Assembly: GCF_004310335.1 (NCBI RefSeq)
Contig: NZ_SIRS01000001.1
Location: 682,001 to 746,000, forward strand
Length of the DNA: 64,000 nucleotides
Direction: 5' to 3'
Source: Hyunsoonleella pacifica
GTDB taxonomy: Bacteria; Bacteroidota; Bacteroidia; Flavobacteriales; Flavobacteriaceae
How positions within the stretch are numbered: the stretch's first letter is position 1; the number at the start of each line of letters is the position of its first letter. Shown here piece by piece: positions 1 through 64,000 of the stretch. The notes below the pieces were generated by a model. It saw only the letters and a list, made by a program, of their open reading frames with translations, did no database searches and was not told the DNA's origin. Both the position numbers and the translations under genes were made by a program.

Positions 1-53
1 CAGATGAAGCACAAGTTTAAAATCAAAAAAATATTCTCCTAAAAGGAACTGTC

Positions 54-497
54 TTAATTCATAATTTGATTTAAATGATAACTCAAGTGATCAACGTAGT
101 CTTTTATCAGAAACTTCAAATCAACTATTGTTGTATTGTTAGTATGAACTTTATAATTCAAAGTTTCTTCGTTTTGGTTTTTTATTACAAATAAAATCCG
201 ATTATTGAGTGCTATCCATAAATCAAGTAGCTCTTTAGTATCTGCACTTTGATAATGATTTGCTTTTACTAATTCATCTTGACTGTATTGTTTGATTATA
301 TATGGCTCAGTTTCAAACTGAATTTCAGTAAACCTTTGAAGATTATTAATGGCAGAGTCAATTAAATGACCTAAAATTTCTTTTTTTGACCACTTTTTCG
401 AAGATAGTTTTTTTGAAAATTCTATTTCAGGAGCATTAGCAATATAGTTCAACCCATCGCTTAGTAGCAATTCAAGTTCACTTATGGTTTTATTCAT
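54..497 (-). CDS. DinB-like putative metal-binding protein
   Basis: Small soluble protein of 147 residues that fits the DinB/YfiT four-helix superfamily: His44 in a GHLIDSA context and an HxxxH pair (His137, His141) near the C-terminus make the usual three-histidine metal site. Family members are often thiol-dependent transferases or stress proteins (several use bacillithiol or mycothiol as cofactor), but the substrate cannot be read from sequence. It is the last gene of a probable tpx-dgkA-dinB operon, 9 bases after dgkA, so a link with thiol or peroxide stress is an inference from context. Confidence 0.7.
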   Translation of the reverse strand: MNKTISELELLLSDGLNYIANAPEIEFSKKLSSKKWSKKEILGHLIDSAINNLQRFTEIQFETEPYIIKQYSQDELVKANHYQSADTKELLDLWIALNNRILFVIKNQNEETLNYKVHTNNTTIVDLKFLIKDYVDHLSYHLNQIMN

Positions 498-506
498 AAA
501 TTTAAT

Positions 507-872
507 TTAGAATTTTGGGATGTAAATTATGCAACCCATAATAGCTGCGCAAATTGCGGCAATAAAAACCGCTCCAGCTGCTACATCTTTAATATAGCCT
601 ATCTTTTTATGGTACTCTGGATGTACAAAATTGGCAACTTCCTCAATAGCTGTGTTTACGCCTTCCAGCCCAATTATAAGAGCTATGGTAAGTATTTGTA
701 TAAGCCACTCGGTTTTTGAGATTTCAAAATAAAATCCAGCTATAGTTACTAAAACAGCAACCCCAAGCTGGATTTTTATACTAGATTCCTTAGTAATTAA
801 TAATATCGCTCCTTTAAGCGCATAGCCTACGCTTTTTAATCGGTTTACTAAGAAAGATTCTTTTTTAGGCAT
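507..872 (-). CDS. dgkA: Diacylglycerol kinase family integral membrane protein
   Basis: Short (121 residues) membrane protein of the prokaryotic DgkA type, which phosphorylates diacylglycerol or undecaprenol in the inner membrane. Three hydrophobic segments are visible (about 32-48, 55-70, 95-117). The conserved core E70-G-x-N-T-A-I-E77 followed by K-D96-x-A-A-G matches the DgkA active-site region. Whether it is a diacylglycerol or undecaprenol kinase (as in Gram-positives) cannot be decided. Its start overlaps the end of tpx by 8 bases, which indicates translational coupling. Confidence 0.88.
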   Translation of the reverse strand: MPKKESFLVNRLKSVGYALKGAILLITKESSIKIQLGVAVLVTIAGFYFEISKTEWLIQILTIALIIGLEGVNTAIEEVANFVHPEYHKKIGYIKDVAAGAVFIAAICAAIMGCIIYIPKF

Positions 873-1371
873 CGTAAAGCGCTTCTAAAGCTGCTTTGTA
901 GTTAGGTTCCTCTCCTGTTTCTGGAACTTGCTCATTATATAATACTTTACCAGATGCATCAGCTACAACTATGCTTCTTGATAGCAAAGCATCAAAAATT
1001 CCGTTAGTGAATAATACGCCATAATCTTTTCCAAACTGTCCAGTTTTAAAATCTGAAAGCATTACTACATTATCTAAACCTTCTGCTGCACAAAATTGTT
1101 CTTGAGCAAAGGGTAGATCTCTCGAAATACACAATACTTTTGTGTTTTCTAACTCGTTAGCTTCAGCATTAAACTGTCTTACAGAAGCTGCACATACTCC
1201 GGTGTTAACGCTAGGAAATATATTTAAAATCAATCTACTTCCTTTAAAGTCTGCTAAAGTTTTTGAAGATAAATCTATTGCTATTAATTCAAAATCTGAA
1301 ATTTGAGAACCTACAGCAGGTAGCTCTCCGATAGTTTCTACTGGGTTTCCTCCCAATGTAATGTTAGCCAT
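865..1371 (-). CDS. tpx: Thiol peroxidase (atypical 2-Cys peroxiredoxin)
   Basis: 168-residue Tpx, a cytoplasmic peroxidase that reduces H2O2 and alkyl peroxides using thioredoxin. The peroxidatic Cys60 lies in the P-S-V-N-T-G-V-C context and the resolving Cys94 sits 34 residues later, the spacing typical of Tpx. Length is normal for the family. First gene of a minus-strand operon with dgkA and a DinB-like gene. Its promoter must lie in the 270-base region shared with the divergent katG, so co-regulation by a peroxide sensor is plausible; an ATCGAT palindrome lies there at 1534-1539. Confidence 0.95.
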   Translation of the reverse strand: MANITLGGNPVETIGELPAVGSQISDFELIAIDLSSKTLADFKGSRLILNIFPSVNTGVCAASVRQFNAEANELENTKVLCISRDLPFAQEQFCAAEGLDNVVMLSDFKTGQFGKDYGVLFTNGIFDALLSRSIVVADASGKVLYNEQVPETGEEPNYKAALEALYDA

Positions 1372-1531
1372 TTTTTTGTTTTTAATTAGAGCTAATAAAA
1401 GTAAGCATATTTAATGTAATGCATAAATAATTAAGAATCTTTTAGAAATTATTATAATAAACTATTGGTTAGTAATATGCAGTATTTTTAGTTATTTGTA
1501 AAAACTATTGTTTTTTGAGTGTTAATAAATT

Positions 1532-1539
1532 TTATCGAT
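1532..1539. promoter_or_regulatory. Candidate redox-regulator site between tpx and katG
   Basis: TTATCGAT lies in the AT-rich 270-base divergent region between tpx and katG. The same octamer occurs upstream of the peroxiredoxin gene (7187-7194). Shared presence upstream of peroxide-defence genes suggests an operator, possibly for an OxyR-type protein, but eight bases are weak evidence and the rest of this intergenic region shows nothing else I can name. Confidence 0.25.
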
Positions 1540-1584
1540 TTTAATATAATTTATAAAAATGTTCCAAGGGTTTAGCAAGGTTAA

Positions 1585-3861
<2,277 letters not shown>

Positions 3862-3880
3862 TTGAATAGATTAATAGTTG

Positions 3881-3925
3881 AAAGTTGGGATGAACATATA
3901 GTGATGTTTATCCCAACTTTATTTT
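3881..3925 (+). terminator. Long stem-loop between katG and the ankyrin gene
   Basis: A 17-bp stem with one mismatch (3881-3897 pairs with 3904-3920, six-base loop) is followed by ATTTTAT. It looks like an intrinsic terminator or attenuator placed between katG and the ankyrin gene, and would lower read-through from katG. Confidence 0.75.
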
Positions 3926-3939
3926 ATGTATGATATATT

Positions 3940-4410
3940 ATGGATGACATTGCAAGTTTTTTTGGAGCGATTCAATCGGGAGATACTAGCCAAATAGAAG
4001 TACTTTTAAAATCTAACCCTGAATTAGTTAAAGCTACAGATCAAAGAGGGTTTACGCCATTAATTTTCGCAGCTTATTTTGATAAAAAAGCTATAGTTGA
4101 AATCCTTTTAGGCTACAACGCTCCAGTTGATGATACTGATGGTTCAGGAAATACAGCACTTATTGGTGTTGCTTTTAAAGGGAATACCGATTTGGCAAAG
4201 CTATTACTTAATAAGGGTGCTAATATTAATGCCCAAAATAACCTAGGATATACGCCCTTAATCTTTGCAAGTATGTATGGGCAAACTAAAATGGTAGCGT
4301 TGTTATTGCAAGATCATGCCGATGCTACAATACAAGATAATGAAGGGAAAATTGCATTGGATTATGCTGAAGAAAAGAAGTTTCGGGAGGTTATTGGATT
4401 GTTGAATTGA
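3940..4410 (+). CDS. Ankyrin-repeat protein linked to katG
   Basis: 156-residue protein made almost entirely of ankyrin repeats (about four, from residue 33 to the C-terminus, with G-x-T-P-L-I-F-A-A and N-x-x-G-Y-T-P-L-I-F-A-S type consensus segments). No signal peptide or catalytic motif, so probably a cytoplasmic protein-protein interaction module. Ankyrin proteins encoded next to catalases are known (AnkB beside KatB in Pseudomonas aeruginosa, needed for full catalase activity), and a similar role here is inferred from the 78-base distance to katG. The stem-loop between them suggests lower expression than katG. Confidence 0.85.
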   Translation: MDDIASFFGAIQSGDTSQIEVLLKSNPELVKATDQRGFTPLIFAAYFDKKAIVEILLGYNAPVDDTDGSGNTALIGVAFKGNTDLAKLLLNKGANINAQNNLGYTPLIFASMYGQTKMVALLLQDHADATIQDNEGKIALDYAEEKKFREVIGLLN

Positions 4411-4423
4411 TTTTTTTGAGAGT

Positions 4424-4633
4424 TTCGTTTAACGGTCTAGTATATGGCTCGTAGCGTGTATGTAAATTAGCGATTATTTTCGGATTAAACATAAGCCAGA
4501 TTTTTAAATTTTACCATTTATGTTTTATATTGGAAATCGTCAAACTTAAAAATTTGGCGACTTTCCAAATATGCTTTAACTTTGTTTAAACAACTGATTA
4601 GCTATGAGCTATATACGTTGTTGCCAGTAGTAC
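4424..4633. repeat. Structured boundary element, left end of nuclease/TIR cassette
   Basis: About 210 non-coding bases with nested inverted repeats. Outer arms 4440-4454 and 4602-4616 pair over 15 positions with two G-T type differences; an inner hairpin pairs 4532-4544 with 4553-4566 with one bulge. The outer end carries TTCGTTTAACG (4424-4434) and the inner end TTGCCAGTAGTAC (4621-4633), directly abutting the stop codon of the TIR-like gene. Both ends have inverted counterparts at 5721-5731 and 5644-5656. This is what a mobile cassette or recombination site would look like; the exact class is not identified. Confidence 0.6.
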
Positions 4634-5110
4634 TTATTCATCGGACAAAAGTTTAATTATTGCTACTGCTGCAATACCACCTAAAAGCCATCCTAAAGCG
4701 CTATTGTTTTCAGATTTTCCTTTCGCATTTTTAATTCTTGCTTTAATATTCTCAATCTGTTGATTTGGATAATTGCGATTAAATCTTACGAGGTTATTAT
4801 GATTTAATAATTCAGATGCAATATTTACAGAGTCTTCAATTAAAAGTAGATTCGGTACATCATTTTCTACAGCTACTTGCCATTCGTTAAAAACATTTTG
4901 ATTTCTGTCGCCATATTGAGTAATAAGTCCAATAAAAAGAGACGATTTTAAAATACTATTATGAGTTGACATTTGCACAATGTGCATATAATCGTCATAA
5001 CTTGAATTTATTGAATAGCCTTCTTCTCTCAATAAATTTGAGAGTAGAGTTAGCACAAATTGTTCGCTATCTCTTAATGCGTATGATATAAAAGCTACTT
5101 TATTATTCAT
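4634..5110 (-). CDS. TIR-like protein with C-terminal membrane anchor
   Basis: 158 residues. The N-terminal part (3-110) has a TIR/SEFIR-like pattern: K-V-A-F-I-S-Y-x-x-x-D at the first beta strand, a predicted helix, then a strand S-L-F-I-G-L-I-T, F-N-E76-W in the position where NADase TIR domains carry their catalytic Glu, and a V-P-N-L-L-L-I-E strand. A hydrophobic segment at about 138-153 suggests a C-terminal membrane anchor. Its start overlaps the stop of the upstream nuclease gene by four bases (ATGA), so both are one transcript. TIR proteins beside nucleases usually act in anti-phage defence; that role is inferred. A nucleoside-deoxyribosyltransferase-like fold is the alternative. Confidence 0.55.
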   Translation of the reverse strand: MNNKVAFISYALRDSEQFVLTLLSNLLREEGYSINSSYDDYMHIVQMSTHNSILKSSLFIGLITQYGDRNQNVFNEWQVAVENDVPNLLLIEDSVNIASELLNHNNLVRFNRNYPNQQIENIKARIKNAKGKSENNSALGWLLGGIAAVAIIKLLSDE

Positions 5111-5628
5111 AATTCAAGCTTTAATTTTTCTAATCTTAAATCTCTTTCTTTTGAGTATTCATAATACTTTGGAAAGTACTGATTATGTAAAGTTCCAACG
5201 AAACCAAGAATTTGTCTGTAATGATTTCCATTCCAAATCTCGTATGCAACACCGTTTTTTTCTTTATTTCTTAAATTCTCAAATGTATTTGTAACTCCAA
5301 CGTGAACAGAACCTTTTACTATTAGTAAATATCCGCAAGCATCATATTCACTTATCAATGTTGGTATATTTATTTGGTCAAGATGACTTTTCAATAAATT
5401 GTCATAAAACTTACATTGAACAATCCACTTTCGTTCATAGGTAACAATCGTGTCGTCAATCATTAAAGTAACTAAAATATCTCTTCCGCCATCTGGACCT
5501 CGACCAGAAGGTTCTACCTTAACAGTTGTAATTTGATTCGTGTCCAATCTTTTGATTTCTCGGAAGTAGTCAGCTGTGAGGTCTTCAAATTCCTCCCAAT
5601 CATTTATTTCGTTAAAATCAATTTTCAT
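5107..5628 (-). CDS. Mrr-like PD-(D/E)xK restriction endonuclease domain protein
   Basis: 173 residues. The N-terminal W-E-E-F-E-D-L helix, then G-P-D-G-G-R-D50 and V-Q71-C-K73 give the D...QxK core of the Mrr-type PD-(D/E)xK nucleases. No methyltransferase or specificity gene is nearby, so it is not a classical restriction-modification system; methylated or phage DNA, or a signal from the partner TIR-like protein, could be the trigger. First gene of a two-gene unit. Starts 15 bases inside the right-hand boundary repeat. The pair sits between katG/ankyrin and the thioredoxin operon and looks inserted. Confidence 0.75.
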   Translation of the reverse strand: MKIDFNEINDWEEFEDLTADYFREIKRLDTNQITTVKVEPSGRGPDGGRDILVTLMIDDTIVTYERKWIVQCKFYDNLLKSHLDQINIPTLISEYDACGYLLIVKGSVHVGVTNTFENLRNKEKNGVAYEIWNGNHYRQILGFVGTLHNQYFPKYYEYSKERDLRLEKLKLEL

Positions 5629-5643
5629 TTATGCGTTTTTCTC

Positions 5644-5731
5644 GTATTACTGGCAATGTGTTGACGGATATGCGCCGTTATGATACTGAAACGAGTTAAG
5701 CACAAGTGGCTTATATCTGGCGTTAAACGAA
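5644..5731. repeat. Structured boundary element, right end of nuclease/TIR cassette
   Basis: Non-coding stretch whose ends are inverted copies of the left boundary: GTATTACTGGCAA (5644-5656) mirrors the left inner end with one change, and CGTTAAACGAA (5721-5731) mirrors the left outer end exactly. Between them ATATGCGCC and GGCTTATAT can form a partial stem. It probably also holds the promoter of the nuclease gene. Confidence 0.5.
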
Positions 5732-5770
5732 GGTAGTTGAATTTTTTTACAAAGTCAATTTTGAAGAAAC

Positions 5771-5797
5771 AAAAAAGCCACCTCAAAATAGATGGCT
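5771..5797 (-). terminator. Terminator of the peroxiredoxin/thioredoxin operon
   Basis: AGCCACCT and AGATGGCT form an 8-bp stem (one mismatch) followed on the minus strand by a T-rich run; it lies 26 bases after the last gene of the operon, just outside the cassette boundary. Confidence 0.75.
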
Positions 5798-5823
5798 CTA
5801 GATATAACATTTCTCTTTTTCAA

Positions 5824-6081
5824 TTAAGTATCAATAGCCCCCATAACACGACTCATAAAACTATTTAATGCTTCTTTTTTTGGTGTACCGTCCTTAGTTA
5901 TTTTATTAACTTCAAGCGCACCATACATATTAGAGATCAATTCGCCTATAACATCTAATTCTTCGTCTTTTAAAGAAGGTACTTCGGTTAAGGCTTCTAG
6001 GGTTTCTATCGTTTCCACAATAAAATCCTCATCGTTGTCTTCTATAAAATTGGTTAGATGTTTAATTACTGGTAACTTCAT
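5824..6081 (-). CDS. Small conserved protein downstream of thioredoxin
   Basis: 85-residue acidic, helical protein with no signal peptide, membrane segment or catalytic motif. I recognise it as a family of unknown function found in Flavobacteria next to thioredoxin-like genes (I believe it is catalogued as DUF6952, not verified). Its first 20 bases overlap the end of the thioredoxin-like gene, an unusually long overlap that argues for coupled translation and a shared task, for example acting on or with that protein. Confidence 0.75.
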   Translation of the reverse strand: MKLPVIKHLTNFIEDNDEDFIVETIETLEALTEVPSLKDEELDVIGELISNMYGALEVNKITKDGTPKKEALNSFMSRVMGAIDT

Positions 6082-6376
6082 TCACTAAATCTTTAAGTAC
6101 ATCAAATTTATTTGTCTGTACTTGGTTTATAAAAGTACCGTTCTTAAAAGCAGCAAATGTTGGCAAATTATCAACTGTGGCTAACTTTCTAGACTCTGGG
6201 AATTTTTCAGCATCAGCAATAACAAAGGTGATATTTTCTAATTCTGATGCTAACTTTTTAACTTTTGGTTTCATTATGCGACAGTTACCACACCAAGTTG
6301 CTGAATATTGAACTACAACCGTATCGTTTCCTGATATTAATTCTTGTAAATTATCTTGTTCTAATTCTTTTACCAT
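6062..6376 (-). CDS. Thioredoxin family protein (WCGNC active site)
   Basis: 104-residue cytoplasmic thioredoxin fold. Active site W-C29-G-N-C32 differs from the canonical WCGPC by Asn for Pro, which normally changes redox potential; the cis-Pro loop L-P72-T-F is intact. No signal peptide. It lies 76 bases downstream of the 2-Cys peroxiredoxin gene and probably serves as its dedicated reductant, an inference from position. A perfect stem-loop separates the two genes (6400-6432). Confidence 0.9.
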   Translation of the reverse strand: MVKELEQDNLQELISGNDTVVVQYSATWCGNCRIMKPKVKKLASELENITFVIADAEKFPESRKLATVDNLPTFAAFKNGTFINQVQTNKFDVLKDLVNEVTSN

Positions 6377-6391
6377 AACACTATCAATTTT

Positions 6392-6447
6392 AAAATTCCA
6401 AATTCCAAAGGTGATATTGGAACTTGGAATTTAGATTTTGGAATTTG
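6392..6447. repeat. Iterated AAATTCC / GGAATTT stem-loop between prx and trx
   Basis: AAATTCCAA units (6393-6408) and TTGGAATTT units (6424-6447) form a 9-bp perfect stem with alternative pairings because the units are repeated on each side. Could be a processing or attenuation hairpin that sets unequal expression of peroxiredoxin and thioredoxin-like protein; no T-run follows on the minus strand. Confidence 0.5.
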
Positions 6448-6452
6448 TATAA

Positions 6453-7094
6453 TTATACGTGTGCCGCTAAATATTCAGCAACACCGTTTCTATTAGCATT
6501 CATAGCATCTTTACCTTCTTCCCAGTTTGCAGGACAAACCTCTCCTTTTTCTTGAACGTGAGTTAAAGCATCTACTAAACGTAAATACTCTTGTACATTT
6601 CTTCCTAATGGCATATTATTGATACTTTCATGTTGTACAACACCTTCTTCATCTATAATGTAAGTAGCTCTGTAAGTTACATTGTCTCCATCAACAGTTA
6701 CGACTCCAGTCTCTTCGTTGTAGGTTTCGTTTGTAATGTCTAAAATACCTAGAGTAGAGGCTAAGTTTCTGTTAGAATCTGCTAAAAGCGGATAAGTAAC
6801 TCCCTCAATACCACCATTGTCTTTCTCAGTACTTAACCACGCAAAATGTACTTCTGGGGTATCACAAGATGCACCAATTACAATGGTATTACGCTTTTCA
6901 AATTCCCCTAGAGCAGCTTGAAATGCATGTAGTTCTGTTGGACATACAAAAGTAAAATCCTTTGGATACCAAAATAAGATTACTTTTTTCTTGTTGTTTA
7001 CTGCTTCTTCTAACACGTTTAACTTAAATGTATCCCCTAAATCGTTCATTGCGTCTACATTTAAACTTGGAAATTTTTTTCCTACAAATGCCAT
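6453..7094 (-). CDS. 2-Cys peroxiredoxin (AhpC/Prx1 class)
   Basis: 213-residue typical 2-Cys peroxiredoxin, which detoxifies H2O2 and organic peroxides. Peroxidatic Cys51 is in D-F-T-F-V-C-P-T-E, the resolving Cys187 in G-E-V-C-P-A-N-W near the C-terminus. Cytoplasmic. No AhpF gene follows; instead a thioredoxin-like gene is downstream, which suggests the electron donor. The 214-base upstream region has two ATCGAT palindromes 21 bases apart (7189-7194 and 7210-7215), a possible regulator site. Confidence 0.95.
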   Translation of the reverse strand: MAFVGKKFPSLNVDAMNDLGDTFKLNVLEEAVNNKKKVILFWYPKDFTFVCPTELHAFQAALGEFEKRNTIVIGASCDTPEVHFAWLSTEKDNGGIEGVTYPLLADSNRNLASTLGILDITNETYNEETGVVTVDGDNVTYRATYIIDEEGVVQHESINNMPLGRNVQEYLRLVDALTHVQEKGEVCPANWEEGKDAMNANRNGVAEYLAAHV

Positions 7095-7186
7095 AATTAT
7101 CTATATTTTATATTGATTAATAATTTTAATTTTAAGCAAAATTATCATTTATAATAGCTGTAAAAATAGATTGCAATTATTAAATC

Positions 7187-7216
7187 TTATCGATGGATAG
7201 TAAATGTGTATCGATT
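7187..7216. promoter_or_regulatory. Paired ATCGAT palindromes upstream of the peroxiredoxin gene
   Basis: ATCGAT occurs at 7189-7194 and 7210-7215, two helical turns apart, with ATAG and further A/T-rich half-sites between and before them. The arrangement resembles binding by a LysR-type tetramer such as OxyR. The remaining bases of 7095-7308 show nothing else. Confidence 0.3.
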
Positions 7217-7308
7217 CAAAAATCAGTGCTAAATTTTGAGAATTATACAAAGATTAATGATTAGAATTATCAAGTTGATAAATGATACTGTAGCGAGATA
7301 AAGTATTC

Positions 7309-8802
7309 TTATTTAGTTTTTGAAAGCTGTTTAATTTTTATTCTGAAAGCAGCGAAAAGAAGTGTCATGAATGGACTTAAAATACTAAAAAAAGCGTATG
7401 GAATATATGCTGTTGCACCAGCATAACCAAACAAGACTTTTGAATGATAAGCTCCACAAGTATTCCAAGGAATTAAAACAGAAGTTACTGTTCCTGAATC
7501 TTCTAGAGTTCTACTAAGGTTCTCAGGAGCTAAACCTCGATCTTCATAAGCTTTTTTGAACATTTTACCAGGGACAACCAAAGCTAGATATTGATCAGAT
7601 GCAGTTAAATTTAAAGCTAGACAACTCGCCACAGTGCTTGCAAAAAGGCCAAAAGTAGTTGTTGCCATTTTTAATAATGATTTTGTAATTCTAGATAATG
7701 CGCCTATGGCATCCATTACACCTCCAAAAACCATAGCACAAACAATAAGCCAAATAGTTCCAAGCATACCACTCATTCCGCCTGCAGTAAATAAATCATT
7801 TAATTCTTTACTACTAGTTTGTATAGAAGTGTCAACAGTTAAAGCATTCATTACTCCTTTGTAAGCAGATTGAAAATTTAAGGATTCAGCACCAGCTATA
7901 CTAGTAACAATATTTGGTTGAAAAATAATAGCTGTAACCCCTCCCAAAAGCGAACCTGTAAGAAGTGCTATTAACGGTGGTGTTTTTTTTATAATCATAA
8001 AAATCACAAGTATTGGAATTATAAATAGCCATGGGGTTATATTAAAAGCACCACTTATAGCTTGCAATTTATCATCTATTTGTGGCGTCCCAGAAGTATT
8101 TAAATTGAGACCAATAATTATAAAAACAATAAGAGTTATAATGATGGTAGGTATAGTGGTTAAGGACATATATTTTATATGTGAAAAAAGTTCTCCACCA
8201 GCCATTGCTGGTGCTAGATTAGTAGTATCACTTAACGGCGACATTTTATCCCCAAAGTAAGCTCCTGAAAGTACAGCACCAGCAGTCATTCCAATAGAAA
8301 TACCTAATGTTTCTCCAATACCTACTAGAGCAATACCTACTGTTGCTGAAGTAGTCCATGAACTTCCAGTTGCAATAGAAATAATTGAGCAAATTATGAC
8401 ACAAGCTGCTAAAAAAATTGTAGGGCTTAGTATTTGAAGTCCATAATAAATCATTGTAGGTATAATTCCACTAATTAGCCATGTTCCTGCTAAAGCACCT
8501 ACCATTAATAAAATTAAAAGAGCTCCTGTAGTAGATTTTATATTTTCAGCAACTTCCTCAAGCATTCTTTTGTAAGTTACTTTGTTTCTAAAACCTATAA
8601 TAGCAGCAACAGCAGCACCTAATAATAATATAAACTGATTGCTCCCACTTAAGGCATTGTCTCCAAAAACATAAATATTGTATGCAAGCATACCTACTAA
8701 AGCAATAACCGGAATTAACGCTTCCCAAATACTCAACTCGGTATTTTCAACAATATTTTGGTCGTTGGCCTTAAATTCTGAGATATTTTTATTGTCCTCC
8801 AT
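7309..8802 (-). CDS. nhaC: NhaC family Na+/H+ antiporter
   Basis: 497-residue inner-membrane protein with about twelve hydrophobic segments and the NhaC signature G-D-K-M-S-P-L-S-D-T-T-N-L-A (around residues 184-197), which forms part of the ion pathway. It exchanges external protons for internal Na+, useful for a marine bacterium. The N-terminal 25 residues are hydrophilic and cytoplasmic. It stands alone: 214 bases separate it from the peroxiredoxin gene on the same strand. Confidence 0.93.
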   Translation of the reverse strand: MEDNKNISEFKANDQNIVENTELSIWEALIPVIALVGMLAYNIYVFGDNALSGSNQFILLLGAAVAAIIGFRNKVTYKRMLEEVAENIKSTTGALLILLMVGALAGTWLISGIIPTMIYYGLQILSPTIFLAACVIICSIISIATGSSWTTSATVGIALVGIGETLGISIGMTAGAVLSGAYFGDKMSPLSDTTNLAPAMAGGELFSHIKYMSLTTIPTIIITLIVFIIIGLNLNTSGTPQIDDKLQAISGAFNITPWLFIIPILVIFMIIKKTPPLIALLTGSLLGGVTAIIFQPNIVTSIAGAESLNFQSAYKGVMNALTVDTSIQTSSKELNDLFTAGGMSGMLGTIWLIVCAMVFGGVMDAIGALSRITKSLLKMATTTFGLFASTVASCLALNLTASDQYLALVVPGKMFKKAYEDRGLAPENLSRTLEDSGTVTSVLIPWNTCGAYHSKVLFGYAGATAYIPYAFFSILSPFMTLLFAAFRIKIKQLSKTK

Positions 8803-8911
8803 AGTAACTTTTTAGTTAAGTAATGTTACAATTTTATTGATTGCTTTCAAAATAATGTGACGCTTAAGATGTTTTGTGTCATAATTTATTGATAATCTAG
8901 AAATTTCTGTT

Positions 8912-9088
8912 ATGATTTTTATAATATCTTTATTAGTGCTTGTTATTTTGTATGCTTTGGCAAATGATGGGTTCACTTCAAACTCTAATCACAAGGAACT
9001 TAAAGACTTCGATAAGGAAAAAGAAATAGAAAATGAAGTTACGTCTATACAAACTATTTTGGATTTTGATTTTGAAACTTTAATATAG
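8912..9088 (+). CDS. Possible small single-span membrane protein
   Basis: A 58-codon open frame starting with ATG encodes a hydrophobic N-terminus (residues 2-17, I-F-I-I-S-L-L-V-L-V-I-L-Y-A-L) and then a charged, Lys/Glu-rich tail. The shape is that of a small single-pass membrane protein, and the hydrophobic/charged split is unlikely in random AT-rich DNA but not impossible. No family is recognised. It is 109 bases from the divergent nhaC start, in an otherwise gene-poor 790-base stretch. Confidence 0.35.
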   Translation: MIFIISLLVLVILYALANDGFTSNSNHKELKDFDKEKEIENEVTSIQTILDFDFETLI

Positions 9089-9272
9089 CCTGATGAACTA
9101 TGTATACTTATAAAAAAGCAGAAAGTGATTAGTAAGTAAAAGTTCTATGTAGTAACCTTTAATCTTATTATGTTTTAATATTAAATTTTAGAAAATATCT
9201 TAATTTACATTTTAGCACATTGTATTGCTACAATAAAAAAATAAAAAGGTCTCTCTCAATTACTTTTATTAA

Positions 9273-9551
9273 TCATATATAAACCTTTATGCGCAGATTG
9301 GTATTGTAACTATTATACCCTTATCTACATTAGATATTTATACTTCTTTATCTGTCAATATCACTATAACTTCTGCTAGTTTAACTCTAGACGAAACTAT
9401 TCTTGGTGGAAATCATAATATTAGCTTACATAGAAGTTTTAGCAACACTCATAGCTATTACGGAACTGCTTTAGGGTTTCGGTCTATTACTGAAACAGGA
9501 AATGTTAATGGAGCAAGAGTTGCTGTATGGCTAAGAAGAATACCTTTATAG
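9273..9551 (+). pseudogene. 3' remnant of an unidentified gene
   Basis: An open frame of 92 codons with no ATG in frame ends at 9551 and reads like a beta-rich protein C-terminus (repeated alternating Ser/Thr/Ile strands, then Y-Y-G-T-A-L-G-F-R-S and a final W-L-R-R-I-P-L). The frame upstream is closed by stops. A hairpin follows 10 bases after the stop, as behind a real gene. The most economical reading is the tail of a decayed gene; use of a rare start codon cannot be excluded. Nothing recognisable lies at 9089-9272. Confidence 0.4.
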
Positions 9552-9561
9552 TCATAAATTA

Positions 9562-9588
9562 AAAAGTTAGTTAACTTTGCTAACTTTT
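9562..9588 (+). terminator. Hairpin after the gene remnant
   Basis: AAAAGTTAG (9562-9570) and CTAACTTTT (9580-9588) form a perfect 9-bp stem with a terminal T-run. It ends 3 bases before the next ATG (9592), so it could also influence translation of that gene. Confidence 0.55.
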
Positions 9589-9591
9589 AAT

Positions 9592-10614
9592 ATGGATTCG
9601 CTAACTCAAATTGTTTTAGGAGCTGCTTGTGGAGAAGCAGTTTTAGGAAAAAAGATAGGAAACAAGGCTTTACTATTTGGGGCTATAGGAGGGACAATTC
9701 CAGATTTAGATGTTTTAGTAGGAGGCTTGCTCTATGGAAATGAAATTGATGCTATGTTATTTCATAGAGGTTTCATGCATTCTATTTTATTTTCTGTTTT
9801 AGCAGCTTTTCTTTTGGGTATAGGTGTTCATAAACTCTATGACTTTGGAAAGCGAAAAAATACTACAACTAAAAACAATTGGATATCTCTATTTTTCTGG
9901 TCTTTATTTACTCATCCTATTTTAGATGCTTTTACCCCTTATGGGACACAATTATTTACGCCTTTTAGTAATTATAGAGTAGCTTTAAATAATATTGCAG
10001 TAGCAGACCCAGCATACACTTTGCCATTTTTAATTTGTATTATAGTTGTAATGTTTTTTAAACGCTCATCTAGTAAGAGAAGTTTATGGTTAAAATTAGG
10101 TATTGGTATCAGTTCCGCTTACTTATTATTTACCCTAGGAAACAAACTATATGTAGACTCTATTTTTCGAAAGTCTTTAAAAGATGCAGAGATAGGTGCC
10201 GTTAGATTTAGTACACAACCAGCCATTTTGAATAACATATTGTGGTATGCTATTGCAGAAACAAAGTCTGCCTATTATGTAGCAGATTATTCTTTGTTAG
10301 ATACCAAAAATAGATTTTTGAATTTCACAAAAATTCAAAAACAACGTGATTTAACACCGTCTGAATATGATGATGTTAAAAGATTATCGTGGTTTAGTAA
10401 TCAATATTATAGTATTTATAAACTAAATGATAATGAATACCAATATAACGATTTGCGTTATCCACTTTTAGATTTAAAAAACCCAAATACTTCAGTATTT
10501 AGTTTATCGTTATATAAAGAGAATAATAGGTTAAATATGAAGCCATTTGAGCCCAAATTTGATGATATGGATAATGTATTTAAGTCCTTGTGGATACGTG
10601 TAAAGGGTATCTAA
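9592..10614 (+). CDS. Membrane-bound metal-dependent hydrolase (DUF457/YdjM type)
   Basis: 340 residues from the ATG at 9592; a TTG 15 bases upstream is in frame but lies in a hairpin, so the ATG is preferred. N-terminal half carries four or five membrane segments and the family motifs M-D-S-L-T-Q, P-D-L-D (near residue 39) and H-R-G-F-M-H-S (near 61), probable metal ligands. The C-terminal 150 residues are soluble. Family members resemble E. coli YdjM and phospholipase-like hydrolases; substrate unknown. Converges with the next gene, stop codons 6 bases apart. Confidence 0.8.
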   Translation: MDSLTQIVLGAACGEAVLGKKIGNKALLFGAIGGTIPDLDVLVGGLLYGNEIDAMLFHRGFMHSILFSVLAAFLLGIGVHKLYDFGKRKNTTTKNNWISLFFWSLFTHPILDAFTPYGTQLFTPFSNYRVALNNIAVADPAYTLPFLICIIVVMFFKRSSSKRSLWLKLGIGISSAYLLFTLGNKLYVDSIFRKSLKDAEIGAVRFSTQPAILNNILWYAIAETKSAYYVADYSLLDTKNRFLNFTKIQKQRDLTPSEYDDVKRLSWFSNQYYSIYKLNDNEYQYNDLRYPLLDLKNPNTSVFSLSLYKENNRLNMKPFEPKFDDMDNVFKSLWIRVKGI

Positions 10615-10620
10615 ATTACC

Positions 10621-11826
10621 TTAGTTTTTTAATATTCCTAATTCAACCATACAGTTTTGCATCATTTTATAGGTTCGTTTAATATCAGCATCTAGACCTA
10701 TTGAGAATCGGATAAGCCCATCACTTAGTCCCATATTGCGTTGTTCTTCTTCTGAAATTTCTGAAGATGTAGAAGTTCCAGGAGCAGAGAATAACGTTTT
10801 ATAAAACCCTAAACTTACAGCTAAATACCCCAAATTTCGATGTTGCATTAGCTCCATAAGCTCATTGGCTCTTTTTAAAGACCCAACATCAACAGTTAGC
10901 ATACCACCAAAACCATATTCTGTATTCATCATACTTTTGAATAACTCATGCGAAGGGTGTGATTTTAATCCAGGATAAACAGTTTTTAAACCATCAGCTT
11001 TAAATTTTTTAGCCAAATACAATCCATTTTTACTATGTTGTTGCATCCTTATGTGTAATGTCCTCAGGTTTTTTAATATTGAAGATGCTCTTAAGCTATC
11101 CAAGGTAGAGCCAAGTAGCATTCCTGCCCCATCATTCACGTTTCGTAAATCGTTAATGAATTTTTGTGTACCGCAAACTACACCACCAACAGTATCACTG
11201 GAACCATTGATGAATTTTGTTAAACTATGAATAGTAACATCAGCCCCTAGCATAGCAGGAGAAATAGATAATGGAGAAAAGGTATTATCAACAACTAATT
11301 TTAGGTTATATTTTTTAGCAATTTTAGAAAGTGCTCTAATATCTGCTACTTCTAAAAGCGGATTACTAACAGATTCGCAATACAGCACTTTAGTCTGTTT
11401 CGTAATTACTGCTTCAACATTTTCTATTTTGGTAATATCTACAAAGGAAGTTTCTATATTAAATTTAGGTGTAAAGTTTTTAAAGAACGCGTAAGTGCCA
11501 CCGTAAATAGTTCTACTGGAAACTATATGGTCTCCAGCATTACATAATTGCATAATTACAGATGTAATTGCTCCCATTCCAGAAGATGTAACAGTAGCAG
11601 TTTCAGTATTTTCCATAGCAGCTAATGCTTCTCCCAGATATAAATTAGAGGGAGAGGAATGACGTGAATATAGATAACATCCATCCGCATTACCTTCAAA
11701 AGTATCAAACATGGTTTTAGCAGAGAGAAAGGTATAGGTTGAGGTATCTGAAATAGATGGGTTAACCCCACCAAATTCGCCAAAATACTGTAAATCTTGT
11801 ATGTTATTTGCAGGTTTAAAACTCAT
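10621..11826 (-). CDS. Trans-sulfuration family PLP enzyme (Cys/Met metabolism)
   Basis: 401 residues from the ATG at 11826, chosen over an in-frame start 54 bases upstream because homologues begin near M-S-F-K-P. PLP fold type I: Schiff-base Lys204 in H-S-L-T-K-F, Asp180 contacting the pyridine N, and the Y53-S-R55 phosphate motif from the neighbouring subunit. Candidates are methionine gamma-lyase, cystathionine gamma-lyase or cystathionine gamma-synthase. The Cys typical of methionine gamma-lyases after the active-site Tyr is Gly here (Y108-G-G110). The divergent Lrp-type gene 159 bases away is its probable regulator and favours an amino-acid catabolic role. Confidence 0.85.
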   Translation of the reverse strand: MSFKPANNIQDLQYFGEFGGVNPSISDTSTYTFLSAKTMFDTFEGNADGCYLYSRHSSPSNLYLGEALAAMENTETATVTSSGMGAITSVIMQLCNAGDHIVSSRTIYGGTYAFFKNFTPKFNIETSFVDITKIENVEAVITKQTKVLYCESVSNPLLEVADIRALSKIAKKYNLKLVVDNTFSPLSISPAMLGADVTIHSLTKFINGSSDTVGGVVCGTQKFINDLRNVNDGAGMLLGSTLDSLRASSILKNLRTLHIRMQQHSKNGLYLAKKFKADGLKTVYPGLKSHPSHELFKSMMNTEYGFGGMLTVDVGSLKRANELMELMQHRNLGYLAVSLGFYKTLFSAPGTSTSSEISEEEQRNMGLSDGLIRFSIGLDADIKRTYKMMQNCMVELGILKN

Positions 11827-11985
11827 GGTAAATACATTGAAATCATAATGCAATTTCACTGTTTTTAGAAATAAAGTCAATATGAATCATGTTTTTTAGA
11901 AAATAAATCTTTTAATTTTACTATTTTTAGAATAAATATTTAAACTATCCTTTTAATTTTAACTTAAAGCGAAATTTTTTCAATA

Positions 11986-12447
11986 ATGGTTTTTGATAAA
12001 ATTGACAAAAAACTACTAGAGCTTTTACAAAGTGATAGTAAACAAACTAATAAAGAACTTTCTAATAAATTAGAGCTTTCGGTAACTGCGGTTTATGAGC
12101 GTATTAAAAAATTAGAAAAAGAAGGGTTTATTGAGGGCTACACAGCTGTAATTAATAAGCAAAAAATTAATAGAAATTTTGTTGCGTTTTGCCACATAAA
12201 ATTATTGCAACATAGCCAAGAGTATGTGTATAGTTTTGAAAGACAGGTAAATAAGTTAGATGAGGTTTTAGAGTGTTACCACCTTAGTGGCGATTATGAT
12301 TATCTTTTAAAAGTTATTGTAGAGGATATGGTTTCTTTTAGAGCGTTTATAGTAAAAAAGCTTACGAGTATCAATCATATTGGCAGTACGCACAGTATGT
12401 TTGTTATAAATGAAGTAAAGCAAACTAATATAATTCGGTTTTCATGA
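11986..12447 (+). CDS. Lrp/AsnC family transcriptional regulator
   Basis: 153 residues. N-terminal winged helix-turn-helix (residues 3-60, D-x-K-L-L-E-L-L-Q ... L-S-V-T-A-V-Y-E-R-I-K-K-L-E) followed by an AsnC ligand-binding RAM domain with the G-D-Y-D-Y-L-L-K motif (around 104-111). Such proteins sense amino acids and often control the divergently transcribed gene, here the PLP enzyme. The stop overlaps the start of the following protease gene by four bases. Confidence 0.92.
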   Translation: MVFDKIDKKLLELLQSDSKQTNKELSNKLELSVTAVYERIKKLEKEGFIEGYTAVINKQKINRNFVAFCHIKLLQHSQEYVYSFERQVNKLDEVLECYHLSGDYDYLLKVIVEDMVSFRAFIVKKLTSINHIGSTHSMFVINEVKQTNIIRFS

Positions 12448-13070
12448 AGTCCATTAGTTATAAATGTATAGAGCTCTTTATCATATTTATTTTGATACCT
12501 GTGAGTTTTGCTTTTAATTACTCTATGTATATTAAACTAACTATAGGTTTATTGGGATTTATTTATGTAGTTTATGTGCTGTTGAAAGTAGAGTTAGAAA
12601 GATTTAAAATAGCACAAAACTTAAATTGGAAACTCTTTTGGAAGCAAACATCAATAAGGTTCTTAGTTATAGCTCTGCTAACAACTGTATTTTTATGGAT
12701 AACTAATAAAGAGGATTTATTTGTTGTATTACTCCGTAAGCCAAAGCTTTGGGTATTCATTCTATTCATATATTCCTTTTTTTCAGTATATCCACAGGAA
12801 TTGATTTATCGTACACTCTTTTTTAAACGTTATTCTAATCTATTTAAATCTAAAACATTGTTAGTATTTGTTAATGCTATTTTATTCGCATTAGCACATA
12901 TTTTTTTTAAAAATACCTTGGTAATCATTTTTACCTTTTTTGGAGGCATTCTATTTGCCCTAACATATTTAAAAACAAAATCAACACTACTAGTTTCTAT
13001 AGAACATGCTATTTATGGTTGTTGGTTATTTACCGTTGGTATTGGGGAGATGCTCGGATTTCCTAGCTAA
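12444..13070 (+). CDS. CPBP family intramembrane metalloprotease
   Basis: 208-residue protein with about seven membrane segments. The C-terminal half has the CPBP (Abi, CAAX-protease-like) motifs: P-Q-E-L-I-Y-R (first Glu of EExxR is Gln), F-A-L-A-H and E-H-A-I-Y-G. The single change to QE is common in a Bacteroidota subgroup. Substrate unknown; these enzymes act in membrane protein processing or self-immunity. ATGA overlap with the Lrp gene indicates one operon, although no functional link is obvious. Confidence 0.82.
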   Translation: MKSISYKCIELFIIFILIPVSFAFNYSMYIKLTIGLLGFIYVVYVLLKVELERFKIAQNLNWKLFWKQTSIRFLVIALLTTVFLWITNKEDLFVVLLRKPKLWVFILFIYSFFSVYPQELIYRTLFFKRYSNLFKSKTLLVFVNAILFALAHIFFKNTLVIIFTFFGGILFALTYLKTKSTLLVSIEHAIYGCWLFTVGIGEMLGFPS

Positions 13071-13147
13071 ATATTTAAATAAAATCGTACATAATTAAAT
13101 CTTTTTGCTATTTTTATTGAAGCTATTATTAACTAACAATATTAAAT

Positions 13148-13663
13148 ATGAAAAATTTAGGATCAATTATTTTGGGATTTATTATCGGAGCATTATTAAC
13201 CTATTTCTTTTGTCCAAGACCAACTGGAGACGATATGCATAGTATGGATAGAAAAATTAGAGCACCTAAGGATACTATTTCTGTAGTAAAGGCAACCCAA
13301 TTATTTAAGAATTGGCAACGTAATAATCCTACTGAAATAGACTCCACATTAGAAGTAGAGGGGTCTAGAAAGCAAACTACCAACGTCGCTTGGTCTCTAG
13401 ATGTTGTAAGGGATTATTTAGACTATGCTGAAGCTGCAATTGATTCTTCGGGTTATAAAATGACAGGTATTGCAGTATTTATGGGAAATTATGGTAAAAA
13501 CTCTGACCCCAAGATAAAAAATAGAAACACATTATTTATTGCACCTACTGTTGATGGAGGATTGTCTAAGGCTAGTATCATGGATCTTGTGTTGCAAAGT
13601 GATCCAAATAATAAACCTCCATTAAATGCAGGATCAGGAGGAAATGGTGGTTATCCCCAATAA
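13148..13663 (+). CDS. Hypothetical membrane-anchored protein
   Basis: 171 residues. One N-terminal hydrophobic segment (about 4-21) ends in an F-F-C-P, so either a signal anchor or an atypical lipoprotein signal. The rest is hydrophilic, with a W-S-L-D-V-V-R-D-Y-L-D-Y helix and a Gly/Asn-rich tail. No family recognised. It precedes the membrane protein/histidine kinase pair by 10 bases and is probably co-transcribed, so it may be part of that signalling unit. Confidence 0.7.
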   Translation: MKNLGSIILGFIIGALLTYFFCPRPTGDDMHSMDRKIRAPKDTISVVKATQLFKNWQRNNPTEIDSTLEVEGSRKQTTNVAWSLDVVRDYLDYAEAAIDSSGYKMTGIAVFMGNYGKNSDPKIKNRNTLFIAPTVDGGLSKASIMDLVLQSDPNNKPPLNAGSGGNGGYPQ

Positions 13664-13673
13664 AGTTTAATTT

Positions 13674-14399
13674 GTGATAGAATTTCTTCTAAGTAATTAT
13701 ATACAGCTAACTTTCACTGTAGAAATTATTGCTGCATTAACAGGTGTGATATATTATAATAAATATAAAACTACACCTGTTAAATATTTTATATACTTTC
13801 TTGTATTTATATCATTGGCAGACATACTTGGTGTTTACAGTTATTATGTGAAACCAAATGGGGCTCTGGGGTTTTTAATAGGAACAAAATTTGAAAAAAA
13901 CCACTGGTGGACTAATACTTACTGGGTAATAGGAGCTCCCTTATTTATTTGCTTTTATTATCGACAAATATTGAATACAGAATTCTTTAAAAAAGTACTT
14001 AAATATAGTAGTTATTTATTTTTTATATTTTCAATTTGCTTTGTGATAACAAACTGGGAAGCATTTTTTCACTCATTTTTTATTATACTTAATTTAACAG
14101 GTGCTGTATTAATTACTATTAGTGCAGTCTTTTTTTTTGTGGAAATTTTAAGTAGTGAAGATATCTTGGTATTTTACAAATCCATTAACTTTTATATCAC
14201 TGCCGTTATATTTATTTGGTGGCTTATTATAACACCTCTTACATTTTACGATATATATTTCAAATATGAAATTGGAGTTGGGCATATTGATAAAGAGTTC
14301 ATGTTTTTAAGACACAAAATTTACTTATTCGCTAATATATTTATGTATTTAACCTATACCTTTGCTTTTATATGGTGCAAACCGGAGAACGAATTGTAA
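13674..14399 (+). CDS. Multi-pass membrane protein, partner of histidine kinase
   Basis: 241 residues starting at a GTG (no ATG fits the hydrophobic N-terminus). About seven membrane segments, rich in Phe/Tyr/Ile, no catalytic motif. The last 28 bases overlap the start of the histidine kinase gene, which suggests tight coupling. It could be the sensory module for that kinase, which itself has just one membrane segment and no input domain; this is inferred from position only. Confidence 0.7.
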   Translation: MIEFLLSNYIQLTFTVEIIAALTGVIYYNKYKTTPVKYFIYFLVFISLADILGVYSYYVKPNGALGFLIGTKFEKNHWWTNTYWVIGAPLFICFYYRQILNTEFFKKVLKYSSYLFFIFSICFVITNWEAFFHSFFIILNLTGAVLITISAVFFFVEILSSEDILVFYKSINFYITAVIFIWWLIITPLTFYDIYFKYEIGVGHIDKEFMFLRHKIYLFANIFMYLTYTFAFIWCKPENEL

Positions 14400-15172
14400 G
14401 TAGTGCTTCAGAGCGCTATATGTTATTGTATATGATTGCTGTTTTGGTAATTATAACATCACTTGTTATTATATTTTTCGTAGTATTCCAAAAACGAAAA
14501 AACAAGTTATTATTAGATAAAATCAAGCAACAGCGTGCTTTTGAGGAGGAAATGGTAAAAGCGCAAACCGAAACCCAAGAGCAAACCTTAAAAAATATTG
14601 GTTGGGAACTACATGATAATGTAGGGCAATTGTTGTCTTTTGCCAGTATGCAATTAAGTATTTTAAAAATGCAGGTTTCTAATGATGTTAGGGATAAATT
14701 TAAAGATACCACAGAGGCTTTAAGTAATGGACTTAAAGAAGTACGTGCTTTATCCAAAACCCTAAATAATGATGTGATTTTAAATATAGGTTTTGAGAAA
14801 TCCATTACCAACGAACTGGACCGCTTAAAACGTATGAAGTTTACATCTGCAGAATTAAAAATTGTTGGTAATAAAATTAACTTTAAAGATAAGAATCACG
14901 AGATTATTATATTTAGGATACTTCAGGAGTTTTTATCTAATTCCGTAAAATATTCCGAAGCAAAAAATTTAAATATCACATTGGATTATAAACTTGATAG
15001 CATTGTTATTATCGCTAAAGATGATGGAAAGGGGTTTGATATTAACGAAGTAGAAAAGGGTTCTGGTTTAATTAATATGAAGAGTAGAGCAGAACTTCTT
15101 GGAGCAACACTTCAACTAAAATCTAAGCTTAATGAAGGCGTAGAATTAATGTTGTTATACCCTTTAAAATAA
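14372..15172 (+). CDS. NarL/DegS-type sensor histidine kinase
   Basis: 266 residues. One membrane segment (about 18-39), a coiled-coil linker, then the HisKA_3 dimerisation helix with phospho-acceptor His81 in E-L-H-D-N-V-G-Q and a HATPase domain (N-box E-F-L-S-N-S-V-K-Y, G1 box D-D-G-K-G-F-D, G2 box G-S-G-L-I-N-M). Such kinases phosphorylate LuxR-type response regulators; none is encoded next to it. No periplasmic sensor domain, so input likely comes through the membrane protein upstream. Converges with the aldehyde dehydrogenase gene, 4 bases apart. Confidence 0.9.
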   Translation: MVQTGERIVSSASERYMLLYMIAVLVIITSLVIIFFVVFQKRKNKLLLDKIKQQRAFEEEMVKAQTETQEQTLKNIGWELHDNVGQLLSFASMQLSILKMQVSNDVRDKFKDTTEALSNGLKEVRALSKTLNNDVILNIGFEKSITNELDRLKRMKFTSAELKIVGNKINFKDKNHEIIIFRILQEFLSNSVKYSEAKNLNITLDYKLDSIVIIAKDDGKGFDINEVEKGSGLINMKSRAELLGATLQLKSKLNEGVELMLLYPLK

Positions 15173-15176
15173 GCCT

Positions 15177-16556
15177 TTAACTAAAATATTTAAATACTTT
15201 TTTCAAGAGATTTGTCTTTCCTTTATAAGGCGCATATCTTAGAGGTAGATCAAGCCATGTACCACGTTTCATAATTGATTTTTCATGAGAGAAAGTATCA
15301 AATCCATTTTTACCATGGTAATTCCCCATACCACTAGCTCCAATACCTCCAAAAGGTAATTTTGGGTTTCCAAAGTGAACAAGTGTGTCGTTTATAACAC
15401 CACCACCAAAGCTGTATGTTCTGATTAGCTTTTCGCTAAAACTGTTATTTTTTGAGAAGATATAAAATGCTAAAGGTCTTTCTATACTAGACATGATTTT
15501 TGCTATGTCTTTTTCAGAATCATAAACTAAAATTGGTAAAATAGGACCAAATATTTCTTCGGTCATAATTTTACTATCTAATTGTGGATTATCTATTAAG
15601 GTAGGAGCGAGGTAGTTGGTTTTTTCATCAAACTTTCCTCCAAAAATGATGTTTTCATTTTCAATTAATGATACTAAGCGTTTTAGGTTTTTAGAATTGA
15701 TAATTCTTGGAAAATCATCAGACTGAAAAGGAGTCTTACCATATCTTCTAGTAATTTCCTTTTCTATTGCTTCTATAAAAATAGCTTTAATATGAGATTT
15801 AACAATAACAAAATCTGGAGCAATACAGGTTTGCCCACCATTTAATAATTTGCCCCAAACTAGGCGTCTGGCTATTAGTTTTACATCAATTGTTTCGTCT
15901 ATAATGCAAGGTGTTTTTCCACCTAGCTCCAATGTTACTGGAGTTAAATGTTTCGCAGCAGCTTCAGCAACAATTTTGCCAACTTTAGTACTACCTGTAA
16001 AAAAAATATAATCCCATTTTTGCGCTAATAACTCTGTTGCTACAGGAATACCGCCTTCAATTGAAGTACACATATCTTCAGGAAATACATTTTTAATAAT
16101 TTCAGTTAATACTTGGGATGTGTTTTCGGTAAGTTCACTTGGTTTCAAAACTACTGTATTTCCTGCTGCAATAGCCATAATTAGAGGTTCCATTGCCAAT
16201 AGAAACGGATAGTTCCATGGGGCAATTACTAAAACTGCTCCATAAGGCTCTTTATATATATAGTCTTTAGAAGGAAACGTTAAAATTGATGATCTTACAC
16301 GCTTGGGTTTACTCCAGGACTTTAGCTTTTTAATGGCTAGGTTTAGCTCAGAAATTACCAACCCAAATTCGCTGATATAGGTTTCAAATTCTGATTTTCT
16401 GAAATCTTTATACAATGCATCAAAAATATCTTGTTCTTTTTTGATGATTTCTTGCTTTAGAGTTTTTAAAAGGGACAAGCGGTAAGGAATGTCTTTTGTT
16501 GCTTGTGATAAAAAAAGGGCATTATGCGACGCTACAAGTTTTGGAATTGATTTCAT
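15177..16556 (-). CDS. Aldehyde dehydrogenase (class 3-like)
   Basis: 459 residues from the ATG at 16556; a start 36 bases upstream would run into the preceding gene and adds residues not expected in the family. NAD(P)-dependent oxidation of aldehydes to acids: catalytic Cys244 (G-G-Q-T-C), general base Glu210 (L-E-L-G-G-K), Asn114 (P-W-N-Y-P-F) and K138-P-S-E. The short length, without an N-terminal extension, and C-terminal hydrophobic/basic tail fit the fatty-aldehyde (class 3) group. 17 bases behind the pseudouridine synthase gene, likely the same transcript. Confidence 0.93.
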   Translation of the reverse strand: MKSIPKLVASHNALFLSQATKDIPYRLSLLKTLKQEIIKKEQDIFDALYKDFRKSEFETYISEFGLVISELNLAIKKLKSWSKPKRVRSSILTFPSKDYIYKEPYGAVLVIAPWNYPFLLAMEPLIMAIAAGNTVVLKPSELTENTSQVLTEIIKNVFPEDMCTSIEGGIPVATELLAQKWDYIFFTGSTKVGKIVAEAAAKHLTPVTLELGGKTPCIIDETIDVKLIARRLVWGKLLNGGQTCIAPDFVIVKSHIKAIFIEAIEKEITRRYGKTPFQSDDFPRIINSKNLKRLVSLIENENIIFGGKFDEKTNYLAPTLIDNPQLDSKIMTEEIFGPILPILVYDSEKDIAKIMSSIERPLAFYIFSKNNSFSEKLIRTYSFGGGVINDTLVHFGNPKLPFGGIGASGMGNYHGKNGFDTFSHEKSIMKRGTWLDLPLRYAPYKGKTNLLKKVFKYFS

Positions 16557-16573
16557 TCTTCTAAGATAAAACT

Positions 16574-17272
16574 TTAAGTGCACGCATTCCAAATAGTATC
16601 ATTTGGTAGAGGGGCAATAATCGATATAGGGTCTTTTTTTACAGGGTGTATAAATTCGATTTGTCTTGCATGTAAATGTATGCTGGCATCTTTATTACTT
16701 CTGCTAAACCCATATTTTAAATCTCCTTTAATTGGGCTGCCAATGCTAGATAATTGTGTTCTAATTTGGTGATGTCTACCTGTTTCTAGATTGACTTCTA
16801 ATAACGTATAGTTATCCAGTTTTTTTATTGTTTTGTAATGAAGAATAGCTTTTTTACTGTCTTTTATTTCTTTTAGGTGTGCGTATGATTTATTATTTTT
16901 AGGATTCTTTTTAAGCCAATGTATAAGTGTATCTTCAGATTTTGGTGGTTGTTGCTTTACTATAGCCCAATATGTTTTTTTTACTGCTTTGGATAAGAAT
17001 AATTTGTTTAGTCGTGGTAATGCTTTACTTGTTTTGGCAAACATCACAATACCTGTTGTAGGTCTATCTAAACGATGTACAGTACCTAAATACACATTTC
17101 CAGGTTTATTGTATTTATCTTTAATATATGTTTTAACAACATCACTTAATGGCTTGTCTCCTGTTTTATCGCCTTGCACTATATCTCCTGCGCGTTTATT
17201 TATCACAATAATGTGATTATCTTCATATAAAACTTGAAGGTTGCCTTTATTTGAAAGGATTTTTGTTGACAC
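16574..17272 (-). CDS. RluA family pseudouridine synthase
   Basis: 232 residues. Catalytic Asp69 is in the signature H-R-L-D-R-P-T-T-G; the G-R-x-H-Q-I-R motif (E-T-G-R-H-H-Q-I-R) follows. There is no N-terminal S4 domain, as in the RluA/RluC-like short members. It isomerises uridine in rRNA or tRNA; the target position cannot be assigned. Short spacing to the aldehyde dehydrogenase downstream and 83 bases to panB upstream suggest a loose panB-rluA-aldH transcript. Confidence 0.92.
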   Translation of the reverse strand: MSTKILSNKGNLQVLYEDNHIIVINKRAGDIVQGDKTGDKPLSDVVKTYIKDKYNKPGNVYLGTVHRLDRPTTGIVMFAKTSKALPRLNKLFLSKAVKKTYWAIVKQQPPKSEDTLIHWLKKNPKNNKSYAHLKEIKDSKKAILHYKTIKKLDNYTLLEVNLETGRHHQIRTQLSSIGSPIKGDLKYGFSRSNKDASIHLHARQIEFIHPVKKDPISIIAPLPNDTIWNACT

Positions 17273-17355
17273 GTATCTTAATTTTTATTCCTCAAACAGG
17301 TTAAGACGCAAAATCTAAAAGCGTATACTTGATTCTGATTATCGTGAATGAAAAC

Positions 17356-18174
17356 TTAATACTTCTCACTCTCGTTAGGGAAATCTTGAGTTTTTACATC
17401 ATCAACATATTGAGAAATAGCGGTCGTCATTTCTTCATATAAATTTAAGTAACGTCTTAAAAATCTTGGGTTGAATTCGTGCGTCATACCTATCATATCG
17501 TGAAGTACCAATACTTGACCATCAACATCTGGTCCAGCACCTATACCAATAATTGGGATACTAACACTTTCAGCAACTTGTTGCGCTAATTTAGCAGGAA
17601 TCTTTTCTAAAACAATTGCAAAACATCCCAATTTTTCTAGCATTCTAGCATCACTTAATAATTGCTTGGCTTCTTGTTCTTCTTTTGCTCGTACTGTATA
17701 AGTTCCAAATTTATAAATGGATTGTGGCGTTAAACCCAAGTGCCCCATCACGGGAATACCGGCATTCAAAATTCGTTTTATAGATTCTTTAACTTCCTTA
17801 CCACCTTCTAACTTTACAGAATGTGCTCCACTTTCTTTCATAATTCTAATAGCAGAACGTAATGCTTCTTTAGGATCGCTCTGGTAACTTCCAAATGGTA
17901 AGTCAACAACAATTAAAGCTCTATCTATGGCACGTACTACAGAGGAAGCATGATAAATCATTTGGTCCAATGTAATAGGTAAGGTAGTTTCATGTCCTGC
18001 CATAACATTACTAGCTGAATCACCAACCAAAATAACATCTACACCTGCACCATCAACAATTTTTGCCATGGTGTAATCGTAAGCAGTTAGCATAGAAATT
18101 TTTTCGCCAGAAGCTTTCATATCCACTAAGGATTTTACGGTAACGCGTTTGTATTCTTTTTTAGCAGTAGACAT
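17356..18174 (-). CDS. panB: 3-methyl-2-oxobutanoate hydroxymethyltransferase
   Basis: 272 residues, normal length. First committed step of pantothenate synthesis: transfers a hydroxymethyl group from methylene-THF to 2-oxoisovalerate. Motifs include T-A-Y-D-Y, G-D-S-A-S-N-V, K-L-E-G-G and G-I-G-A-G-P-x-x-D-G-Q-V-L-V. No other pan genes adjoin. Divergent from the NTF2-like gene. Confidence 0.96.
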
Positions 18175-18292
18175 GTCTTATAAATTTTGTATTGCGGTAA
18201 AAATACTAAATAAAGCAGATACTGTTAAACTTTTCTTTATTAGCTACAATAAGTATAATCTATCAATTATTTTAGAAAAAAAATGTAGAAAT

Positions 18293-18760
18293 ATGAAACA
18301 TGTTATACTTTGTGCCATACTTTTTATTACCACTATCTTGGCTGCTCAAGAAGATGATAGTAAGTTGGCAAAATCTACGATAGAGACATTTTTTGAAGGC
18401 TTTCATAAAGGCGATACAGCTTTAATGAAATCGGTTATGGCAGATAGAATCATAATGCAAACAGCTTATAAGAATAAAGAAGGAAAAGATGTTTTGGTAG
18501 CCAATACTCCAGATGATTTAATAAATGCAATAACAGAAAGACCTGAGGATCAAAAATGGGATGAGCGTATTTTAGATTACACTATAAAGGTAGATGGTAA
18601 TATGGCAAATGTATGGACTCCTTATGAATTTTGGTTTAATGAAGAATTTAGTCATTGTGGAGTGAATTCCTTTCAATTATTTAAGGATGGAACATGGAAG
18701 ATTATCTATTTAATTGATACAAGAAGACGTTTTAATTGTAACATTAATCAAAAAAAGTAA
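18293..18760 (+). CDS. Secreted NTF2/SnoaL-like protein
   Basis: 155 residues from the ATG at 18293, chosen because it begins a clean signal peptide (M-K-H-V-I-L-C-A-I-L-F-I-T-T ... A-A-Q); an upstream in-frame start would overlap panB. The mature part is a cystatin-like alpha+beta cone with W-x-P-Y-E-F-W-F and C-G-V-N-S-F-Q-L-F strands typical of the NTF2-like group. Periplasmic, function unknown. Followed after 11 bases by a DinB-like gene. Confidence 0.78.
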   Translation: MKHVILCAILFITTILAAQEDDSKLAKSTIETFFEGFHKGDTALMKSVMADRIIMQTAYKNKEGKDVLVANTPDDLINAITERPEDQKWDERILDYTIKVDGNMANVWTPYEFWFNEEFSHCGVNSFQLFKDGTWKIIYLIDTRRRFNCNINQKK

Positions 18761-18771
18761 TAAACTAAATT

Positions 18772-19398
18772 ATGAAAAGGAGACAATTATTAGGAATCAT
18801 TGGATTAAGCCCTTTAGCGTTTATCTCTTCAAGAATGCCAGTTTCAAATGCTAAGCTTGTTGATATTTTAATTAAACGATGGAAAACTTCTAAGACTTAC
18901 ACTTTAGAAGTGTTTAATACAATGCCAGAAGAAAGTTTGGAGTATAGTCCTACTGATGCTCAGATGAGTTTTGCACAGCATTTTATGCATATAGGTTTTA
19001 CAAATAATGCTTTTATTGGTGTTTTAGTTGATTCTAAAACTTACCCTGATTTTGCTGCTATGAGTAAGGCTGCTTTTTTTTTAGAGCGACCAGATAGCGT
19101 AAGTGTATTTTATCCTGATATGTTTGTGAACAGAGATCCAAAAATGATAAAAACTGTTGTAGCTGAATATTTGCTTAATACTTTTGATTATGTAATATCT
19201 AATCTTAGCAACTTAAATGACGATATTTTAAGTGAAGGTGTAGAGAAGGAAAAACCTTGGTTTTTAGGAGGACATACTAATATTGACCTTATTTTGAGAG
19301 CAGAAAATCATACTGCACATCATAGAGCTCAAGCTATAAGTTACCTTCGCTTTAAGGGTATAAAACCACCAGCATATTCAAAGTTTAATACGCTTTAA
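18772..19398 (+). CDS. Exported DinB-like protein
   Basis: 208 residues. N-terminus K-R-R-Q-L-L-G-I-I-G-L resembles a twin-arginine or ordinary signal sequence, so it is probably exported. The mature part has the DinB helical-bundle pattern with A-Q-H-F-M-H (first metal His) and H-T-A-H-H-R-A-Q-A-I near the C-terminus. Export of a DinB-like protein is uncommon and fits the exported NTF2-like neighbour. Distinct from the cytoplasmic DinB-like gene at the window start. Confidence 0.75.
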   Translation: MKRRQLLGIIGLSPLAFISSRMPVSNAKLVDILIKRWKTSKTYTLEVFNTMPEESLEYSPTDAQMSFAQHFMHIGFTNNAFIGVLVDSKTYPDFAAMSKAAFFLERPDSVSVFYPDMFVNRDPKMIKTVVAEYLLNTFDYVISNLSNLNDDILSEGVEKEKPWFLGGHTNIDLILRAENHTAHHRAQAISYLRFKGIKPPAYSKFNTL

Positions 19399-19448
19399 TT
19401 TAGGGTTTAAAATAAGTTTGTTGCAATTTACTTATGCTGTGATCTAGT

Positions 19449-19548
19449 GAGCAAGAGATTGAACGGTATGTTGGAACTCCCGACCTTAGGAGGAGCAATT
19501 GGAGAAATCCTATCTACCAGCAGGTAAACCCCACCCTTATGGTTCCAC
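19449..19548 (+). repeat. Dispersed non-coding element, copy 1
   Basis: Between two convergent genes lies a comparatively GC-rich stretch without an open frame that aligns with 25280-25363: GCAAGAGATTGA, then GGTAT, GTTGGAA, CGAC, AGGAGGAGC and GAAATCC in the same order. TGGAAC (19472-19477) can pair with GTTCCA (19542-19547). Probably a structured RNA or REP-like element; I recall similar GCAAGGGAT...GCCCGACC sequences from other Flavobacteria but cannot check. Confidence 0.5.
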
Positions 19549-19555
19549 TCAAAAA

Positions 19556-20308
19556 CTATTTTCTTTTGATAAGTTTAAATGACTTTTCTTTACCGCTTTG
19601 ATTGGTTTTTAAAATATAAATTCCAACAGATAAATTATATCCATTAATTGGTAATTGATAGTTTTGATTATCTTCTGTAATGGTAATATTACCATTAGTA
19701 ATAGTACGCCCCATGATATCATATAAAGTAAATTCCAGAGGTTCTGATTGAGATAAACTCACAATTCTAAGTGATACATAACCTATAAAAGGATTTGGGT
19801 ATACTGATGCATTGTAACCATCTTCTTCCTCAACTACCGTAAAAGGATCTGTAATTGCTATTTTTAATTCACTCAAACCATAACAATTACCTCCAAAATT
19901 TGAAGTTGGAGTTATCAGTACATATCTGGCTTTTGTGGCATTAAAATTGGGGCCTTCACTACCTTGATAAGTTGATGAACCTGAGGCTTGTTCTAAATTA
20001 AAAGTTCCCAATTTATCCCAAGTAACACCGTCAAGAGAATAGTCTACATTAAATTCATTGATACCAAAATCTAAATGTTTTGGCTCGTTTGCATTCCAGA
20101 ATTGGGTTTCGTTAAGCACGTAATTATATCCTAAATCATACATTATCCAATGTGTTTCTCCATAAGATGATATAGGATTTGCAGAGGGTTCACATGATAC
20201 CCAACCATCAAACCAATTAGTACTATGTCTGTCAGGATAGCATTGCGCTTCTAGTATTTGTAAACTAGAAACTATAAGTAACGTTATGTAAAAATAAATA
20301 TTTTTCAT
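19556..20308 (-). CDS. T9SS cargo protein with discoidin-like domain
   Basis: 250 residues: signal peptide (1-21), a discoidin/F5-8-type-C-like beta-sandwich (about 30-155, with W-D-K-L-G-T-F and A-R-Y-V-L-I-T-P strands), then a type A C-terminal sorting domain (about 170-250, V-Y-P-N-P-F at the start and G-I-Y-I-L-K near the end). Secreted to the cell surface by the type IX system, where it may bind carbohydrate. Last gene of an operon; its stop overlaps nothing, but the preceding stop/start are fused (TAATG). Confidence 0.88.
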   Translation of the reverse strand: MKNIYFYITLLIVSSLQILEAQCYPDRHSTNWFDGWVSCEPSANPISSYGETHWIMYDLGYNYVLNETQFWNANEPKHLDFGINEFNVDYSLDGVTWDKLGTFNLEQASGSSTYQGSEGPNFNATKARYVLITPTSNFGGNCYGLSELKIAITDPFTVVEEEDGYNASVYPNPFIGYVSLRIVSLSQSEPLEFTLYDIMGRTITNGNITITEDNQNYQLPINGYNLSVGIYILKTNQSGKEKSFKLIKRK

Positions 20309-21723
20309 TATGTTAAATTCATAAATCCTATTGGTGGCGTACTACTATTGGTATCGTAAAAATTGGATAAATTAGGCAATACCATATTTAAATCTGACGG
20401 AGAAACTCCAAACCAAAGTGCTAATTCAGCCATATATAAATCTGCAGCCGTGGTTGGAATAAGAACGCCACTTCTTAAATCTAAATCGCTATCAAGCGCA
20501 AGAGTAGGGTAGTCTCCATAAATTTCTTTTCCATTTACAGCACCTCCCATGATAAAGGCATTTCCTCCCCAAGCATGGTCTGTTCCGTTTCCGTTGGATG
20601 TTAACGTTCTAGCAAAGTCTGATACACTGAATGTGGTTACACAATCACTTATATTTAATTCAAAAAGTAAACTGTTAAAATATGCAAGGGCATCATTTAC
20701 TTCTTTTAGTTTACTTGCTTGGTTGATTAATAATTCATCATGATTATCAAAACCTCCAATTTCAACAAAGAAAATTTGTCTTGAAAATCCTAAAGTATCT
20801 CTAGCACCAATAGTTTTAGCTACCATACGCAATTGAGGTGCTAACCCGTTTTCTTCAGGGAGAGGTGTGATAAAATCTTGAACACCATCTACTGCTGATT
20901 GAAATGCTAAATTTGCATCATTGGATGCTTTAATCGTGTTTTTATAGGTGTTTTTATATATATCTTGATAATCCTTTTCTAGCATGGAATTGAGAGCTTC
21001 GGTTTTAAGTTCGTTGAAAAAACCATCTCCTTGATATCCATTAATGCCCACACTGCCCTCATTTCTAATAGCGTAAGGTGTTATCTGGTCTCCTTGCTGA
21101 AATATATTTGTACCTCGTAAAGAGATATTCATAGAAATATCTGTACTGGAGTTCATAGATTGTACTAAATCTGCAATTTTTCCACCCCATCCTATATTTG
21201 TGCGTTCGCCTGGTTTTCCTGTTTGCCATTGTTGAGATTGATCTGAATGCGAAAACAAGCCCAGAGGTGTTCTTACAGTATTATCTTTTATTTCACTTTT
21301 TGTTGAAGGCTCTACTAGTGTACCTACGTTTGATAGAAAGGCTAAATTGCCACTTTCAAATAATTGTCGCATATCTCCAAGCTCAGGATGTAAGCCAAAA
21401 ACTCTCCCATCACTTGTATTTGGGTTAATTTGCAATACGTCATTTTGTGGAATTGCTAAGTTTGATCTGGAAGTAGCGTATTCATTATACTCATTATTCC
21501 CTTTAGGAATAAGCATATTAAACGAATCGTTTCCTCCACTAAGCATTATGCAAACTAGTGCTTTATAATCTCCACCATAAGGTATAATTGCAGAGTTATC
21601 CATAGCTGCTGCAGCCATAGCCTTTAGGTTGATAAGAGAAGAAAATAGGGTTGTATACCCCAAAGCAGCGCAGGAGTCTCCTAAAAATTTTCTTCTTGAC
21701 ATTGTATTTTTCTTCTTCGTCAT
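20308..21723 (-). CDS. DUF1501 domain-containing protein
   Basis: 471 residues with an N-terminal twin-arginine signal (S-R-R-K-F-L-G-D) and the alkaline-phosphatase-like DUF1501 fold: G-G-N-D-S-F-N-M-L near residue 56, F-S-H-S-D-Q-S-Q-Q-W near 150, G-G-F-D-N-H-D and D-H-A-W-G-G-N in the C-terminal part. Function unproven; these proteins occur nearly always beside DUF1800 proteins and are exported. One-base overlap with the T9SS cargo gene and 5 bases to the DUF1800 gene. Confidence 0.93.
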   Translation of the reverse strand: MTKKKNTMSRRKFLGDSCAALGYTTLFSSLINLKAMAAAAMDNSAIIPYGGDYKALVCIMLSGGNDSFNMLIPKGNNEYNEYATSRSNLAIPQNDVLQINPNTSDGRVFGLHPELGDMRQLFESGNLAFLSNVGTLVEPSTKSEIKDNTVRTPLGLFSHSDQSQQWQTGKPGERTNIGWGGKIADLVQSMNSSTDISMNISLRGTNIFQQGDQITPYAIRNEGSVGINGYQGDGFFNELKTEALNSMLEKDYQDIYKNTYKNTIKASNDANLAFQSAVDGVQDFITPLPEENGLAPQLRMVAKTIGARDTLGFSRQIFFVEIGGFDNHDELLINQASKLKEVNDALAYFNSLLFELNISDCVTTFSVSDFARTLTSNGNGTDHAWGGNAFIMGGAVNGKEIYGDYPTLALDSDLDLRSGVLIPTTAADLYMAELALWFGVSPSDLNMVLPNLSNFYDTNSSTPPIGFMNLT

Positions 21724-21728
21724 AGGTT

Positions 21729-23537
21729 TTATTTAAGTATGACATAATCTGGACTTATCATTAAAAGATATAGTGCCATTTTTACTCTTAAATCTGTATA
21801 TTGAACTTCTTGCCCCCAACCATTTATAATAGGCTCTACGGCATTTACAATAGTTTGTTTAGTATCACCTGAAAGCTGGCCTCGTGTAAATAGTTTATCC
21901 AGCTGATTTACTAATACTTCGCTATCTTTTGCATAATATTTTAAGGCTTCAAAATCTAGAGGTGTACCCTCTAATTCTAATCCCCAAGTTCTTAGAACAT
22001 CATACCATCTTGGATTTGTCCATGCATCTACCTGATTTAAGTAGTTTATACTGGTGGCAGAATTATGGATTTGAAATTCTGGCGCTAATAGATTTGCATC
22101 TGCAAATTCACTATTGGGTACATATTCTGGAAGGAAAAAATTAAAAACACTAGGAGCAGATAGTGGTGCCTGTCCTGTATTGTTAAAGAAATCGTATCCA
22201 TTATTCCAATAGCGTCCATCATTATTATCCAAGTCAATTTGTCTTACTACATTAAAATAACGCATCATTGGTTCAATCATTTTACCACTCATGGGGTTCT
22301 CTATCCAGCTACAGTTTCTAGCTTCTTCATCTAATAGAATTGCTTTTATCACAGCTTTCATATCGCCTCTTACGCCTTTGGTATTATTAAAAGCAGCACT
22401 AACACGAGATACATATCCTGTGGATGGGTTAGATTTTACCAATTGTTGAATTAATCGTTTTGCAATAAAAGGACCTGTATTGTTGTGATTAAATAAATGA
22501 TTTATAGCATCGTCAATATCTTGCATACCAGATTGTCCACTAGGTATTGTATAACCGTTAAGTAATTGTTTAGATCCTGGTTCATGCCAATCATCATACA
22601 TTATCATAGGCATATCTTTTCTAGCAAAATAATGTCCCATTCCAAATCGTAACGTTCTATCAGGAAATTCATCTTCAATTCCTGCTGGTCCTAAACCTGT
22701 AAAAACTTTAGAAAATTCCTTAATATCATCGTTGTTATAGGTTGGAATACGATTGCCTTGTCCGTCTATAACATAGGTGCCATCTTGGTTTAATTCGTAC
22801 AACCCAATGGTAAATAATTGCATAATTTCTCGTGCATAATTTTCATCTGGATGTATGTTTCTATCAGGAATACTTCTAGGATTATTATAATGACTTAAAT
22901 AAACACCCATCATTGGATGTACAGTGACATCTTTTAGTAGGTTTCTAAAGTTACCAAAGGCATTGTCTTTCAATACATCATAATAATCAGCTAAACCTAC
23001 ACCGTAACTAGAAAGGTTAGACTCTCTCGAAATCACTAAAATTTCGCTAAGTGCTAATGCTACCCTTTGACGTAATAGGTCTTCGTTATTGATGTTAGAC
23101 TGCCACCATGCATACATAAAATGTAACCAATTAGGAGTAGTATTATTTTCTGGATTACCGCCATTAGACAAATACATTTGGCGTGCCTCACTAAATATAT
23201 TTTGTGTTAACTGTTGAAGGGGAGCAGAATCTATTTCAAATTGAGTATCTATCCAATCTTCAAAAGGTTGTTCTGCTACAGATTTTATATAGTTTAAATC
23301 AGTTCCAAATGTTGCTTGTGCTAGAAAACGTGATGTTTCTAAGAGCTTTCCATCTAAACCATTACCATTAATGGTGTTTATAGCTTCAGCACTTTCTCTC
23401 CAGTCTGTTCTTGTTTGTTGACTACTTGAGGTTACCGTTATACCATTGCTATGTCCTGCACCTAAATAATCTCTGTAATCCTGAGCAGAAATACTTAATG
23501 ATAGGCAGCAAATGCCATAGAGTAGAATCTTTTTCAT
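21729..23537 (-). CDS. DUF1800 domain-containing protein
   Basis: 602 residues, signal peptide at 1-18 and then the DUF1800 core (E-T-S-R-F-L-A-Q-A-T-F-G-T, Y-A-R-E-I-M-Q-L-F-T-I-G-L near residue 235, F-I-A-K-R-L-I-Q-Q-L-V). Known only as an exported family found in Bacteroidota, Planctomycetes and Proteobacteria, genetically tied to DUF1501. First gene of the three-gene operon. No C-terminal sorting domain, unlike the third gene, so it likely stays in the periplasm. Confidence 0.93.
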   Translation of the reverse strand: MKKILLYGICCLSLSISAQDYRDYLGAGHSNGITVTSSSQQTRTDWRESAEAINTINGNGLDGKLLETSRFLAQATFGTDLNYIKSVAEQPFEDWIDTQFEIDSAPLQQLTQNIFSEARQMYLSNGGNPENNTTPNWLHFMYAWWQSNINNEDLLRQRVALALSEILVISRESNLSSYGVGLADYYDVLKDNAFGNFRNLLKDVTVHPMMGVYLSHYNNPRSIPDRNIHPDENYAREIMQLFTIGLYELNQDGTYVIDGQGNRIPTYNNDDIKEFSKVFTGLGPAGIEDEFPDRTLRFGMGHYFARKDMPMIMYDDWHEPGSKQLLNGYTIPSGQSGMQDIDDAINHLFNHNNTGPFIAKRLIQQLVKSNPSTGYVSRVSAAFNNTKGVRGDMKAVIKAILLDEEARNCSWIENPMSGKMIEPMMRYFNVVRQIDLDNNDGRYWNNGYDFFNNTGQAPLSAPSVFNFFLPEYVPNSEFADANLLAPEFQIHNSATSINYLNQVDAWTNPRWYDVLRTWGLELEGTPLDFEALKYYAKDSEVLVNQLDKLFTRGQLSGDTKQTIVNAVEPIINGWGQEVQYTDLRVKMALYLLMISPDYVILK

Positions 23538-23732
23538 TTTTTTTAGGAATTAACTTAAAACGTAAGTTTTTTAAGTCTTAATTTGCTCAAATATAAATAA
23601 ATTGACGATTAATGAGTTATTTTTTCGATGAATTACATATTTGGATTTCGTTTTATCGAAATTCTATTCTGTTAAACTAGGATATAAACGTCAAAATATA
23701 AGAGTAATTGCAAAACAGATAATTTGTAAGAA

Positions 23733-25154
23733 TTAACAATCTGATAAATGTACACCAACTGCCAGACCTCCTTTGGAAGTTTCTTTATATTTTGTGTTCA
23801 TATCTTTGGCGGTTTCCCACATTGTGTTTACTACTTTATCTAGAGGCACTTTTACATTTTGGGGAGAGGTATCCAATGCCAATTCAGATGCATTTATGGC
23901 TTTAATGACACCCATTGCATTACGTTCTATACATGGAATTTGTACTAAGCCGCCAATAGGATCACAGGTTAAGCCTAAATGGTGTTCCATGGCAATTTCT
24001 GCAGCCATTAATACTTGTTCTGGTGTGCCTCCTAAAAGTTCGCATAATGCTCCGGCTGCCATTGCAGATGAGACCCCTATTTCTGCTTGGCATCCTCCCA
24101 TAGCTGCACTTATAGTTGCACCTTTTTTAAATATACTGCCAATTTCTCCTGCAACTAATAAAAACCGTTTAATATCTTCAAAATTACCATCGTGATTTTC
24201 TATTACAAGATAGTACATTAAAACGGCTGGAATTACTCCTGCACTTCCATTAGTTGGAGCTGTTACAACACGACCTAAAGCTGCATTTACTTCGTTGACA
24301 GCTAAAGCAAAACAGCTTACCCATTTTAAAATTTGTCGAAATTTTACTTCACTATTCCTAATCGCATAAATCCATTCTACTGGGGTGCTGTATGGGGTAT
24401 TACTTTTTAGGTTTTGATGTAGATCGTATGCACGACGCCTCACATTTAATCCTCCTGGCAGCGTACCTTCTGTATGACAACCTGTATACATACAATCTAA
24501 CATGGTATTCCATATACGATTTAGTTGTACATCAATTTCTTCTTCAGTTCTGATAGATTTTTCGTTTTCTAAAACTACATCTGAAATAGGTTTGTTGAGT
24601 TGTTTACAAAATTGAAGTAGTTCTGTTCCTTTTTCAATCGGGTAAGGAAAGCTGCATTTTATTTCGAAATTCTTTTTTGAGTTTTTGCGTTCTTCTTTTA
24701 CGACGAAGCCTCCTCCGATAGAATAGAATTTTGAGGTTACATTTTTACCTTCAATTTTTGCCGTAAAACTCATGCCATTAGCGTGGAACGGTAAAAATTT
24801 TTTATTGAAAATGATATCGGATTTTGGATTGAATGGTAATTCTTTTTCCCCTCCAAGGTGTAACAGGTTTGTTTTTTTAATTTCGGCAACGGTATTTTCA
24901 ATATCTTCAGTTGGAATGGTTTCAGGATCTTTTCCGCTTAGCCCTAACATTACGGCATAATCGGTGGCATGTCCTTTTCCTGTGAGTGATAATGAGCCAT
25001 AGAGGTTTACTGTAATTTGCTTTACGTTATGGAATATTTTGTCAGTTTTGAGTTCTTCTATCCAGAGTTCGGCGGCACGCCATGGCCCAAGGGTATGTGA
25101 ACTTGAAGGCCCTATACCTATTTTTAGCATATCGAAAATTGAAATGCATTCCAT
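23733..25154 (-). CDS. sdaA: L-serine ammonia-lyase (iron-sulfur, single chain)
   Basis: 473 residues from the ATG at 25154; an in-frame start 69 bases upstream would add a tail not seen in the family. Converts L-serine to pyruvate and ammonia with a [4Fe-4S] cluster. N-terminal beta domain starts with [17 protein letters not shown] and the C-terminal alpha domain carries the cluster cysteines (C-M-Y-T-G-C-H region, [15 protein letters not shown]). One chain, as in E. coli, not split as in Bacillus. Single gene. Confidence 0.95.
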
Positions 25155-25279
25155 AGTTACGCAAACGTTATAGTTGGCAAATATATGTTGTTTTTTTGCT
25201 CTCGCAAAGCCAGTAAGACGCAAAGTATTTAGAAAACCAAAAAGCTATGACTTAGTATAAACTTTTGCAGACATACCCC

Positions 25280-25363
25280 GCGCAAGGGATTGAGGTATTT
25301 GTTGAAGCTACTTGACGAAGGAGAGAGCGACTACCGAAAGCCCGACCCCTTGTGGGTTGCGCC
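25280..25363 (+). repeat. Dispersed non-coding element, copy 2
   Basis: GC-rich relative to surroundings, with GCGCAA (25280-25285) and TTGCGC (25357-25362) as terminal inverted repeats and GACCC/GGGTT forming an internal hairpin (25344-25358). It has the same block order as 19449-19548. It lies in the 377-base region between sdaA and dnaK, upstream of both; the part nearer dnaK holds the regulatory module. Confidence 0.55.
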
Positions 25364-25440
25364 ATAAATTAGTATTAACTATTTCTATTGGTTATTTAAA
25401 CACACTGCAAACTGGGACAGCCTGTTGAATACTGATACAC

Positions 25441-25480
25441 TGACACTGTGTCATATATTATGTATTGGCATAAAGATTGA
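25441..25480 (+). promoter_or_regulatory. dnaK upstream module: palindrome plus sigma54-like -24/-12
   Basis: Perfect inverted repeat TGACA-N3-TGTCA (25441-25453), 12 bases, TGGCA (25466-25470), six bases, TTGA (25477-25480). The GG-N10-GA spacing matches sigma54 promoters except for A in place of C at -12. All spacings are identical to the module upstream of grpE. 51 bases separate it from the dnaK ATG. Confidence 0.6.
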
Positions 25481-25531
25481 CTAGAATAAAATGAATTTAA
25501 AAAAGAATATTCAATACAATAAATAAATATT

Positions 25532-27448
25532 ATGAGTAAAATTATTGGAATCGATTTAGGAACAACCAACTCTTGCGTTTCGGTAATGGAAGGTAATGAT
25601 CCTGTTGTTATCCCAAACGCTGAAGGTAAACGTACTACACCATCTGTGATTGCTTTTGTAGAAGGAGGAGAGATTAAGGTTGGAGATCCTGCAAAGCGAC
25701 AAGCTGTAACTAACCCTACAAAAACGGTTTATTCTATTAAACGTTTTATGGGCAATAAATATTCTGAATCTACTAAAGAAGCAGAACGTGTACCATATAA
25801 AGTGGTAAAGGGCGATAATGATACGCCTAGAGTTGATATTGATGGTAGATTATATACACCACAGGAATTATCGGCTATGATTCTTCAAAAAATGAAGAAG
25901 ACTGCTGAGGATTACTTAGGGCAAGACGTAAGTAGAGCTGTAATTACTGTTCCTGCTTATTTTAACGATTCGCAAAGACAAGCTACTAAAGAAGCTGGAG
26001 AAATTGCAGGTTTGAAAGTAGAGCGTATTATTAATGAGCCTACTGCTGCGGCATTGGCCTATGGTTTAGATAAAAAAGGCACTGATCAAAAAATAGTTGT
26101 TTTTGATTTTGGTGGAGGAACGCATGATGTATCTATCTTAGAATTAGGTGATGGTGTATTTGAAGTACTATCTACCGATGGAGATACACACTTAGGTGGT
26201 GATGATGTTGATGAAAAAATCATTAACTGGTTAGCAGATGAGTTTAAAGCAGAAGAAAGTATGGACTTGAGACAAGATCCAATGTCTTTACAACGTTTAA
26301 AAGAAGCTGCTGAAAAAGCTAAGATTGAACTATCATCTTCTGCACAAACAGAAATTAACTTGCCTTATATTACAGCTACAGCTAGTGGACCTAAGCATTT
26401 AGTACGTACATTAACACGTTCTAAGTTTGAGCAATTAATTGATGATTTGGTAAAACGCACAATAGAGCCATGTGAGTCTGCTTTAAAGGCTGCTGGTTTA
26501 AGTAAAAATGATATTGACGAGGTAATTTTAGTAGGTGGATCTACTCGTATTCCTGCGGTACAAGAAGCGGTTGAGAAATTCTTTGGAAAAGCACCAAGTA
26601 AAGGTGTAAACCCTGATGAAGTAGTGTCTTTAGGAGCTGGTATACAAGGTGGTGTATTAACTGGTGATGTAAAAGATGTACTTTTATTAGATGTAACACC
26701 GTTATCTCTTGGTATTGAAACTATGGGTAATGTATTTACTAAGTTGATTGAAGCTAATACCACTATTCCTACTAAGAAATCGCAGGTATTTTCAACTGCT
26801 GCTGATAATCAACCTTCTGTAGAAATTCATGTATTACAAGGGGAAAGAGCAATGGCTGCTGATAATAAAACTATTGGACGTTTCCACTTAGATGGTATTC
26901 CACCAGCTAGACGTGGTACACCGCAAATTGAGGTAACGTTTGATATTGATGCTAACGGTATCATTAAAGTTTCTGCAGAAGATAAAGCCACTGGTAAGAA
27001 ACAAGATATAAGAATTGAAGCATCTTCTGGATTAACAGAAGAGGAAATTCAAAAAATGAAAGCTGATGCTGAAGCAAATGCTGAAGCTGATAAAGCTGCT
27101 GCAGAAAGTGCTCAAAAATTAAATGAAGCAGATTCTATGATTTTCCAAACAGAGAAGTTATTAGAAGAGTCTGGCGATAAATTATCAGCTGATAACAAAT
27201 CTAAGATTGAAGACGCTTTAGCTGAATTGAAAAAGCAATTTGAAACAAAAGATTTGGCGTTAATTCAACCAGCTTTAGATAACCTTAATGAGATTTGGAA
27301 AGCAGCCAGTGAAGAAATTTACAAAGCACAAGCAGCTGACGCACAACAAGCTGGAGGAGCGCAACCAGGACCAGATGCAGGCACAGGTGAGCAAGCGCAA
27401 TCTGAAGGCGACAATGTAGAAGATGTTGATTTTGAAGAAGTAAAGTAA
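25532..27448 (+). CDS. dnaK: Molecular chaperone DnaK (Hsp70)
   Basis: 638 residues, normal length. N-terminal ATPase domain begins [12 protein letters not shown]; phosphate-2 loop reads [12 protein letters not shown] (His where most phyla have Phe, usual in Bacteroidota); substrate domain with [10 protein letters not shown] linker; C-terminal tail ends E-D-V-D-F-E-E-V-K after an Ala/Gln/Gly-rich stretch. Works with DnaJ and GrpE, whose genes are 7 kb downstream, not adjacent. Single gene with its own terminator; see the shared upstream module. Confidence 0.98.
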
Positions 27449-27545
27449 TGTAAACACTATTTCTTGCTAAGAGTAAAGTCTTATATTCTCAAATAAAATG
27501 AGATAAAGATAAATTTAGAAATAGTATTGCAGTTTTGAATAACAG

Positions 27546-27575
27546 AAAGCGCAACCAATTTGGTTGCGCTTTTTT
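27546..27575 (+). terminator. dnaK terminator
   Basis: AAAGCGCAACCAA and TTGGTTGCGCTTT form a near-perfect long stem followed by a T-run, 98 bases after the dnaK stop. The following 27576-27846 is AT-rich and shows no gene or clear signal. Confidence 0.9.
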
Positions 27576-27846
27576 ATTATTTACTATTAGCATTTAGAAT
27601 GCATATACTTTAGAATAGTAATTAAATACATTTTTGGTTAAAAAATCAGTTTATAAATTATTGATTTTGTAGTACATAACTTTCGTTTTCCTGTTATGGG
27701 GTTTTTATTACCTTCAATAATACTCTATAATTATACAAAATGCTTTATTTATTTTAAAGCACAATTCTACCTGATAATATATTAGCTCAAGCCAATTTGT
27801 TTTTAGAACATATGTTGGAATTAATTCATTTAAAAACTTGACTAAT

Positions 27847-28734
27847 ATGAAAAAAATTACGCTTCTATTTTCATTAACCCTAATCAGTTATTTTGGTTTT
27901 GCACAAACAACCTTGATTAATTGGGATGGAATAAATCCTGCATTTGATTTTCCATTTGATTCTAATACAATCATGAAATCAGATACGCCAGATCCTAATC
28001 CTGATCAAACAGGAAATACTACTCCAAATGTTAGATTATTGCAAGTTGCCGCATCTGCAGGAGGTTTTGCAGGATATGGAGGAGAGTTCACTTCCACTGT
28101 AGATGTAAGTGCAGGTAAATTTTTATTAGTTTATTTGAGGTCTGATGTAAATAATTATCCAGTTAGATTTCAATTTACTGACGATCCAATTTCTAATAGA
28201 ACACAAAATCCTTTGGAAACGGATTTTACATATACTGGTAACGGCGACTGGCAGTTGTTAGAATCACAAATAGTATATGCATCTCAAGATTTTGGAATAC
28301 CAGGGCAACCAAACTTAAATGGAGCATTATCAGATGCAGAAGCTACTACTGCGGGAGTTGCCTCTCCTTACACGCCTAATTTAGATGGTATTGTGAATAG
28401 ATATAGTGTCTTTCCTGATTTTAATGATTCTCAATCTGGTGCATTTTCATTATGGTTTGATGAAGTAATCGTTAATAATTCAGCAACCTTATCAACAGAT
28501 GATTTATCAAAAAAATTAGAAGGTTCTGTATTTCCAAACCCAGCGAGATTAGCAATTAATATTAGAGCTAAAATTTCTGATAAAGAAGCACGTATATATG
28601 ATATACACGGTAAGCATATAGATACAAAAGCAATTACAGGGAATTTTAATTCTGTAGACGTATCGAGATTATCTTCTGGTATGTATTTTCTAGTTTTGGA
28701 AAGCGGTTCTTCATTTAAATTTATTAAGGAATAG
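27847..28734 (+). CDS. T9SS cargo protein, unknown domain
   Basis: 295 residues from the ATG at 27847 (a TTG three codons upstream is less likely). Signal peptide (1-19, ending F-G-F-A-Q), a beta-rich mature part (20-215) resembling carbohydrate-binding jelly-roll modules in composition, and a type A sorting domain (V-F-P-N-P-A near 229, S-S-G-M-Y-F-L-V near 279). Secreted to the surface through T9SS. No catalytic motif. Followed by its own terminator. Confidence 0.8.
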   Translation: MKKITLLFSLTLISYFGFAQTTLINWDGINPAFDFPFDSNTIMKSDTPDPNPDQTGNTTPNVRLLQVAASAGGFAGYGGEFTSTVDVSAGKFLLVYLRSDVNNYPVRFQFTDDPISNRTQNPLETDFTYTGNGDWQLLESQIVYASQDFGIPGQPNLNGALSDAEATTAGVASPYTPNLDGIVNRYSVFPDFNDSQSGAFSLWFDEVIVNNSATLSTDDLSKKLEGSVFPNPARLAINIRAKISDKEARIYDIHGKHIDTKAITGNFNSVDVSRLSSGMYFLVLESGSSFKFIKE

Positions 28735-28758
28735 GAATACTTTTTATTTTATTTTCTA

Positions 28759-28790
28759 AAAAAAGGTTAGTGGTTTGCTAACCTTTTTTG
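28759..28790 (+). terminator. Terminator of T9SS cargo gene
   Basis: AAAAGGTTAG and CTAACCTTTT form a 10-bp perfect stem followed by TTTTG, 25 bases after the stop. Confidence 0.88.
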
Positions 28791-28933
28791 TGTAATATAT
28801 TGAAAATTAAATACCTACAAAATAATTGAATGTGTTTGGTAAAAAAAACTAGTTTTTTTAAAAAATTGGGGTAGGAATTTTTTTAAATAGTTTGTTATAT
28901 ATACGAATACCAAATCTTAAAAATTATTATCAA

Positions 28934-30109
28934 ATGAAAAACCTACTACAATTTACCCTAGTATTATTATGTCTTATTGTTACAAATAAAACAATAGCTC
29001 AACAGGATAAAACTATGTATATTTTTGGGCATAGTCTTATTGTTCATGCCACAGATTCTGATGAAACCACAGTTCCTCACTGGTTACATTTATTAGCTCA
29101 AGAAGCAGAACATAGTGTTTCGGTTTCAGGACAATATGGATTTTTACCACAACACGCTAATCTTCCGCCTATTTCACAATGGGGATTTAGTGAAGTACCA
29201 TCAGCGTGGGATTCTGATACTCAAAATTTTTCAGAAGCTAACTTTAATACCTTTTTATTAACAGCTGCAAATTTTGTACAATATCAGCCCTCTAATGTTA
29301 ACTATTTTGGAAATCCAACAACATCTCCTGTATCTGCTACTATAGATATTGTAGATTGGATTGATAATCAAGAAGCGAATGCTGTAACTTACATTTATGA
29401 GAATTGGCCAGATATGGCTGGTTTTATAGCTGGAGAAGGTTTTCCTCCATCAGAAACTGAGTTTGAAAATTATAATAATTACACACTTGGAGACTTTCAC
29501 ACTTGGTGGATTGATTATCAGGATTTTGTACACGCTGCACGCCCAAGTGAAAATGTTAGAATGATTCCTGTTGGACCAGTTTTAAGTAAGCTGTTAACAG
29601 AAACACCTTTAAGTCAAATCCCTATTTTAGACTTATATGAAGATAACGCACCACATGGAGAGCCAACACTTTATTTTTTAGCGAGTTTAATAACTTATAT
29701 GGCAATTTATGAAGAAAAGGCTCCAGTAACCTATACAATTCCTAATACTGTAAATGCATTAGTTCAAAATAACTTTCAAAATACAATAGATTTTATTTGG
29801 AATGAGTTATTAGCATTCAACTATAGTAATGGAAGTAGTAGGGTTTTTGTTAACAATCCATTACATACTGGTTCTATAGATTACAATGAAATATCTGTAT
29901 ACCCTAACCCCACAAAAGATATCATTCATGTAGTTAATCATAATACCTCTTATACGTTTGAGTTATTTGATGCTAAAGGATTAAAGATAGATCAAAAGTT
30001 AGATGTAGTAGATGGGGGTATAAACATTTCAAATTTATCTGATGGTTTATACCTTTTAAAATTAAATATTGGAGAAGATCAAATCATAAAAAAGATCATT
30101 AAAAATTAA
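28934..30109 (+). CDS. T9SS cargo protein with SGNH-hydrolase-like fold
   Basis: 391 residues from the ATG at 28934, which starts a signal peptide ending A-Q (1-22). A G-H-S-L motif at about residue 33 resembles the GDSL/SGNH nucleophile block and D-N-A-P-H-G followed by Y-F-L-A-S-L-I-T-Y near 240 fits the Asp/His block of such hydrolases. C-terminal sorting domain (V-Y-P-N-P-T near 322, G-L-Y-L-L-K-L near 378). It could be a surface esterase or acetylesterase acting on polysaccharides; the substrate is not predictable. Own promoter region and terminator. Confidence 0.7.
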   Translation: MKNLLQFTLVLLCLIVTNKTIAQQDKTMYIFGHSLIVHATDSDETTVPHWLHLLAQEAEHSVSVSGQYGFLPQHANLPPISQWGFSEVPSAWDSDTQNFSEANFNTFLLTAANFVQYQPSNVNYFGNPTTSPVSATIDIVDWIDNQEANAVTYIYENWPDMAGFIAGEGFPPSETEFENYNNYTLGDFHTWWIDYQDFVHAARPSENVRMIPVGPVLSKLLTETPLSQIPILDLYEDNAPHGEPTLYFLASLITYMAIYEEKAPVTYTIPNTVNALVQNNFQNTIDFIWNELLAFNYSNGSSRVFVNNPLHTGSIDYNEISVYPNPTKDIIHVVNHNTSYTFELFDAKGLKIDQKLDVVDGGINISNLSDGLYLLKLNIGEDQIIKKIIKN

Positions 30110-30131
30110 AAACTATATTTTGTTTGTTCAT

Positions 30132-30171
30132 ATGCATCTTTATATTTTTTTGATATAAAGGTGCATTTTTT
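30132..30171 (+). terminator. Terminator of SGNH-like gene
   Basis: ATGCATCTTTATAT (30132-30145) pairs with ATATAAAGGTGCAT (30153-30166) with one mismatch, followed by a T-run. Confidence 0.88.
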
Positions 30172-30238
30172 CATTAGTTATAGTTGATAATTTTTTAATC
30201 ACTATAAAACCAATATTTTTGAGGCATAGAAATAACAT

Positions 30239-31468
30239 ATGTCATTTTCATCCCATATTACATCTGATTATTACCCTAAACGATTAGCAGTAAAACTAAA
30301 CGCTAAAGGCGAACAGTTTGTTTTAAAAGAGCATCCATGGGTTTTTTCAAATAGTATTACTAAAATAAGCAATGGTGCCAAAACAGGAGATTTAGCTGTT
30401 GTTTTTAGCAAACATAAAAACCGTGTCATTGGTTTGGGTTTATATGATGCCAATTCTCCAATCCGAATAAAAATGCTGCATTCAGGAATGGAAAAGGTAG
30501 AAATTAATGCGCTTTTTTTTCAAAATAAAATTAAAGAAGCTTTTAAAAAACGTAAGACCTTACTAGATACTAATACGGATAGTTACCGTTTACTTTTTGG
30601 CGAGAATGATGGTTTTCCTGGATTAATAGCCGATGTATATGCTTCAGTTTTAGTAGTAAAAGTATATTCTGAAATATGGCTGCCTTATTTAGAAGATATC
30701 ATACATTTTTTGCAAGATATTTCAAACGCTGAAACAGTAGTTATTAGATTGAGTAGAAGCTTAGAAAATTCTATTTCTCATCAATTAAAAAATGGAGATG
30801 TAGTTTTTGGTACTTTAGATAATGAAGTTGTGGAGTTTATAGAGCATGGTGTAAAGTTTTCTGCAAACGTTATTAAAGGTCATAAAACCGGTTATTTTTT
30901 AGATCATCGTCATAATAGGAAACAAGTAGGAGAGTGGAGTAACGGTAAAACAGTTTTAGATGTGTTTTCTTATGCAGGAGGATTTTCAGTACATGCATTG
31001 GCAAATGGAGCAAAAGAAGTTATTAGTTTAGATATTAGTAAACAAGCTTTGGAAATTGCTATTCAAAATGGAAAGTTAAATACGTATTCTGGAACTCATA
31101 AAACCATTGTAGGAGATGCTTTTAAAGAATTAAAACAACTTATAAAAAATAAAGTCACTTTTGATGTAGTGGTTATAGATCCACCAAGTTTTGCAAAACA
31201 AGCTTCTGAAATAGATTTAGCAAAGAAAAAATATGCGCAACTTGCCGAATTAGGAGTTAAACTAACTTCAAAAAATGGCTTGCTAGTACTTTGTTCATGT
31301 TCCTCAAGGGTTACTTCTCAAGCTTTTTTTGATATAAATAAACAAATACTATCTTCAAAAAAAAGAAACTATTGTCTAACGCTAAAAACCCAACATGATG
31401 TAGATCATCCCATCAGTTTTCCTGAAGGGGCTTACCTTAAATCCGGATATTATCGGTTTTTAGACTAA
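30239..31468 (+). CDS. Class I SAM-dependent rRNA methyltransferase (RlmI-like)
   Basis: 409 residues. N-terminal PUA domain (about 15-85, E-H-P-W-V-F-S-N-S-I), EEHEH-like middle region, C-terminal Rossmann methyltransferase with S-Y-A-G-G-F-S-V-H-A (SAM motif), V-V-I-D-P-P-S-F-A-K and the catalytic Cys region L-C-S-C-S. Architecture and length match RlmI, which makes m5C1962 in 23S rRNA; the exact target is inferred. Confidence 0.9.
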   Translation: MSFSSHITSDYYPKRLAVKLNAKGEQFVLKEHPWVFSNSITKISNGAKTGDLAVVFSKHKNRVIGLGLYDANSPIRIKMLHSGMEKVEINALFFQNKIKEAFKKRKTLLDTNTDSYRLLFGENDGFPGLIADVYASVLVVKVYSEIWLPYLEDIIHFLQDISNAETVVIRLSRSLENSISHQLKNGDVVFGTLDNEVVEFIEHGVKFSANVIKGHKTGYFLDHRHNRKQVGEWSNGKTVLDVFSYAGGFSVHALANGAKEVISLDISKQALEIAIQNGKLNTYSGTHKTIVGDAFKELKQLIKNKVTFDVVVIDPPSFAKQASEIDLAKKKYAQLAELGVKLTSKNGLLVLCSCSSRVTSQAFFDINKQILSSKKRNYCLTLKTQHDVDHPISFPEGAYLKSGYYRFLD

Positions 31469-31697
31469 GGAAATTACTTTCTGTAATACAATAGCGTTTT
31501 TATTAAGTTTTTCTAAAAATTAAATTAAGTAACTGATAAATAATTAGTTGTATGAATTAAAACTATTTATTATTACTTTTCATTTTGACATAGTTATATA
31601 TCAAAAAAGCAGCTGTAGTAATGTTACTTTTTTGCTCATCGCCAATTAAATACTATGCATGCATAATAATTTGTATATTTGGTAAAACTTTTATCTG

Positions 31698-32645
31698 ATG
31701 GCTAGGCAATTAACAGATTTACTAAATATTAAGTATCCAATTATTCAAGCCCCAATGTTTTTGGTTTCAAATGTACCTATGGTTAAAGAAGCTATGCATG
31801 GTGGTATTGCTGGATGTATTCCTGCTTTAAACTACAGAACTTTAGATGAGCTTAGGTTTGCTTCACGTGAATTAAAGGCATCAAAACCAAATGGAGGTTC
31901 CTTCGGGTTTAATTTAATAGTAAATAAGTCCAATGTAAAATATAGAGGACAGTTAGAAGTAATTTGTGAAGAAGGTTGCGATTTTATTATTACTTCTTTA
32001 GGTAGCCCTGAAGAAACCATAAATGAAGCACATAAAGTAGGTATTAAAGTGTTTTGTGATGTAACCGATTTAAAGTTTGCTAAAAAGGTGGAAGGATTAG
32101 GAGCTGATGCTATAATAGCAGTTAATAATGAAGCAGGAGGTCATCGAGGAAATATATCACCAGAATATTTAATTAAAGAGTTGAGTGAAAACTGTAGCAT
32201 TCCAATAATTTCAGCCGGTGGTGTAGGATGTAAAGCTGATGTAGATAAAATGTTAGCTTATGGAGCTGCTGGAGTATCTGTAGGTAGTCCTTTTATAGCA
32301 TCTGTAGAGGCAAACGTTACAGAGGAGTATAAGCAAGCATGTGTAGATTATGGTGCGGAAGATATTGTAATGACTGAGCGCATCTCAGGGACACCTTGTA
32401 CTGTGATTAATACCCCTTATGTTAAGAAAATAGGAACAAAATCTACATGGATTGAAAACCTATTAAATAAAAATCGTAAACTAAAAAAGTGGGTAAAAAT
32501 GATACGTTTTTCAATTGGTATGAATGCAACAAAAAATGCAGCTACAAAAGCCACTTATAAAACAGTTTGGGTTGCAGGACCTAGTATAGAACATACAAAA
32601 GCAATTTTACCAGTCAAGAGTATTATCAAGAAGTTAGTAAACTAA
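31698..32645 (+). CDS. FMN-dependent nitronate monooxygenase-like protein
   Basis: 315 residues with a TIM-barrel flavin fold: Y-P-I-I-Q-A-P-M-F at the N-terminus, N-N-E-A-G-G-H-R-G near 150-158 (catalytic His region), I-I-S-A-G-G-V-G and G-A-A-G-V-S-V-G-S-P-F for FMN phosphate. Related to 2-nitropropane dioxygenase and to FabK-type enoyl-ACP reductases; the substrate is not certain. Upstream TATATTTG (31674-31681) fits a Bacteroidota -7 element. Convergent with the next gene. Confidence 0.85.
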   Translation: MARQLTDLLNIKYPIIQAPMFLVSNVPMVKEAMHGGIAGCIPALNYRTLDELRFASRELKASKPNGGSFGFNLIVNKSNVKYRGQLEVICEEGCDFIITSLGSPEETINEAHKVGIKVFCDVTDLKFAKKVEGLGADAIIAVNNEAGGHRGNISPEYLIKELSENCSIPIISAGGVGCKADVDKMLAYGAAGVSVGSPFIASVEANVTEEYKQACVDYGAEDIVMTERISGTPCTVINTPYVKKIGTKSTWIENLLNKNRKLKKWVKMIRFSIGMNATKNAATKATYKTVWVAGPSIEHTKAILPVKSIIKKLVN

Positions 32646-32680
32646 AATAGCTCAATAATTTTAAAAACTTGGTTTCTTTA

Positions 32681-33064
32681 CTATTCTACAATTACCATTT
32701 TAAACCTCAAATCGTTAGGCTGAATTTCATTATGCATCATAACACAGGTGTAGCCATCATTACTTGTATCAGTAATCACTACCTTGAATATTTTTCCAAC
32801 AGCATGCTCATATTTTTTTTGAGATACTTTGCTACATGTAAGTGTAAATTCGCAATCTGATAACCACTTTATATCATTATGTATAATAAGACCAGTAGTG
32901 GCATTGGTTTCTATCTGTTCGGCATTGGTTCTGGTAATTCTCCATTCAGAATACAAGATATCATCATACTCAAAATTACCTGTTTTGTAATCTGAACATG
33001 ATATTTCTTGACCAAAAGTGCTTAGGGAGAATATAGAAAACAGTAAAATAACTAGCTTTCTCAT
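32681..33064 (-). CDS. Hypothetical exported protein
   Basis: 127 residues with a signal peptide ending F-G-Q (1-18). The mature part is beta-rich with four cysteines (two could pair) and ends K-M-V-I-V-E. The shape recalls small periplasmic DNA-binding-transfer or lipocalin-like proteins of Bacteroidota, but no family can be named. Single gene, 142 bases after an independent minus-strand gene. Confidence 0.7.
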   Translation of the reverse strand: MRKLVILLFSIFSLSTFGQEISCSDYKTGNFEYDDILYSEWRITRTNAEQIETNATTGLIIHNDIKWLSDCEFTLTCSKVSQKKYEHAVGKIFKVVITDTSNDGYTCVMMHNEIQPNDLRFKMVIVE

Positions 33065-33153
33065 ATTACATGGGGTGTTGGTTACTTGTCATAAATATAA
33101 TACTTTTTTATTAAGTAGGAAAGGTATCACATGTAAATATGATTTTAAGACAT

Positions 33154-33185
33154 AAAAAAGCCTCATTTGTTTTGACAATGAGGCT
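33154..33185 (-). terminator. Terminator of the NTF2-like gene
   Basis: AGCCTCATT and AATGAGGCT form a perfect 9-bp stem followed by T6 on the minus strand, 21 bases after the stop of the gene at 33207. Confidence 0.9.
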
Positions 33186-33206
33186 ATCAATTTAAATTTT
33201 TAAGAT

Positions 33207-33569
33207 TTACATTGTGTAAAAAAATTGCTCAAAAACAATTTTTCCGTCGTTAACCTCAAATACACAAACTTCTTCCATTTGTTGTCTACCCCTATCTTTA
33301 AACGTCACATCGAAACTCATTTTACTTGTAAAATGATTACCAGCAATAATTGGGTCGCTGATGTCGCCACCATGAAACTCAACAACATTATCGAGCCATT
33401 GCTTACTTTTTTCGTAAACCTCTTGTTTGCCTGTTACTACTTCCCCGTAAGGAACACCAGGCATTTCTTTACTGGTAACATTATTACCATAAAGTTGTTC
33501 AATGCATTCTAAATTTTTCCCCTCTCGACACATTTGTGCCCATTGGTTTGCTACTTCTTGTGTACTCAT
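33207..33569 (-). CDS. Cytoplasmic SnoaL/NTF2-like protein
   Basis: 120 residues, no signal peptide. Typical small NTF2-like fold: V-A-N-Q-W-A-Q-M-C helix at the start, F-T-S-K-M-S-F-D-V-T-F-K-D strands and a C-terminal V-C-V-F-E-V-N-D-G-K-I-V-F-E-Q-F-F-Y. Members range from polyketide cyclases to binding proteins; function not predictable. Own terminator, monocistronic. Confidence 0.82.
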   Translation of the reverse strand: MSTQEVANQWAQMCREGKNLECIEQLYGNNVTSKEMPGVPYGEVVTGKQEVYEKSKQWLDNVVEFHGGDISDPIIAGNHFTSKMSFDVTFKDRGRQQMEEVCVFEVNDGKIVFEQFFYTM

Positions 33570-33734
33570 AATATTTTAGTTGTTTTTGATTGTGCCTTAA
33601 AAGTATGGAAATATTAAAAGTAACTATCTTAATAAAATGTTATCATTTAATTAGAATACAAAAGTAGAGAGTGATAATCTTATTAGATAATACTCATAGA
33701 ATTAACGTAACCATTCTTAAAATATTTGCAATAA

Positions 33735-33761
33735 AAAAGCCATCTCAATAAGATGGCTTTT
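33735..33761. terminator. Bidirectional-looking terminator after yceI
   Basis: AAAAGCCATCT and AGATGGCTTTT form a perfect 11-bp stem with A and T runs on both sides, 31 bases after the YceI lipoprotein stop (minus strand). Its stem sequence is nearly the same as the terminator at 5771. Confidence 0.9.
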
Positions 33762-33792
33762 ACAATTAATTGAGTTAGTCACTACTCTTACA

Positions 33793-34449
33793 TTAAGCTT
33801 TCTTTGCTGTAATATTTACTTTAAGTTCAATATCATCATTGATAAACTTATCCCCCAAATCTCCAAAAATAGATTTAGATTTATATTTTATATCCCATTT
33901 AGTTCTATCCACAGTAAATGCTTCACTAGTAAGTGTCATAGAATCCTCAGTAGTGCTTACAATAACAGGAAAAGTAATATTTTGTTTAATACCTTTTATA
34001 GCTAAGTTACCAGACAGCATGGTTTTTCCATCAACTTCACTTAATCCTGTTACTTCAAAAGCAGCATTAGCATGGTTTTCAACATCAAAAAAATCTGGAC
34101 TTTTTAAATGTCCGACTAAGTCAGCATTTCCTTTTTTATCAGCAGGAATATCTAAAACGGTAATAGATGTCATATCCGCCAAGAAAGAACCGCTTTCAAC
34201 ATTAGTACCATTCATTTTAATAACTCCAGATTCTAAATTTATAGTACCATTGTGAGATCCTGCAGGTTTAAACCCTTTCCATTCTATGGTAGAAGCACCA
34301 GCATCAGCAATATATTTTGTAGCTTCTACTTTAGCTTCAGCGGCAGTTTTCACATCTGAAGTTTCAGCTTCTTTTGCTTTGTCTTTGCATGATGCAAGTG
34401 AAATAGATAATGCACTTATAAAAAGTATGATTTTAAGACTTTTTTTCAT
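33793..34449 (-). CDS. YceI family lipoprotein
   Basis: 218 residues. Lipobox S-L-A-S-C21 after a hydrophobic leader makes it a lipoprotein. The mature part has the YceI lipocalin-like barrel: A-S-T-I-E-W-K-G-F-K, G-H-L-K-S-P-D-F-F-D-V, F-E-V-T-G-L and W-D-I-K-Y-K-S motifs. YceI proteins bind isoprenoid-type lipids such as polyprenyl quinones in the periplasm. Divergent from grpE with 166 bases between; its promoter lies in the shared region. Confidence 0.92.
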   Translation of the reverse strand: MKKSLKIILFISALSISLASCKDKAKEAETSDVKTAAEAKVEATKYIADAGASTIEWKGFKPAGSHNGTINLESGVIKMNGTNVESGSFLADMTSITVLDIPADKKGNADLVGHLKSPDFFDVENHANAAFEVTGLSEVDGKTMLSGNLAIKGIKQNITFPVIVSTTEDSMTLTSEAFTVDRTKWDIKYKSKSIFGDLGDKFINDDIELKVNITAKKA

Positions 34450-34541
34450 TATTGTAGTTTTTTTATTAGAATACCAAATGTAATCAATTTGTTTTACAGA
34501 ATAAAAAAAAAGTTAAACAAAATTTTTGTTAAAAAAAGTTG

Positions 34542-34581
34542 TGACAATATGGCATTTTAGTAATAATGGCAGTACTTTTGC
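34542..34581 (+). promoter_or_regulatory. grpE-dnaJ upstream module: inverted repeat plus sigma54-like -24/-12
   Basis: TGACA-N3-TGGCA (34542-34554), 12 bases, TGGCA (34567-34571), six bases, TTGC (34578-34581). GG-N10-GC is the exact sigma54 -24/-12 spacing. Spacing of all four blocks equals the dnaK module. 34 bases separate it from the grpE ATG. A TACTTTTG that could serve as a -7 element of the ordinary sigma factor overlaps the second half, so both readings stay open. Confidence 0.6.
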
Positions 34582-34615
34582 CAACCAAAATATAGCAGTA
34601 TTAATTTAATACACG

Positions 34616-35182
34616 ATGAGTAAGAAAAACAAAGAAAAGGATATAAAAACAGAACAATCTAACGGGTTAGAAAACGAGACTGTTGCAGTTGAAGAACAAG
34701 ATGTTAACGAAGCTACCACTGAAGAACTATCTGCTGAAGATAAATTAAAAGAAGAGTTTCAAAATGAAAAAGATAAGTTTTTACGCTTATTTGCTGAATT
34801 TGAAAACTATAAAAAACGCACATCAAGAGAGCGTGTAGAGTTATTTAAAACAGCTGGTAAAGAAATAATGTTAGAGTTATTACCAGTTCTTGATGATTTT
34901 GAGCGCGCTTTAACTCATATTGAAGATGATAAAGAAGCAGAAGAATTGCGAAAAGGTGTATTGTTAATTTATCAAAAATTATTATCAACACTAGAGAAAA
35001 AAGGACTTTTAGTAGTAGAAGTAGCTCAAGGAGATGTTTTTGATGCCGAAATACATACGGCAATTACACAAATTCCTGCACCAAGTCATGATTTAAAAGG
35101 AAAAATTGTTGATGTTGTTGAAAAGGGATATAAGTTAGGGGATACAATTATTCGTTTTCCAAAAGTAGTAGTTGGTCAATAA
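34616..35182 (+). CDS. grpE: Nucleotide exchange factor GrpE
   Basis: 188 residues. An acidic, Lys/Glu-rich tail and a long coiled-coil (about 40-90, E-N-Y-K-K-R-T-S-R-E-R) precede the beta-wing domain (D-D-F-E-R-A-L, G-V-L-L-I-Y-Q-K-L, and the family end V-V-E-K-G-Y-K-L-G-D-T-I-I-R-F-P-K-V-V-V-G). It releases ADP from DnaK and acts as a thermosensor. Co-transcribed with dnaJ, 9 bases downstream. Confidence 0.97.
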   Translation: MSKKNKEKDIKTEQSNGLENETVAVEEQDVNEATTEELSAEDKLKEEFQNEKDKFLRLFAEFENYKKRTSRERVELFKTAGKEIMLELLPVLDDFERALTHIEDDKEAEELRKGVLLIYQKLLSTLEKKGLLVVEVAQGDVFDAEIHTAITQIPAPSHDLKGKIVDVVEKGYKLGDTIIRFPKVVVGQ

Positions 35183-35191
35183 AACAAAATC

Positions 35192-36307
35192 ATGGCGAAG
35201 AGAGATTATTACGAAGTTTTAGGAGTAAGTAAAGGCGCAAGTGCAGGTGAGATAAAAAAGGCTTATAGAAAGAAAGCTATTGAGTTTCATCCTGACAAAA
35301 ATCCTGATAATAAAGATGCAGAAGCTAAATTTAAGGAAGCAGCTGAAGCGTATGAGATATTAAGTGATGCTGATAAAAAGGCACGTTATGATCAGTTTGG
35401 TCATCAAGCTTTTGAAGGTGGTGGCGGCTTTGGCGGAGGCGGTATGAATATGGATGATATCTTTAGCCAGTTTGGAGATATTTTTGGCGGTGCTTTTGGC
35501 GGTGGTGGATTCTCTGGATTTGGTGGAGGCGGACAACGTCGTGTAAAAGGTAGTAACCTTCGCATACGTGTTAAGTTAACTTTAGAAGAGATTGCTAATG
35601 GTGTAGAGAAAAAAATTAAAGTTAAGCGTAAAATTCAAGCACCAGGCACTTCTTATAAAACATGTTCTACATGTCAAGGTACAGGACAAGTTACCAGAAT
35701 TACAAATACTATTTTAGGTAGAATGCAAACCTCTGCACCCTGTAATGTATGTGGTGGAGCAGGACAAATTATTGATAAAAAACCTGCCGATGCAGATGCA
35801 CAAGGTTTAAAAGTGGCCGAAGAAACGGTTTCTATAAAAATACCTGCTGGTGTTGTTGATGGGATGCAACTTAAAGTATCAGGCAAAGGTAATGAAGCTC
35901 CTGGCAATGGTATTTCTGGAGATTTATTAGTTGCAATTGAAGAAGTAGAGCATTCTCGATTACAGAGAGAAGGAGACAATCTACACTATGATTTGTATGT
36001 TAGTTTTCCAGAAGCAGTATTAGGAACTTCCAAAGAAATTGATACCGTTACAGGTAAGGTTCGTATAAAAGTAGAAGCAGGTGTGCAATCAGGAAAAATT
36101 TTACGTTTACGCGGAAAAGGTATTCCAAGTTTGAATGGTTACGGAAAAGGAGATTTGTTAGTTCATGTAAATGTTTGGACGCCTAAAACATTAAATAAAG
36201 AACAACGTCAGTTTTTTGAAGAGATGTTAGAAGATGATCATTTTTCCCCAAAACCAGAGAGTTCTGATAAGTCATTCTTTGAAAAAGTAAAGGATATGTT
36301 CTCTTAA
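35192..36307 (+). CDS. dnaJ: Co-chaperone DnaJ with reduced zinc domain
   Basis: 371 residues. J domain with H33-P-D35 (activates DnaK ATPase), Gly/Phe-rich linker (about 74-114), zinc region, substrate-binding C-terminal domains and a [11 protein letters not shown] tail. Only two CxxCxGxG motifs are found, C158-S-T-C-Q-G-T-G and C184-N-V-C-G-G-A-G; the classical protein has four. By position these are motifs 2 and 3, which build zinc centre II; centre I (motifs 1 and 4) is missing. Reading frame is intact and the flanking regions are normal, so it is a lineage feature and not damage. Confidence 0.96.
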
Positions 36308-36532
36308 TAAAAATTATTACACAGGTCTTTAAATACAATCAATACCTGTAAATATTTACTTTTTAGGATATAAATTTACTAGTTTCAACTTTAGATTTTC
36401 TAGAATATTAATGATAAGATTGAAGATAGTTTAACAGATTAAAAAAAATCCGTAGTAAAATGGAATTTTTTATGTAAGGCGCAACTTATCTTGATAGTTT
36501 TGCTATTAGTTAAGAAAAAAAAACTATCTTTG
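36308..36532. other. Non-coding region after dnaJ
   Basis: 225 AT-rich bases with no open frame. TATCTTTG (36525-36532) fits the Bacteroidota -7 consensus TAnnTTTG with a TTG 22 bases before it (36500-36502), directly upstream of two consecutive hairpins, so a short RNA could begin there. Beyond the hairpins, 36624-36805 holds only the promoter region of the ABC operon. Confidence 0.35.
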
Positions 36533-36570
36533 ATTATCGCTAATTAATATTAGTGATAATTTTTCTTTTT
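36533..36570 (+). terminator. First of two tandem terminator hairpins
   Basis: ATTATCGCTAAT and ATTAGTGATAAT form a 12-bp stem with one G-T pair and a four-base loop, followed by TTTTCTTTTT. 225 bases from the dnaJ stop. Confidence 0.8.
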
Positions 36571-36585
36571 CATAGCAATTTTTTT

Positions 36586-36623
36586 CCCATCCTTAGTTTT
36601 AATTAAGGATGGGTTTTGTTTTT
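36586..36623 (+). terminator. Second tandem terminator hairpin
   Basis: CCCATCCTTA (36586-36595) and TAAGGATGGG (36604-36613) form a perfect 10-bp stem followed by TTTTGTTTTT. Only 15 bases behind the first hairpin. Confidence 0.85.
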
Positions 36624-36805
36624 ATAGATAAACCCAATGAGAATCAGTGTTTTTATAGTATTAAGCACTATACGTTTTTGAAATATTAGACCAAAAATAG
36701 AAAGTAGTCACTTGTCAATTCTTCCCATATTAATTTACTTGTTTAGAGTTTAACGAACTCATATACATTTAATATCTTTACATTTCTTTTAATTAAAAAT
36801 TGTGC

Positions 36806-37741
36806 ATGGATAAGCTATTAGAAGTTACTGATGCAAGTAAAAAATTTGGAGATTTTACTGCATTAAACAATGTTTCTATAACTGTACCCAAAGGTAGTAT
36901 TTACGGACTTTTAGGACCTAATGGAGCAGGGAAAACCACTTTAATTCGAATTATAAATCAAATTACTTTACCAGATTCAGGTTCTGTGATTCTTGATGGA
37001 GAGCATTTAAATGAGTCGCATATAAAGGATATTGGTTATTTACCTGAAGAACGCGGTTTGTACAAGTCTATGAAAGTGGGGGAGCAAGCTATGTATTTAG
37101 CGCAATTAAAGGGGTTAAGTAAATCAGTAGCTAAAGAGCGACTTCAATATTGGTTTGATAGGTTAGAAATTGGAGACTGGTGGAACAAGAAAATACAAGA
37201 GCTATCAAAAGGAATGGCTCAAAAAATACAGTTTGTAGTTACTGTTTTGCATGAACCTAAATTATTAATTTTTGATGAGCCCTTTTCTGGTTTTGATCCA
37301 ATTAACGCTAATTTAATTAAAGATGAAATTTTAAGGTTACGTGATAACGGTGCTACAGTTATCTTTTCAACACATCGCATGGAATCAGTTGAAGAACTTT
37401 GTGATGATATTGCGCTAATTCATAAATCCAATAAAATTTTGGACGGGAAAATTCTCGATGTAAAGCGTGCATATAAATCCAATACATTTGAAGTCGGTAT
37501 TAATTCTAGTAATAATATTGCCTTAGAAAAGCTATTATCAGATAAATTTGAAACGTCATTGGCAAATTTCAAAACCTTAAACAATGAGTTAAAGTTAAAC
37601 ATTAAAATATCTGAAAATCAATCCTCTAACGATTTGTTGAGTTTTTTAATGTCACAAGGAGAAGTGTCTCATTTTGTAGAACTTATACCTAGTGTTAACG
37701 ATATTTTTATTCAAACAGTAACCAATAATAACCTGCAGTAA
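36806..37741 (+). CDS. ABC transporter ATP-binding protein (NatA-like)
   Basis: 311 residues from the ATG at 36806 (an in-frame TTG two codons earlier is less likely). Walker A G37-P-N-G-A-G-K-T44, signature L-S-K-G-M-A-Q-K, Walker B L-L-I-F-D-E-P-F-S-G-F-D, H-loop F-S-T-H-R. The C-terminal 80 residues follow the DUF4162 pattern of NatA-type exporters. Pairs with the permease 2 bases downstream. Probable Na+ or drug exporter; the substrate is not known. Confidence 0.93.
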   Translation: MDKLLEVTDASKKFGDFTALNNVSITVPKGSIYGLLGPNGAGKTTLIRIINQITLPDSGSVILDGEHLNESHIKDIGYLPEERGLYKSMKVGEQAMYLAQLKGLSKSVAKERLQYWFDRLEIGDWWNKKIQELSKGMAQKIQFVVTVLHEPKLLIFDEPFSGFDPINANLIKDEILRLRDNGATVIFSTHRMESVEELCDDIALIHKSNKILDGKILDVKRAYKSNTFEVGINSSNNIALEKLLSDKFETSLANFKTLNNELKLNIKISENQSSNDLLSFLMSQGEVSHFVELIPSVNDIFIQTVTNNNLQ

Positions 37742-37743
37742 TT

Positions 37744-39057
37744 ATGAATCATTTACCACTTATAATAAAGCGTGAATATTTATCTAAGGTTAAGAATAAG
37801 TCCTTTATAATAATGACAATTTTAAGTCCTATCATCATGATAGCGCTTATTAGTGTTGTGGCATATTTATCTCAATTAAATAATGACAAGGTGCGAACAA
37901 TTTCAATTTTGGACGAATCTGGAATGGTTAAAAATCTGTTTAAAAGTACTGAAAATACTACTTATGTTCCGCTTGATGATATGTCTCTTGAAGACGCAAA
38001 AACTTTGGTTACCGAGACTTCAGGTTATGGGTTATTATATATAAAGAATGATAAGGGTGTTGAAGCGATTTCAAAAAATATAAAATTTTATTCGGAAGAG
38101 TCTCCATCGTTAACAGTGATTTCAAAATTAGAAAATAAATTAGAAAAGCATTTAACATTAATTAATTATAAAAATGTTGGTATTGATGTTGATGAAATAG
38201 AAGCTTCAAAAGTAAACGTAGATATATTTCAAGAGAATTTTGTTGGTGAAACATCATCTAAAGTAGATAGCGTTATCAAGCTTATTTTTGGAGGTGCCGC
38301 TGGTTATTTACTATTTATGTTTATTATTATTTATGGCAATATGATTATGCGTAGTGTGATTGAAGAAAAGACCAGCCGAATTATTGAAGTTATCGTGTCT
38401 TCAGTGAAGCCAGTACAATTAATGTTAGGTAAAATTATAGGAACTTCTCTAGCAGGCCTTACACAATTTGCTATTTGGCTGATTTTGGGGAGTATTTTAT
38501 TATTCGTGGTTTCCGCTATTTTTGGTATAGATATGGCACAAATGGAAACACCACAGCAAGCCGTAATTCAGCAAGCTATGGAAACTCCAGATGTAAATAA
38601 TCGAATTCAGGAAGCTTTACAAGGTTTTTTAAATTTGCCTTTAGCTAATTTAATAGTAGCTTTTATACTGTTTTTTATTAGTGGGTATTTATTATACAGT
38701 TCGCTTTATGCTGCTATAGGAGCTGCAGTTGATAATGAAACAGATACGCAACAATTTATGTTGCCTATATTAATGCCTCTAATTTTGGCAGTATATATTG
38801 GAATCTTTACAGTAATCGAAGACCCACATGGTACGGTATCTACAGTATTTTCATTTATACCTTTTACCTCTCCGGTAGTTATGTTAATGCGTATCCCTTT
38901 TGGTGTACCTATTTGGCAACAACTATTATCTTTAGGATTGTTGATTGGCACTTTTGTGTTTACAGTTTGGTTTGCAGCAAAAATCTACAGGGTTGGTATA
39001 TTAATGTATGGAAAAAAACCTACTTACAAGGAACTCTTAAAGTGGATAAAATACTAA
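37744..39057 (+). CDS. ABC-2 type permease (NatB-like)
   Basis: 437 residues. One N-terminal membrane segment, a large extracytoplasmic loop (about 45-175), then five further segments, with E-E-K-T-S-R-I-I-E-V-I-V-S-S-V-K at the coupling helix, the hallmark of NatB/YhaP exporters. Forms the membrane part with the preceding ATPase. Its stop codon overlaps the start of the MscS gene (TAATG). Confidence 0.92.
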   Translation: MNHLPLIIKREYLSKVKNKSFIIMTILSPIIMIALISVVAYLSQLNNDKVRTISILDESGMVKNLFKSTENTTYVPLDDMSLEDAKTLVTETSGYGLLYIKNDKGVEAISKNIKFYSEESPSLTVISKLENKLEKHLTLINYKNVGIDVDEIEASKVNVDIFQENFVGETSSKVDSVIKLIFGGAAGYLLFMFIIIYGNMIMRSVIEEKTSRIIEVIVSSVKPVQLMLGKIIGTSLAGLTQFAIWLILGSILLFVVSAIFGIDMAQMETPQQAVIQQAMETPDVNNRIQEALQGFLNLPLANLIVAFILFFISGYLLYSSLYAAIGAAVDNETDTQQFMLPILMPLILAVYIGIFTVIEDPHGTVSTVFSFIPFTSPVVMLMRIPFGVPIWQQLLSLGLLIGTFVFTVWFAAKIYRVGILMYGKKPTYKELLKWIKY

Positions 39058-39995
39058 TGCAAGAAACATCTAAGGATAACATACGAAGTGAAGTAGGAGC
39101 TATAGAAGAGGTATTGCAAGACACCTCTGTAGGGCAAGCAATCCAGGAGTTTCTAAATTTTAAAATTATAGATTTTACTTATGGTACAGGAGCTGATGCA
39201 CATCAAATAGTACTTAGGGTTAAATATTTGCTTTTGGTTATTTTGGTAATGATACTAACTACCTTTTTATTAAGGTGGGTAAAAAAAATAGTTACCAGAA
39301 GACTGCCTCAAGAAGATAAGGTTAAGTTCAATACGGTGTTTTCCTTTACGCGATGGATTATATACCTTATAGTAATGCTTGTAGTTTTTGACGCGAGTGG
39401 TTTTAATATCACAGCTATCTTTGCGGCTTCAGCTGCTTTATTAATAGGTGTAGGTTTAGCGCTACAGACGCTTTTTCAAGATATTATTTCTGGGATTTTT
39501 ATTTTGGTCGATCGTTCTGTTCAAGTAGGCGATATTATAGAATTAGAGGGGAAAGTAGGGCGTGTTGAAGAAATAAAATTACGTACAACTAGAGCTGTAA
39601 CTATAGATAATAAGGTGCTAATTATACCAAATCATCAATATTTAACCAATAGTTTATATAATTGGACCCAAAATGGTAAAGTTACCAGAGAAAATGTTTC
39701 TGTAGGTGTAGCTTATGGTAGTGATGTTAATTTGGTAAAAAAATTGTTGCTTGATGCTGCAAATTCGAATGAAATGGTTTTAAAGCACCCAGCACCAATA
39801 GTGTTATTTGAAAATTTTGGAGATAGTGCTTTAGAGTTCAAATTAATATTTACGCTTAATGATAGTTTTATTGGAGTAATTCCTAAAAGTGATATAAGGT
39901 TTGAAATAGACCGTTTATTTAGAGAACACAACATTAAAATTCCATTTCCGCAACGAGATATTCATATTGTTTCAAAACCTTTAGAAGATAAATAA
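39057..39995 (+). CDS. MscS family mechanosensitive ion channel
   Basis: 312 residues from the ATG at 39057; a longer frame would overlap the permease by 145 bases. Three membrane segments (about 45-65, 85-105, 110-135) with the Gly/Ala-rich pore helix (F-A-A-S-A-A-L-L-I-G-V-G-L-A-L-Q), the beta domain with V-G-D-I-I-E-L-E-G-K-V-G-R-V-E-E-I and the C-terminal vestibule. Releases solutes under hypo-osmotic stress. Coupled with the exporter genes by TAATG. Confidence 0.92.
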   Translation: MQETSKDNIRSEVGAIEEVLQDTSVGQAIQEFLNFKIIDFTYGTGADAHQIVLRVKYLLLVILVMILTTFLLRWVKKIVTRRLPQEDKVKFNTVFSFTRWIIYLIVMLVVFDASGFNITAIFAASAALLIGVGLALQTLFQDIISGIFILVDRSVQVGDIIELEGKVGRVEEIKLRTTRAVTIDNKVLIIPNHQYLTNSLYNWTQNGKVTRENVSVGVAYGSDVNLVKKLLLDAANSNEMVLKHPAPIVLFENFGDSALEFKLIFTLNDSFIGVIPKSDIRFEIDRLFREHNIKIPFPQRDIHIVSKPLEDK

Positions 39996-40008
39996 ACTAA
40001 GACATATA

Positions 40009-40893
40009 ATGTTACATAGGTGTAGATGTTTACTAGGTTTATTTCTGCTTTTACTAGGTATGCAACAAGGGTATTGTCAATTAACAGATATTGCTAGACT
40101 AGAATACTCTTTTATACCTCAAAGCAATTCTGAGGATGATTACAACAGACTACGAGTACTCTTTAACTATCCCATAGAAACCAAAAAAGACTGTTATTTA
40201 GTTGTTGGAGCAGAATATAATAGAGTTATTCTAAACTTAGAAGAAGATTATCCTTTTGATACATCTGCATTGGATAGAATTCATATTATAGATCTAAATT
40301 TAGGATATACATTTAAATGGAAAAAAGCATGGCGTGTAGGCTTAAATTTTAATCCTAGAATCGCTTCCACACTCACAACAAGTTTAAGTATGGATGATTT
40401 TTTCTTAAATGGAGGACTATTCTTTATAAATGATAGAACTAAAGCTGAGGATATTAACCGTCCTTACCGTCTCATTTTGGGATTAACATATAATGCAACT
40501 ACTGGGATACCATTTCCATTACCTTTTATTAGTTATTACAGAAAAATAAACTATCGTTGGAGTTTTAATGCGGGAGTTCCAAAATCAAATATAAAATACG
40601 CCATAAATACTAAAAATAATTTGCAAGCATTTGTGGCATTAGATGGTTATTTAGCACACATACAAGAGAAATATCCAGTGAATGGAGATATAGCCGATCA
40701 TATATCATTATCAGTAGCAGTGGGAGGGCTAGGTTATGAATATTTCTTTTCCAAGCATTTGGTAGGATATTTGTATACTGGTTATACATTTAGATTAAAT
40801 AATGTTTTACGTAATGAAAATAGAGATGAAGTTTTTAAATTAGACGAAATAAATGCCTTCTATTTAAGAACAGGAATAAAATTTAAAATTTAA
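40009..40893 (+). CDS. Outer-membrane beta-barrel protein (DUF6268 type)
   Basis: 294 residues with a signal peptide ending Y-C-Q (1-24) and alternating aromatic/polar strands over the rest (for example Y-F-F-S-K-H-L-V-G-Y-L-Y-T-G-Y-T-F), ending in K-F-K-I. Predicted small outer-membrane barrel of unknown role; I believe this is the DUF6268 family, not verified. 13 bases after mscS and 5 before the sigma54-type regulator, so all are probably one operon. Confidence 0.75.
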   Translation: MLHRCRCLLGLFLLLLGMQQGYCQLTDIARLEYSFIPQSNSEDDYNRLRVLFNYPIETKKDCYLVVGAEYNRVILNLEEDYPFDTSALDRIHIIDLNLGYTFKWKKAWRVGLNFNPRIASTLTTSLSMDDFFLNGGLFFINDRTKAEDINRPYRLILGLTYNATTGIPFPLPFISYYRKINYRWSFNAGVPKSNIKYAINTKNNLQAFVALDGYLAHIQEKYPVNGDIADHISLSVAVGGLGYEYFFSKHLVGYLYTGYTFRLNNVLRNENRDEVFKLDEINAFYLRTGIKFKI

Positions 40894-40898
40894 GGAAT

Positions 40899-42062
40899 AT
40901 GCCAAAAATATTAATCATTGAAGATGAAGCTGCCATAAGACGTGTACTGGTTAAAATTCTTTCGGAAGAAAGTAATACTTATGAAGTTGAAGAAGCCGAA
41001 GATGGTTTAGCTGCAATGGATAAAATAAAGAAGGATGATTTTGATTTGGTGCTTTGCGATATAAAAATGCCAAAAATGGACGGTGTTGAAGTATTAGAAG
41101 CTACCAGAAAGATAAAACCAGAGACACCTATTGTTATGATATCGGGTCATGGGGATTTAGATACAGCTGTTAACACTATGCGATTAGGGGCTTTTGATTA
41201 TATTTCTAAACCACCAGATTTAAATAGACTATTAAATACTGTTAGAAATGCTTTAGACAGAAAGGAACTTGTAGTAGAAAACAAGATACTAAAGAAAAAG
41301 GTTAGTAAAAAATATGAGATGATAGGGGAGAGCGACTCCATTACTCAAATTAAAGAAATGATTGATAAGGTAGCTCCAACCGATGCCAGAGTTTTAATTA
41401 CAGGACCAAATGGAACAGGGAAAGAGCTAGTAGCCCATTGGTTACATGAAAAGAGCGAACGGGTTAAAGGACCAATGATTGAGGTAAATTGTGCTGCTAT
41501 ACCAAGTGAATTAATAGAAAGTGAGTTATTTGGACATGTAAAAGGTGCTTTTACCAGTGCAAATAAAGATAGAGCAGGTAAATTTGAAGCAGCTAATGGC
41601 GGTACTATTTTTCTAGATGAAATTGGAGATATGAGTTTGTCTGCACAAGCTAAAGTACTTCGAGCTTTACAAGAAAGTAGAATTCAACGGGTGGGTAGTG
41701 ATAAAGATATAAAAGTAGATGTAAGAGTAGTAGCGGCCACAAATAAGAATTTAAAAAAAGAAATTGAAGATGGTAAGTTTAGAGAAGATTTATATCATAG
41801 ACTGGCAGTAATTTTAATTAAAGTACCTGCTTTAAATGATAGACGAGATGATATTCCTCTATTAGTTAATCATTTCTCAAAAAAGATTTCAGATGAACAA
41901 GGTACTGCTCAAAAAGGCTTTTCTGATAAGGCGGTAAAGCTATTGCAAGATTATGACTGGACTGGGAATATTCGTGAATTACGAAATGTGATTGAACGCT
42001 TAATTATTCTTGGTGGAGCAGAGGTTAGTGAGCAAGATGTGAAATTATTTGCTTCTAAGTAA
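40899..42062 (+). CDS. Sigma54-type AAA+ response regulator without DNA-binding domain
   Basis: 387 residues. Receiver domain (1-120) with D9/D10-type acidic pocket, phospho-acceptor Asp54 and K104; AAA+ domain (about 140-365) with Walker A G169-P-N-G-T-G-K175, Walker B I-F-L-D240-E, and sensor R-D-D. The sigma54-contact loop reads GAFTSA (216-221) instead of GAFTGA. The protein ends 22 residues after the R-E-L-R-N-V-I-E-R-L sensor II helix, so the Fis-type helix-turn-helix is absent. Such a protein would have to activate sigma54 promoters from solution or through a partner. I recall the same HTH-less form being conserved across Flavobacteria. Confidence 0.93.
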   Translation: MPKILIIEDEAAIRRVLVKILSEESNTYEVEEAEDGLAAMDKIKKDDFDLVLCDIKMPKMDGVEVLEATRKIKPETPIVMISGHGDLDTAVNTMRLGAFDYISKPPDLNRLLNTVRNALDRKELVVENKILKKKVSKKYEMIGESDSITQIKEMIDKVAPTDARVLITGPNGTGKELVAHWLHEKSERVKGPMIEVNCAAIPSELIESELFGHVKGAFTSANKDRAGKFEAANGGTIFLDEIGDMSLSAQAKVLRALQESRIQRVGSDKDIKVDVRVVAATNKNLKKEIEDGKFREDLYHRLAVILIKVPALNDRRDDIPLLVNHFSKKISDEQGTAQKGFSDKAVKLLQDYDWTGNIRELRNVIERLIILGGAEVSEQDVKLFASK

Positions 42063-42102
42063 TCTACGATTTCTTATTTTTAATATTTCTAACGCTTAAA
42101 AT

Positions 42103-42954
42103 ATGAATACTTACAAGGTAACATCTCCAATTACATTAAAAGATACACAAACTAAGGTTGTTATAGCTGATGCTAAGAAGAAATTAAAACATACCAGAAG
42201 GGAATTAGGTGCACTTCAAGATACGATATACGCACATGGTAAATATGCGATTTTAATATGTATACAAGGTATGGATACAGCAGGCAAGGATAGTTTAATA
42301 CGTGAGGTATTTAAAGATTTTAATGTTAGAGGAGTGGAAGTACATAGTTTTAAAGTGCCTACAGAATTAGAATTAAAGCATGATTACTTGTGGAGACACT
42401 ATATTGCACTGCCTGCAAGAGGAAAGTTTGGTGTTTTTAATAGAACGCACTATGAAAATGTATTAGTAACCCGAGTGCATCCTGGCTATATCATGGGCGA
42501 AAATATTCCTGGGATTGATTCAGTAAATGCTATTGATGATGTGTTTTGGGAAAAGCGCTTTGAACAAATAAATAATTTTGAAAAACATGTAGCTGAAAAT
42601 GGTACTTTAATTTTTAAGTTCTTTTTAAACCTATCAAAAGATGAACAAAAATTTAGGTTGTTACGGCGTTTAAATAAAAAAGAGAAAAATTGGAAGTTCT
42701 CCGCTGGCGATTTAAAAGAGCGTAAACTTTGGGACGACTACCAAAAATGTTACGAGGAGGCTATAAATAAAACCTCTAAACCGCATGCACCTTGGTACAC
42801 CATACCAGCAGACGATAAACCTAGTGCCAGATTAATTGTGGCACAAATATTATTAGATGCTTTAAAGCAATACGATGATATTAAGGAACCAGAATTAGAT
42901 GATGAAACTAAAGCTAATTTAAATTTATATAAAGCACAGCTAGAAGGAGAGTAG
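42103..42954 (+). CDS. Polyphosphate kinase 2 family protein
   Basis: 283 residues. P-loop kinase fold with G56-M-D-T-A-G-K-D-S64 (Walker A), the lid motif A-R-G-K-F-G-V-F-N-R-T-H-Y and Walker B-like I-F-K-F-F-L-N. PPK2 enzymes phosphorylate nucleotides with polyphosphate (class I ADP/GDP, class II AMP, class III both); the class is not decided here, although the short length and R-R-x-L-N-K-K segment fit class III-like proteins. 40 bases after the regulator gene. Confidence 0.9.
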   Translation: MNTYKVTSPITLKDTQTKVVIADAKKKLKHTRRELGALQDTIYAHGKYAILICIQGMDTAGKDSLIREVFKDFNVRGVEVHSFKVPTELELKHDYLWRHYIALPARGKFGVFNRTHYENVLVTRVHPGYIMGENIPGIDSVNAIDDVFWEKRFEQINNFEKHVAENGTLIFKFFLNLSKDEQKFRLLRRLNKKEKNWKFSAGDLKERKLWDDYQKCYEEAINKTSKPHAPWYTIPADDKPSARLIVAQILLDALKQYDDIKEPELDDETKANLNLYKAQLEGE

Positions 42955-43046
42955 TTGGTGTTTTGATGTCAGATTTATTTTACCAAATCTTTTAAATTCA
43001 AGATCTTTTAAAAATTTACTTTGCGGCGCTAATCTTATAAACTAGC

Positions 43047-44612
43047 TTAGTTGTCTTCAGGGAAAGTAACGTGTTGATAAGCACCAATATCTGGACTTGC
43101 TGTTCTACTAACATTTAAAATATCATTAGGCACTTGGCTTGCAAAAGTTGAGTTACCTTGTCCGTTACCAGCTGAGTCATCTCCAATAATTAACATGCTA
43201 TTATTAGGATCCTTAAAATCAGGATCTTGATTAAAAATCATATTTTCATATAATGATGCATTATCAAAATCATAATTAGCTCCAGAAAAATTATTATTTC
43301 TATCTTCAAATCGAGCTAGACAATTGGTAAACTTAAAGTTAAAATCTACTGCATCATCTTCAACTTCATCTAAAAGAAATTCTGGATTGTCATTTCCATA
43401 AATAATACAGTTGTTAAAGTTGGCCTCAACTAAATCAGTAACAATTGCTGTTTCATTTTCATCAACAATAAAATTATTAATTAATAGAGCAGGCAAAGGT
43501 CTAGGGCCAGCTTGCCAGTAATTTGCAATAGTACAATGTGTGAAATTGTATTTCCCTCCAAAGGTTGTTGCTAAAGCAGATTGTCCTGCGTTGTTTAATA
43601 CTAAATTTTCGCCTGTTATAGATGTATTTCTTCCTAATAAACCAAAACTACCTGAATTATAAATTTGAGAATTTGTTATGGTTAACTTATCGTCAGTTGC
43701 ATCCGCATTACCGTCACATAAAATACCAACTAAAGCATTTTTGATGGTAACATAATTGAATGTGTTATTTATACTGCCTTCTAATAACCAAATAGTTCCC
43801 CATTGTCCAGGTCTGTTAGAGAAACTAGGTTCTAATCTATCACCTTCCATGATTACTTCATTTTCCAGTAATTCTTGATCTGTACTAAAATTACCATTTA
43901 CATTTATAGAAGCTCCAGGCTGTACTATAATACCAGAGTTTTCATGAAAATGTAACCTAGATCCAGCTTCAATAGTTAGTGTTTCTCCTTCAGGAACAGC
44001 TGCAAAACCATATATAACATAGGGCTTCTCATTAGTTAATGTAAGTTCTTCGGGAAGTAGCTCTCTTCCTGGTAAATTCGTTTCAATTTGCTCATCATCT
44101 ATATTTAATATGAGTGTTTCTACAATCTTGGTTGTGTTATCTCTGTCTGGAAAAATAAATACAGCATCTTTAACCAAAGTAACTAATTCCACTTCTTGTA
44201 GATTAGCTCCAGAATCAAACGCAATTACATCAGTATAAAGCATTTCATTTGATGTAATTGGAGTAATATCTGTATTAAAAGTAGTTTCAACAAAAATAAA
44301 CATACTGTCTTTGGCCAGTAACTCTATATTTTCGAAAACTTTTCCAGGAATACCATCCACACTTAGTCTATATTGAGAATTCTCTCCACGCCCTAGCGCT
44401 AAGGTTGGTATAACAATATCATCATCACTTCTATTATAGACTTTAAGGTTATAAGTACTTGAGCCAATATTTTTAAAAATAGTATCTAAGTAAACTGTGT
44501 CTCTAGAAAATTCTAAACTTCCAGTGCTTGCTGAAAACTCAAAATCCTTCCTGCAAGAACTCCATAATATTAAAAAACTAATGGAAAGTATAATGTATGT
44601 GAGGCGTTTCAT
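43047..44612 (-). CDS. Surface lipoprotein with parallel beta-helix
   Basis: 521 residues. Lipobox S-S-C20 after a hydrophobic leader. Residues 30-200 are an Ig-like/abnormal-spindle-type beta region, then a right-handed parallel beta-helix (about 220-500) with many N-x-x-I-x-x-N-S-x-I repeats, ending in the S-P-D-I-G-A-Y-Q motif typical of 'choice-of-anchor Q' proteins. Probably a surface-exposed polysaccharide-related or adhesive protein; no lyase residues recognised. Monocistronic. Confidence 0.82.
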   Translation of the reverse strand: MKRLTYIILSISFLILWSSCRKDFEFSASTGSLEFSRDTVYLDTIFKNIGSSTYNLKVYNRSDDDIVIPTLALGRGENSQYRLSVDGIPGKVFENIELLAKDSMFIFVETTFNTDITPITSNEMLYTDVIAFDSGANLQEVELVTLVKDAVFIFPDRDNTTKIVETLILNIDDEQIETNLPGRELLPEELTLTNEKPYVIYGFAAVPEGETLTIEAGSRLHFHENSGIIVQPGASINVNGNFSTDQELLENEVIMEGDRLEPSFSNRPGQWGTIWLLEGSINNTFNYVTIKNALVGILCDGNADATDDKLTITNSQIYNSGSFGLLGRNTSITGENLVLNNAGQSALATTFGGKYNFTHCTIANYWQAGPRPLPALLINNFIVDENETAIVTDLVEANFNNCIIYGNDNPEFLLDEVEDDAVDFNFKFTNCLARFEDRNNNFSGANYDFDNASLYENMIFNQDPDFKDPNNSMLIIGDDSAGNGQGNSTFASQVPNDILNVSRTASPDIGAYQHVTFPEDN

Positions 44613-44674
44613 TCTATCTAAAAAATAATTGATGGCTAAAAATATAACTTTTGAAATGAAGAATTAGTATAATA

Positions 44675-45475
44675 TTAGTTTTTTAGCTGCAATGAATCTT
44701 TAGAAGATTCAAAGGTTTCTGTTATTTTTAAAAAGTGTTTGCTGAAATTAACCATAGAATCTAATAAAATCACTTTGTTTTCTTTTTGAATTAAATCTTT
44801 ATTAAGGTTCCTACTTTCACAATAATCTAAAAATAAGAGTGCATATTTTTCTGGGATATTTAAATCTTCTTTGATCAATTTTAAATTGAATAAATCATCT
44901 TTTTTAAATAAAGAATCCAGGTCTTTATGAGTAATATACTCTACAGGTTTAGCTTTATTTTTCTTTTTAAAGAGCTTTCCTATCATTTTTGCAATTGCAA
45001 CAAAATTCATTCCACTAGAATATGATGATTGTGGTATATAGAGTTGCATATTCTTTTTCATATCTCTTTCCAAAGCACGTTCAGCATTTTGCGTATATTC
45101 AAGAGGATTAAAATCCTCATTATCGTCGCTTATAATAACTTCTCCTAGCGCATTGACAGACTTTTGTAATTCAAAAACCACGATATCTTCAAAATCATTT
45201 TCTTTCAATTTTACCATTTTAGAATGATGAAATAAAGATTCAAACAATAATGTGTCATTAACAACAGCAGAAATCATAAAATCTCCTTCATTATTAGTAA
45301 AAGTCAATGTCTTTTGATTGATATTGTAGACCTTTATTCCTTTTACAGTAGTCTCATTATCGTAAACTTTACCAGTAATAGTTTGTGAAAACAGACTAAT
45401 AGGAAGAAAAACTAGAATGACAAATTTGGTAATATAATGTAGTTTTATGTATGATGCGTAGCTGTATTGCTTCAT
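44675..45475 (-). CDS. CarboxypepD_reg-like protein, tandem paralogue A
   Basis: 266 residues: a signal peptide (up to about 31, L-F-S-Q), a carboxypeptidase-regulatory-like beta-sandwich (32-110, I-T-G-K-V-Y-D-N-E-T ... G-D-F-M-I-S-A), and a helical C-terminal domain with K-K-K-N-K. The same protein shape is encoded directly upstream; the two share residue order over their whole length, for example L-L-F-E-S-L-F-H-H and P-I-E-Y-x-x-x-K-x-L-D-S-L-F-K. Function unknown; such beta domains often sit at the N-terminus of TonB-dependent transport proteins. Confidence 0.82.
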   Translation of the reverse strand: MKQYSYASYIKLHYITKFVILVFLPISLFSQTITGKVYDNETTVKGIKVYNINQKTLTFTNNEGDFMISAVVNDTLLFESLFHHSKMVKLKENDFEDIVVFELQKSVNALGEVIISDDNEDFNPLEYTQNAERALERDMKKNMQLYIPQSSYSSGMNFVAIAKMIGKLFKKKNKAKPVEYITHKDLDSLFKKDDLFNLKLIKEDLNIPEKYALLFLDYCESRNLNKDLIQKENKVILLDSMVNFSKHFLKITETFESSKDSLQLKN

Positions 45476-45517
45476 TCAATAAAAATATAACTTTTGAAAC
45501 TAAGAATTCATAAAATA

Positions 45518-46294
45518 TTATTTTTTTATGAGCAACGAATCTTTAGATGTTTTAAAAGTTTCAGTTATTTTTAAAAATGCCCTACTAAATTCAACAAGAG
45601 AATCTAATAAAATCACTTTATGATGCTCAGAGATGAGTTCTTTGTTTAAATTTTTAGTCTCGCAGTAATCTAAAAATAGATGTGCATATTCCTCTGGAAT
45701 TTTTAAATCTTGATTCAATAATCTTAAATCGAAAAAATCATCGTTTTTGAATAAGGAATCTAAGTGTTTATAACTTAAATATTCAATGGGTTTTGGTTTA
45801 TATTTATTTTTCTTTTTAAAAAGTTTTATTGCCATGCCTACTAAGCCCAATATATTAGCTCCACCAGAATAAGCAGACTCTGGTTTATACAAATGTGGAT
45901 TGTTTTTTATGTCGTTAGCAAGTTGCAAGCCAGTAGCATTTGTATATTTTTCAGGGTTAAACACCTTATTTTTTTCACTACTTAATAATACTTCTCCAAG
46001 TTCATTCACTAATTTTTTTAATTCAAAGACTGTTATACTTTCAAAATCTGTTTGTTGTATTGTAACTTGTTTTGGATGATGGAATAAAGATTCAAATAAT
46101 AGAGTATCATTTACTGAAGCTTGCATAGAGAATTCTCCTATGTCATCTGTATATGTTTTTGTTTGTTTACTGATGTTATAAACTTTAATACCTTTTACAG
46201 TAGCTTGATGGTCATAAACTTTTCCTTTTAAATTTTGAGAAAGAATGCTTAAAGGGAATAGGTAGAGAATGAGATATTTCACGAATTTAGACAA
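45518..46294 (-). CDS. CarboxypepD_reg-like protein, tandem paralogue B
   Basis: 258 residues, signal peptide ending S-Q-N, carboxypeptidase-regulatory-like domain (20-105) and helical C-terminal domain; clearly a paralogue of the gene 42 bases downstream, with the same gene order of segments. The two are nearly equal in length and no third copy is adjacent, which indicates one old tandem duplication. No catalytic residues seen. Confidence 0.82.
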   Translation of the reverse strand: MSKFVKYLILYLFPLSILSQNLKGKVYDHQATVKGIKVYNISKQTKTYTDDIGEFSMQASVNDTLLFESLFHHPKQVTIQQTDFESITVFELKKLVNELGEVLLSSEKNKVFNPEKYTNATGLQLANDIKNNPHLYKPESAYSGGANILGLVGMAIKLFKKKNKYKPKPIEYLSYKHLDSLFKNDDFFDLRLLNQDLKIPEEYAHLFLDYCETKNLNKELISEHHKVILLDSLVEFSRAFLKITETFKTSKDSLLIKK

Positions 46295-46391
46295 CTAGTT
46301 TCGTCCAAATTAAAGTTATTTATAGCGTACCGCTGCATGCATTAAGATACTTTAACAGCTATTTTAATGAACTCTTAACATATTAAAATGT

Positions 46392-46424
46392 AAAACCCGA
46401 TAAATTTTATATTTATCGGGTTTT
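46392..46424 (-). terminator. Terminator of the gal operon
   Basis: AAAACCCGATAAA and TTTATCGGGTTTT form a perfect 13-bp stem with flanking A/T runs, 25 bases after the galT stop on the minus strand. Confidence 0.9.
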
Positions 46425-46448
46425 GTTACAATTGTATTTAGTGGTAGT

Positions 46449-47471
46449 TTATAGTAATGCTTTTATCATTTTTACTGCGCTTTCTGGTGTAATATCTCGT
46501 TGCGGTGTGCCAAACATTTCATAACCTACCATAAACTTTTTAACTGTTGCACTTCTTAAGAGTGGAGGATAAAAACTCATATGCCAATGCCAATGGGAAT
46601 TGTCGTTACCATCAGTTGGAGATTGATGTATCCCTGCTGAATAAGGGAATGAGGTATTAAAAATCTTATCGTAAGCTTTTGTTAAAACGACTATTGCGTC
46701 TGCATACTGAAGTGTTTCATCGTCATTCATTTCAGCAATACTTGTCATATGTCTTTTGGGAGCAATCATCGCTTCAAAAGGCCAAACAGCCCAAAACGGT
46801 ACTAGTACTACAAAGCTGTCGTTTTCATAAATAATACGTTCTTTCTTATCTAGTTCTTGCAATAAATAATCGCCTAGCAAACTATTTTTGTTTTTAGAAA
46901 AATAGTTGAACTGTTGGGTGTTCTTTTTATGTACCTCGTTTGGTAGGGTAGACTGACTCCAAATTTGCCCATGTGGGTGCGGATTACTACATCCCATCAC
47001 GGCACCTTTATTTTCAAAGATTTGAACATAATTTATTTTTGGGTTTGCTCCTAATGCTTTATACTCTTCTTGCCAAGCATAAACTACTTTTTGAATGTCT
47101 TTTGGGGGCATATCAGCTAAGCTTTTGGAATGATTTGAGCTAAAGCAAATTACTTTACAAATGCCTGTTTCACTTTCAGCAATTAAAAGCCCGTCATTAA
47201 CCTCAAAATCTGGGGAGTCACTTTGTAATGCTGCAAAATCATTAGTAAAAATAAATACATCTTCGTATTTTGGATTTACTTCTCCATTAATTCTGGTGTT
47301 CCCTGCACATAAATAACAATTTTCATCATATTCTGGTCGTTTGTCATTATTAACAGTTTCATTTTGTCCTTGCCATGGGCGTTTGGCACGATGTGGTGAT
47401 ACTAAAACCCATTCTCCTGTTAGAATATTAAAACGTTTATGTGAGTAATCTTGTAAATACGAGTTTTTCAT
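46449..47471 (-). CDS. galT: Galactose-1-phosphate uridylyltransferase
   Basis: 340 residues. Leloir pathway enzyme: exchanges UMP between UDP-glucose and galactose-1-phosphate. The nucleophile is the His of S-N-P-H-P-H-G-Q-I-W (about 164-173); zinc ligands are in C-Y-L-C-A-G. Third enzyme gene of the galM-galK-galT operon, 30 bases after galK, first gene to end before the terminator. No galE is present, so UDP-galactose 4-epimerase must be elsewhere. Confidence 0.97.
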   Translation of the reverse strand: MKNSYLQDYSHKRFNILTGEWVLVSPHRAKRPWQGQNETVNNDKRPEYDENCYLCAGNTRINGEVNPKYEDVFIFTNDFAALQSDSPDFEVNDGLLIAESETGICKVICFSSNHSKSLADMPPKDIQKVVYAWQEEYKALGANPKINYVQIFENKGAVMGCSNPHPHGQIWSQSTLPNEVHKKNTQQFNYFSKNKNSLLGDYLLQELDKKERIIYENDSFVVLVPFWAVWPFEAMIAPKRHMTSIAEMNDDETLQYADAIVVLTKAYDKIFNTSFPYSAGIHQSPTDGNDNSHWHWHMSFYPPLLRSATVKKFMVGYEMFGTPQRDITPESAVKMIKALL

Positions 47472-47501
47472 TTTTTTAGAATAGCGTATTGTGGATTTTG
47501 T

Positions 47502-48650
47502 TTAATTTACAATATGTGTTCCATCAGATAATTCAATAAAATATACTGAACATTCTTTGTTGAATTTTTTCTTGTATGCTTTAGAAGCTATATCAGCAAA
47601 GTTTTTAGCTTCGTTTTTTGCTATTAGGTTTATAGTACATCCACCAAAACCTCCACCCATCATTCTTGCTCCCAAAACAAGTTTGTTCTTTTTTGCTTGA
47701 GCTACTAAAAAGTCTAACTCATCGCAGCTTACTTTAAACTGGTCTGATAAGCCTGCATGAGATTGGTAAATTAATCTTCCCAATTTTTCTAGGTCGCCAT
47801 TTTCAATAGCTTTAGCAGCTTTTAAAGTGCGCTCGTTTTCTTGGATAACATATAATGCCTTTTGATAATTTGATGGTGTTACTTTATCAATTATTTTTTC
47901 TAGGTCCGATTCGGTTGCATCTCTAAGGGCTTTTATACCTAATAGCTCTGAAATATTTTCACAAGCTGAACGTCTATCGTTATACGCACTATCAGATAAG
48001 CTATGCTTAACGTTTGTGTTAATAAGTATAAGCTGGTGGTCTTTAAAATTTATTTCATATGGTTTAGATTCAACGGTTCTACAGTCTAAATGCAGTGCAT
48101 TGTTTTTAACACCAAACATACTAGCATACTGATCCATGATACCACATTTTACACCAACATAATTGTGTTCTGCTTTTTGTGAAATCAATATCATATCATG
48201 TTTAGATAAGCCTAAATCAAATACCTCATTTAACCCATAAACCACACTGTTTTCTAGAGCAGCAGAAGAAGACATGCCAGCACCACTAGGAATATCGCCT
48301 TTAAAAACAATATTGAAATCGCCTATAACTATATTTCTATTTTGTATCTCAGCAACCACACCAAACACATAATTTTCCCAACTACCTTCTTTGGAGGGTT
48401 TTAGCTTATCGAGTTCAAAATCAACAGTACTATTTAAATCTAAAGCAATTGCAGTAGAGTAACCAGAATCGCTTTTTTGAATTGCCGCAGCAATTCCTTT
48501 ATCAACTGCAGCTGGGAAAACAAACCCATCATTATAATCAGTATGTTCGCCGATGATATTTATTCTTCCTGGGGAGAAAATTAATAAGGGATCGGTTTTA
48601 AAGGTTTTTGTAAATGTATTTTTTACATCTTTAATTAGTAAAGTACTCAT
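47502..48650 (-). CDS. galK: Galactokinase
   Basis: 382 residues, GHMP kinase fold. Signature S-P-G-R-I-N-I-I-G-E-H-T-D-Y near residue 26, ATP loop P-S-G-A-G-M-S-S-S-A-A-L-E near 116, and M-G-G-G-F-G-G-C near 336. Phosphorylates alpha-D-galactose. Starts 4 bases after the galM stop. Confidence 0.97.
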   Translation of the reverse strand: MSTLLIKDVKNTFTKTFKTDPLLIFSPGRINIIGEHTDYNDGFVFPAAVDKGIAAAIQKSDSGYSTAIALDLNSTVDFELDKLKPSKEGSWENYVFGVVAEIQNRNIVIGDFNIVFKGDIPSGAGMSSSAALENSVVYGLNEVFDLGLSKHDMILISQKAEHNYVGVKCGIMDQYASMFGVKNNALHLDCRTVESKPYEINFKDHQLILINTNVKHSLSDSAYNDRRSACENISELLGIKALRDATESDLEKIIDKVTPSNYQKALYVIQENERTLKAAKAIENGDLEKLGRLIYQSHAGLSDQFKVSCDELDFLVAQAKKNKLVLGARMMGGGFGGCTINLIAKNEAKNFADIASKAYKKKFNKECSVYFIELSDGTHIVN

Positions 48651-48654
48651 TGAT

Positions 48655-49545
48655 TTAGTTGTTATTAATTTTTAAAGACCAAGTGATATTGTATGTTTCA
48701 TTTGGCTGTAAAGTTTCTAAGCCAATTTTATTATTGAAGCTATCAGAGACACCAGTGGTTGGCTCTATAGCAATGGTGTTTTTTCTTGGAGGTGTATATA
48801 GTTGTAAAAAATTATTGCCTCCTGTACTATTAAACTTTAAGTTGTATTTAGGGGTCTTAAACATCATACTGTCAGAGTTTAATATCCAACAATCATCAAA
48901 AAAACTATCTTTTATTTGAAGAGGATTGTTGTTTTTATTGAGCGTTGTCCCAGTAGTAATATTACGAGGTCCTAAAGTTATTTTTTCACTGCTTTCAAAG
49001 TTCATGTAACTATCAAATAAGTTGGCACTTGTAAAATAAGGATGCCACCCTAGAGTAAAAGGAAAAACTTTTGTATCAGTATTTTCAATAGATACTTTTA
49101 CATCTACACCTGTTTGCTTAAACACATACTCTAGTCTTATTGTATAGGTATATGGAAATCCAATAGAATTATTTTTTTCAACATATTCTAAAGTTACTGA
49201 GGCCTTATCTTTTGTGGTTTCTTTATGAATAACATCAAAAGTTTTATCAAATACTAATCCATGTAATGCGTTTTGTTCTTCGGCTTGATTCTTTTTAAAC
49301 TGATACGTTTTTCCGTTAAACTCATATTTTCCATCTTTTATTCTGTTGGCAAAAGGAAATAAGATAGACGAAGCATAGGTGTTACTGTATGGTAAAGGGT
49401 TTAGGTCTTGAATAATTTTATGACTATCAAGTATAAGTTCTTGAAGACTTGCACCTTGATCTAGTTGAATTTTGCCATATACAGAAGTGTCTGAATTTGA
49501 AACTTCTAAAATGTTTAATTTTTTGTTATGGTTGATTTTGTACAC
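48655..49545 (-). CDS. galM: Aldose 1-epimerase (galactose mutarotase)
   Basis: 296 residues, beta-sandwich epimerase: N-A-L-H-G-L-V (catalytic His near 93) and G-W-H-P-Y-F (second His near 168) with a Glu near the C-terminus (A-I-E-P-T-T-G). Interconverts alpha and beta galactose and feeds galK. Follows the GntR gene by 11 bases. It has no signal peptide, so it acts in the cytoplasm. Confidence 0.9.
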   Translation of the reverse strand: MYKINHNKKLNILEVSNSDTSVYGKIQLDQGASLQELILDSHKIIQDLNPLPYSNTYASSILFPFANRIKDGKYEFNGKTYQFKKNQAEEQNALHGLVFDKTFDVIHKETTKDKASVTLEYVEKNNSIGFPYTYTIRLEYVFKQTGVDVKVSIENTDTKVFPFTLGWHPYFTSANLFDSYMNFESSEKITLGPRNITTGTTLNKNNNPLQIKDSFFDDCWILNSDSMMFKTPKYNLKFNSTGGNNFLQLYTPPRKNTIAIEPTTGVSDSFNNKIGLETLQPNETYNITWSLKINNN

Positions 49546-49556
49546 TGAATTGAATT

Positions 49557-50549
49557 TTAAAGTGAATGTCTTAAAATAAGACGGTTTGGGTTTTCAATAT
49601 GTTGATTTTCATTGTTTTGTATCATTTCTGCTAATCGCTTTCCCATAGCAGTGAAATCTGTTGAAATTGTAGTAATACCTCCTTCTACAATTTCTTTTAG
49701 TAGCGTATCGTTATATGAAATGATTCCTATATCTTCTGCTAGTTTATATTGTTTTGACTTCATCTTTTTGATGATTTGAAGTAATTGCTTATCCTCAGGT
49801 ACAATATATAACTCACCCTTTTCAGGAGTTTTATCTTGCATAGCATCTAAAATAGAATATGGGATATTGTATTTTTTACAAAATTTAATAAAACCTTCTT
49901 TCATATCCACAGGTTGCTTATCTGGAGAAAATATTAAAAGCAATTTGCGATACTTTTTTATTAAAGCTACAGCCTTTTCTAAATTAGTATATATATCCTT
50001 TGCAAAATTTTGATAAATACCAGAATAATGCTGTAAATCTTTAGGCATTTGATCTAAAACATAAACTTTGTCTTCTGGTAGCTTTTGAAGTGTTTCTGAG
50101 GTTCTATCTAGATTTGCAGGCATTATAACGTAATGATTATAATTCCCTATGTTGTTTTTAATTACATTTTTAAAAACATTGAGGTTAAAGTGATGAAAAT
50201 AGATGTCTACTTCAATATGACTATTTAGATTATTGATGAAAGCACTATATAAGTCTTCTTTAAAGGAATTTAGCTCATCAAAGAGTAAAAACACCTTTTG
50301 CTTTATCTTAATATTTTCACTAGTAACGTAGTAACCTTTCCCAACTACTGATTGAATTACACCTCGACTTTTCAAATCATTAAAAGCCATAAAAACAGTA
50401 TCTCGAGATAAATTATGCTTTTCTTTTATCGCATTTATAGAAGGTATTTGATCTCCTTTTTTTAATTCTCCTTGCGTGATCGCTTTTTCTATTGAAAAAA
50501 CAATCTGCTGGTATTTAGGAGTACTTATTTTAGTGTTTATCTCAATCAT
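49557..50549 (-). CDS. GntR family regulator with periplasmic-binding-like sensor domain
   Basis: 330 residues from the ATG at 50549 (an in-frame start 33 bases upstream is possible but unlikely). N-terminal winged helix (4-75, S-T-P-K-Y-Q-Q-I-V and N-L-S-R-D-T-V), then a LacI-like sugar-binding domain (about 85-330, ending in a D-I-G-I-I-S-Y-N-D-T and I-S-T-D-F-T-A-M-G region). First gene of the gal operon and divergent from the symporter, so it probably represses or activates both in response to galactose. Confidence 0.88.
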   Translation of the reverse strand: MIEINTKISTPKYQQIVFSIEKAITQGELKKGDQIPSINAIKEKHNLSRDTVFMAFNDLKSRGVIQSVVGKGYYVTSENIKIKQKVFLLFDELNSFKEDLYSAFINNLNSHIEVDIYFHHFNLNVFKNVIKNNIGNYNHYVIMPANLDRTSETLQKLPEDKVYVLDQMPKDLQHYSGIYQNFAKDIYTNLEKAVALIKKYRKLLLIFSPDKQPVDMKEGFIKFCKKYNIPYSILDAMQDKTPEKGELYIVPEDKQLLQIIKKMKSKQYKLAEDIGIISYNDTLLKEIVEGGITTISTDFTAMGKRLAEMIQNNENQHIENPNRLILRHSL

Positions 50550-50584
50550 AATAGTTGGTGTAAAAATACAAATAAAATTCATAA

Positions 50585-50613
50585 AACCTACTAGACCCTA
50601 CTAGTTGGTGTTT
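50585..50613. promoter_or_regulatory. Candidate operator of the gal regulator
   Basis: AACCTACTAG and CTAGTTGGTGTT are an imperfect inverted repeat around a CCCTA core, with CCTACTAG repeated directly. It lies between the regulator start and the symporter promoter, the expected place for an operator acting on both transcripts. Confidence 0.55.
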
Positions 50614-50628
50614 GTTTTATTTTTTATG

Positions 50629-50656
50629 TTGTTTAGACTTTAAATCTATATATTTG
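50629..50656 (+). promoter_or_regulatory. Symporter promoter
   Basis: TTG (50629-50631), 17 bases, TATATTTG (50649-50656): a full match to the Flavobacterium TTG-N17/19-TAnnTTTG promoter. The symporter ATG follows 29 bases later. Confidence 0.65.
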
Positions 50657-50685
50657 AATCTTTAACTAACCAAATTAAATAATTT

Positions 50686-52347
50686 ATGACTTCAGGATTT
50701 GATACTTGGGATTATGTGGTTTTTATTGCTTACGCCATTTTAATTTTAGGAGTAGGTTTATGGGTATCTAGGGATAAGAAAGGACACCAAAAAAACGCAG
50801 AAGATTATTTTCTGGCGAGTAAATCCTTGCCTTGGTGGGCCATAGGGGCTTCATTAATTGCTGCAAATATATCAGCAGAACAATTTATTGGAATGTCGGG
50901 TTCTGGTTTTGCATTAGGTTTAGCTATAGCGTCTTACGAGTGGATGGCTGCTTTAACTTTAATTATAGTTGGTAAATACTTTTTGCCAATTTTTATAGAG
51001 AAAGGGTTGTATACTATTCCAGAGTTTGTTGAAAAACGCTTCTCAACAACCTTAAAAACAATTCTTGCTTGTTTTTGGTTAGCATTATATGTCTTTATAA
51101 ACTTAACCACTGTATTATATTTAGGAGGTTTGGCTATTCAAACCATATTAGGAGTAGATATATTATATGCAATGATTGGTTTAGCATTATTTGCAGCAGC
51201 ATATTCACTATATGGAGGATTGTCAGCTGTAGCTTGGACAGATGTTATTCAGGTAGTTTTCTTAGTCTTAGGGGGTGTTGTAACTACATATTTAGCTCTT
51301 AATACAGTAGCAGATGGAGAAGGGGTGTTAGCAGGCTTTAATAAGGTAATAGAAGCAGCTCCAGAAAAATTCCATATGGTACTAGATGAGTTTAATAGTG
51401 ATGGCACTAAGAATAAAAACTATTTGGATTTACCTGGGGTTTGGGTATTAATTGGTGGATTGTGGGTTGCTAATATTTATTATTGGGGCTTCAATCAGTA
51501 TATTATTCAAAGAACACTAGCAGCAAAATCATTAAAGGAATCTCAAAGAGGGATTCTGTTGGCTGCTGCACTAAAGTTAATTATTCCTTTAATTGTTGTA
51601 GTTCCAGGTATTGCAGCTTATGTAATGGTTAATGATCCAGAGATTATGGCAAGAATGGGGGAAATTGGACAAATGAATTTGCCATCAGCAGATAAAGCAG
51701 ATAAAGCCTACCCTTGGCTACTTCAATTTTTACCTACAGGACTTAAAGGTGTCGCATTCGCTGCACTTGCAGCCGCTGTGGTTTCATCGTTAGCTTCAAT
51801 GTTGAATTCGACATCTACTATATTCACTATGGATATTTATAAACAATATTTTGATAAAGGAGCAAGTGATAAAAAGACTGTAAATGTAGGTAGGATTTCT
51901 GCTGCAATTGCTTTAGTTATAGCTGTTTTAATTGCACCTTTGCTAGAAGGTTCAGATCAGGTGTTTCAAGATATTCAAGAGTATACAGGTATGGTAAGCC
52001 CGGGTATTTTAGCAGTATTTTTATTAGGTTTATTTTGGAAAAAAACCACAAATATTGGTGCTATATTTGGTGCTATATTATCTATTCCAATTGCTTTTGT
52101 TTTAAAGATTTTGCCTCAAAAAGTGGATGCTTTTTATTGGCTTGCACCGTGGATGCATCAAATGGGAATTACCACGTTAATGACTATTGTAGTCATTATA
52201 ATAGTTAGTTATTTAAATAATAAGGGAAGGGATGACGAAAAAGGTATTTATTTTTCGAAAGACCTTTTCAAAACGACTCCATTGTTTAATATTGGCTCTT
52301 TTGTTGTGATGTTAATCTTAGCATTTTTATATACCAAGTTCTGGTAA
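50686..52347 (+). CDS. SLC5 family Na+/sugar symporter
   Basis: 553 residues, about fourteen membrane segments of the SSS/LeuT fold: W-W-A-I-G-A-S-L-I-A-A-N-I-S-A-E-Q-F-I-G in segment 2, the Na+ site Ala/Ser/Ser of A-A-L-A-A-A-V-V-S-S-L-A-S-M-L-N-S in segment 8. Related to vSGLT. Given the divergent galactose genes it most likely imports galactose or a galactoside with Na+. Single-gene transcript with its own promoter and terminator. Confidence 0.93.
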   Translation: MTSGFDTWDYVVFIAYAILILGVGLWVSRDKKGHQKNAEDYFLASKSLPWWAIGASLIAANISAEQFIGMSGSGFALGLAIASYEWMAALTLIIVGKYFLPIFIEKGLYTIPEFVEKRFSTTLKTILACFWLALYVFINLTTVLYLGGLAIQTILGVDILYAMIGLALFAAAYSLYGGLSAVAWTDVIQVVFLVLGGVVTTYLALNTVADGEGVLAGFNKVIEAAPEKFHMVLDEFNSDGTKNKNYLDLPGVWVLIGGLWVANIYYWGFNQYIIQRTLAAKSLKESQRGILLAAALKLIIPLIVVVPGIAAYVMVNDPEIMARMGEIGQMNLPSADKADKAYPWLLQFLPTGLKGVAFAALAAAVVSSLASMLNSTSTIFTMDIYKQYFDKGASDKKTVNVGRISAAIALVIAVLIAPLLEGSDQVFQDIQEYTGMVSPGILAVFLLGLFWKKTTNIGAIFGAILSIPIAFVLKILPQKVDAFYWLAPWMHQMGITTLMTIVVIIIVSYLNNKGRDDEKGIYFSKDLFKTTPLFNIGSFVVMLILAFLYTKFW

Positions 52348-52376
52348 AATCAAAATAACAAACCATAAAACATATA

Positions 52377-52402
52377 AAAGCCTCGCAATTTGCGAGGCTT
52401 TT
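52377..52402 (+). terminator. Symporter terminator
   Basis: AAAAGCCTCGCAA and TTGCGAGGCTTTT form a perfect stem ending in a T-run, 30 bases after the stop. Confidence 0.92.
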
Positions 52403-52532
52403 ATAATTTTAATTCCGAAAGACTCTGTTTATACTTAAAACAACCTTAAAGTATTTTCCTCTTTTTTTTAAAAGTAGTATTTTGGCATGATTATTAATTA
52501 GTTATTTAATAATTGTATTTAATTAATCCCCT

Positions 52533-55445
52533 ATGCGCCATATCTTTTATATCCTATGTTTCTTCTCATGTATACTACATGCACAAGAATCTATTTATCC
52601 ATTGCAGACAACAGATGTTGAAGATCAAACAAAATGGGTAGATAGTATCTATAATTCAATGTCTTTAAAAGAGAAGGTAGGGCAGTTGTATATGGTTCAG
52701 GTAATGTCTAATCAGAATACTGCTACAAAAAATAAAATTGTAAGCCTTATACATAAACATCACATTGGAGGCATTATATATTCTAATGGTGGTCCCTACA
52801 GACAGGCTAGATTAAATAACGAATTACAAGCAGTATCTAAAATACCAATGCTTATAGGTATGGATGCGGAATGGGGTTTAAGTATGCGTTTGGATTCAAC
52901 TTATGCTTTTCCATATAATATGGCTTTAGGTGCTACTAAAGATAATAACTTAGTTAAGCAAACTGGTAGGCAAGTTGGCGAGCACTGTAAACGTTTAGGG
53001 GTTCATTTTAATTTCGCTCCAGTTGTAGATATTAATACCAACCCTAAAAATCCAATAATAGGGAACCGCTCTTTTGGAGAGGATAGAGATAACGTTACCG
53101 AAAAGGCATTAGCCTTTATGGAAGGTATGCAAAGCACAGGAGTATTGGCAAACGCTAAACATTTCCCAGGTCATGGAGATACCGAAACAGATTCGCACCT
53201 CACTTTACCTACGATTAATTTTAATGCAAAACGAATTGATTCAGTAGAACTTTATCCTTATAAGAAACTAATTAAAAAAGGCTTATCTAGTGTAATGGTA
53301 GCTCATTTAAATGTACCTAGTTTAGAGTCTAGAGAAGGCTATCCGTCATCGCTTTCAAAACATATAGTTACTGATATTTTAAAAGACTCTCTTGGTTTTA
53401 AAGGGCTTATTTTTACAGATGCCTTAACCATGAAAGGTGCTGCAGATTTTGATGATACAGGAGATATTGATTTAGCTGCATTCAAGGCAGGAAATGATGT
53501 TATGTTAATGTCTGAAGATGTGGGAATTGGTGTATCAAAAATAATTGCAGCTTATAATAATAAAGAAATAACAGAAGAGCGACTAGCACATTCAGTGAAA
53601 AAAATATTAATGGCTAAATACAAGGTAGGTCTTTATAATTATGAGCCTATTGGTTTGTATGGTTTAGGTAAAGATTTAAATCGTTTAGAGGATGATACTC
53701 TTTCAGAAACCCTGTATGAAAATGCCATTACATTGATTAAAAATGAATCTGATTTATTACCATTAAAACGTTTAGAAACTAAAACAATAGCTTATGTTGG
53801 TTTAGGCGATGATAATGGTATGCCTTTTTTTAGTGAATTAAAGAAATATACCAAAGTACATCATATAAAGGCTGATAAACTTGATGAGTTGATTACTAAG
53901 TTGAAATCATATAATACAGTCATCATAGGATTCCATCGTTCTGATGAAAATCCATGGAAAGCCCATAAGTTTACTAATGAAGAATTAGTGTGGCTTTATG
54001 AAATAGCAAGAGCGCATGATGTAGTACTAAGTGTATTTGTTAAACCTTATGCTTTAGACGATATAAAAACTTTTGAAAATATAGAAAGTGTTGTAGTGAA
54101 TTATCAAAACAATAAAATTGCACAACAAAAGTCAGCTCAACTTATATTTGGCGCTATTCCTTCTCAAGGGAAATTACCAGTTTCAATTGGTCAGTTTTTT
54201 AAATCGGGAGAAGGCATTGAAAACAATTCTATAAAGCGATTAGGTTATACTGTTCCAGAGCGCGTTGGGATGAGTTCAGAAAAATTAATGAAAGTAGATT
54301 CTATTGCTAAAGTTGCAGTAGACTCTATGATGACACCCGGTATACAACTATTAATAGCAAGAAAAGGTAAAGTAATTTACAACAAGAATTTTGGTAAGCA
54401 TATTTATAACGGCAAGCAAAACGTTTCTTTTGATGATATTTATGATGTGGCATCTTTAACTAAAATTTTAGCGACATTACCTTTGGTTATGGAATTGGAG
54501 GAAAAAGGCATACTATCACTTAACAGCACATTATCAGAATTACTACCTGAATACAAAGATTCGAATAAAGCAGATATTACCATTAAGCAAATGCTATCTC
54601 ACTATGCAAGACTGCGTCCTTGGGAGCCATTTTATTATCACACTTTAGACTCTGTGACTAAACAACCTAGTGGAAAATATTATCGCAAAGAAAAGAGTAA
54701 AAAATTCAATATTGAAGTTGCTAAAAATTTATATTTACGATCTGATTATCAGGATTCTATTCAGAAAATAATCAAAGAATCGGAGCTTTTAGATCGTCTG
54801 CGTTATAGGTATAGTGATTTTCCTTATTATATTTTAAAGAAATTTATTGAGGGGCATTACGACAAAGGTCTTGATGAGTTGGTACAAACCCATTTTTATC
54901 AATCACTTGGCGCAAACTATACTATGTATAATCCCTATAGGAAAATAAGTAATCAGCATATTGTACCTACTGAGGTTGATGATTATTATCGTCATCAAAA
55001 AATACAAGGTTATGTGCACGATATGGGTGCGGCAATGCAAAATGGAGTTGGTGGGCATGCTGGTGTATTTAGTAATGCAAATGATGTGGCAAAGCTTATG
55101 CAAATGTATTTGCAAAAGGGATTTTATGGAGGAAAACGCTATTTGAGTCCTGTAACTATTGATAAATTTAATACGTGCTATTACTGTAGTGATGATAATA
55201 GAAGAGGAGTGGGATTTGATAAACCACAATTAGATGAAGAAGGACCTACGTGTGGTTGTATTTCGATGACAAGTTTTGGGCATTCTGGTTTTACAGGAAC
55301 TTATGCTTGGGCTGACCCTGAAGAGGAAATAGTATATGTGTTTTTAGCTAATAGAACATACCCTCATGCAGGAAGTAATCGTTTGTTAAAAGAAAATATA
55401 AGAACAGAAATTCAGCGCTTTATTTATGAAGCAATTTTGGATTAA
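52533..55445 (+). CDS. GH3 beta-N-acetylhexosaminidase fused to a beta-lactamase-fold domain
   Basis: 970 residues. Signal peptide (1-17). GH3 NagZ-like domain (about 30-370) with K209-H-F-P-G-H-G-D-T and T-D296-A-L-T-M (nucleophile); a second alpha/beta GH3-type region (about 380-560); then a serine beta-lactamase/transpeptidase-like domain (about 575-965) with S641-L-T-K644 and Y-S-D (near 757) and H-S-G (near 918). Exported, so it acts on periplasmic cell-wall fragments, most likely cutting N-acetylglucosaminyl-anhydro-muropeptides and trimming peptides. The fusion is common in Bacteroidota. bshA follows 12 bases later. Confidence 0.93.
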   Translation: MRHIFYILCFFSCILHAQESIYPLQTTDVEDQTKWVDSIYNSMSLKEKVGQLYMVQVMSNQNTATKNKIVSLIHKHHIGGIIYSNGGPYRQARLNNELQAVSKIPMLIGMDAEWGLSMRLDSTYAFPYNMALGATKDNNLVKQTGRQVGEHCKRLGVHFNFAPVVDINTNPKNPIIGNRSFGEDRDNVTEKALAFMEGMQSTGVLANAKHFPGHGDTETDSHLTLPTINFNAKRIDSVELYPYKKLIKKGLSSVMVAHLNVPSLESREGYPSSLSKHIVTDILKDSLGFKGLIFTDALTMKGAADFDDTGDIDLAAFKAGNDVMLMSEDVGIGVSKIIAAYNNKEITEERLAHSVKKILMAKYKVGLYNYEPIGLYGLGKDLNRLEDDTLSETLYENAITLIKNESDLLPLKRLETKTIAYVGLGDDNGMPFFSELKKYTKVHHIKADKLDELITKLKSYNTVIIGFHRSDENPWKAHKFTNEELVWLYEIARAHDVVLSVFVKPYALDDIKTFENIESVVVNYQNNKIAQQKSAQLIFGAIPSQGKLPVSIGQFFKSGEGIENNSIKRLGYTVPERVGMSSEKLMKVDSIAKVAVDSMMTPGIQLLIARKGKVIYNKNFGKHIYNGKQNVSFDDIYDVASLTKILATLPLVMELEEKGILSLNSTLSELLPEYKDSNKADITIKQMLSHYARLRPWEPFYYHTLDSVTKQPSGKYYRKEKSKKFNIEVAKNLYLRSDYQDSIQKIIKESELLDRLRYRYSDFPYYILKKFIEGHYDKGLDELVQTHFYQSLGANYTMYNPYRKISNQHIVPTEVDDYYRHQKIQGYVHDMGAAMQNGVGGHAGVFSNANDVAKLMQMYLQKGFYGGKRYLSPVTIDKFNTCYYCSDDNRRGVGFDKPQLDEEGPTCGCISMTSFGHSGFTGTYAWADPEEEIVYVFLANRTYPHAGSNRLLKENIRTEIQRFIYEAILD

Positions 55446-55457
55446 TAGATAAGATAT

Positions 55458-56594
55458 ATGACAATAGGTATTGTATGTTACCCTACATTTGGAGGTAGTG
55501 GTGTTGTTGCTACAGAATTAGGTTTAGAATTATCTAAACGAGGACATGAAATACATTTTATAACTTATAATCAACCTGTACGATTGGAGCTTGTAAGCAA
55601 CAATGTGCATTATCATGAGGTTAATGTGCCAGAATACCCATTATTTCATTATCAGCCTTATGAACTGGCATTGTCTAGTAAGTTGGTTGATATGGTAAAA
55701 TTGCACAATATAGAAATTTTACATGTACATTACGCAATACCACATGCTTATGCTGCGTATATGGCAAAAAAAATGTTGCAAGAAGAAGGCATTAACGTTC
55801 CTATAGTAACAACGCTTCATGGTACAGATATCACGCTTGTAGGTAGTCATCCTTTTTATAAACCTGCAGTAACCTTTAGTATCAATAAGTCTGATGCAGT
55901 TACAGCAGTGTCCCAGAGTTTGAAAGATGACACAATGAGGCTGTTTGATATTAAAAATGACATTCATGTAGTGCCTAATTTCATAGATTTAGATAAGTAT
56001 AATAACAGTTTTACAGATTGTCAACGTGGTATGATGGCAACAGATGATGAAAAAATTATTACTCATATCAGTAACTTAAGACCTGTAAAGCGTGTTCAAG
56101 ATGTGATCAAGGTATTCTATGGTATTCAAAAAGAAATACCTGCAAAGTTGATGTTTATAGGTGAAGGCCCAGAAAAGGAAAATGTTGAACAACAGTGTGA
56201 TGACTTGGGCATTTTAGATAAGGTAATTTTCTTTGGAAGAAGTAATGAAATAGACAAAATATTATGCTTTAGTGATTTATTCCTATTACCTTCTCAAACT
56301 GAAAGTTTTGGTTTAGCAGCCTTAGAAGCAATGGCATCTAGAGTTGCAGTTATTTCAAGTAACACAGGAGGTATACCAGAAGTGAATGTTAATGGTTATT
56401 CTGGATTTTTAAGTGATGTTGGAGATATTGATAATATGGTAAAAAACGCATTACATATTTTAAGTGATGAGCAAAGACTTAAAGCTTTTAAAGTAAACGC
56501 TAGACATCAAGCGGAAAAATTTGATTTACATGCTATAGTGCCGAAATATGAAGCTATCTACGAGGATACACTGTCAAAATGTTTAGTATTATAG
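55458..56594 (+). CDS. bshA: Bacillithiol biosynthesis glycosyltransferase BshA
   Basis: 378 residues, GT4 fold: Y-P-T-F-G-G-S-G-V-V-A-T-E-L near the N-terminus, H-G-T-D-I-T-L and V-S-Q-S-L-K in the acceptor side, E-S-F-G-L-A-A-L-E-A-M-A near residue 278 binding UDP-GlcNAc. Joins GlcNAc to L-malate in the first step of bacillithiol synthesis. bshB and bshC are not here. Fits the redox genes elsewhere in the window. Likely co-transcribed with the GH3 gene. Confidence 0.95.
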   Translation: MTIGIVCYPTFGGSGVVATELGLELSKRGHEIHFITYNQPVRLELVSNNVHYHEVNVPEYPLFHYQPYELALSSKLVDMVKLHNIEILHVHYAIPHAYAAYMAKKMLQEEGINVPIVTTLHGTDITLVGSHPFYKPAVTFSINKSDAVTAVSQSLKDDTMRLFDIKNDIHVVPNFIDLDKYNNSFTDCQRGMMATDDEKIITHISNLRPVKRVQDVIKVFYGIQKEIPAKLMFIGEGPEKENVEQQCDDLGILDKVIFFGRSNEIDKILCFSDLFLLPSQTESFGLAALEAMASRVAVISSNTGGIPEVNVNGYSGFLSDVGDIDNMVKNALHILSDEQRLKAFKVNARHQAEKFDLHAIVPKYEAIYEDTLSKCLVL

Positions 56595-56640
56595 GTAAAG
56601 TAGGTAGTTGTATTTACTTTTTGCAATTTAATTATTGATT

Positions 56641-57114
56641 CTATTCTAAATCTTCCAGCATTACATTATAATCATATTGTAAATCTTCATGTAGTTTAGC
56701 AACTGTTTTTTTAGCTAGTAGTATCTGGCGATGGTACATGTTTTGTAATTGAGTGCTTCGTTTTATGCTTGGCTTAAAATCTTTTAATTTTCCACAGAAA
56801 TAAAGTAGCAGTTCCACTTCTGTTTCTTTTTGTTGAGAGTATCTAATAAATTTTTTAATATTTCGTAAAATCTTACGAATACTCTTTTTTATATAGTAGA
56901 AATTGTTAGTATTGATCAATTCAAATTCACTATCAATAAAACCTTTTACTGTTTGTATATAACCAGTTTCATTATGAGATTCGAATAGAAGATAGGTAAG
57001 TAGCTCTTTATTTTCTTTTTTAAAGCGCGCTAGCCGCAAGCACAACTGTTGCAATTCAGCACTAGAAAGCATGTTTAATTCTTTTTTTATTTCTGGAAGA
57101 TTTACGGCTTTCAT
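56641..57114 (-). CDS. Conserved hypothetical helical protein
   Basis: 157 residues, all-helical, Lys/Glu-rich, no signal or membrane segment. Contains K-K-S-I-R-K-I-L-R-N-I-K-K-F-I-R-Y and ends in L-H-E-D-L-Q-Y-D-Y-N. I recognise it only as a conserved Bacteroidota protein without an assigned role. It is 51 bases after the E1 dehydrogenase gene on the same strand. Convergent with bshA, 46 bases apart. Confidence 0.75.
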   Translation of the reverse strand: MKAVNLPEIKKELNMLSSAELQQLCLRLARFKKENKELLTYLLFESHNETGYIQTVKGFIDSEFELINTNNFYYIKKSIRKILRNIKKFIRYSQQKETEVELLLYFCGKLKDFKPSIKRSTQLQNMYHRQILLAKKTVAKLHEDLQYDYNVMLEDLE

Positions 57115-57165
57115 ATAAAATTTTCAAGTGTAAAAAAGGAAATTGTAACTGATAAAATCTTTTAT

Positions 57166-59577
57166 TTATGTCAATTTTGGAAAATCGATAGGACTCAATT
57201 CGTGCATAACGTCATAAACGAACTCAAAGATATCCTCCGTAGAAGGTTTTGAGAAATAATCTCCATCATTGCCATAAGCTGGTCTATGTGCATTCGCGGA
57301 CATGGTTTTAGGCGCACTATCTAAAAATTCAAATGCATTCTGTTCGTTAAGGATTTTATCCATTATGTATGCAGATGCTCCACCAGGCACATCTTCATCA
57401 ATTACTACAATACGATTAGTTTTGGCAATACTTTTTACAATGTCATGGTGTATGTCAAACGGAACTAATGATTGAATATCGATGACTTCTGCGTCAATAC
57501 CTACTGTTGTAAGTTGTTTTGCTGCTTCTTCAACTAGTCTTAATGTTGATCCATAGGATACAAGAGTAATGTCTGAACCATCTTTAACGGTTTCAACCAC
57601 TCCAATTGGTGTTTTAAAGTTGCCCATATTAGCAGGCAGACGCTCTTTTAATCTATAGCCATTTAAACATTCCACTACTAAGGCAGGGTCGTCGCTCTCT
57701 AAAAGGGTATTATAGAACCCAGCTGCTTTAGTCATATTTCTAGGTACTAAAACAAGAACACCCCGAATAAGGTTTAACAGACCACCCATTTGAGAACCAG
57801 AATGCCAAATGCCTTCAAGTCGGTGCCCACGAGTTCTAATAATTAAAGGCGCTTTTTGTCTGCCCTTTGTGCGATAGTGTGTTGTAGCTAAATCATCACT
57901 AATTACATTAAGCGCATATAAGACATAATCTAAATATTGAATTTCTGCAATTGGTCGTAAGCCTCTTAGTGCCATTCCTATACCTTGACCTATAATAGTA
58001 GCTTCTCTAATTCCTGTATCAGCAACTCTTAGTTCTCCATATTTAGCCTGTAAACCTTCTAAACCTTGGTTTACGTCACCAATGTTACCTGTATCCTCAC
58101 CAAATACTAGAGTTTCAGGATGCTTACTAAAAATAGCATCAAAATTATCACGAATAATGATTCTTCCATCTACTAATTCAGAAGTATCATTATATGCTGG
58201 TTTAACTTCAGTTACGTGTAGTGCAGACTTATCAGTCTCACAATATAAATGCGAACTAAATTCATGTTGAATAGCTTTAAAACGTTCATTAATCCAATTT
58301 TTTAATTTTGTGCTTTCTAGGGTTGATTCTCCAATTACATACCGTAAAGCCTTACGCCCATGAGATAAGATGTCTTTTCGCGTAGGTTCGCTTATAACTT
58401 CTAATGTTTCTTTAAGTTTTGAAATAAAAACACTGTTAGAGCTTGATTTTGATAGCTCATGTATTAAAGTTACAAGCTCGTTTCTTTCTTTTTTAATTGG
58501 ATCTAGAAAGGTGTTCCACGCTTTAGTTTTTTGCTGTTTTACTTCACGCTTTATAGTGCGTTCAATATTCGTGAGGGTTTCATTGGTAGCGAAGTTGCTT
58601 TCAATAATCCATTCACGCATCTTTTTGTTACAATCATATTCTGACTCCCATTTTAATCTCTCACCAGATTTATAACGTTCATGCGAACCAGATGTTGAAT
58701 GCCCTTGCGGTTGTGTAAGTTCAGTTACGTGAATGATTACTGGGACATGCTCATTTCTGGCAATTGTGCCAGCTTCTATATAGGTTTCAATTAAATTAGC
58801 ATAATCCCATCCTTTAACACGAAGAATTTCAAAACCCTTATTGTCTTTATCTCTTTGAAACCCTTTAAGGATTTCAGAAATATTTTCTTTTGTAGTTTGG
58901 TGTTTTGCGTGTACAGAAATACCATATTCGTCATCCCAAATACTTGTAATCATAGGAACTTGTAGTACTCCTGCAGCATTTATAGTCTCAAAGAAAAGGC
59001 CTTCGCTTGTACTAGCATTTCCTATAGTTCCCCACGCGACTTCATTACCGTTAACTGAAAACTTAGCTGCATTAACATTTTCAAATTCTTTAAAAATTTT
59101 AGAAGCTTGAGCTAAACCTAAAAGTCGTGGCATTTGTCCGGCAGTAGGGGATATATCAGCACTGGAATTGTATTGTTTTGTTAAATCTTTCCAATTACCA
59201 TTTTCATCAAGACTATGGGTTACAAAATGCCCCCCCATTTGTCTTCCTGCAGACATTGGCTCAAGCTCCAAGTTTGTATTAGCGTATAAGCCAGCAAAGA
59301 ATTGCTCTACGGTTAATTCTCCAATAGCCATCATAAAGGTTTGATCTCTATAATATCCAGAGCGCCAATCTCCTTTTTTGAATGCTTTAGCCATTGCTAA
59401 TTGTGGCACTTCCTTACCATCTCCAAAGATGCCAAACTTTGCTTTACCTGTAAGTACTTCACGCCTTCCAAGTAAACTACATTCCCTACTTGTTACTGCA
59501 ACTTTATAGTCTTTTAAGACTTCAGCTTTAAAATCATCAAAGGATATGTTGTCTTTCAAGTCAGTGAGTGATTGCAT
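57166..59577 (-). CDS. Fused E1 alpha-beta 2-oxoacid dehydrogenase (branched-chain type)
   Basis: 803 residues: E1-alpha (about 20-370) and E1-beta (about 470-790) in one chain, ThDP-dependent decarboxylase of a branched-chain 2-oxoacid dehydrogenase complex. The E1-alpha ThDP loop reads G-T-I-G-N-A-S-T-S-E-G, followed by I-W-D-D-E-Y-G-I-S-V where most enzymes have GDG and NN; the change is usual in the Bacteroidota fusion. E1-beta has F-G-E-D-T-G and G-G-A-S-A-Y-I-M. E2 and E3 are not adjacent. Needed for branched-chain fatty acid and leucine/valine/isoleucine catabolism. Confidence 0.93.
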   Translation of the reverse strand: MQSLTDLKDNISFDDFKAEVLKDYKVAVTSRECSLLGRREVLTGKAKFGIFGDGKEVPQLAMAKAFKKGDWRSGYYRDQTFMMAIGELTVEQFFAGLYANTNLELEPMSAGRQMGGHFVTHSLDENGNWKDLTKQYNSSADISPTAGQMPRLLGLAQASKIFKEFENVNAAKFSVNGNEVAWGTIGNASTSEGLFFETINAAGVLQVPMITSIWDDEYGISVHAKHQTTKENISEILKGFQRDKDNKGFEILRVKGWDYANLIETYIEAGTIARNEHVPVIIHVTELTQPQGHSTSGSHERYKSGERLKWESEYDCNKKMREWIIESNFATNETLTNIERTIKREVKQQKTKAWNTFLDPIKKERNELVTLIHELSKSSSNSVFISKLKETLEVISEPTRKDILSHGRKALRYVIGESTLESTKLKNWINERFKAIQHEFSSHLYCETDKSALHVTEVKPAYNDTSELVDGRIIIRDNFDAIFSKHPETLVFGEDTGNIGDVNQGLEGLQAKYGELRVADTGIREATIIGQGIGMALRGLRPIAEIQYLDYVLYALNVISDDLATTHYRTKGRQKAPLIIRTRGHRLEGIWHSGSQMGGLLNLIRGVLVLVPRNMTKAAGFYNTLLESDDPALVVECLNGYRLKERLPANMGNFKTPIGVVETVKDGSDITLVSYGSTLRLVEEAAKQLTTVGIDAEVIDIQSLVPFDIHHDIVKSIAKTNRIVVIDEDVPGGASAYIMDKILNEQNAFEFLDSAPKTMSANAHRPAYGNDGDYFSKPSTEDIFEFVYDVMHELSPIDFPKLT

Positions 59578-59735
59578 GTTTTGGTTGATTGATAAGCGCT
59601 TGCGAAATTACGAAATTCAAGTAGATTTTGCAATTAAATCAGATGTTAAAAAGATGCTAAAAATGTAATTTTCAATATAAAAACGAAAATATTTTTTATT
59701 ATTTTCAAAAAAAACATTGAATATAAAAGAATATG

Positions 59736-62567
59736 TTAATACCAGCGTCTTCTAAAAAGGCCCAAAAGCGATTCAGGGTCAACAGTAAACCTAAAACGAA
59801 TTTTCTGATCGTAATTGGGTTGTGCAATTTCCCAACCTAAGTTGGAATACACTGGAAAGTAAATTTCAAAATAATCAGTTACTAAATTAATGCGAACCCC
59901 AGAATCATAAACGAATTTTGCAGGATTAAACTTGTTCTTAACTAGTCCAAAATCGCCGTAAGCTAAAATGTATTTCCACAGTGTTGTACTTATGTTAGTA
60001 GTGGCCATCCACTGGTTGGCGAATGGGACTTCTAGTTTAGACTTAAAACCACCTTCCGCTTCAATGAATTGTTGGCTAAAAATACCTGAGGATTCAGAGC
60101 GCCCTAAATAGTTGTATTCAAAAAGATAATCTGTAGGCCTATCTAAGGCAAAACTAAAAAAGTTAGAATCTGCTGCATTGTTATTATCTAAAAAGATACC
60201 AGAGAAAAAACGTAAATTTAGCTGTCTGTTACTCTCAAAAAGTTTTCTGAATTCATAGTTAAAAGACAGTTTACTAAAGGTTCTTGCTACCTGAAAGTCT
60301 GCATACCACTTACTAAAATTTATCAAATTATCATTAGAATGTATATAACGAGCATTAAATACCGAGTAATTTGGCTCATCACTACTATTAGGGTTTAGAG
60401 GATCTTTATCTCTATTAAAGTCTAAGAATCTTAAGCGGAGTAATTGTCTTTTGTTAGATCTAAAATCGTCATCTTCTCTGAAAGAAAAGGCAATAGAAGG
60501 TGTTATACGACTTACAAATAAATCTTCGGCATAAGACCTGTAGGAGTAACTGGCACCATAGGTTATTGCAAACAAATCTCTATTTTCAAGATAATGTGTC
60601 ATAAATGCAGAGGCACCTCCTGTTATTGATTTTGAGCCAAGGGAATATTGTGGCTGTATTTTATATTTTAGGTTTCTTCTAAGTAAAGTGGCATTATATA
60701 CTTTGGCTCCCAAATTGAGTCCATCATAAATGTTATTGAACTCCACTATTGGCATAAAGAATACTTGATTGTAATTTGGGTCTTCAACATCTTGAAATAA
60801 CCTGAATTGTAGGGGTTTGTTATTGAAAAAGAACCCTTTAAGTGATTTCCAATTGTCTCTTAAGTTAATTTCTGGTGCAGCGTTATTGTAGTTAAGCACT
60901 AGCTTATTTGCTTCATTTCTGGGTATTGTAATGGTTTTTTGTTCTTCTATATTTTCTACCCAATATTTAGAGATGATACTATCATTATTAAGCGTATATA
61001 GTGATACAGGCATACTATTATCACGCTTATTCTTAATGGTTAGAGTGATGGAGTCCTCTGTTTTGCTAACCTTTTTGATTTTGAAATCAATCTTTTTTCG
61101 GGTTTTTAAATAATCTTCAAAAAACCAATCGATATCTTTTTCAGTTCTAGATTTTAAAAAGGTTTCAAACGCTTGAGATGATGTCTGCTCAAGCTTATTT
61201 TTTTTTAGGAATGGCTTTATGGCATCTTCAAATACATTATGATTAATAAAGTCATCAAGGTATTTCAACCCAATTCCAGCTTTATATTTATTTGCAATAC
61301 TGCTATTAAACTTTAATAAAGAGTCTTTTTGCATTAACAATGGTTGATCCCTATTGGTCCTTGCCATGCTCATAAATCCAAGCTTGTATTTATCATTGTA
61401 ATGCAAATCAGCAGCATGAAAAGATCTAATACCCCATATCTCAGCTAATTTTCCCAAAAACTTCACATTAGGATAGTTGTCTTCAATGTATTTTATTAGA
61501 AAGTATATTTGAATACCATCTAAAAGCCAATGGTCTTTTCTGGGGTTAACCAATAATGTGTTTTCAAGATAGTTATGTAATGCTACTTTTAATAGCCGCA
61601 TTTCATATTCAAACGTATCTGGAAAAGGTTGAAGAAATTTTGGTAAAGAGGTTAGCCCATAAACTGGGTCATTTGTATTATCAATCTCTGTAAGTAGTAG
61701 TTTTTCATGTGGGTAAGCTCCAAGATTATCTGTTATATAATTAATGATTCTATCATTAATTAAAACTTTATCTACAACTTGCAAGTTGTTATCATATAAA
61801 TCTGAAACTATCTCAATATTATCATTCTTAATTGATTTAAATTTTGAGTTTTTACTAAGATATAGCTTACTGTTAATTCTATCTTTTCCATGCAATATCT
61901 TAGTTGTATGATCAGTGTTCTGTAAAGATTCAATAATGTTTAATTCTGATGTTAACCTATAGTTTTTAGGATAAGTAAGCTCTAGTTTTATATCTGATTT
62001 TGGTTTAAATAAATCATTTATATTTTTGTTGCTATAGTATTGCCAATCAGAATTGTAGATAGCGGGCGTAATATACCAATACCTTAAATTAAAATCATTT
62101 TCTTTTGTGTAGCCATAACTAGTAAATTCACTACTTGGTATTTTAACAATGTAATTGAGTTTTATGCTATACGATTGATCTGGAAGTACGGGTTGTAACA
62201 TGTTAATTTTAATAACATCAATCTGATTTTTTAACCTTGTATAAGTTAAACTATCTTTTCCATGCAGTATTGAAGTCATTTTTGTATAGCCACGTTGTTC
62301 ATCGTTAGCAAGATGAAACCTATTAATATATTCATCGGCTAATCGTATAGCCAGATCTGTTTTTTTAGAAGCATAGCTATTACTCCAGTCGTTTAAATAA
62401 ATTGTTTTTAAGGTGTCTTTTGAAGTGTTTTTGTAACTAATAGTTTGTGAGATGGTAATTAGTTTGTTCTCAACATCAAATTTTGCTTTAATGTCGATTA
62501 TATTTTGACTGTAACCTATTGTACAATATGTTAGCAGTAATAAGTAAGCTAAAAACCTGAACTTCAA
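59736..62567 (-). CDS. M1-aminopeptidase-like protein fused to an outer-membrane barrel, metal site lost
   Basis: 943 residues. Signal peptide (1-20); residues about 21-250 look like the M1 N-terminal beta domain; 255-530 match the M1 catalytic and helical region by order (L-G-A-Y-P, G-L-T-S-L-P, then L-H331-N-Y-L-E335 and W-L-L-D-G-I-Q-I-Y), but the HExxH metal site is H-N-Y-L-E and the third ligand Glu is not in place, so peptidase activity is unlikely. Residues about 600-943 are beta-strand-rich like a BamA/TamA-type or surface-antigen barrel, ending R-R-R-W-Y. Probably a surface-anchored binding protein. Confidence 0.72.
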   Translation of the reverse strand: MKFRFLAYLLLLTYCTIGYSQNIIDIKAKFDVENKLITISQTISYKNTSKDTLKTIYLNDWSNSYASKKTDLAIRLADEYINRFHLANDEQRGYTKMTSILHGKDSLTYTRLKNQIDVIKINMLQPVLPDQSYSIKLNYIVKIPSSEFTSYGYTKENDFNLRYWYITPAIYNSDWQYYSNKNINDLFKPKSDIKLELTYPKNYRLTSELNIIESLQNTDHTTKILHGKDRINSKLYLSKNSKFKSIKNDNIEIVSDLYDNNLQVVDKVLINDRIINYITDNLGAYPHEKLLLTEIDNTNDPVYGLTSLPKFLQPFPDTFEYEMRLLKVALHNYLENTLLVNPRKDHWLLDGIQIYFLIKYIEDNYPNVKFLGKLAEIWGIRSFHAADLHYNDKYKLGFMSMARTNRDQPLLMQKDSLLKFNSSIANKYKAGIGLKYLDDFINHNVFEDAIKPFLKKNKLEQTSSQAFETFLKSRTEKDIDWFFEDYLKTRKKIDFKIKKVSKTEDSITLTIKNKRDNSMPVSLYTLNNDSIISKYWVENIEEQKTITIPRNEANKLVLNYNNAAPEINLRDNWKSLKGFFFNNKPLQFRLFQDVEDPNYNQVFFMPIVEFNNIYDGLNLGAKVYNATLLRRNLKYKIQPQYSLGSKSITGGASAFMTHYLENRDLFAITYGASYSYRSYAEDLFVSRITPSIAFSFREDDDFRSNKRQLLRLRFLDFNRDKDPLNPNSSDEPNYSVFNARYIHSNDNLINFSKWYADFQVARTFSKLSFNYEFRKLFESNRQLNLRFFSGIFLDNNNAADSNFFSFALDRPTDYLFEYNYLGRSESSGIFSQQFIEAEGGFKSKLEVPFANQWMATTNISTTLWKYILAYGDFGLVKNKFNPAKFVYDSGVRINLVTDYFEIYFPVYSNLGWEIAQPNYDQKIRFRFTVDPESLLGLFRRRWY

Positions 62568-62657
62568 ATTGTAATTTTTAGTTTATAAGATTTGTAATAA
62601 GGCGCACCAATATAGCAAATTATATGATGCATACTTAGTTTAAGGCTTAGTAATGAT

Positions 62658-63347
62658 TTAGAAATTAGGTGTTAATCTTGATTCTTCATAGAATGTATCC
62701 AAGATTTCAATTACCTCATCTTCAGTATCAACTAGATGAATTAAATCCATGTCTTTTGGACTAATATTACCATTTTTTTCTAACAAAGTAGATTTAATCC
62801 AATCTATTAGTCCTTGCCAAAAGGTTTTCCCAACAAGTATAATTGGAAATTTTTCACTTTTATGCGTTTGAATTAATGTTATGGCTTCAAATAACTCATC
62901 TAAAGTTCCAAAGCCACCAGGCATAACTACAAATCCTTGCGAATATTTAACAAACATAACTTTACGAACAAAGAAATAATCAAAATCTAAAACCTTGTCA
63001 GAATCTATGTATGGATTATCATGCTGCTCAAAAGGTAAATCTATATTTAAACCAACCGATGTTCCTCCACCAAGGTGTGCCCCCTTGTTACCAGCTTCCA
63101 TAATTCCTGGTCCGCCACCAGTGATAACACCATATCCAGATTCTACAATTTTTTCAGCAACTCTAACAGCAAGTTGGTAATATTCATCTTCAGGCTTTGT
63201 TCTGGCTGATCCAAAAATAGAGACACAAGGCCCTATTTTACTCATTTTCTCAAACCCTGAAACAAATTCTCCCATAATTTTAAATATGGCCCAAGAATCA
63301 TTAGTTTTTATTTCATTCCAGCTTTTATGCCTTTGTTCTTTTCTCAT
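62658..63347 (-). CDS. LOG family protein (TIGR00730)
   Basis: 229 residues, Rossmann-like fold with G-S-A-R-T, G-G-G-P-G-I-M-E-A and the signature P143-G-G-F-G-T-L-D-E151. Members are cytokinin riboside 5'-phosphate phosphoribohydrolases or nucleotide 5'-monophosphate nucleosidases; the substrate in non-plant-associated bacteria is unproven. Its start lies 39 bases after the uvrA stop, probably the same transcript. Confidence 0.9.
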   Translation of the reverse strand: MRKEQRHKSWNEIKTNDSWAIFKIMGEFVSGFEKMSKIGPCVSIFGSARTKPEDEYYQLAVRVAEKIVESGYGVITGGGPGIMEAGNKGAHLGGGTSVGLNIDLPFEQHDNPYIDSDKVLDFDYFFVRKVMFVKYSQGFVVMPGGFGTLDELFEAITLIQTHKSEKFPIILVGKTFWQGLIDWIKSTLLEKNGNISPKDMDLIHLVDTEDEVIEILDTFYEESRLTPNF

Positions 63348-63386
63348 TGTTATAGTATTTGTATGCCCCTTTCGGGTATTTATTTT

Positions 63387-64000
63387 TTAATTTAATTCTT
63401 TTTTTAAAAATTTGGCTGTGTAACTTTTTTGGTCTTTAACAATTTTCTCAGGGCTACCTTCGGCTACTACTTGTCCGCCACCTTTACCACCTTCGTACCC
63501 AATATCAATAATATGGTCTACTGTTTTTATAACATCTAAGTTATGCTCAATAATAAGCACAGTATTCCCTTTATCAACAAGTTTATTTAGTACAAGCATC
63601 AATACCCTTATGTCTTCAAAATGTAAACCTGTGGTGGGTTCATCTAAAATATATAAGGTATTGCCTGTATCTCTTTTACTCAATTCAGTGGCGAGCTTAA
63701 TACGCTGCGCTTCTCCACCAGATAGGGTTGTGCTTTGCTGTCCAAGCGTAATATAGCCTAAGCCGACATCTTGTATTGTTTTTAATTTTCGATATATTTT
63801 AGGTATGTGCTCAAAAAAGTCTACGGCTTCATTGATAGTCATGTTTAAAACATCACTAATATTTTTTCCTTTATATCGAATTTCTAGTGTTTCTCTATTA
63901 AAACGTTTGCCATGGCATGTTTCGCATTCTACATATACATCAGGAAGAAAATTCATCTCTATAACTCGTAAACCACCGCCTTTACATGTTTCGCAACGTC
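63387..64000 (-). CDS. uvrA: Excinuclease ABC subunit UvrA, C-terminal part
   Basis: The gene continues past the window end: the frame is open to position 64000 and reads C-E-T-C-K-G-G-G before M-N-F-L-P-D-V. The 204 visible residues carry the C-terminal zinc motif (C-E-T-C-K...C-E-T-C-H-G-K-R), the ABC signature [12 protein letters not shown], Walker [12 protein letters not shown] and V-I-E-H-N-L-D-V. It recognises DNA damage with UvrB in nucleotide excision repair. Partial by window edge, not broken. Confidence 0.97.

Follow-up and report, generated by a model that had tools for sequence, protein, structure and literature searches.

A nuclease and TIR-like gene pair in a probable integron-like cassette at a dispersed docking site of Hyunsoonleella pacifica

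Two overlapping genes of Hyunsoonleella pacifica, one for an Mrr-type nuclease and one for a TIR-like protein, are probably the cargo of a single integron-like gene cassette. The borders of this cassette, its attC-like end and the docking site that holds it can be read from the sequence of the window (the whole stretch of 64,000 nucleotides that was analysed). We infer that a recombinase placed the cassette there, that a promoter of the docking site would express it and that the pair may act against phages. The carrier, an integron-like cassette in a dispersed docking site, is a more unusual feature than the gene pair itself. More broadly, we lean slightly towards the view that Bacteroidota have an integron lineage of their own, with Xer-length recombinases that lack the IntI-specific domain. 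In some Flavobacteriaceae this lineage would be distributed, with at most about 20 promoter-equipped docking sites holding swappable cassettes that are expressed in place, defence genes among their cargo.

The cassette and its docking site in the window

The cassette (Table 1) has katG and an ankyrin-repeat gene on one side, and genes for DUF6952, a thioredoxin and a peroxiredoxin-like protein on the other (katG and the peroxiredoxin were named by reading). The motif TTCGTTTAACG occurs at both cassette ends in inverted orientation, and TTGCCAGTA.TAC forms an inverted repeat immediately flanking the two genes. The initial annotation had described the pair as bounded by repeats and lying between conserved stress genes, and both kinds of repeat and the katG, thioredoxin and peroxiredoxin-like flanks bear this out. 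It had also taken 4634..5628 to be the cassette. The two genes do fall there, whereas the mobile unit is 4433-5656 and the docking site adds 5657-5758 and 4409-4432. The reading as an inserted defence cassette stands as far as insertion goes, but it had missed the integron-like carrier with its attC-like end in a dispersed docking site.

Table 1. Features of the cassette, its docking site and the conserved flanks (window positions).
Feature	Position	Strand	Details
Ankyrin-repeat gene	3940..4410	(+)	conserved flank
Docking-site 3' remainder TTAAACGAAACTCTCAAAAAAATC	4409..4432	(-)	
attC-like site	4425..4628	(-)	R1 match, 42.5 bits, E 7.1e-8
Integron-like gene cassette	4433..5656	(-)	1224 bp; first letters TT in 5' junction TCAACACA|TTGCCAG, last letter G in 3' junction GACCG|TTAAACGAA
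attC L'-like arm	4440..4455	(-)	
attC L''-like arm	4601..4616	(-)	
R''-like arm GTACTACTGGCAAC	4620..4633	(-)	complementary to the cassette start TTGCCAGTAATAC
TIR-like protein gene	4634..5110	(-)	158 aa; E76; C-terminal hydrophobic helix; PF13676 score 20.8 bits (cut-off 28)
Mrr-type (PD-(D/E)xK) nuclease gene	5107..5628	(-)	173 aa; D50, Q71/K73; PF04471 score 24.4 bits (cut-off 21)
Docking-site hairpin region GTTTAACGCCAGATATAAGCC ... GGCGCATATCCGTCAACACA	5657..5728	(-)	
Promoter-like docking sequence TTG-N20-TACCTTCG	5728..5758	(-)	reads towards the nuclease gene; presumed Bacteroidetes consensus
DUF6952 gene	5824..6081	(-)	conserved flank

The 3' end of the cassette was recognized with a covariance model, R1, built from 18 attC-like array sites that lie beside integrase genes or their remnants (7 loci in the six genomes G000, which is the window genome, G002, G007, G008, G009 and G047; 5 of the 18 sites come from the window genome's own array). 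It gave a single match at E ≤ 1 in the 64-kb window, at the cassette's 3' end. The window site is about 204 nt long, against 133-139 nt for the array sites, and ranks 33rd of 50 by R1 score among the matches in docking loci. Its 5' junction reads CA|TT, not CG|TT. The inner inverted repeat of the cassette is the complementarity between the cassette start and R'', which extends over 8 of 8 letters. When the excised (circular) site was modelled with DNA parameters, the bottom strand folded better (-32.7 kcal/mol, z about -6) than the top strand (-27.2 kcal/mol, z -4.2). A scan of Rfam returned only matches far below gathering scores, and no transposase was seen inside the window cassette.

Docking sites, attC-like sites and the array-side recombinase

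Integron core sites have the form RYYYAAC/GTTRRRY, and the first letters of a cassette excised from an integron complete its own 3' site. The start of a cassette is therefore predicted to be complementary to its own R'' arm. At least 7 of 8 letters were so in 28 of 37 cassettes, compared with 5.5% of 1,326 comparisons with the starts of other cassettes, and all 8 letters in 20 of 37 own against 14 of 1,326 non-own comparisons. Of the 50 R1 rows, 45 entered this test, and 8 of these were removed because they had no AAC in the expected position, which left 37; if the 8 are counted as misses, the passes are 28 of 45. Nine of the 37 cassettes failed, and one pass (L127) lies in the hairpin loop and not at the junction.

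Near integrase-type genes, small same-strand genes are separated by the 133-139 nt hairpins. Integrase loci outside the training set of R1 also matched it, namely L207 (E 6.6e-10, truncated where its contig stops) and L212 (the better of two matches at 1.2e-23). In 73 docking loci R1 found 50 matches at E ≤ 0.01, of which 49, spread over 44 of the 73 loci, are on the gene strand and downstream of the promoter, and none is on the opposite strand; 41 of the 49 end at the docking core. A downstream match was absent in 29 of the 73 loci, five of which are empty sites. Judged by sequence and folding, the sites that end the cassettes are hairpins with a G|TT core, as attC sites are, and the cassettes are small and lie in one orientation relative to the promoter, as in integrons. 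Within Bacteroidota, where R1 was run, there were at least 405 matches at E ≤ 0.001 in 12 whole genomes (at least 35 in the window genome), and at least 104 of 395 genomes of the phylum, from 65 of 171 genera, were positive; the genome counts are lower bounds because few candidates were scored per genome.

In gene orientation, a docking site has the outer 5' sequence TTGACTTTGTAAAAATTTTCNNCTACCTTCGTTTAACG, then a hairpin, ending in GTCAACNC|, and the outer 3' sequence TTAAACGAACCTCCCAAAA. We take its TTG-N20-TAnCTTCG spacing to fit a Bacteroidetes promoter. A search with 35 positions of the 5' part, allowing at most 3 mismatches, located the pattern 73 times in the genus, with 9 of its 12 genomes positive; the reversed pattern, used as a control, was found at no place. 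The pattern was also present in 21 of 199 genomes drawn from the family, with up to 21 copies per genome. Five of the 73 sites are empty (L120, L121, L129, L166 and L172), the hairpin being joined directly to a CGTTAAACGAA-like core; the z-scores of their DNA folds are -5.1, -2.5, -1.1, -3.2 and -6.3, and for L129 and L166 the predicted fold differs from the docking hairpin as drawn. One further docking site, L170 (G005:C2:115623-119257), seemingly holds a row of cassettes and has three downstream R1 matches.

In some docking hairpins, stem differences are accompanied by compensating changes, for example GCC/GGC versus TTC/GAA (by reading). A covariation count over 35 of 45 short-loop sites gave 89.7% paired cells (84.7% when shuffled), 16 cells changed on both sides (5.4 when shuffled; 0 of 500 shuffles) and 4 pairs changed in this way (3.0 when shuffled; 132 of 500). 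A control in which the alignment was slid by +2 columns gave 5 pairs changed on both sides and 14 such cells. Because some of the sites are orthologous to one another and the same sites served to draw the structure, these compensating changes lend weak support to the docking hairpin.

Comparison of orthologous places indicates that the contents of docking sites turn over while their flanks stay. Fifty docking sites fell into 16 groups that have alignable upstream flanks in different genomes. Of the 63 within-group pairs, 38 were comparable, and 36 of these have different first ORFs while 2 have similar ones. The remainder had either no ORF of 60 aa close to the start (15 pairs) or one empty member (10 pairs). 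At the window locus itself, two genomes of the same genus have only a short interval between the ankyrin-repeat and DUF6952 genes (G003, 103 bp; G008, 129 bp). In four further species of the genus this interval is occupied by four different genes, named by reading: an HNH/NUMOD-like gene (G007), a DUF6090-like gene (G009), a RelA/SpoT-like gene (G002) and a lipoprotein-like gene (G001). The outer docking sequences at this locus are common to G000, G002, G007 and G009. R1 had no match in the variable interval of G001 (L045), and the DUF6952 gene was not found at this locus within 5-10 kb in G005, G006, G010 and G011. When the 59 first ORFs of docking sites were compared with Pfam, no family occurred in more than three; profiles for HNH, Fic_N, GmrSD_N, RelA_SpoT and DUF6090 are present. 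PADLOC profiles such as SoFic, NsnA and DrmC each match one member, among the 25 of 34 families listed.

The main group of proteins encoded beside arrays comprises tyrosine recombinases of 355-359 aa with 63-78% identity to the protein of L206. R213, H302, R305, H328 and Y337 are invariant in this group, and its members end in SPLD. An integrase gene lies beside an array at 7 loci in 6 genomes (two of the loci have remnants), as well as at L207 and L212. Among the 7 model loci, integrase gene and array diverge in 4 (L204, L205, L206 and L215) and have the same direction in L203, L209 and L210. Open integrase genes beside attC-like sites occur in G002, G003, G008, G009 and G047. The integrase gene of the window genome has an in-frame stop, and a search with the N-terminal domain found no second copy of the array-type integrase there, so that cassette exchange may have ceased in this strain. 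Among 395 genomes, R1 was positive in 22 of the 34 with the N-terminal domain and in 82 of the 361 others (Fisher 9e-7). The two are often apart: 12 of the 34 domain genomes have no R1 match, and 82 of 104 R1 genomes have no domain match.

In model scores these recombinases are as near to XerA as to IntI. None of 12 genomes and none of 7 proteins scored over the cut-off of TIGR02249, the integron integrase model. Sub-cut-off matches came in two pieces that leave out positions of about 181-238; such matches also occurred in 14 of 14 control genomes and so prove nothing by themselves. The best-scoring model was XerA for 6 of the 7 proteins and IntI for one, and the recombinase of L209 passes the XerA model NF040815. 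VchIntIA (PDB 2a3v) aligns in two pieces, and XerA (4a8e) aligns throughout. As the recombinase lacks the IntI-specific domain, the system departs in one defining trait from canonical integrons and we classify it as integron-like.

Several arrays have features of their own. The array of the window genome (L203, G000:C1:800000-816000, positions 3135-6604), about 120 kb from the cassette, has at least 5 attC-like sites and adjoins the interrupted integrase gene; one of its cassettes carries a ParD/ParE-like pair (by reading). That of L206 (G008:C15, 696-7428) has at least 7 attC-like sites and is divergent from an open 355-aa integrase gene; of its genes, the one closest to the integrase is barstar-like (by reading). 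In L206 (6300-6360), L204, L215 and partly L205, the integrase start is immediately preceded by an inverted repeat of the type TTTTGTATATCA...TGATATACAAAA, possibly a regulator site. G006 and G011 contain many short open frames (about 48 aa), some of them with stops, whose similarity to the integron-integrase model is confined to its C-terminal end.

The nuclease and its TIR-like partner

Both open reading frames are as the initial annotation described them: they overlap by ATGA and carry D50, Q71-C72-K73 and E76 at the residues it had named. The nuclease scores 24.4 bits with Mrr_cat (PF04471) and passes the Pfam gathering score of 21, and its catalytic residues, which recur in the nuclease of its closest relative (L216, below), are intact. 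Its assignment as an Mrr-like PD-(D/E)xK nuclease is upheld. The match is confined to residues 10-77 of the 173, and the Pfam scan reported no second domain. GPDGGKD and QCK motifs are also found in L004.

For the second protein, the initial annotation had proposed a TIR-like fold with a membrane anchor. The C-terminal segment agrees with an anchor: residues 138-156 are hydrophobic (mean Kyte-Doolittle 1.95), and the predicted model has a helix at 137-156. The TIR assignment is less firm, the score with TIR_2 (PF13676) being 20.8 bits against a cut-off of 28. E76 is conserved in 2 of 2 sequences (window and L216) and is presumably at the position of the catalytic Glu of TIR domains. Structure prediction, which had been suggested as a check, gave a model (mean pLDDT 67.8) that is compatible with TIR but fits DNPH1/RCL and 2'-deoxyribosyltransferase folds about equally; the model of the nuclease (mean pLDDT 39.4) was unusable. 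A sequence search of the PDB gave no meaningful match for either protein.

The initial annotation knew of no named defence system with just these two parts, and indeed no PADLOC system model fits the pair, be it Thoeris, CBASS, Pycsar or another named system. The only PADLOC profile matches were PDC-M58A, along 35 nuclease residues, and PDC-S66, a weak match. No methyltransferase was seen, by reading, among the ORFs overlapping window positions 1-12000.

A search of genome contigs with the TIR-like protein gave one locus, L216, in an Aequorivita metagenome-assembled genome, which provided the only close relative. There a nuclease gene precedes the TIR-like gene, stop and start having one base in common, and the proteins are 84% (nuclease) and 77% (TIR-like) identical to those of the window, with family scores of 26.3 bits (Mrr_cat) and 20.9 bits (TIR_2). 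The search for the same adjacency in other genomes that the initial annotation called for has thus yielded one independent locus, with a defence-looking neighbour: the next gene encodes a 984-aa HSDR_N and Avs2-like protein. Strong DNA similarity between the two loci covers the two genes only (window 4634-5630) and ends at the gene borders. The dN/dS values are 0.102/1.78 for the nuclease and 0.146/1.41 for the TIR-like protein, and as dS exceeds 1 the ratios are rough. Together with the restriction of the DNA match to the genes, they indicate that both genes have been selectively kept in two different settings. With purifying selection and the adjacency in L216, the pair looks like one functional unit. 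R1 had no match in L216, so at that locus the pair lies outside such a cassette and is not tied to cassettes. In region 741-7573 of L216 the pair and the Avs2-like/HSDR_N gene are accompanied by three proteins that match nothing in Pfam or PADLOC at E ≤ 0.01, and the region resembles a defence island.

The intact pair was found at two loci only, the window and L216. Among 99 related genomes the nuclease matched in 3 and the TIR-like protein in 2, the window genome being counted in both and the other matches being weak; a search of 395 genomes of the phylum with the TIR-like protein gave the window genome only. Searches of plasmids and of phages each gave one distant match for the nuclease (that in phages being the P2-EC67 Z region) and none for the TIR-like protein, and viral contigs matched neither. 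Distant relatives of the nuclease lie in the variable region of a P2-type prophage and on a Sinorhizobium plasmid beside a TrlF-type ATPase gene. In G047, the first gene next to an array-type integrase encodes another distant relative, with 31% identity.

Possible mechanism, alternatives and comparison with known systems

How might such a cassette arrive and act? A tyrosine recombinase of the array-side kind would join it at the G|TT core of the docking site, and insertion there would put the pair under the docking promoter. The nuclease may then cut or sense foreign DNA, and the membrane-anchored TIR/N-glycosidase-like protein may destroy a nucleotide cofactor or make a signal. NAD+ would be the first candidate for the cofactor, but we consider it doubtful as the actual target. 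Family resemblance, the conserved pairing, the neighbour in L216 and the precedent of Vibrio integrons put an anti-phage function at about an even chance; a review describes the chromosomal integron of Vibrio cholerae as a biobank for defence systems (PMC12409362).

Contents could also be swapped by homologous recombination between the conserved hairpins or flanks, the attC-like ends then being relics of an inactive integron. The window genome's own integrase is indeed interrupted, and flanks and docking hairpins are conserved enough for such exchange. However, the same G|TT position is the meeting point of empty sites and cassettes in many unlinked loci, cassette starts pair with their own 3' hairpins and open integrase genes stand beside attC-like sites in other genomes, which makes this route distinctly unlikely. 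Inverted TTCGTTTAACG ends, subterminal hairpins, dispersed copies and the lack of a visible transposase inside would likewise suit a non-autonomous transposon with hairpin ends (IS200/IS605-like or REP/MITE-like) carrying passenger genes. We regard this as highly improbable, as the ends match the attC-like sites in arrays that adjoin an integrase, promoter and hairpin of the docking site persist without any gene, and at orthologous sites the gene changes while the flanks stay. Carriage by an integron-like cassette remains the preferred reading.

The cargo, too, can be read in other ways. The second protein may be a nucleotide N-glycosidase of the DNPH1 or 2'-deoxyribosyltransferase type and not a TIR NADase; we see this as possible, on the lower side of even. 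That the pair is a selfish toxin-antitoxin or cassette-stabilising unit, and not an anti-phage one, would accord with the ParD/ParE-like pair in the window genome's array and with reports that some two-ORF cassettes encode toxin-antitoxin systems (PMC8618304). It is unlikely, since searches of Pfam, NCBIfam and PADLOC gave no toxin or antitoxin family for either protein and the neighbour in L216 is defence-like.

The cassette principle is already known; a variant with such arrays and docking sites was not found in the open-licence literature, among the matches listed. Integrons have been listed for Bacteroidota at phylum level (passages of PMC8618304 and PMC2426708). According to a passage of the IntegronFinder 2.0 paper (PMC9024848), the predecessor of that program found only integrases without cassettes in Bacteroidota; the same source names for Bacteroidetes proper one complete integron, that of Salinibacter ruber. 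If the attC-like sites work, a large pool of cassettes has gone unnoticed in a major phylum, perhaps because these sites form a type of their own and the integrase is without the hallmark domain. Two questions could then be addressed directly, namely whether attC recombination requires the IntI-specific domain and whether dispersed promoters can express cassettes. For phage biology, candidate defence genes could be harvested by reading docking sites and arrays, the nuclease/TIR-like pair being one such candidate.

The window nuclease shares with Mrr-type nucleases (PF04471) a catalytic domain above the cut-off and the D50 and Q71xK73 residues. It differs in being a protein of 173 aa with a match over residues 10-77 only and in having a TIR-like partner gene. 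With TIR-effector defence systems (Thoeris, some CBASS and Pycsar, as treated in parts of PMC9122126) the pair has in common a TIR-like protein with a conserved Glu. Its partner, in contrast, is an Mrr-type nuclease, no PADLOC system model matches, and the TIR-like protein has a membrane helix beside the conserved Glu.

The system shares several traits with canonical integrons: small genes on one strand form an array next to the gene of a tyrosine recombinase, the hairpin sites that separate them have a G|TT core, cassette starts are complementary to their own 3' arms and the bottom strand folds better. In contrast to canonical integrons, its recombinase is without the additional domain specific to IntI (VchIntIA is about 43 residues longer at that place), its attC-like sites of 133-139 nt are of their own type, and dispersed promoter-bearing docking sites exist besides the arrays. 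The additional domain has been called a defining character of IntI that is necessary for recombination (in a passage of PMC9668308), and part of PMC8138268 describes the insertion as not fully conserved in its integron-like subgroup, yet essential for integron function. A close parallel to the docking sites is insertion at attG (a passage of PMC12901181, citing Loot et al. 2024), in which cassettes likewise come to lie at scattered chromosomal places outside the array. According to that passage, attG sites differ from the classical ones in both sequence and structure, whereas the docking sites have a recurrent conserved sequence, a promoter-like element and GTTTAAC/GTTAAAC cores.
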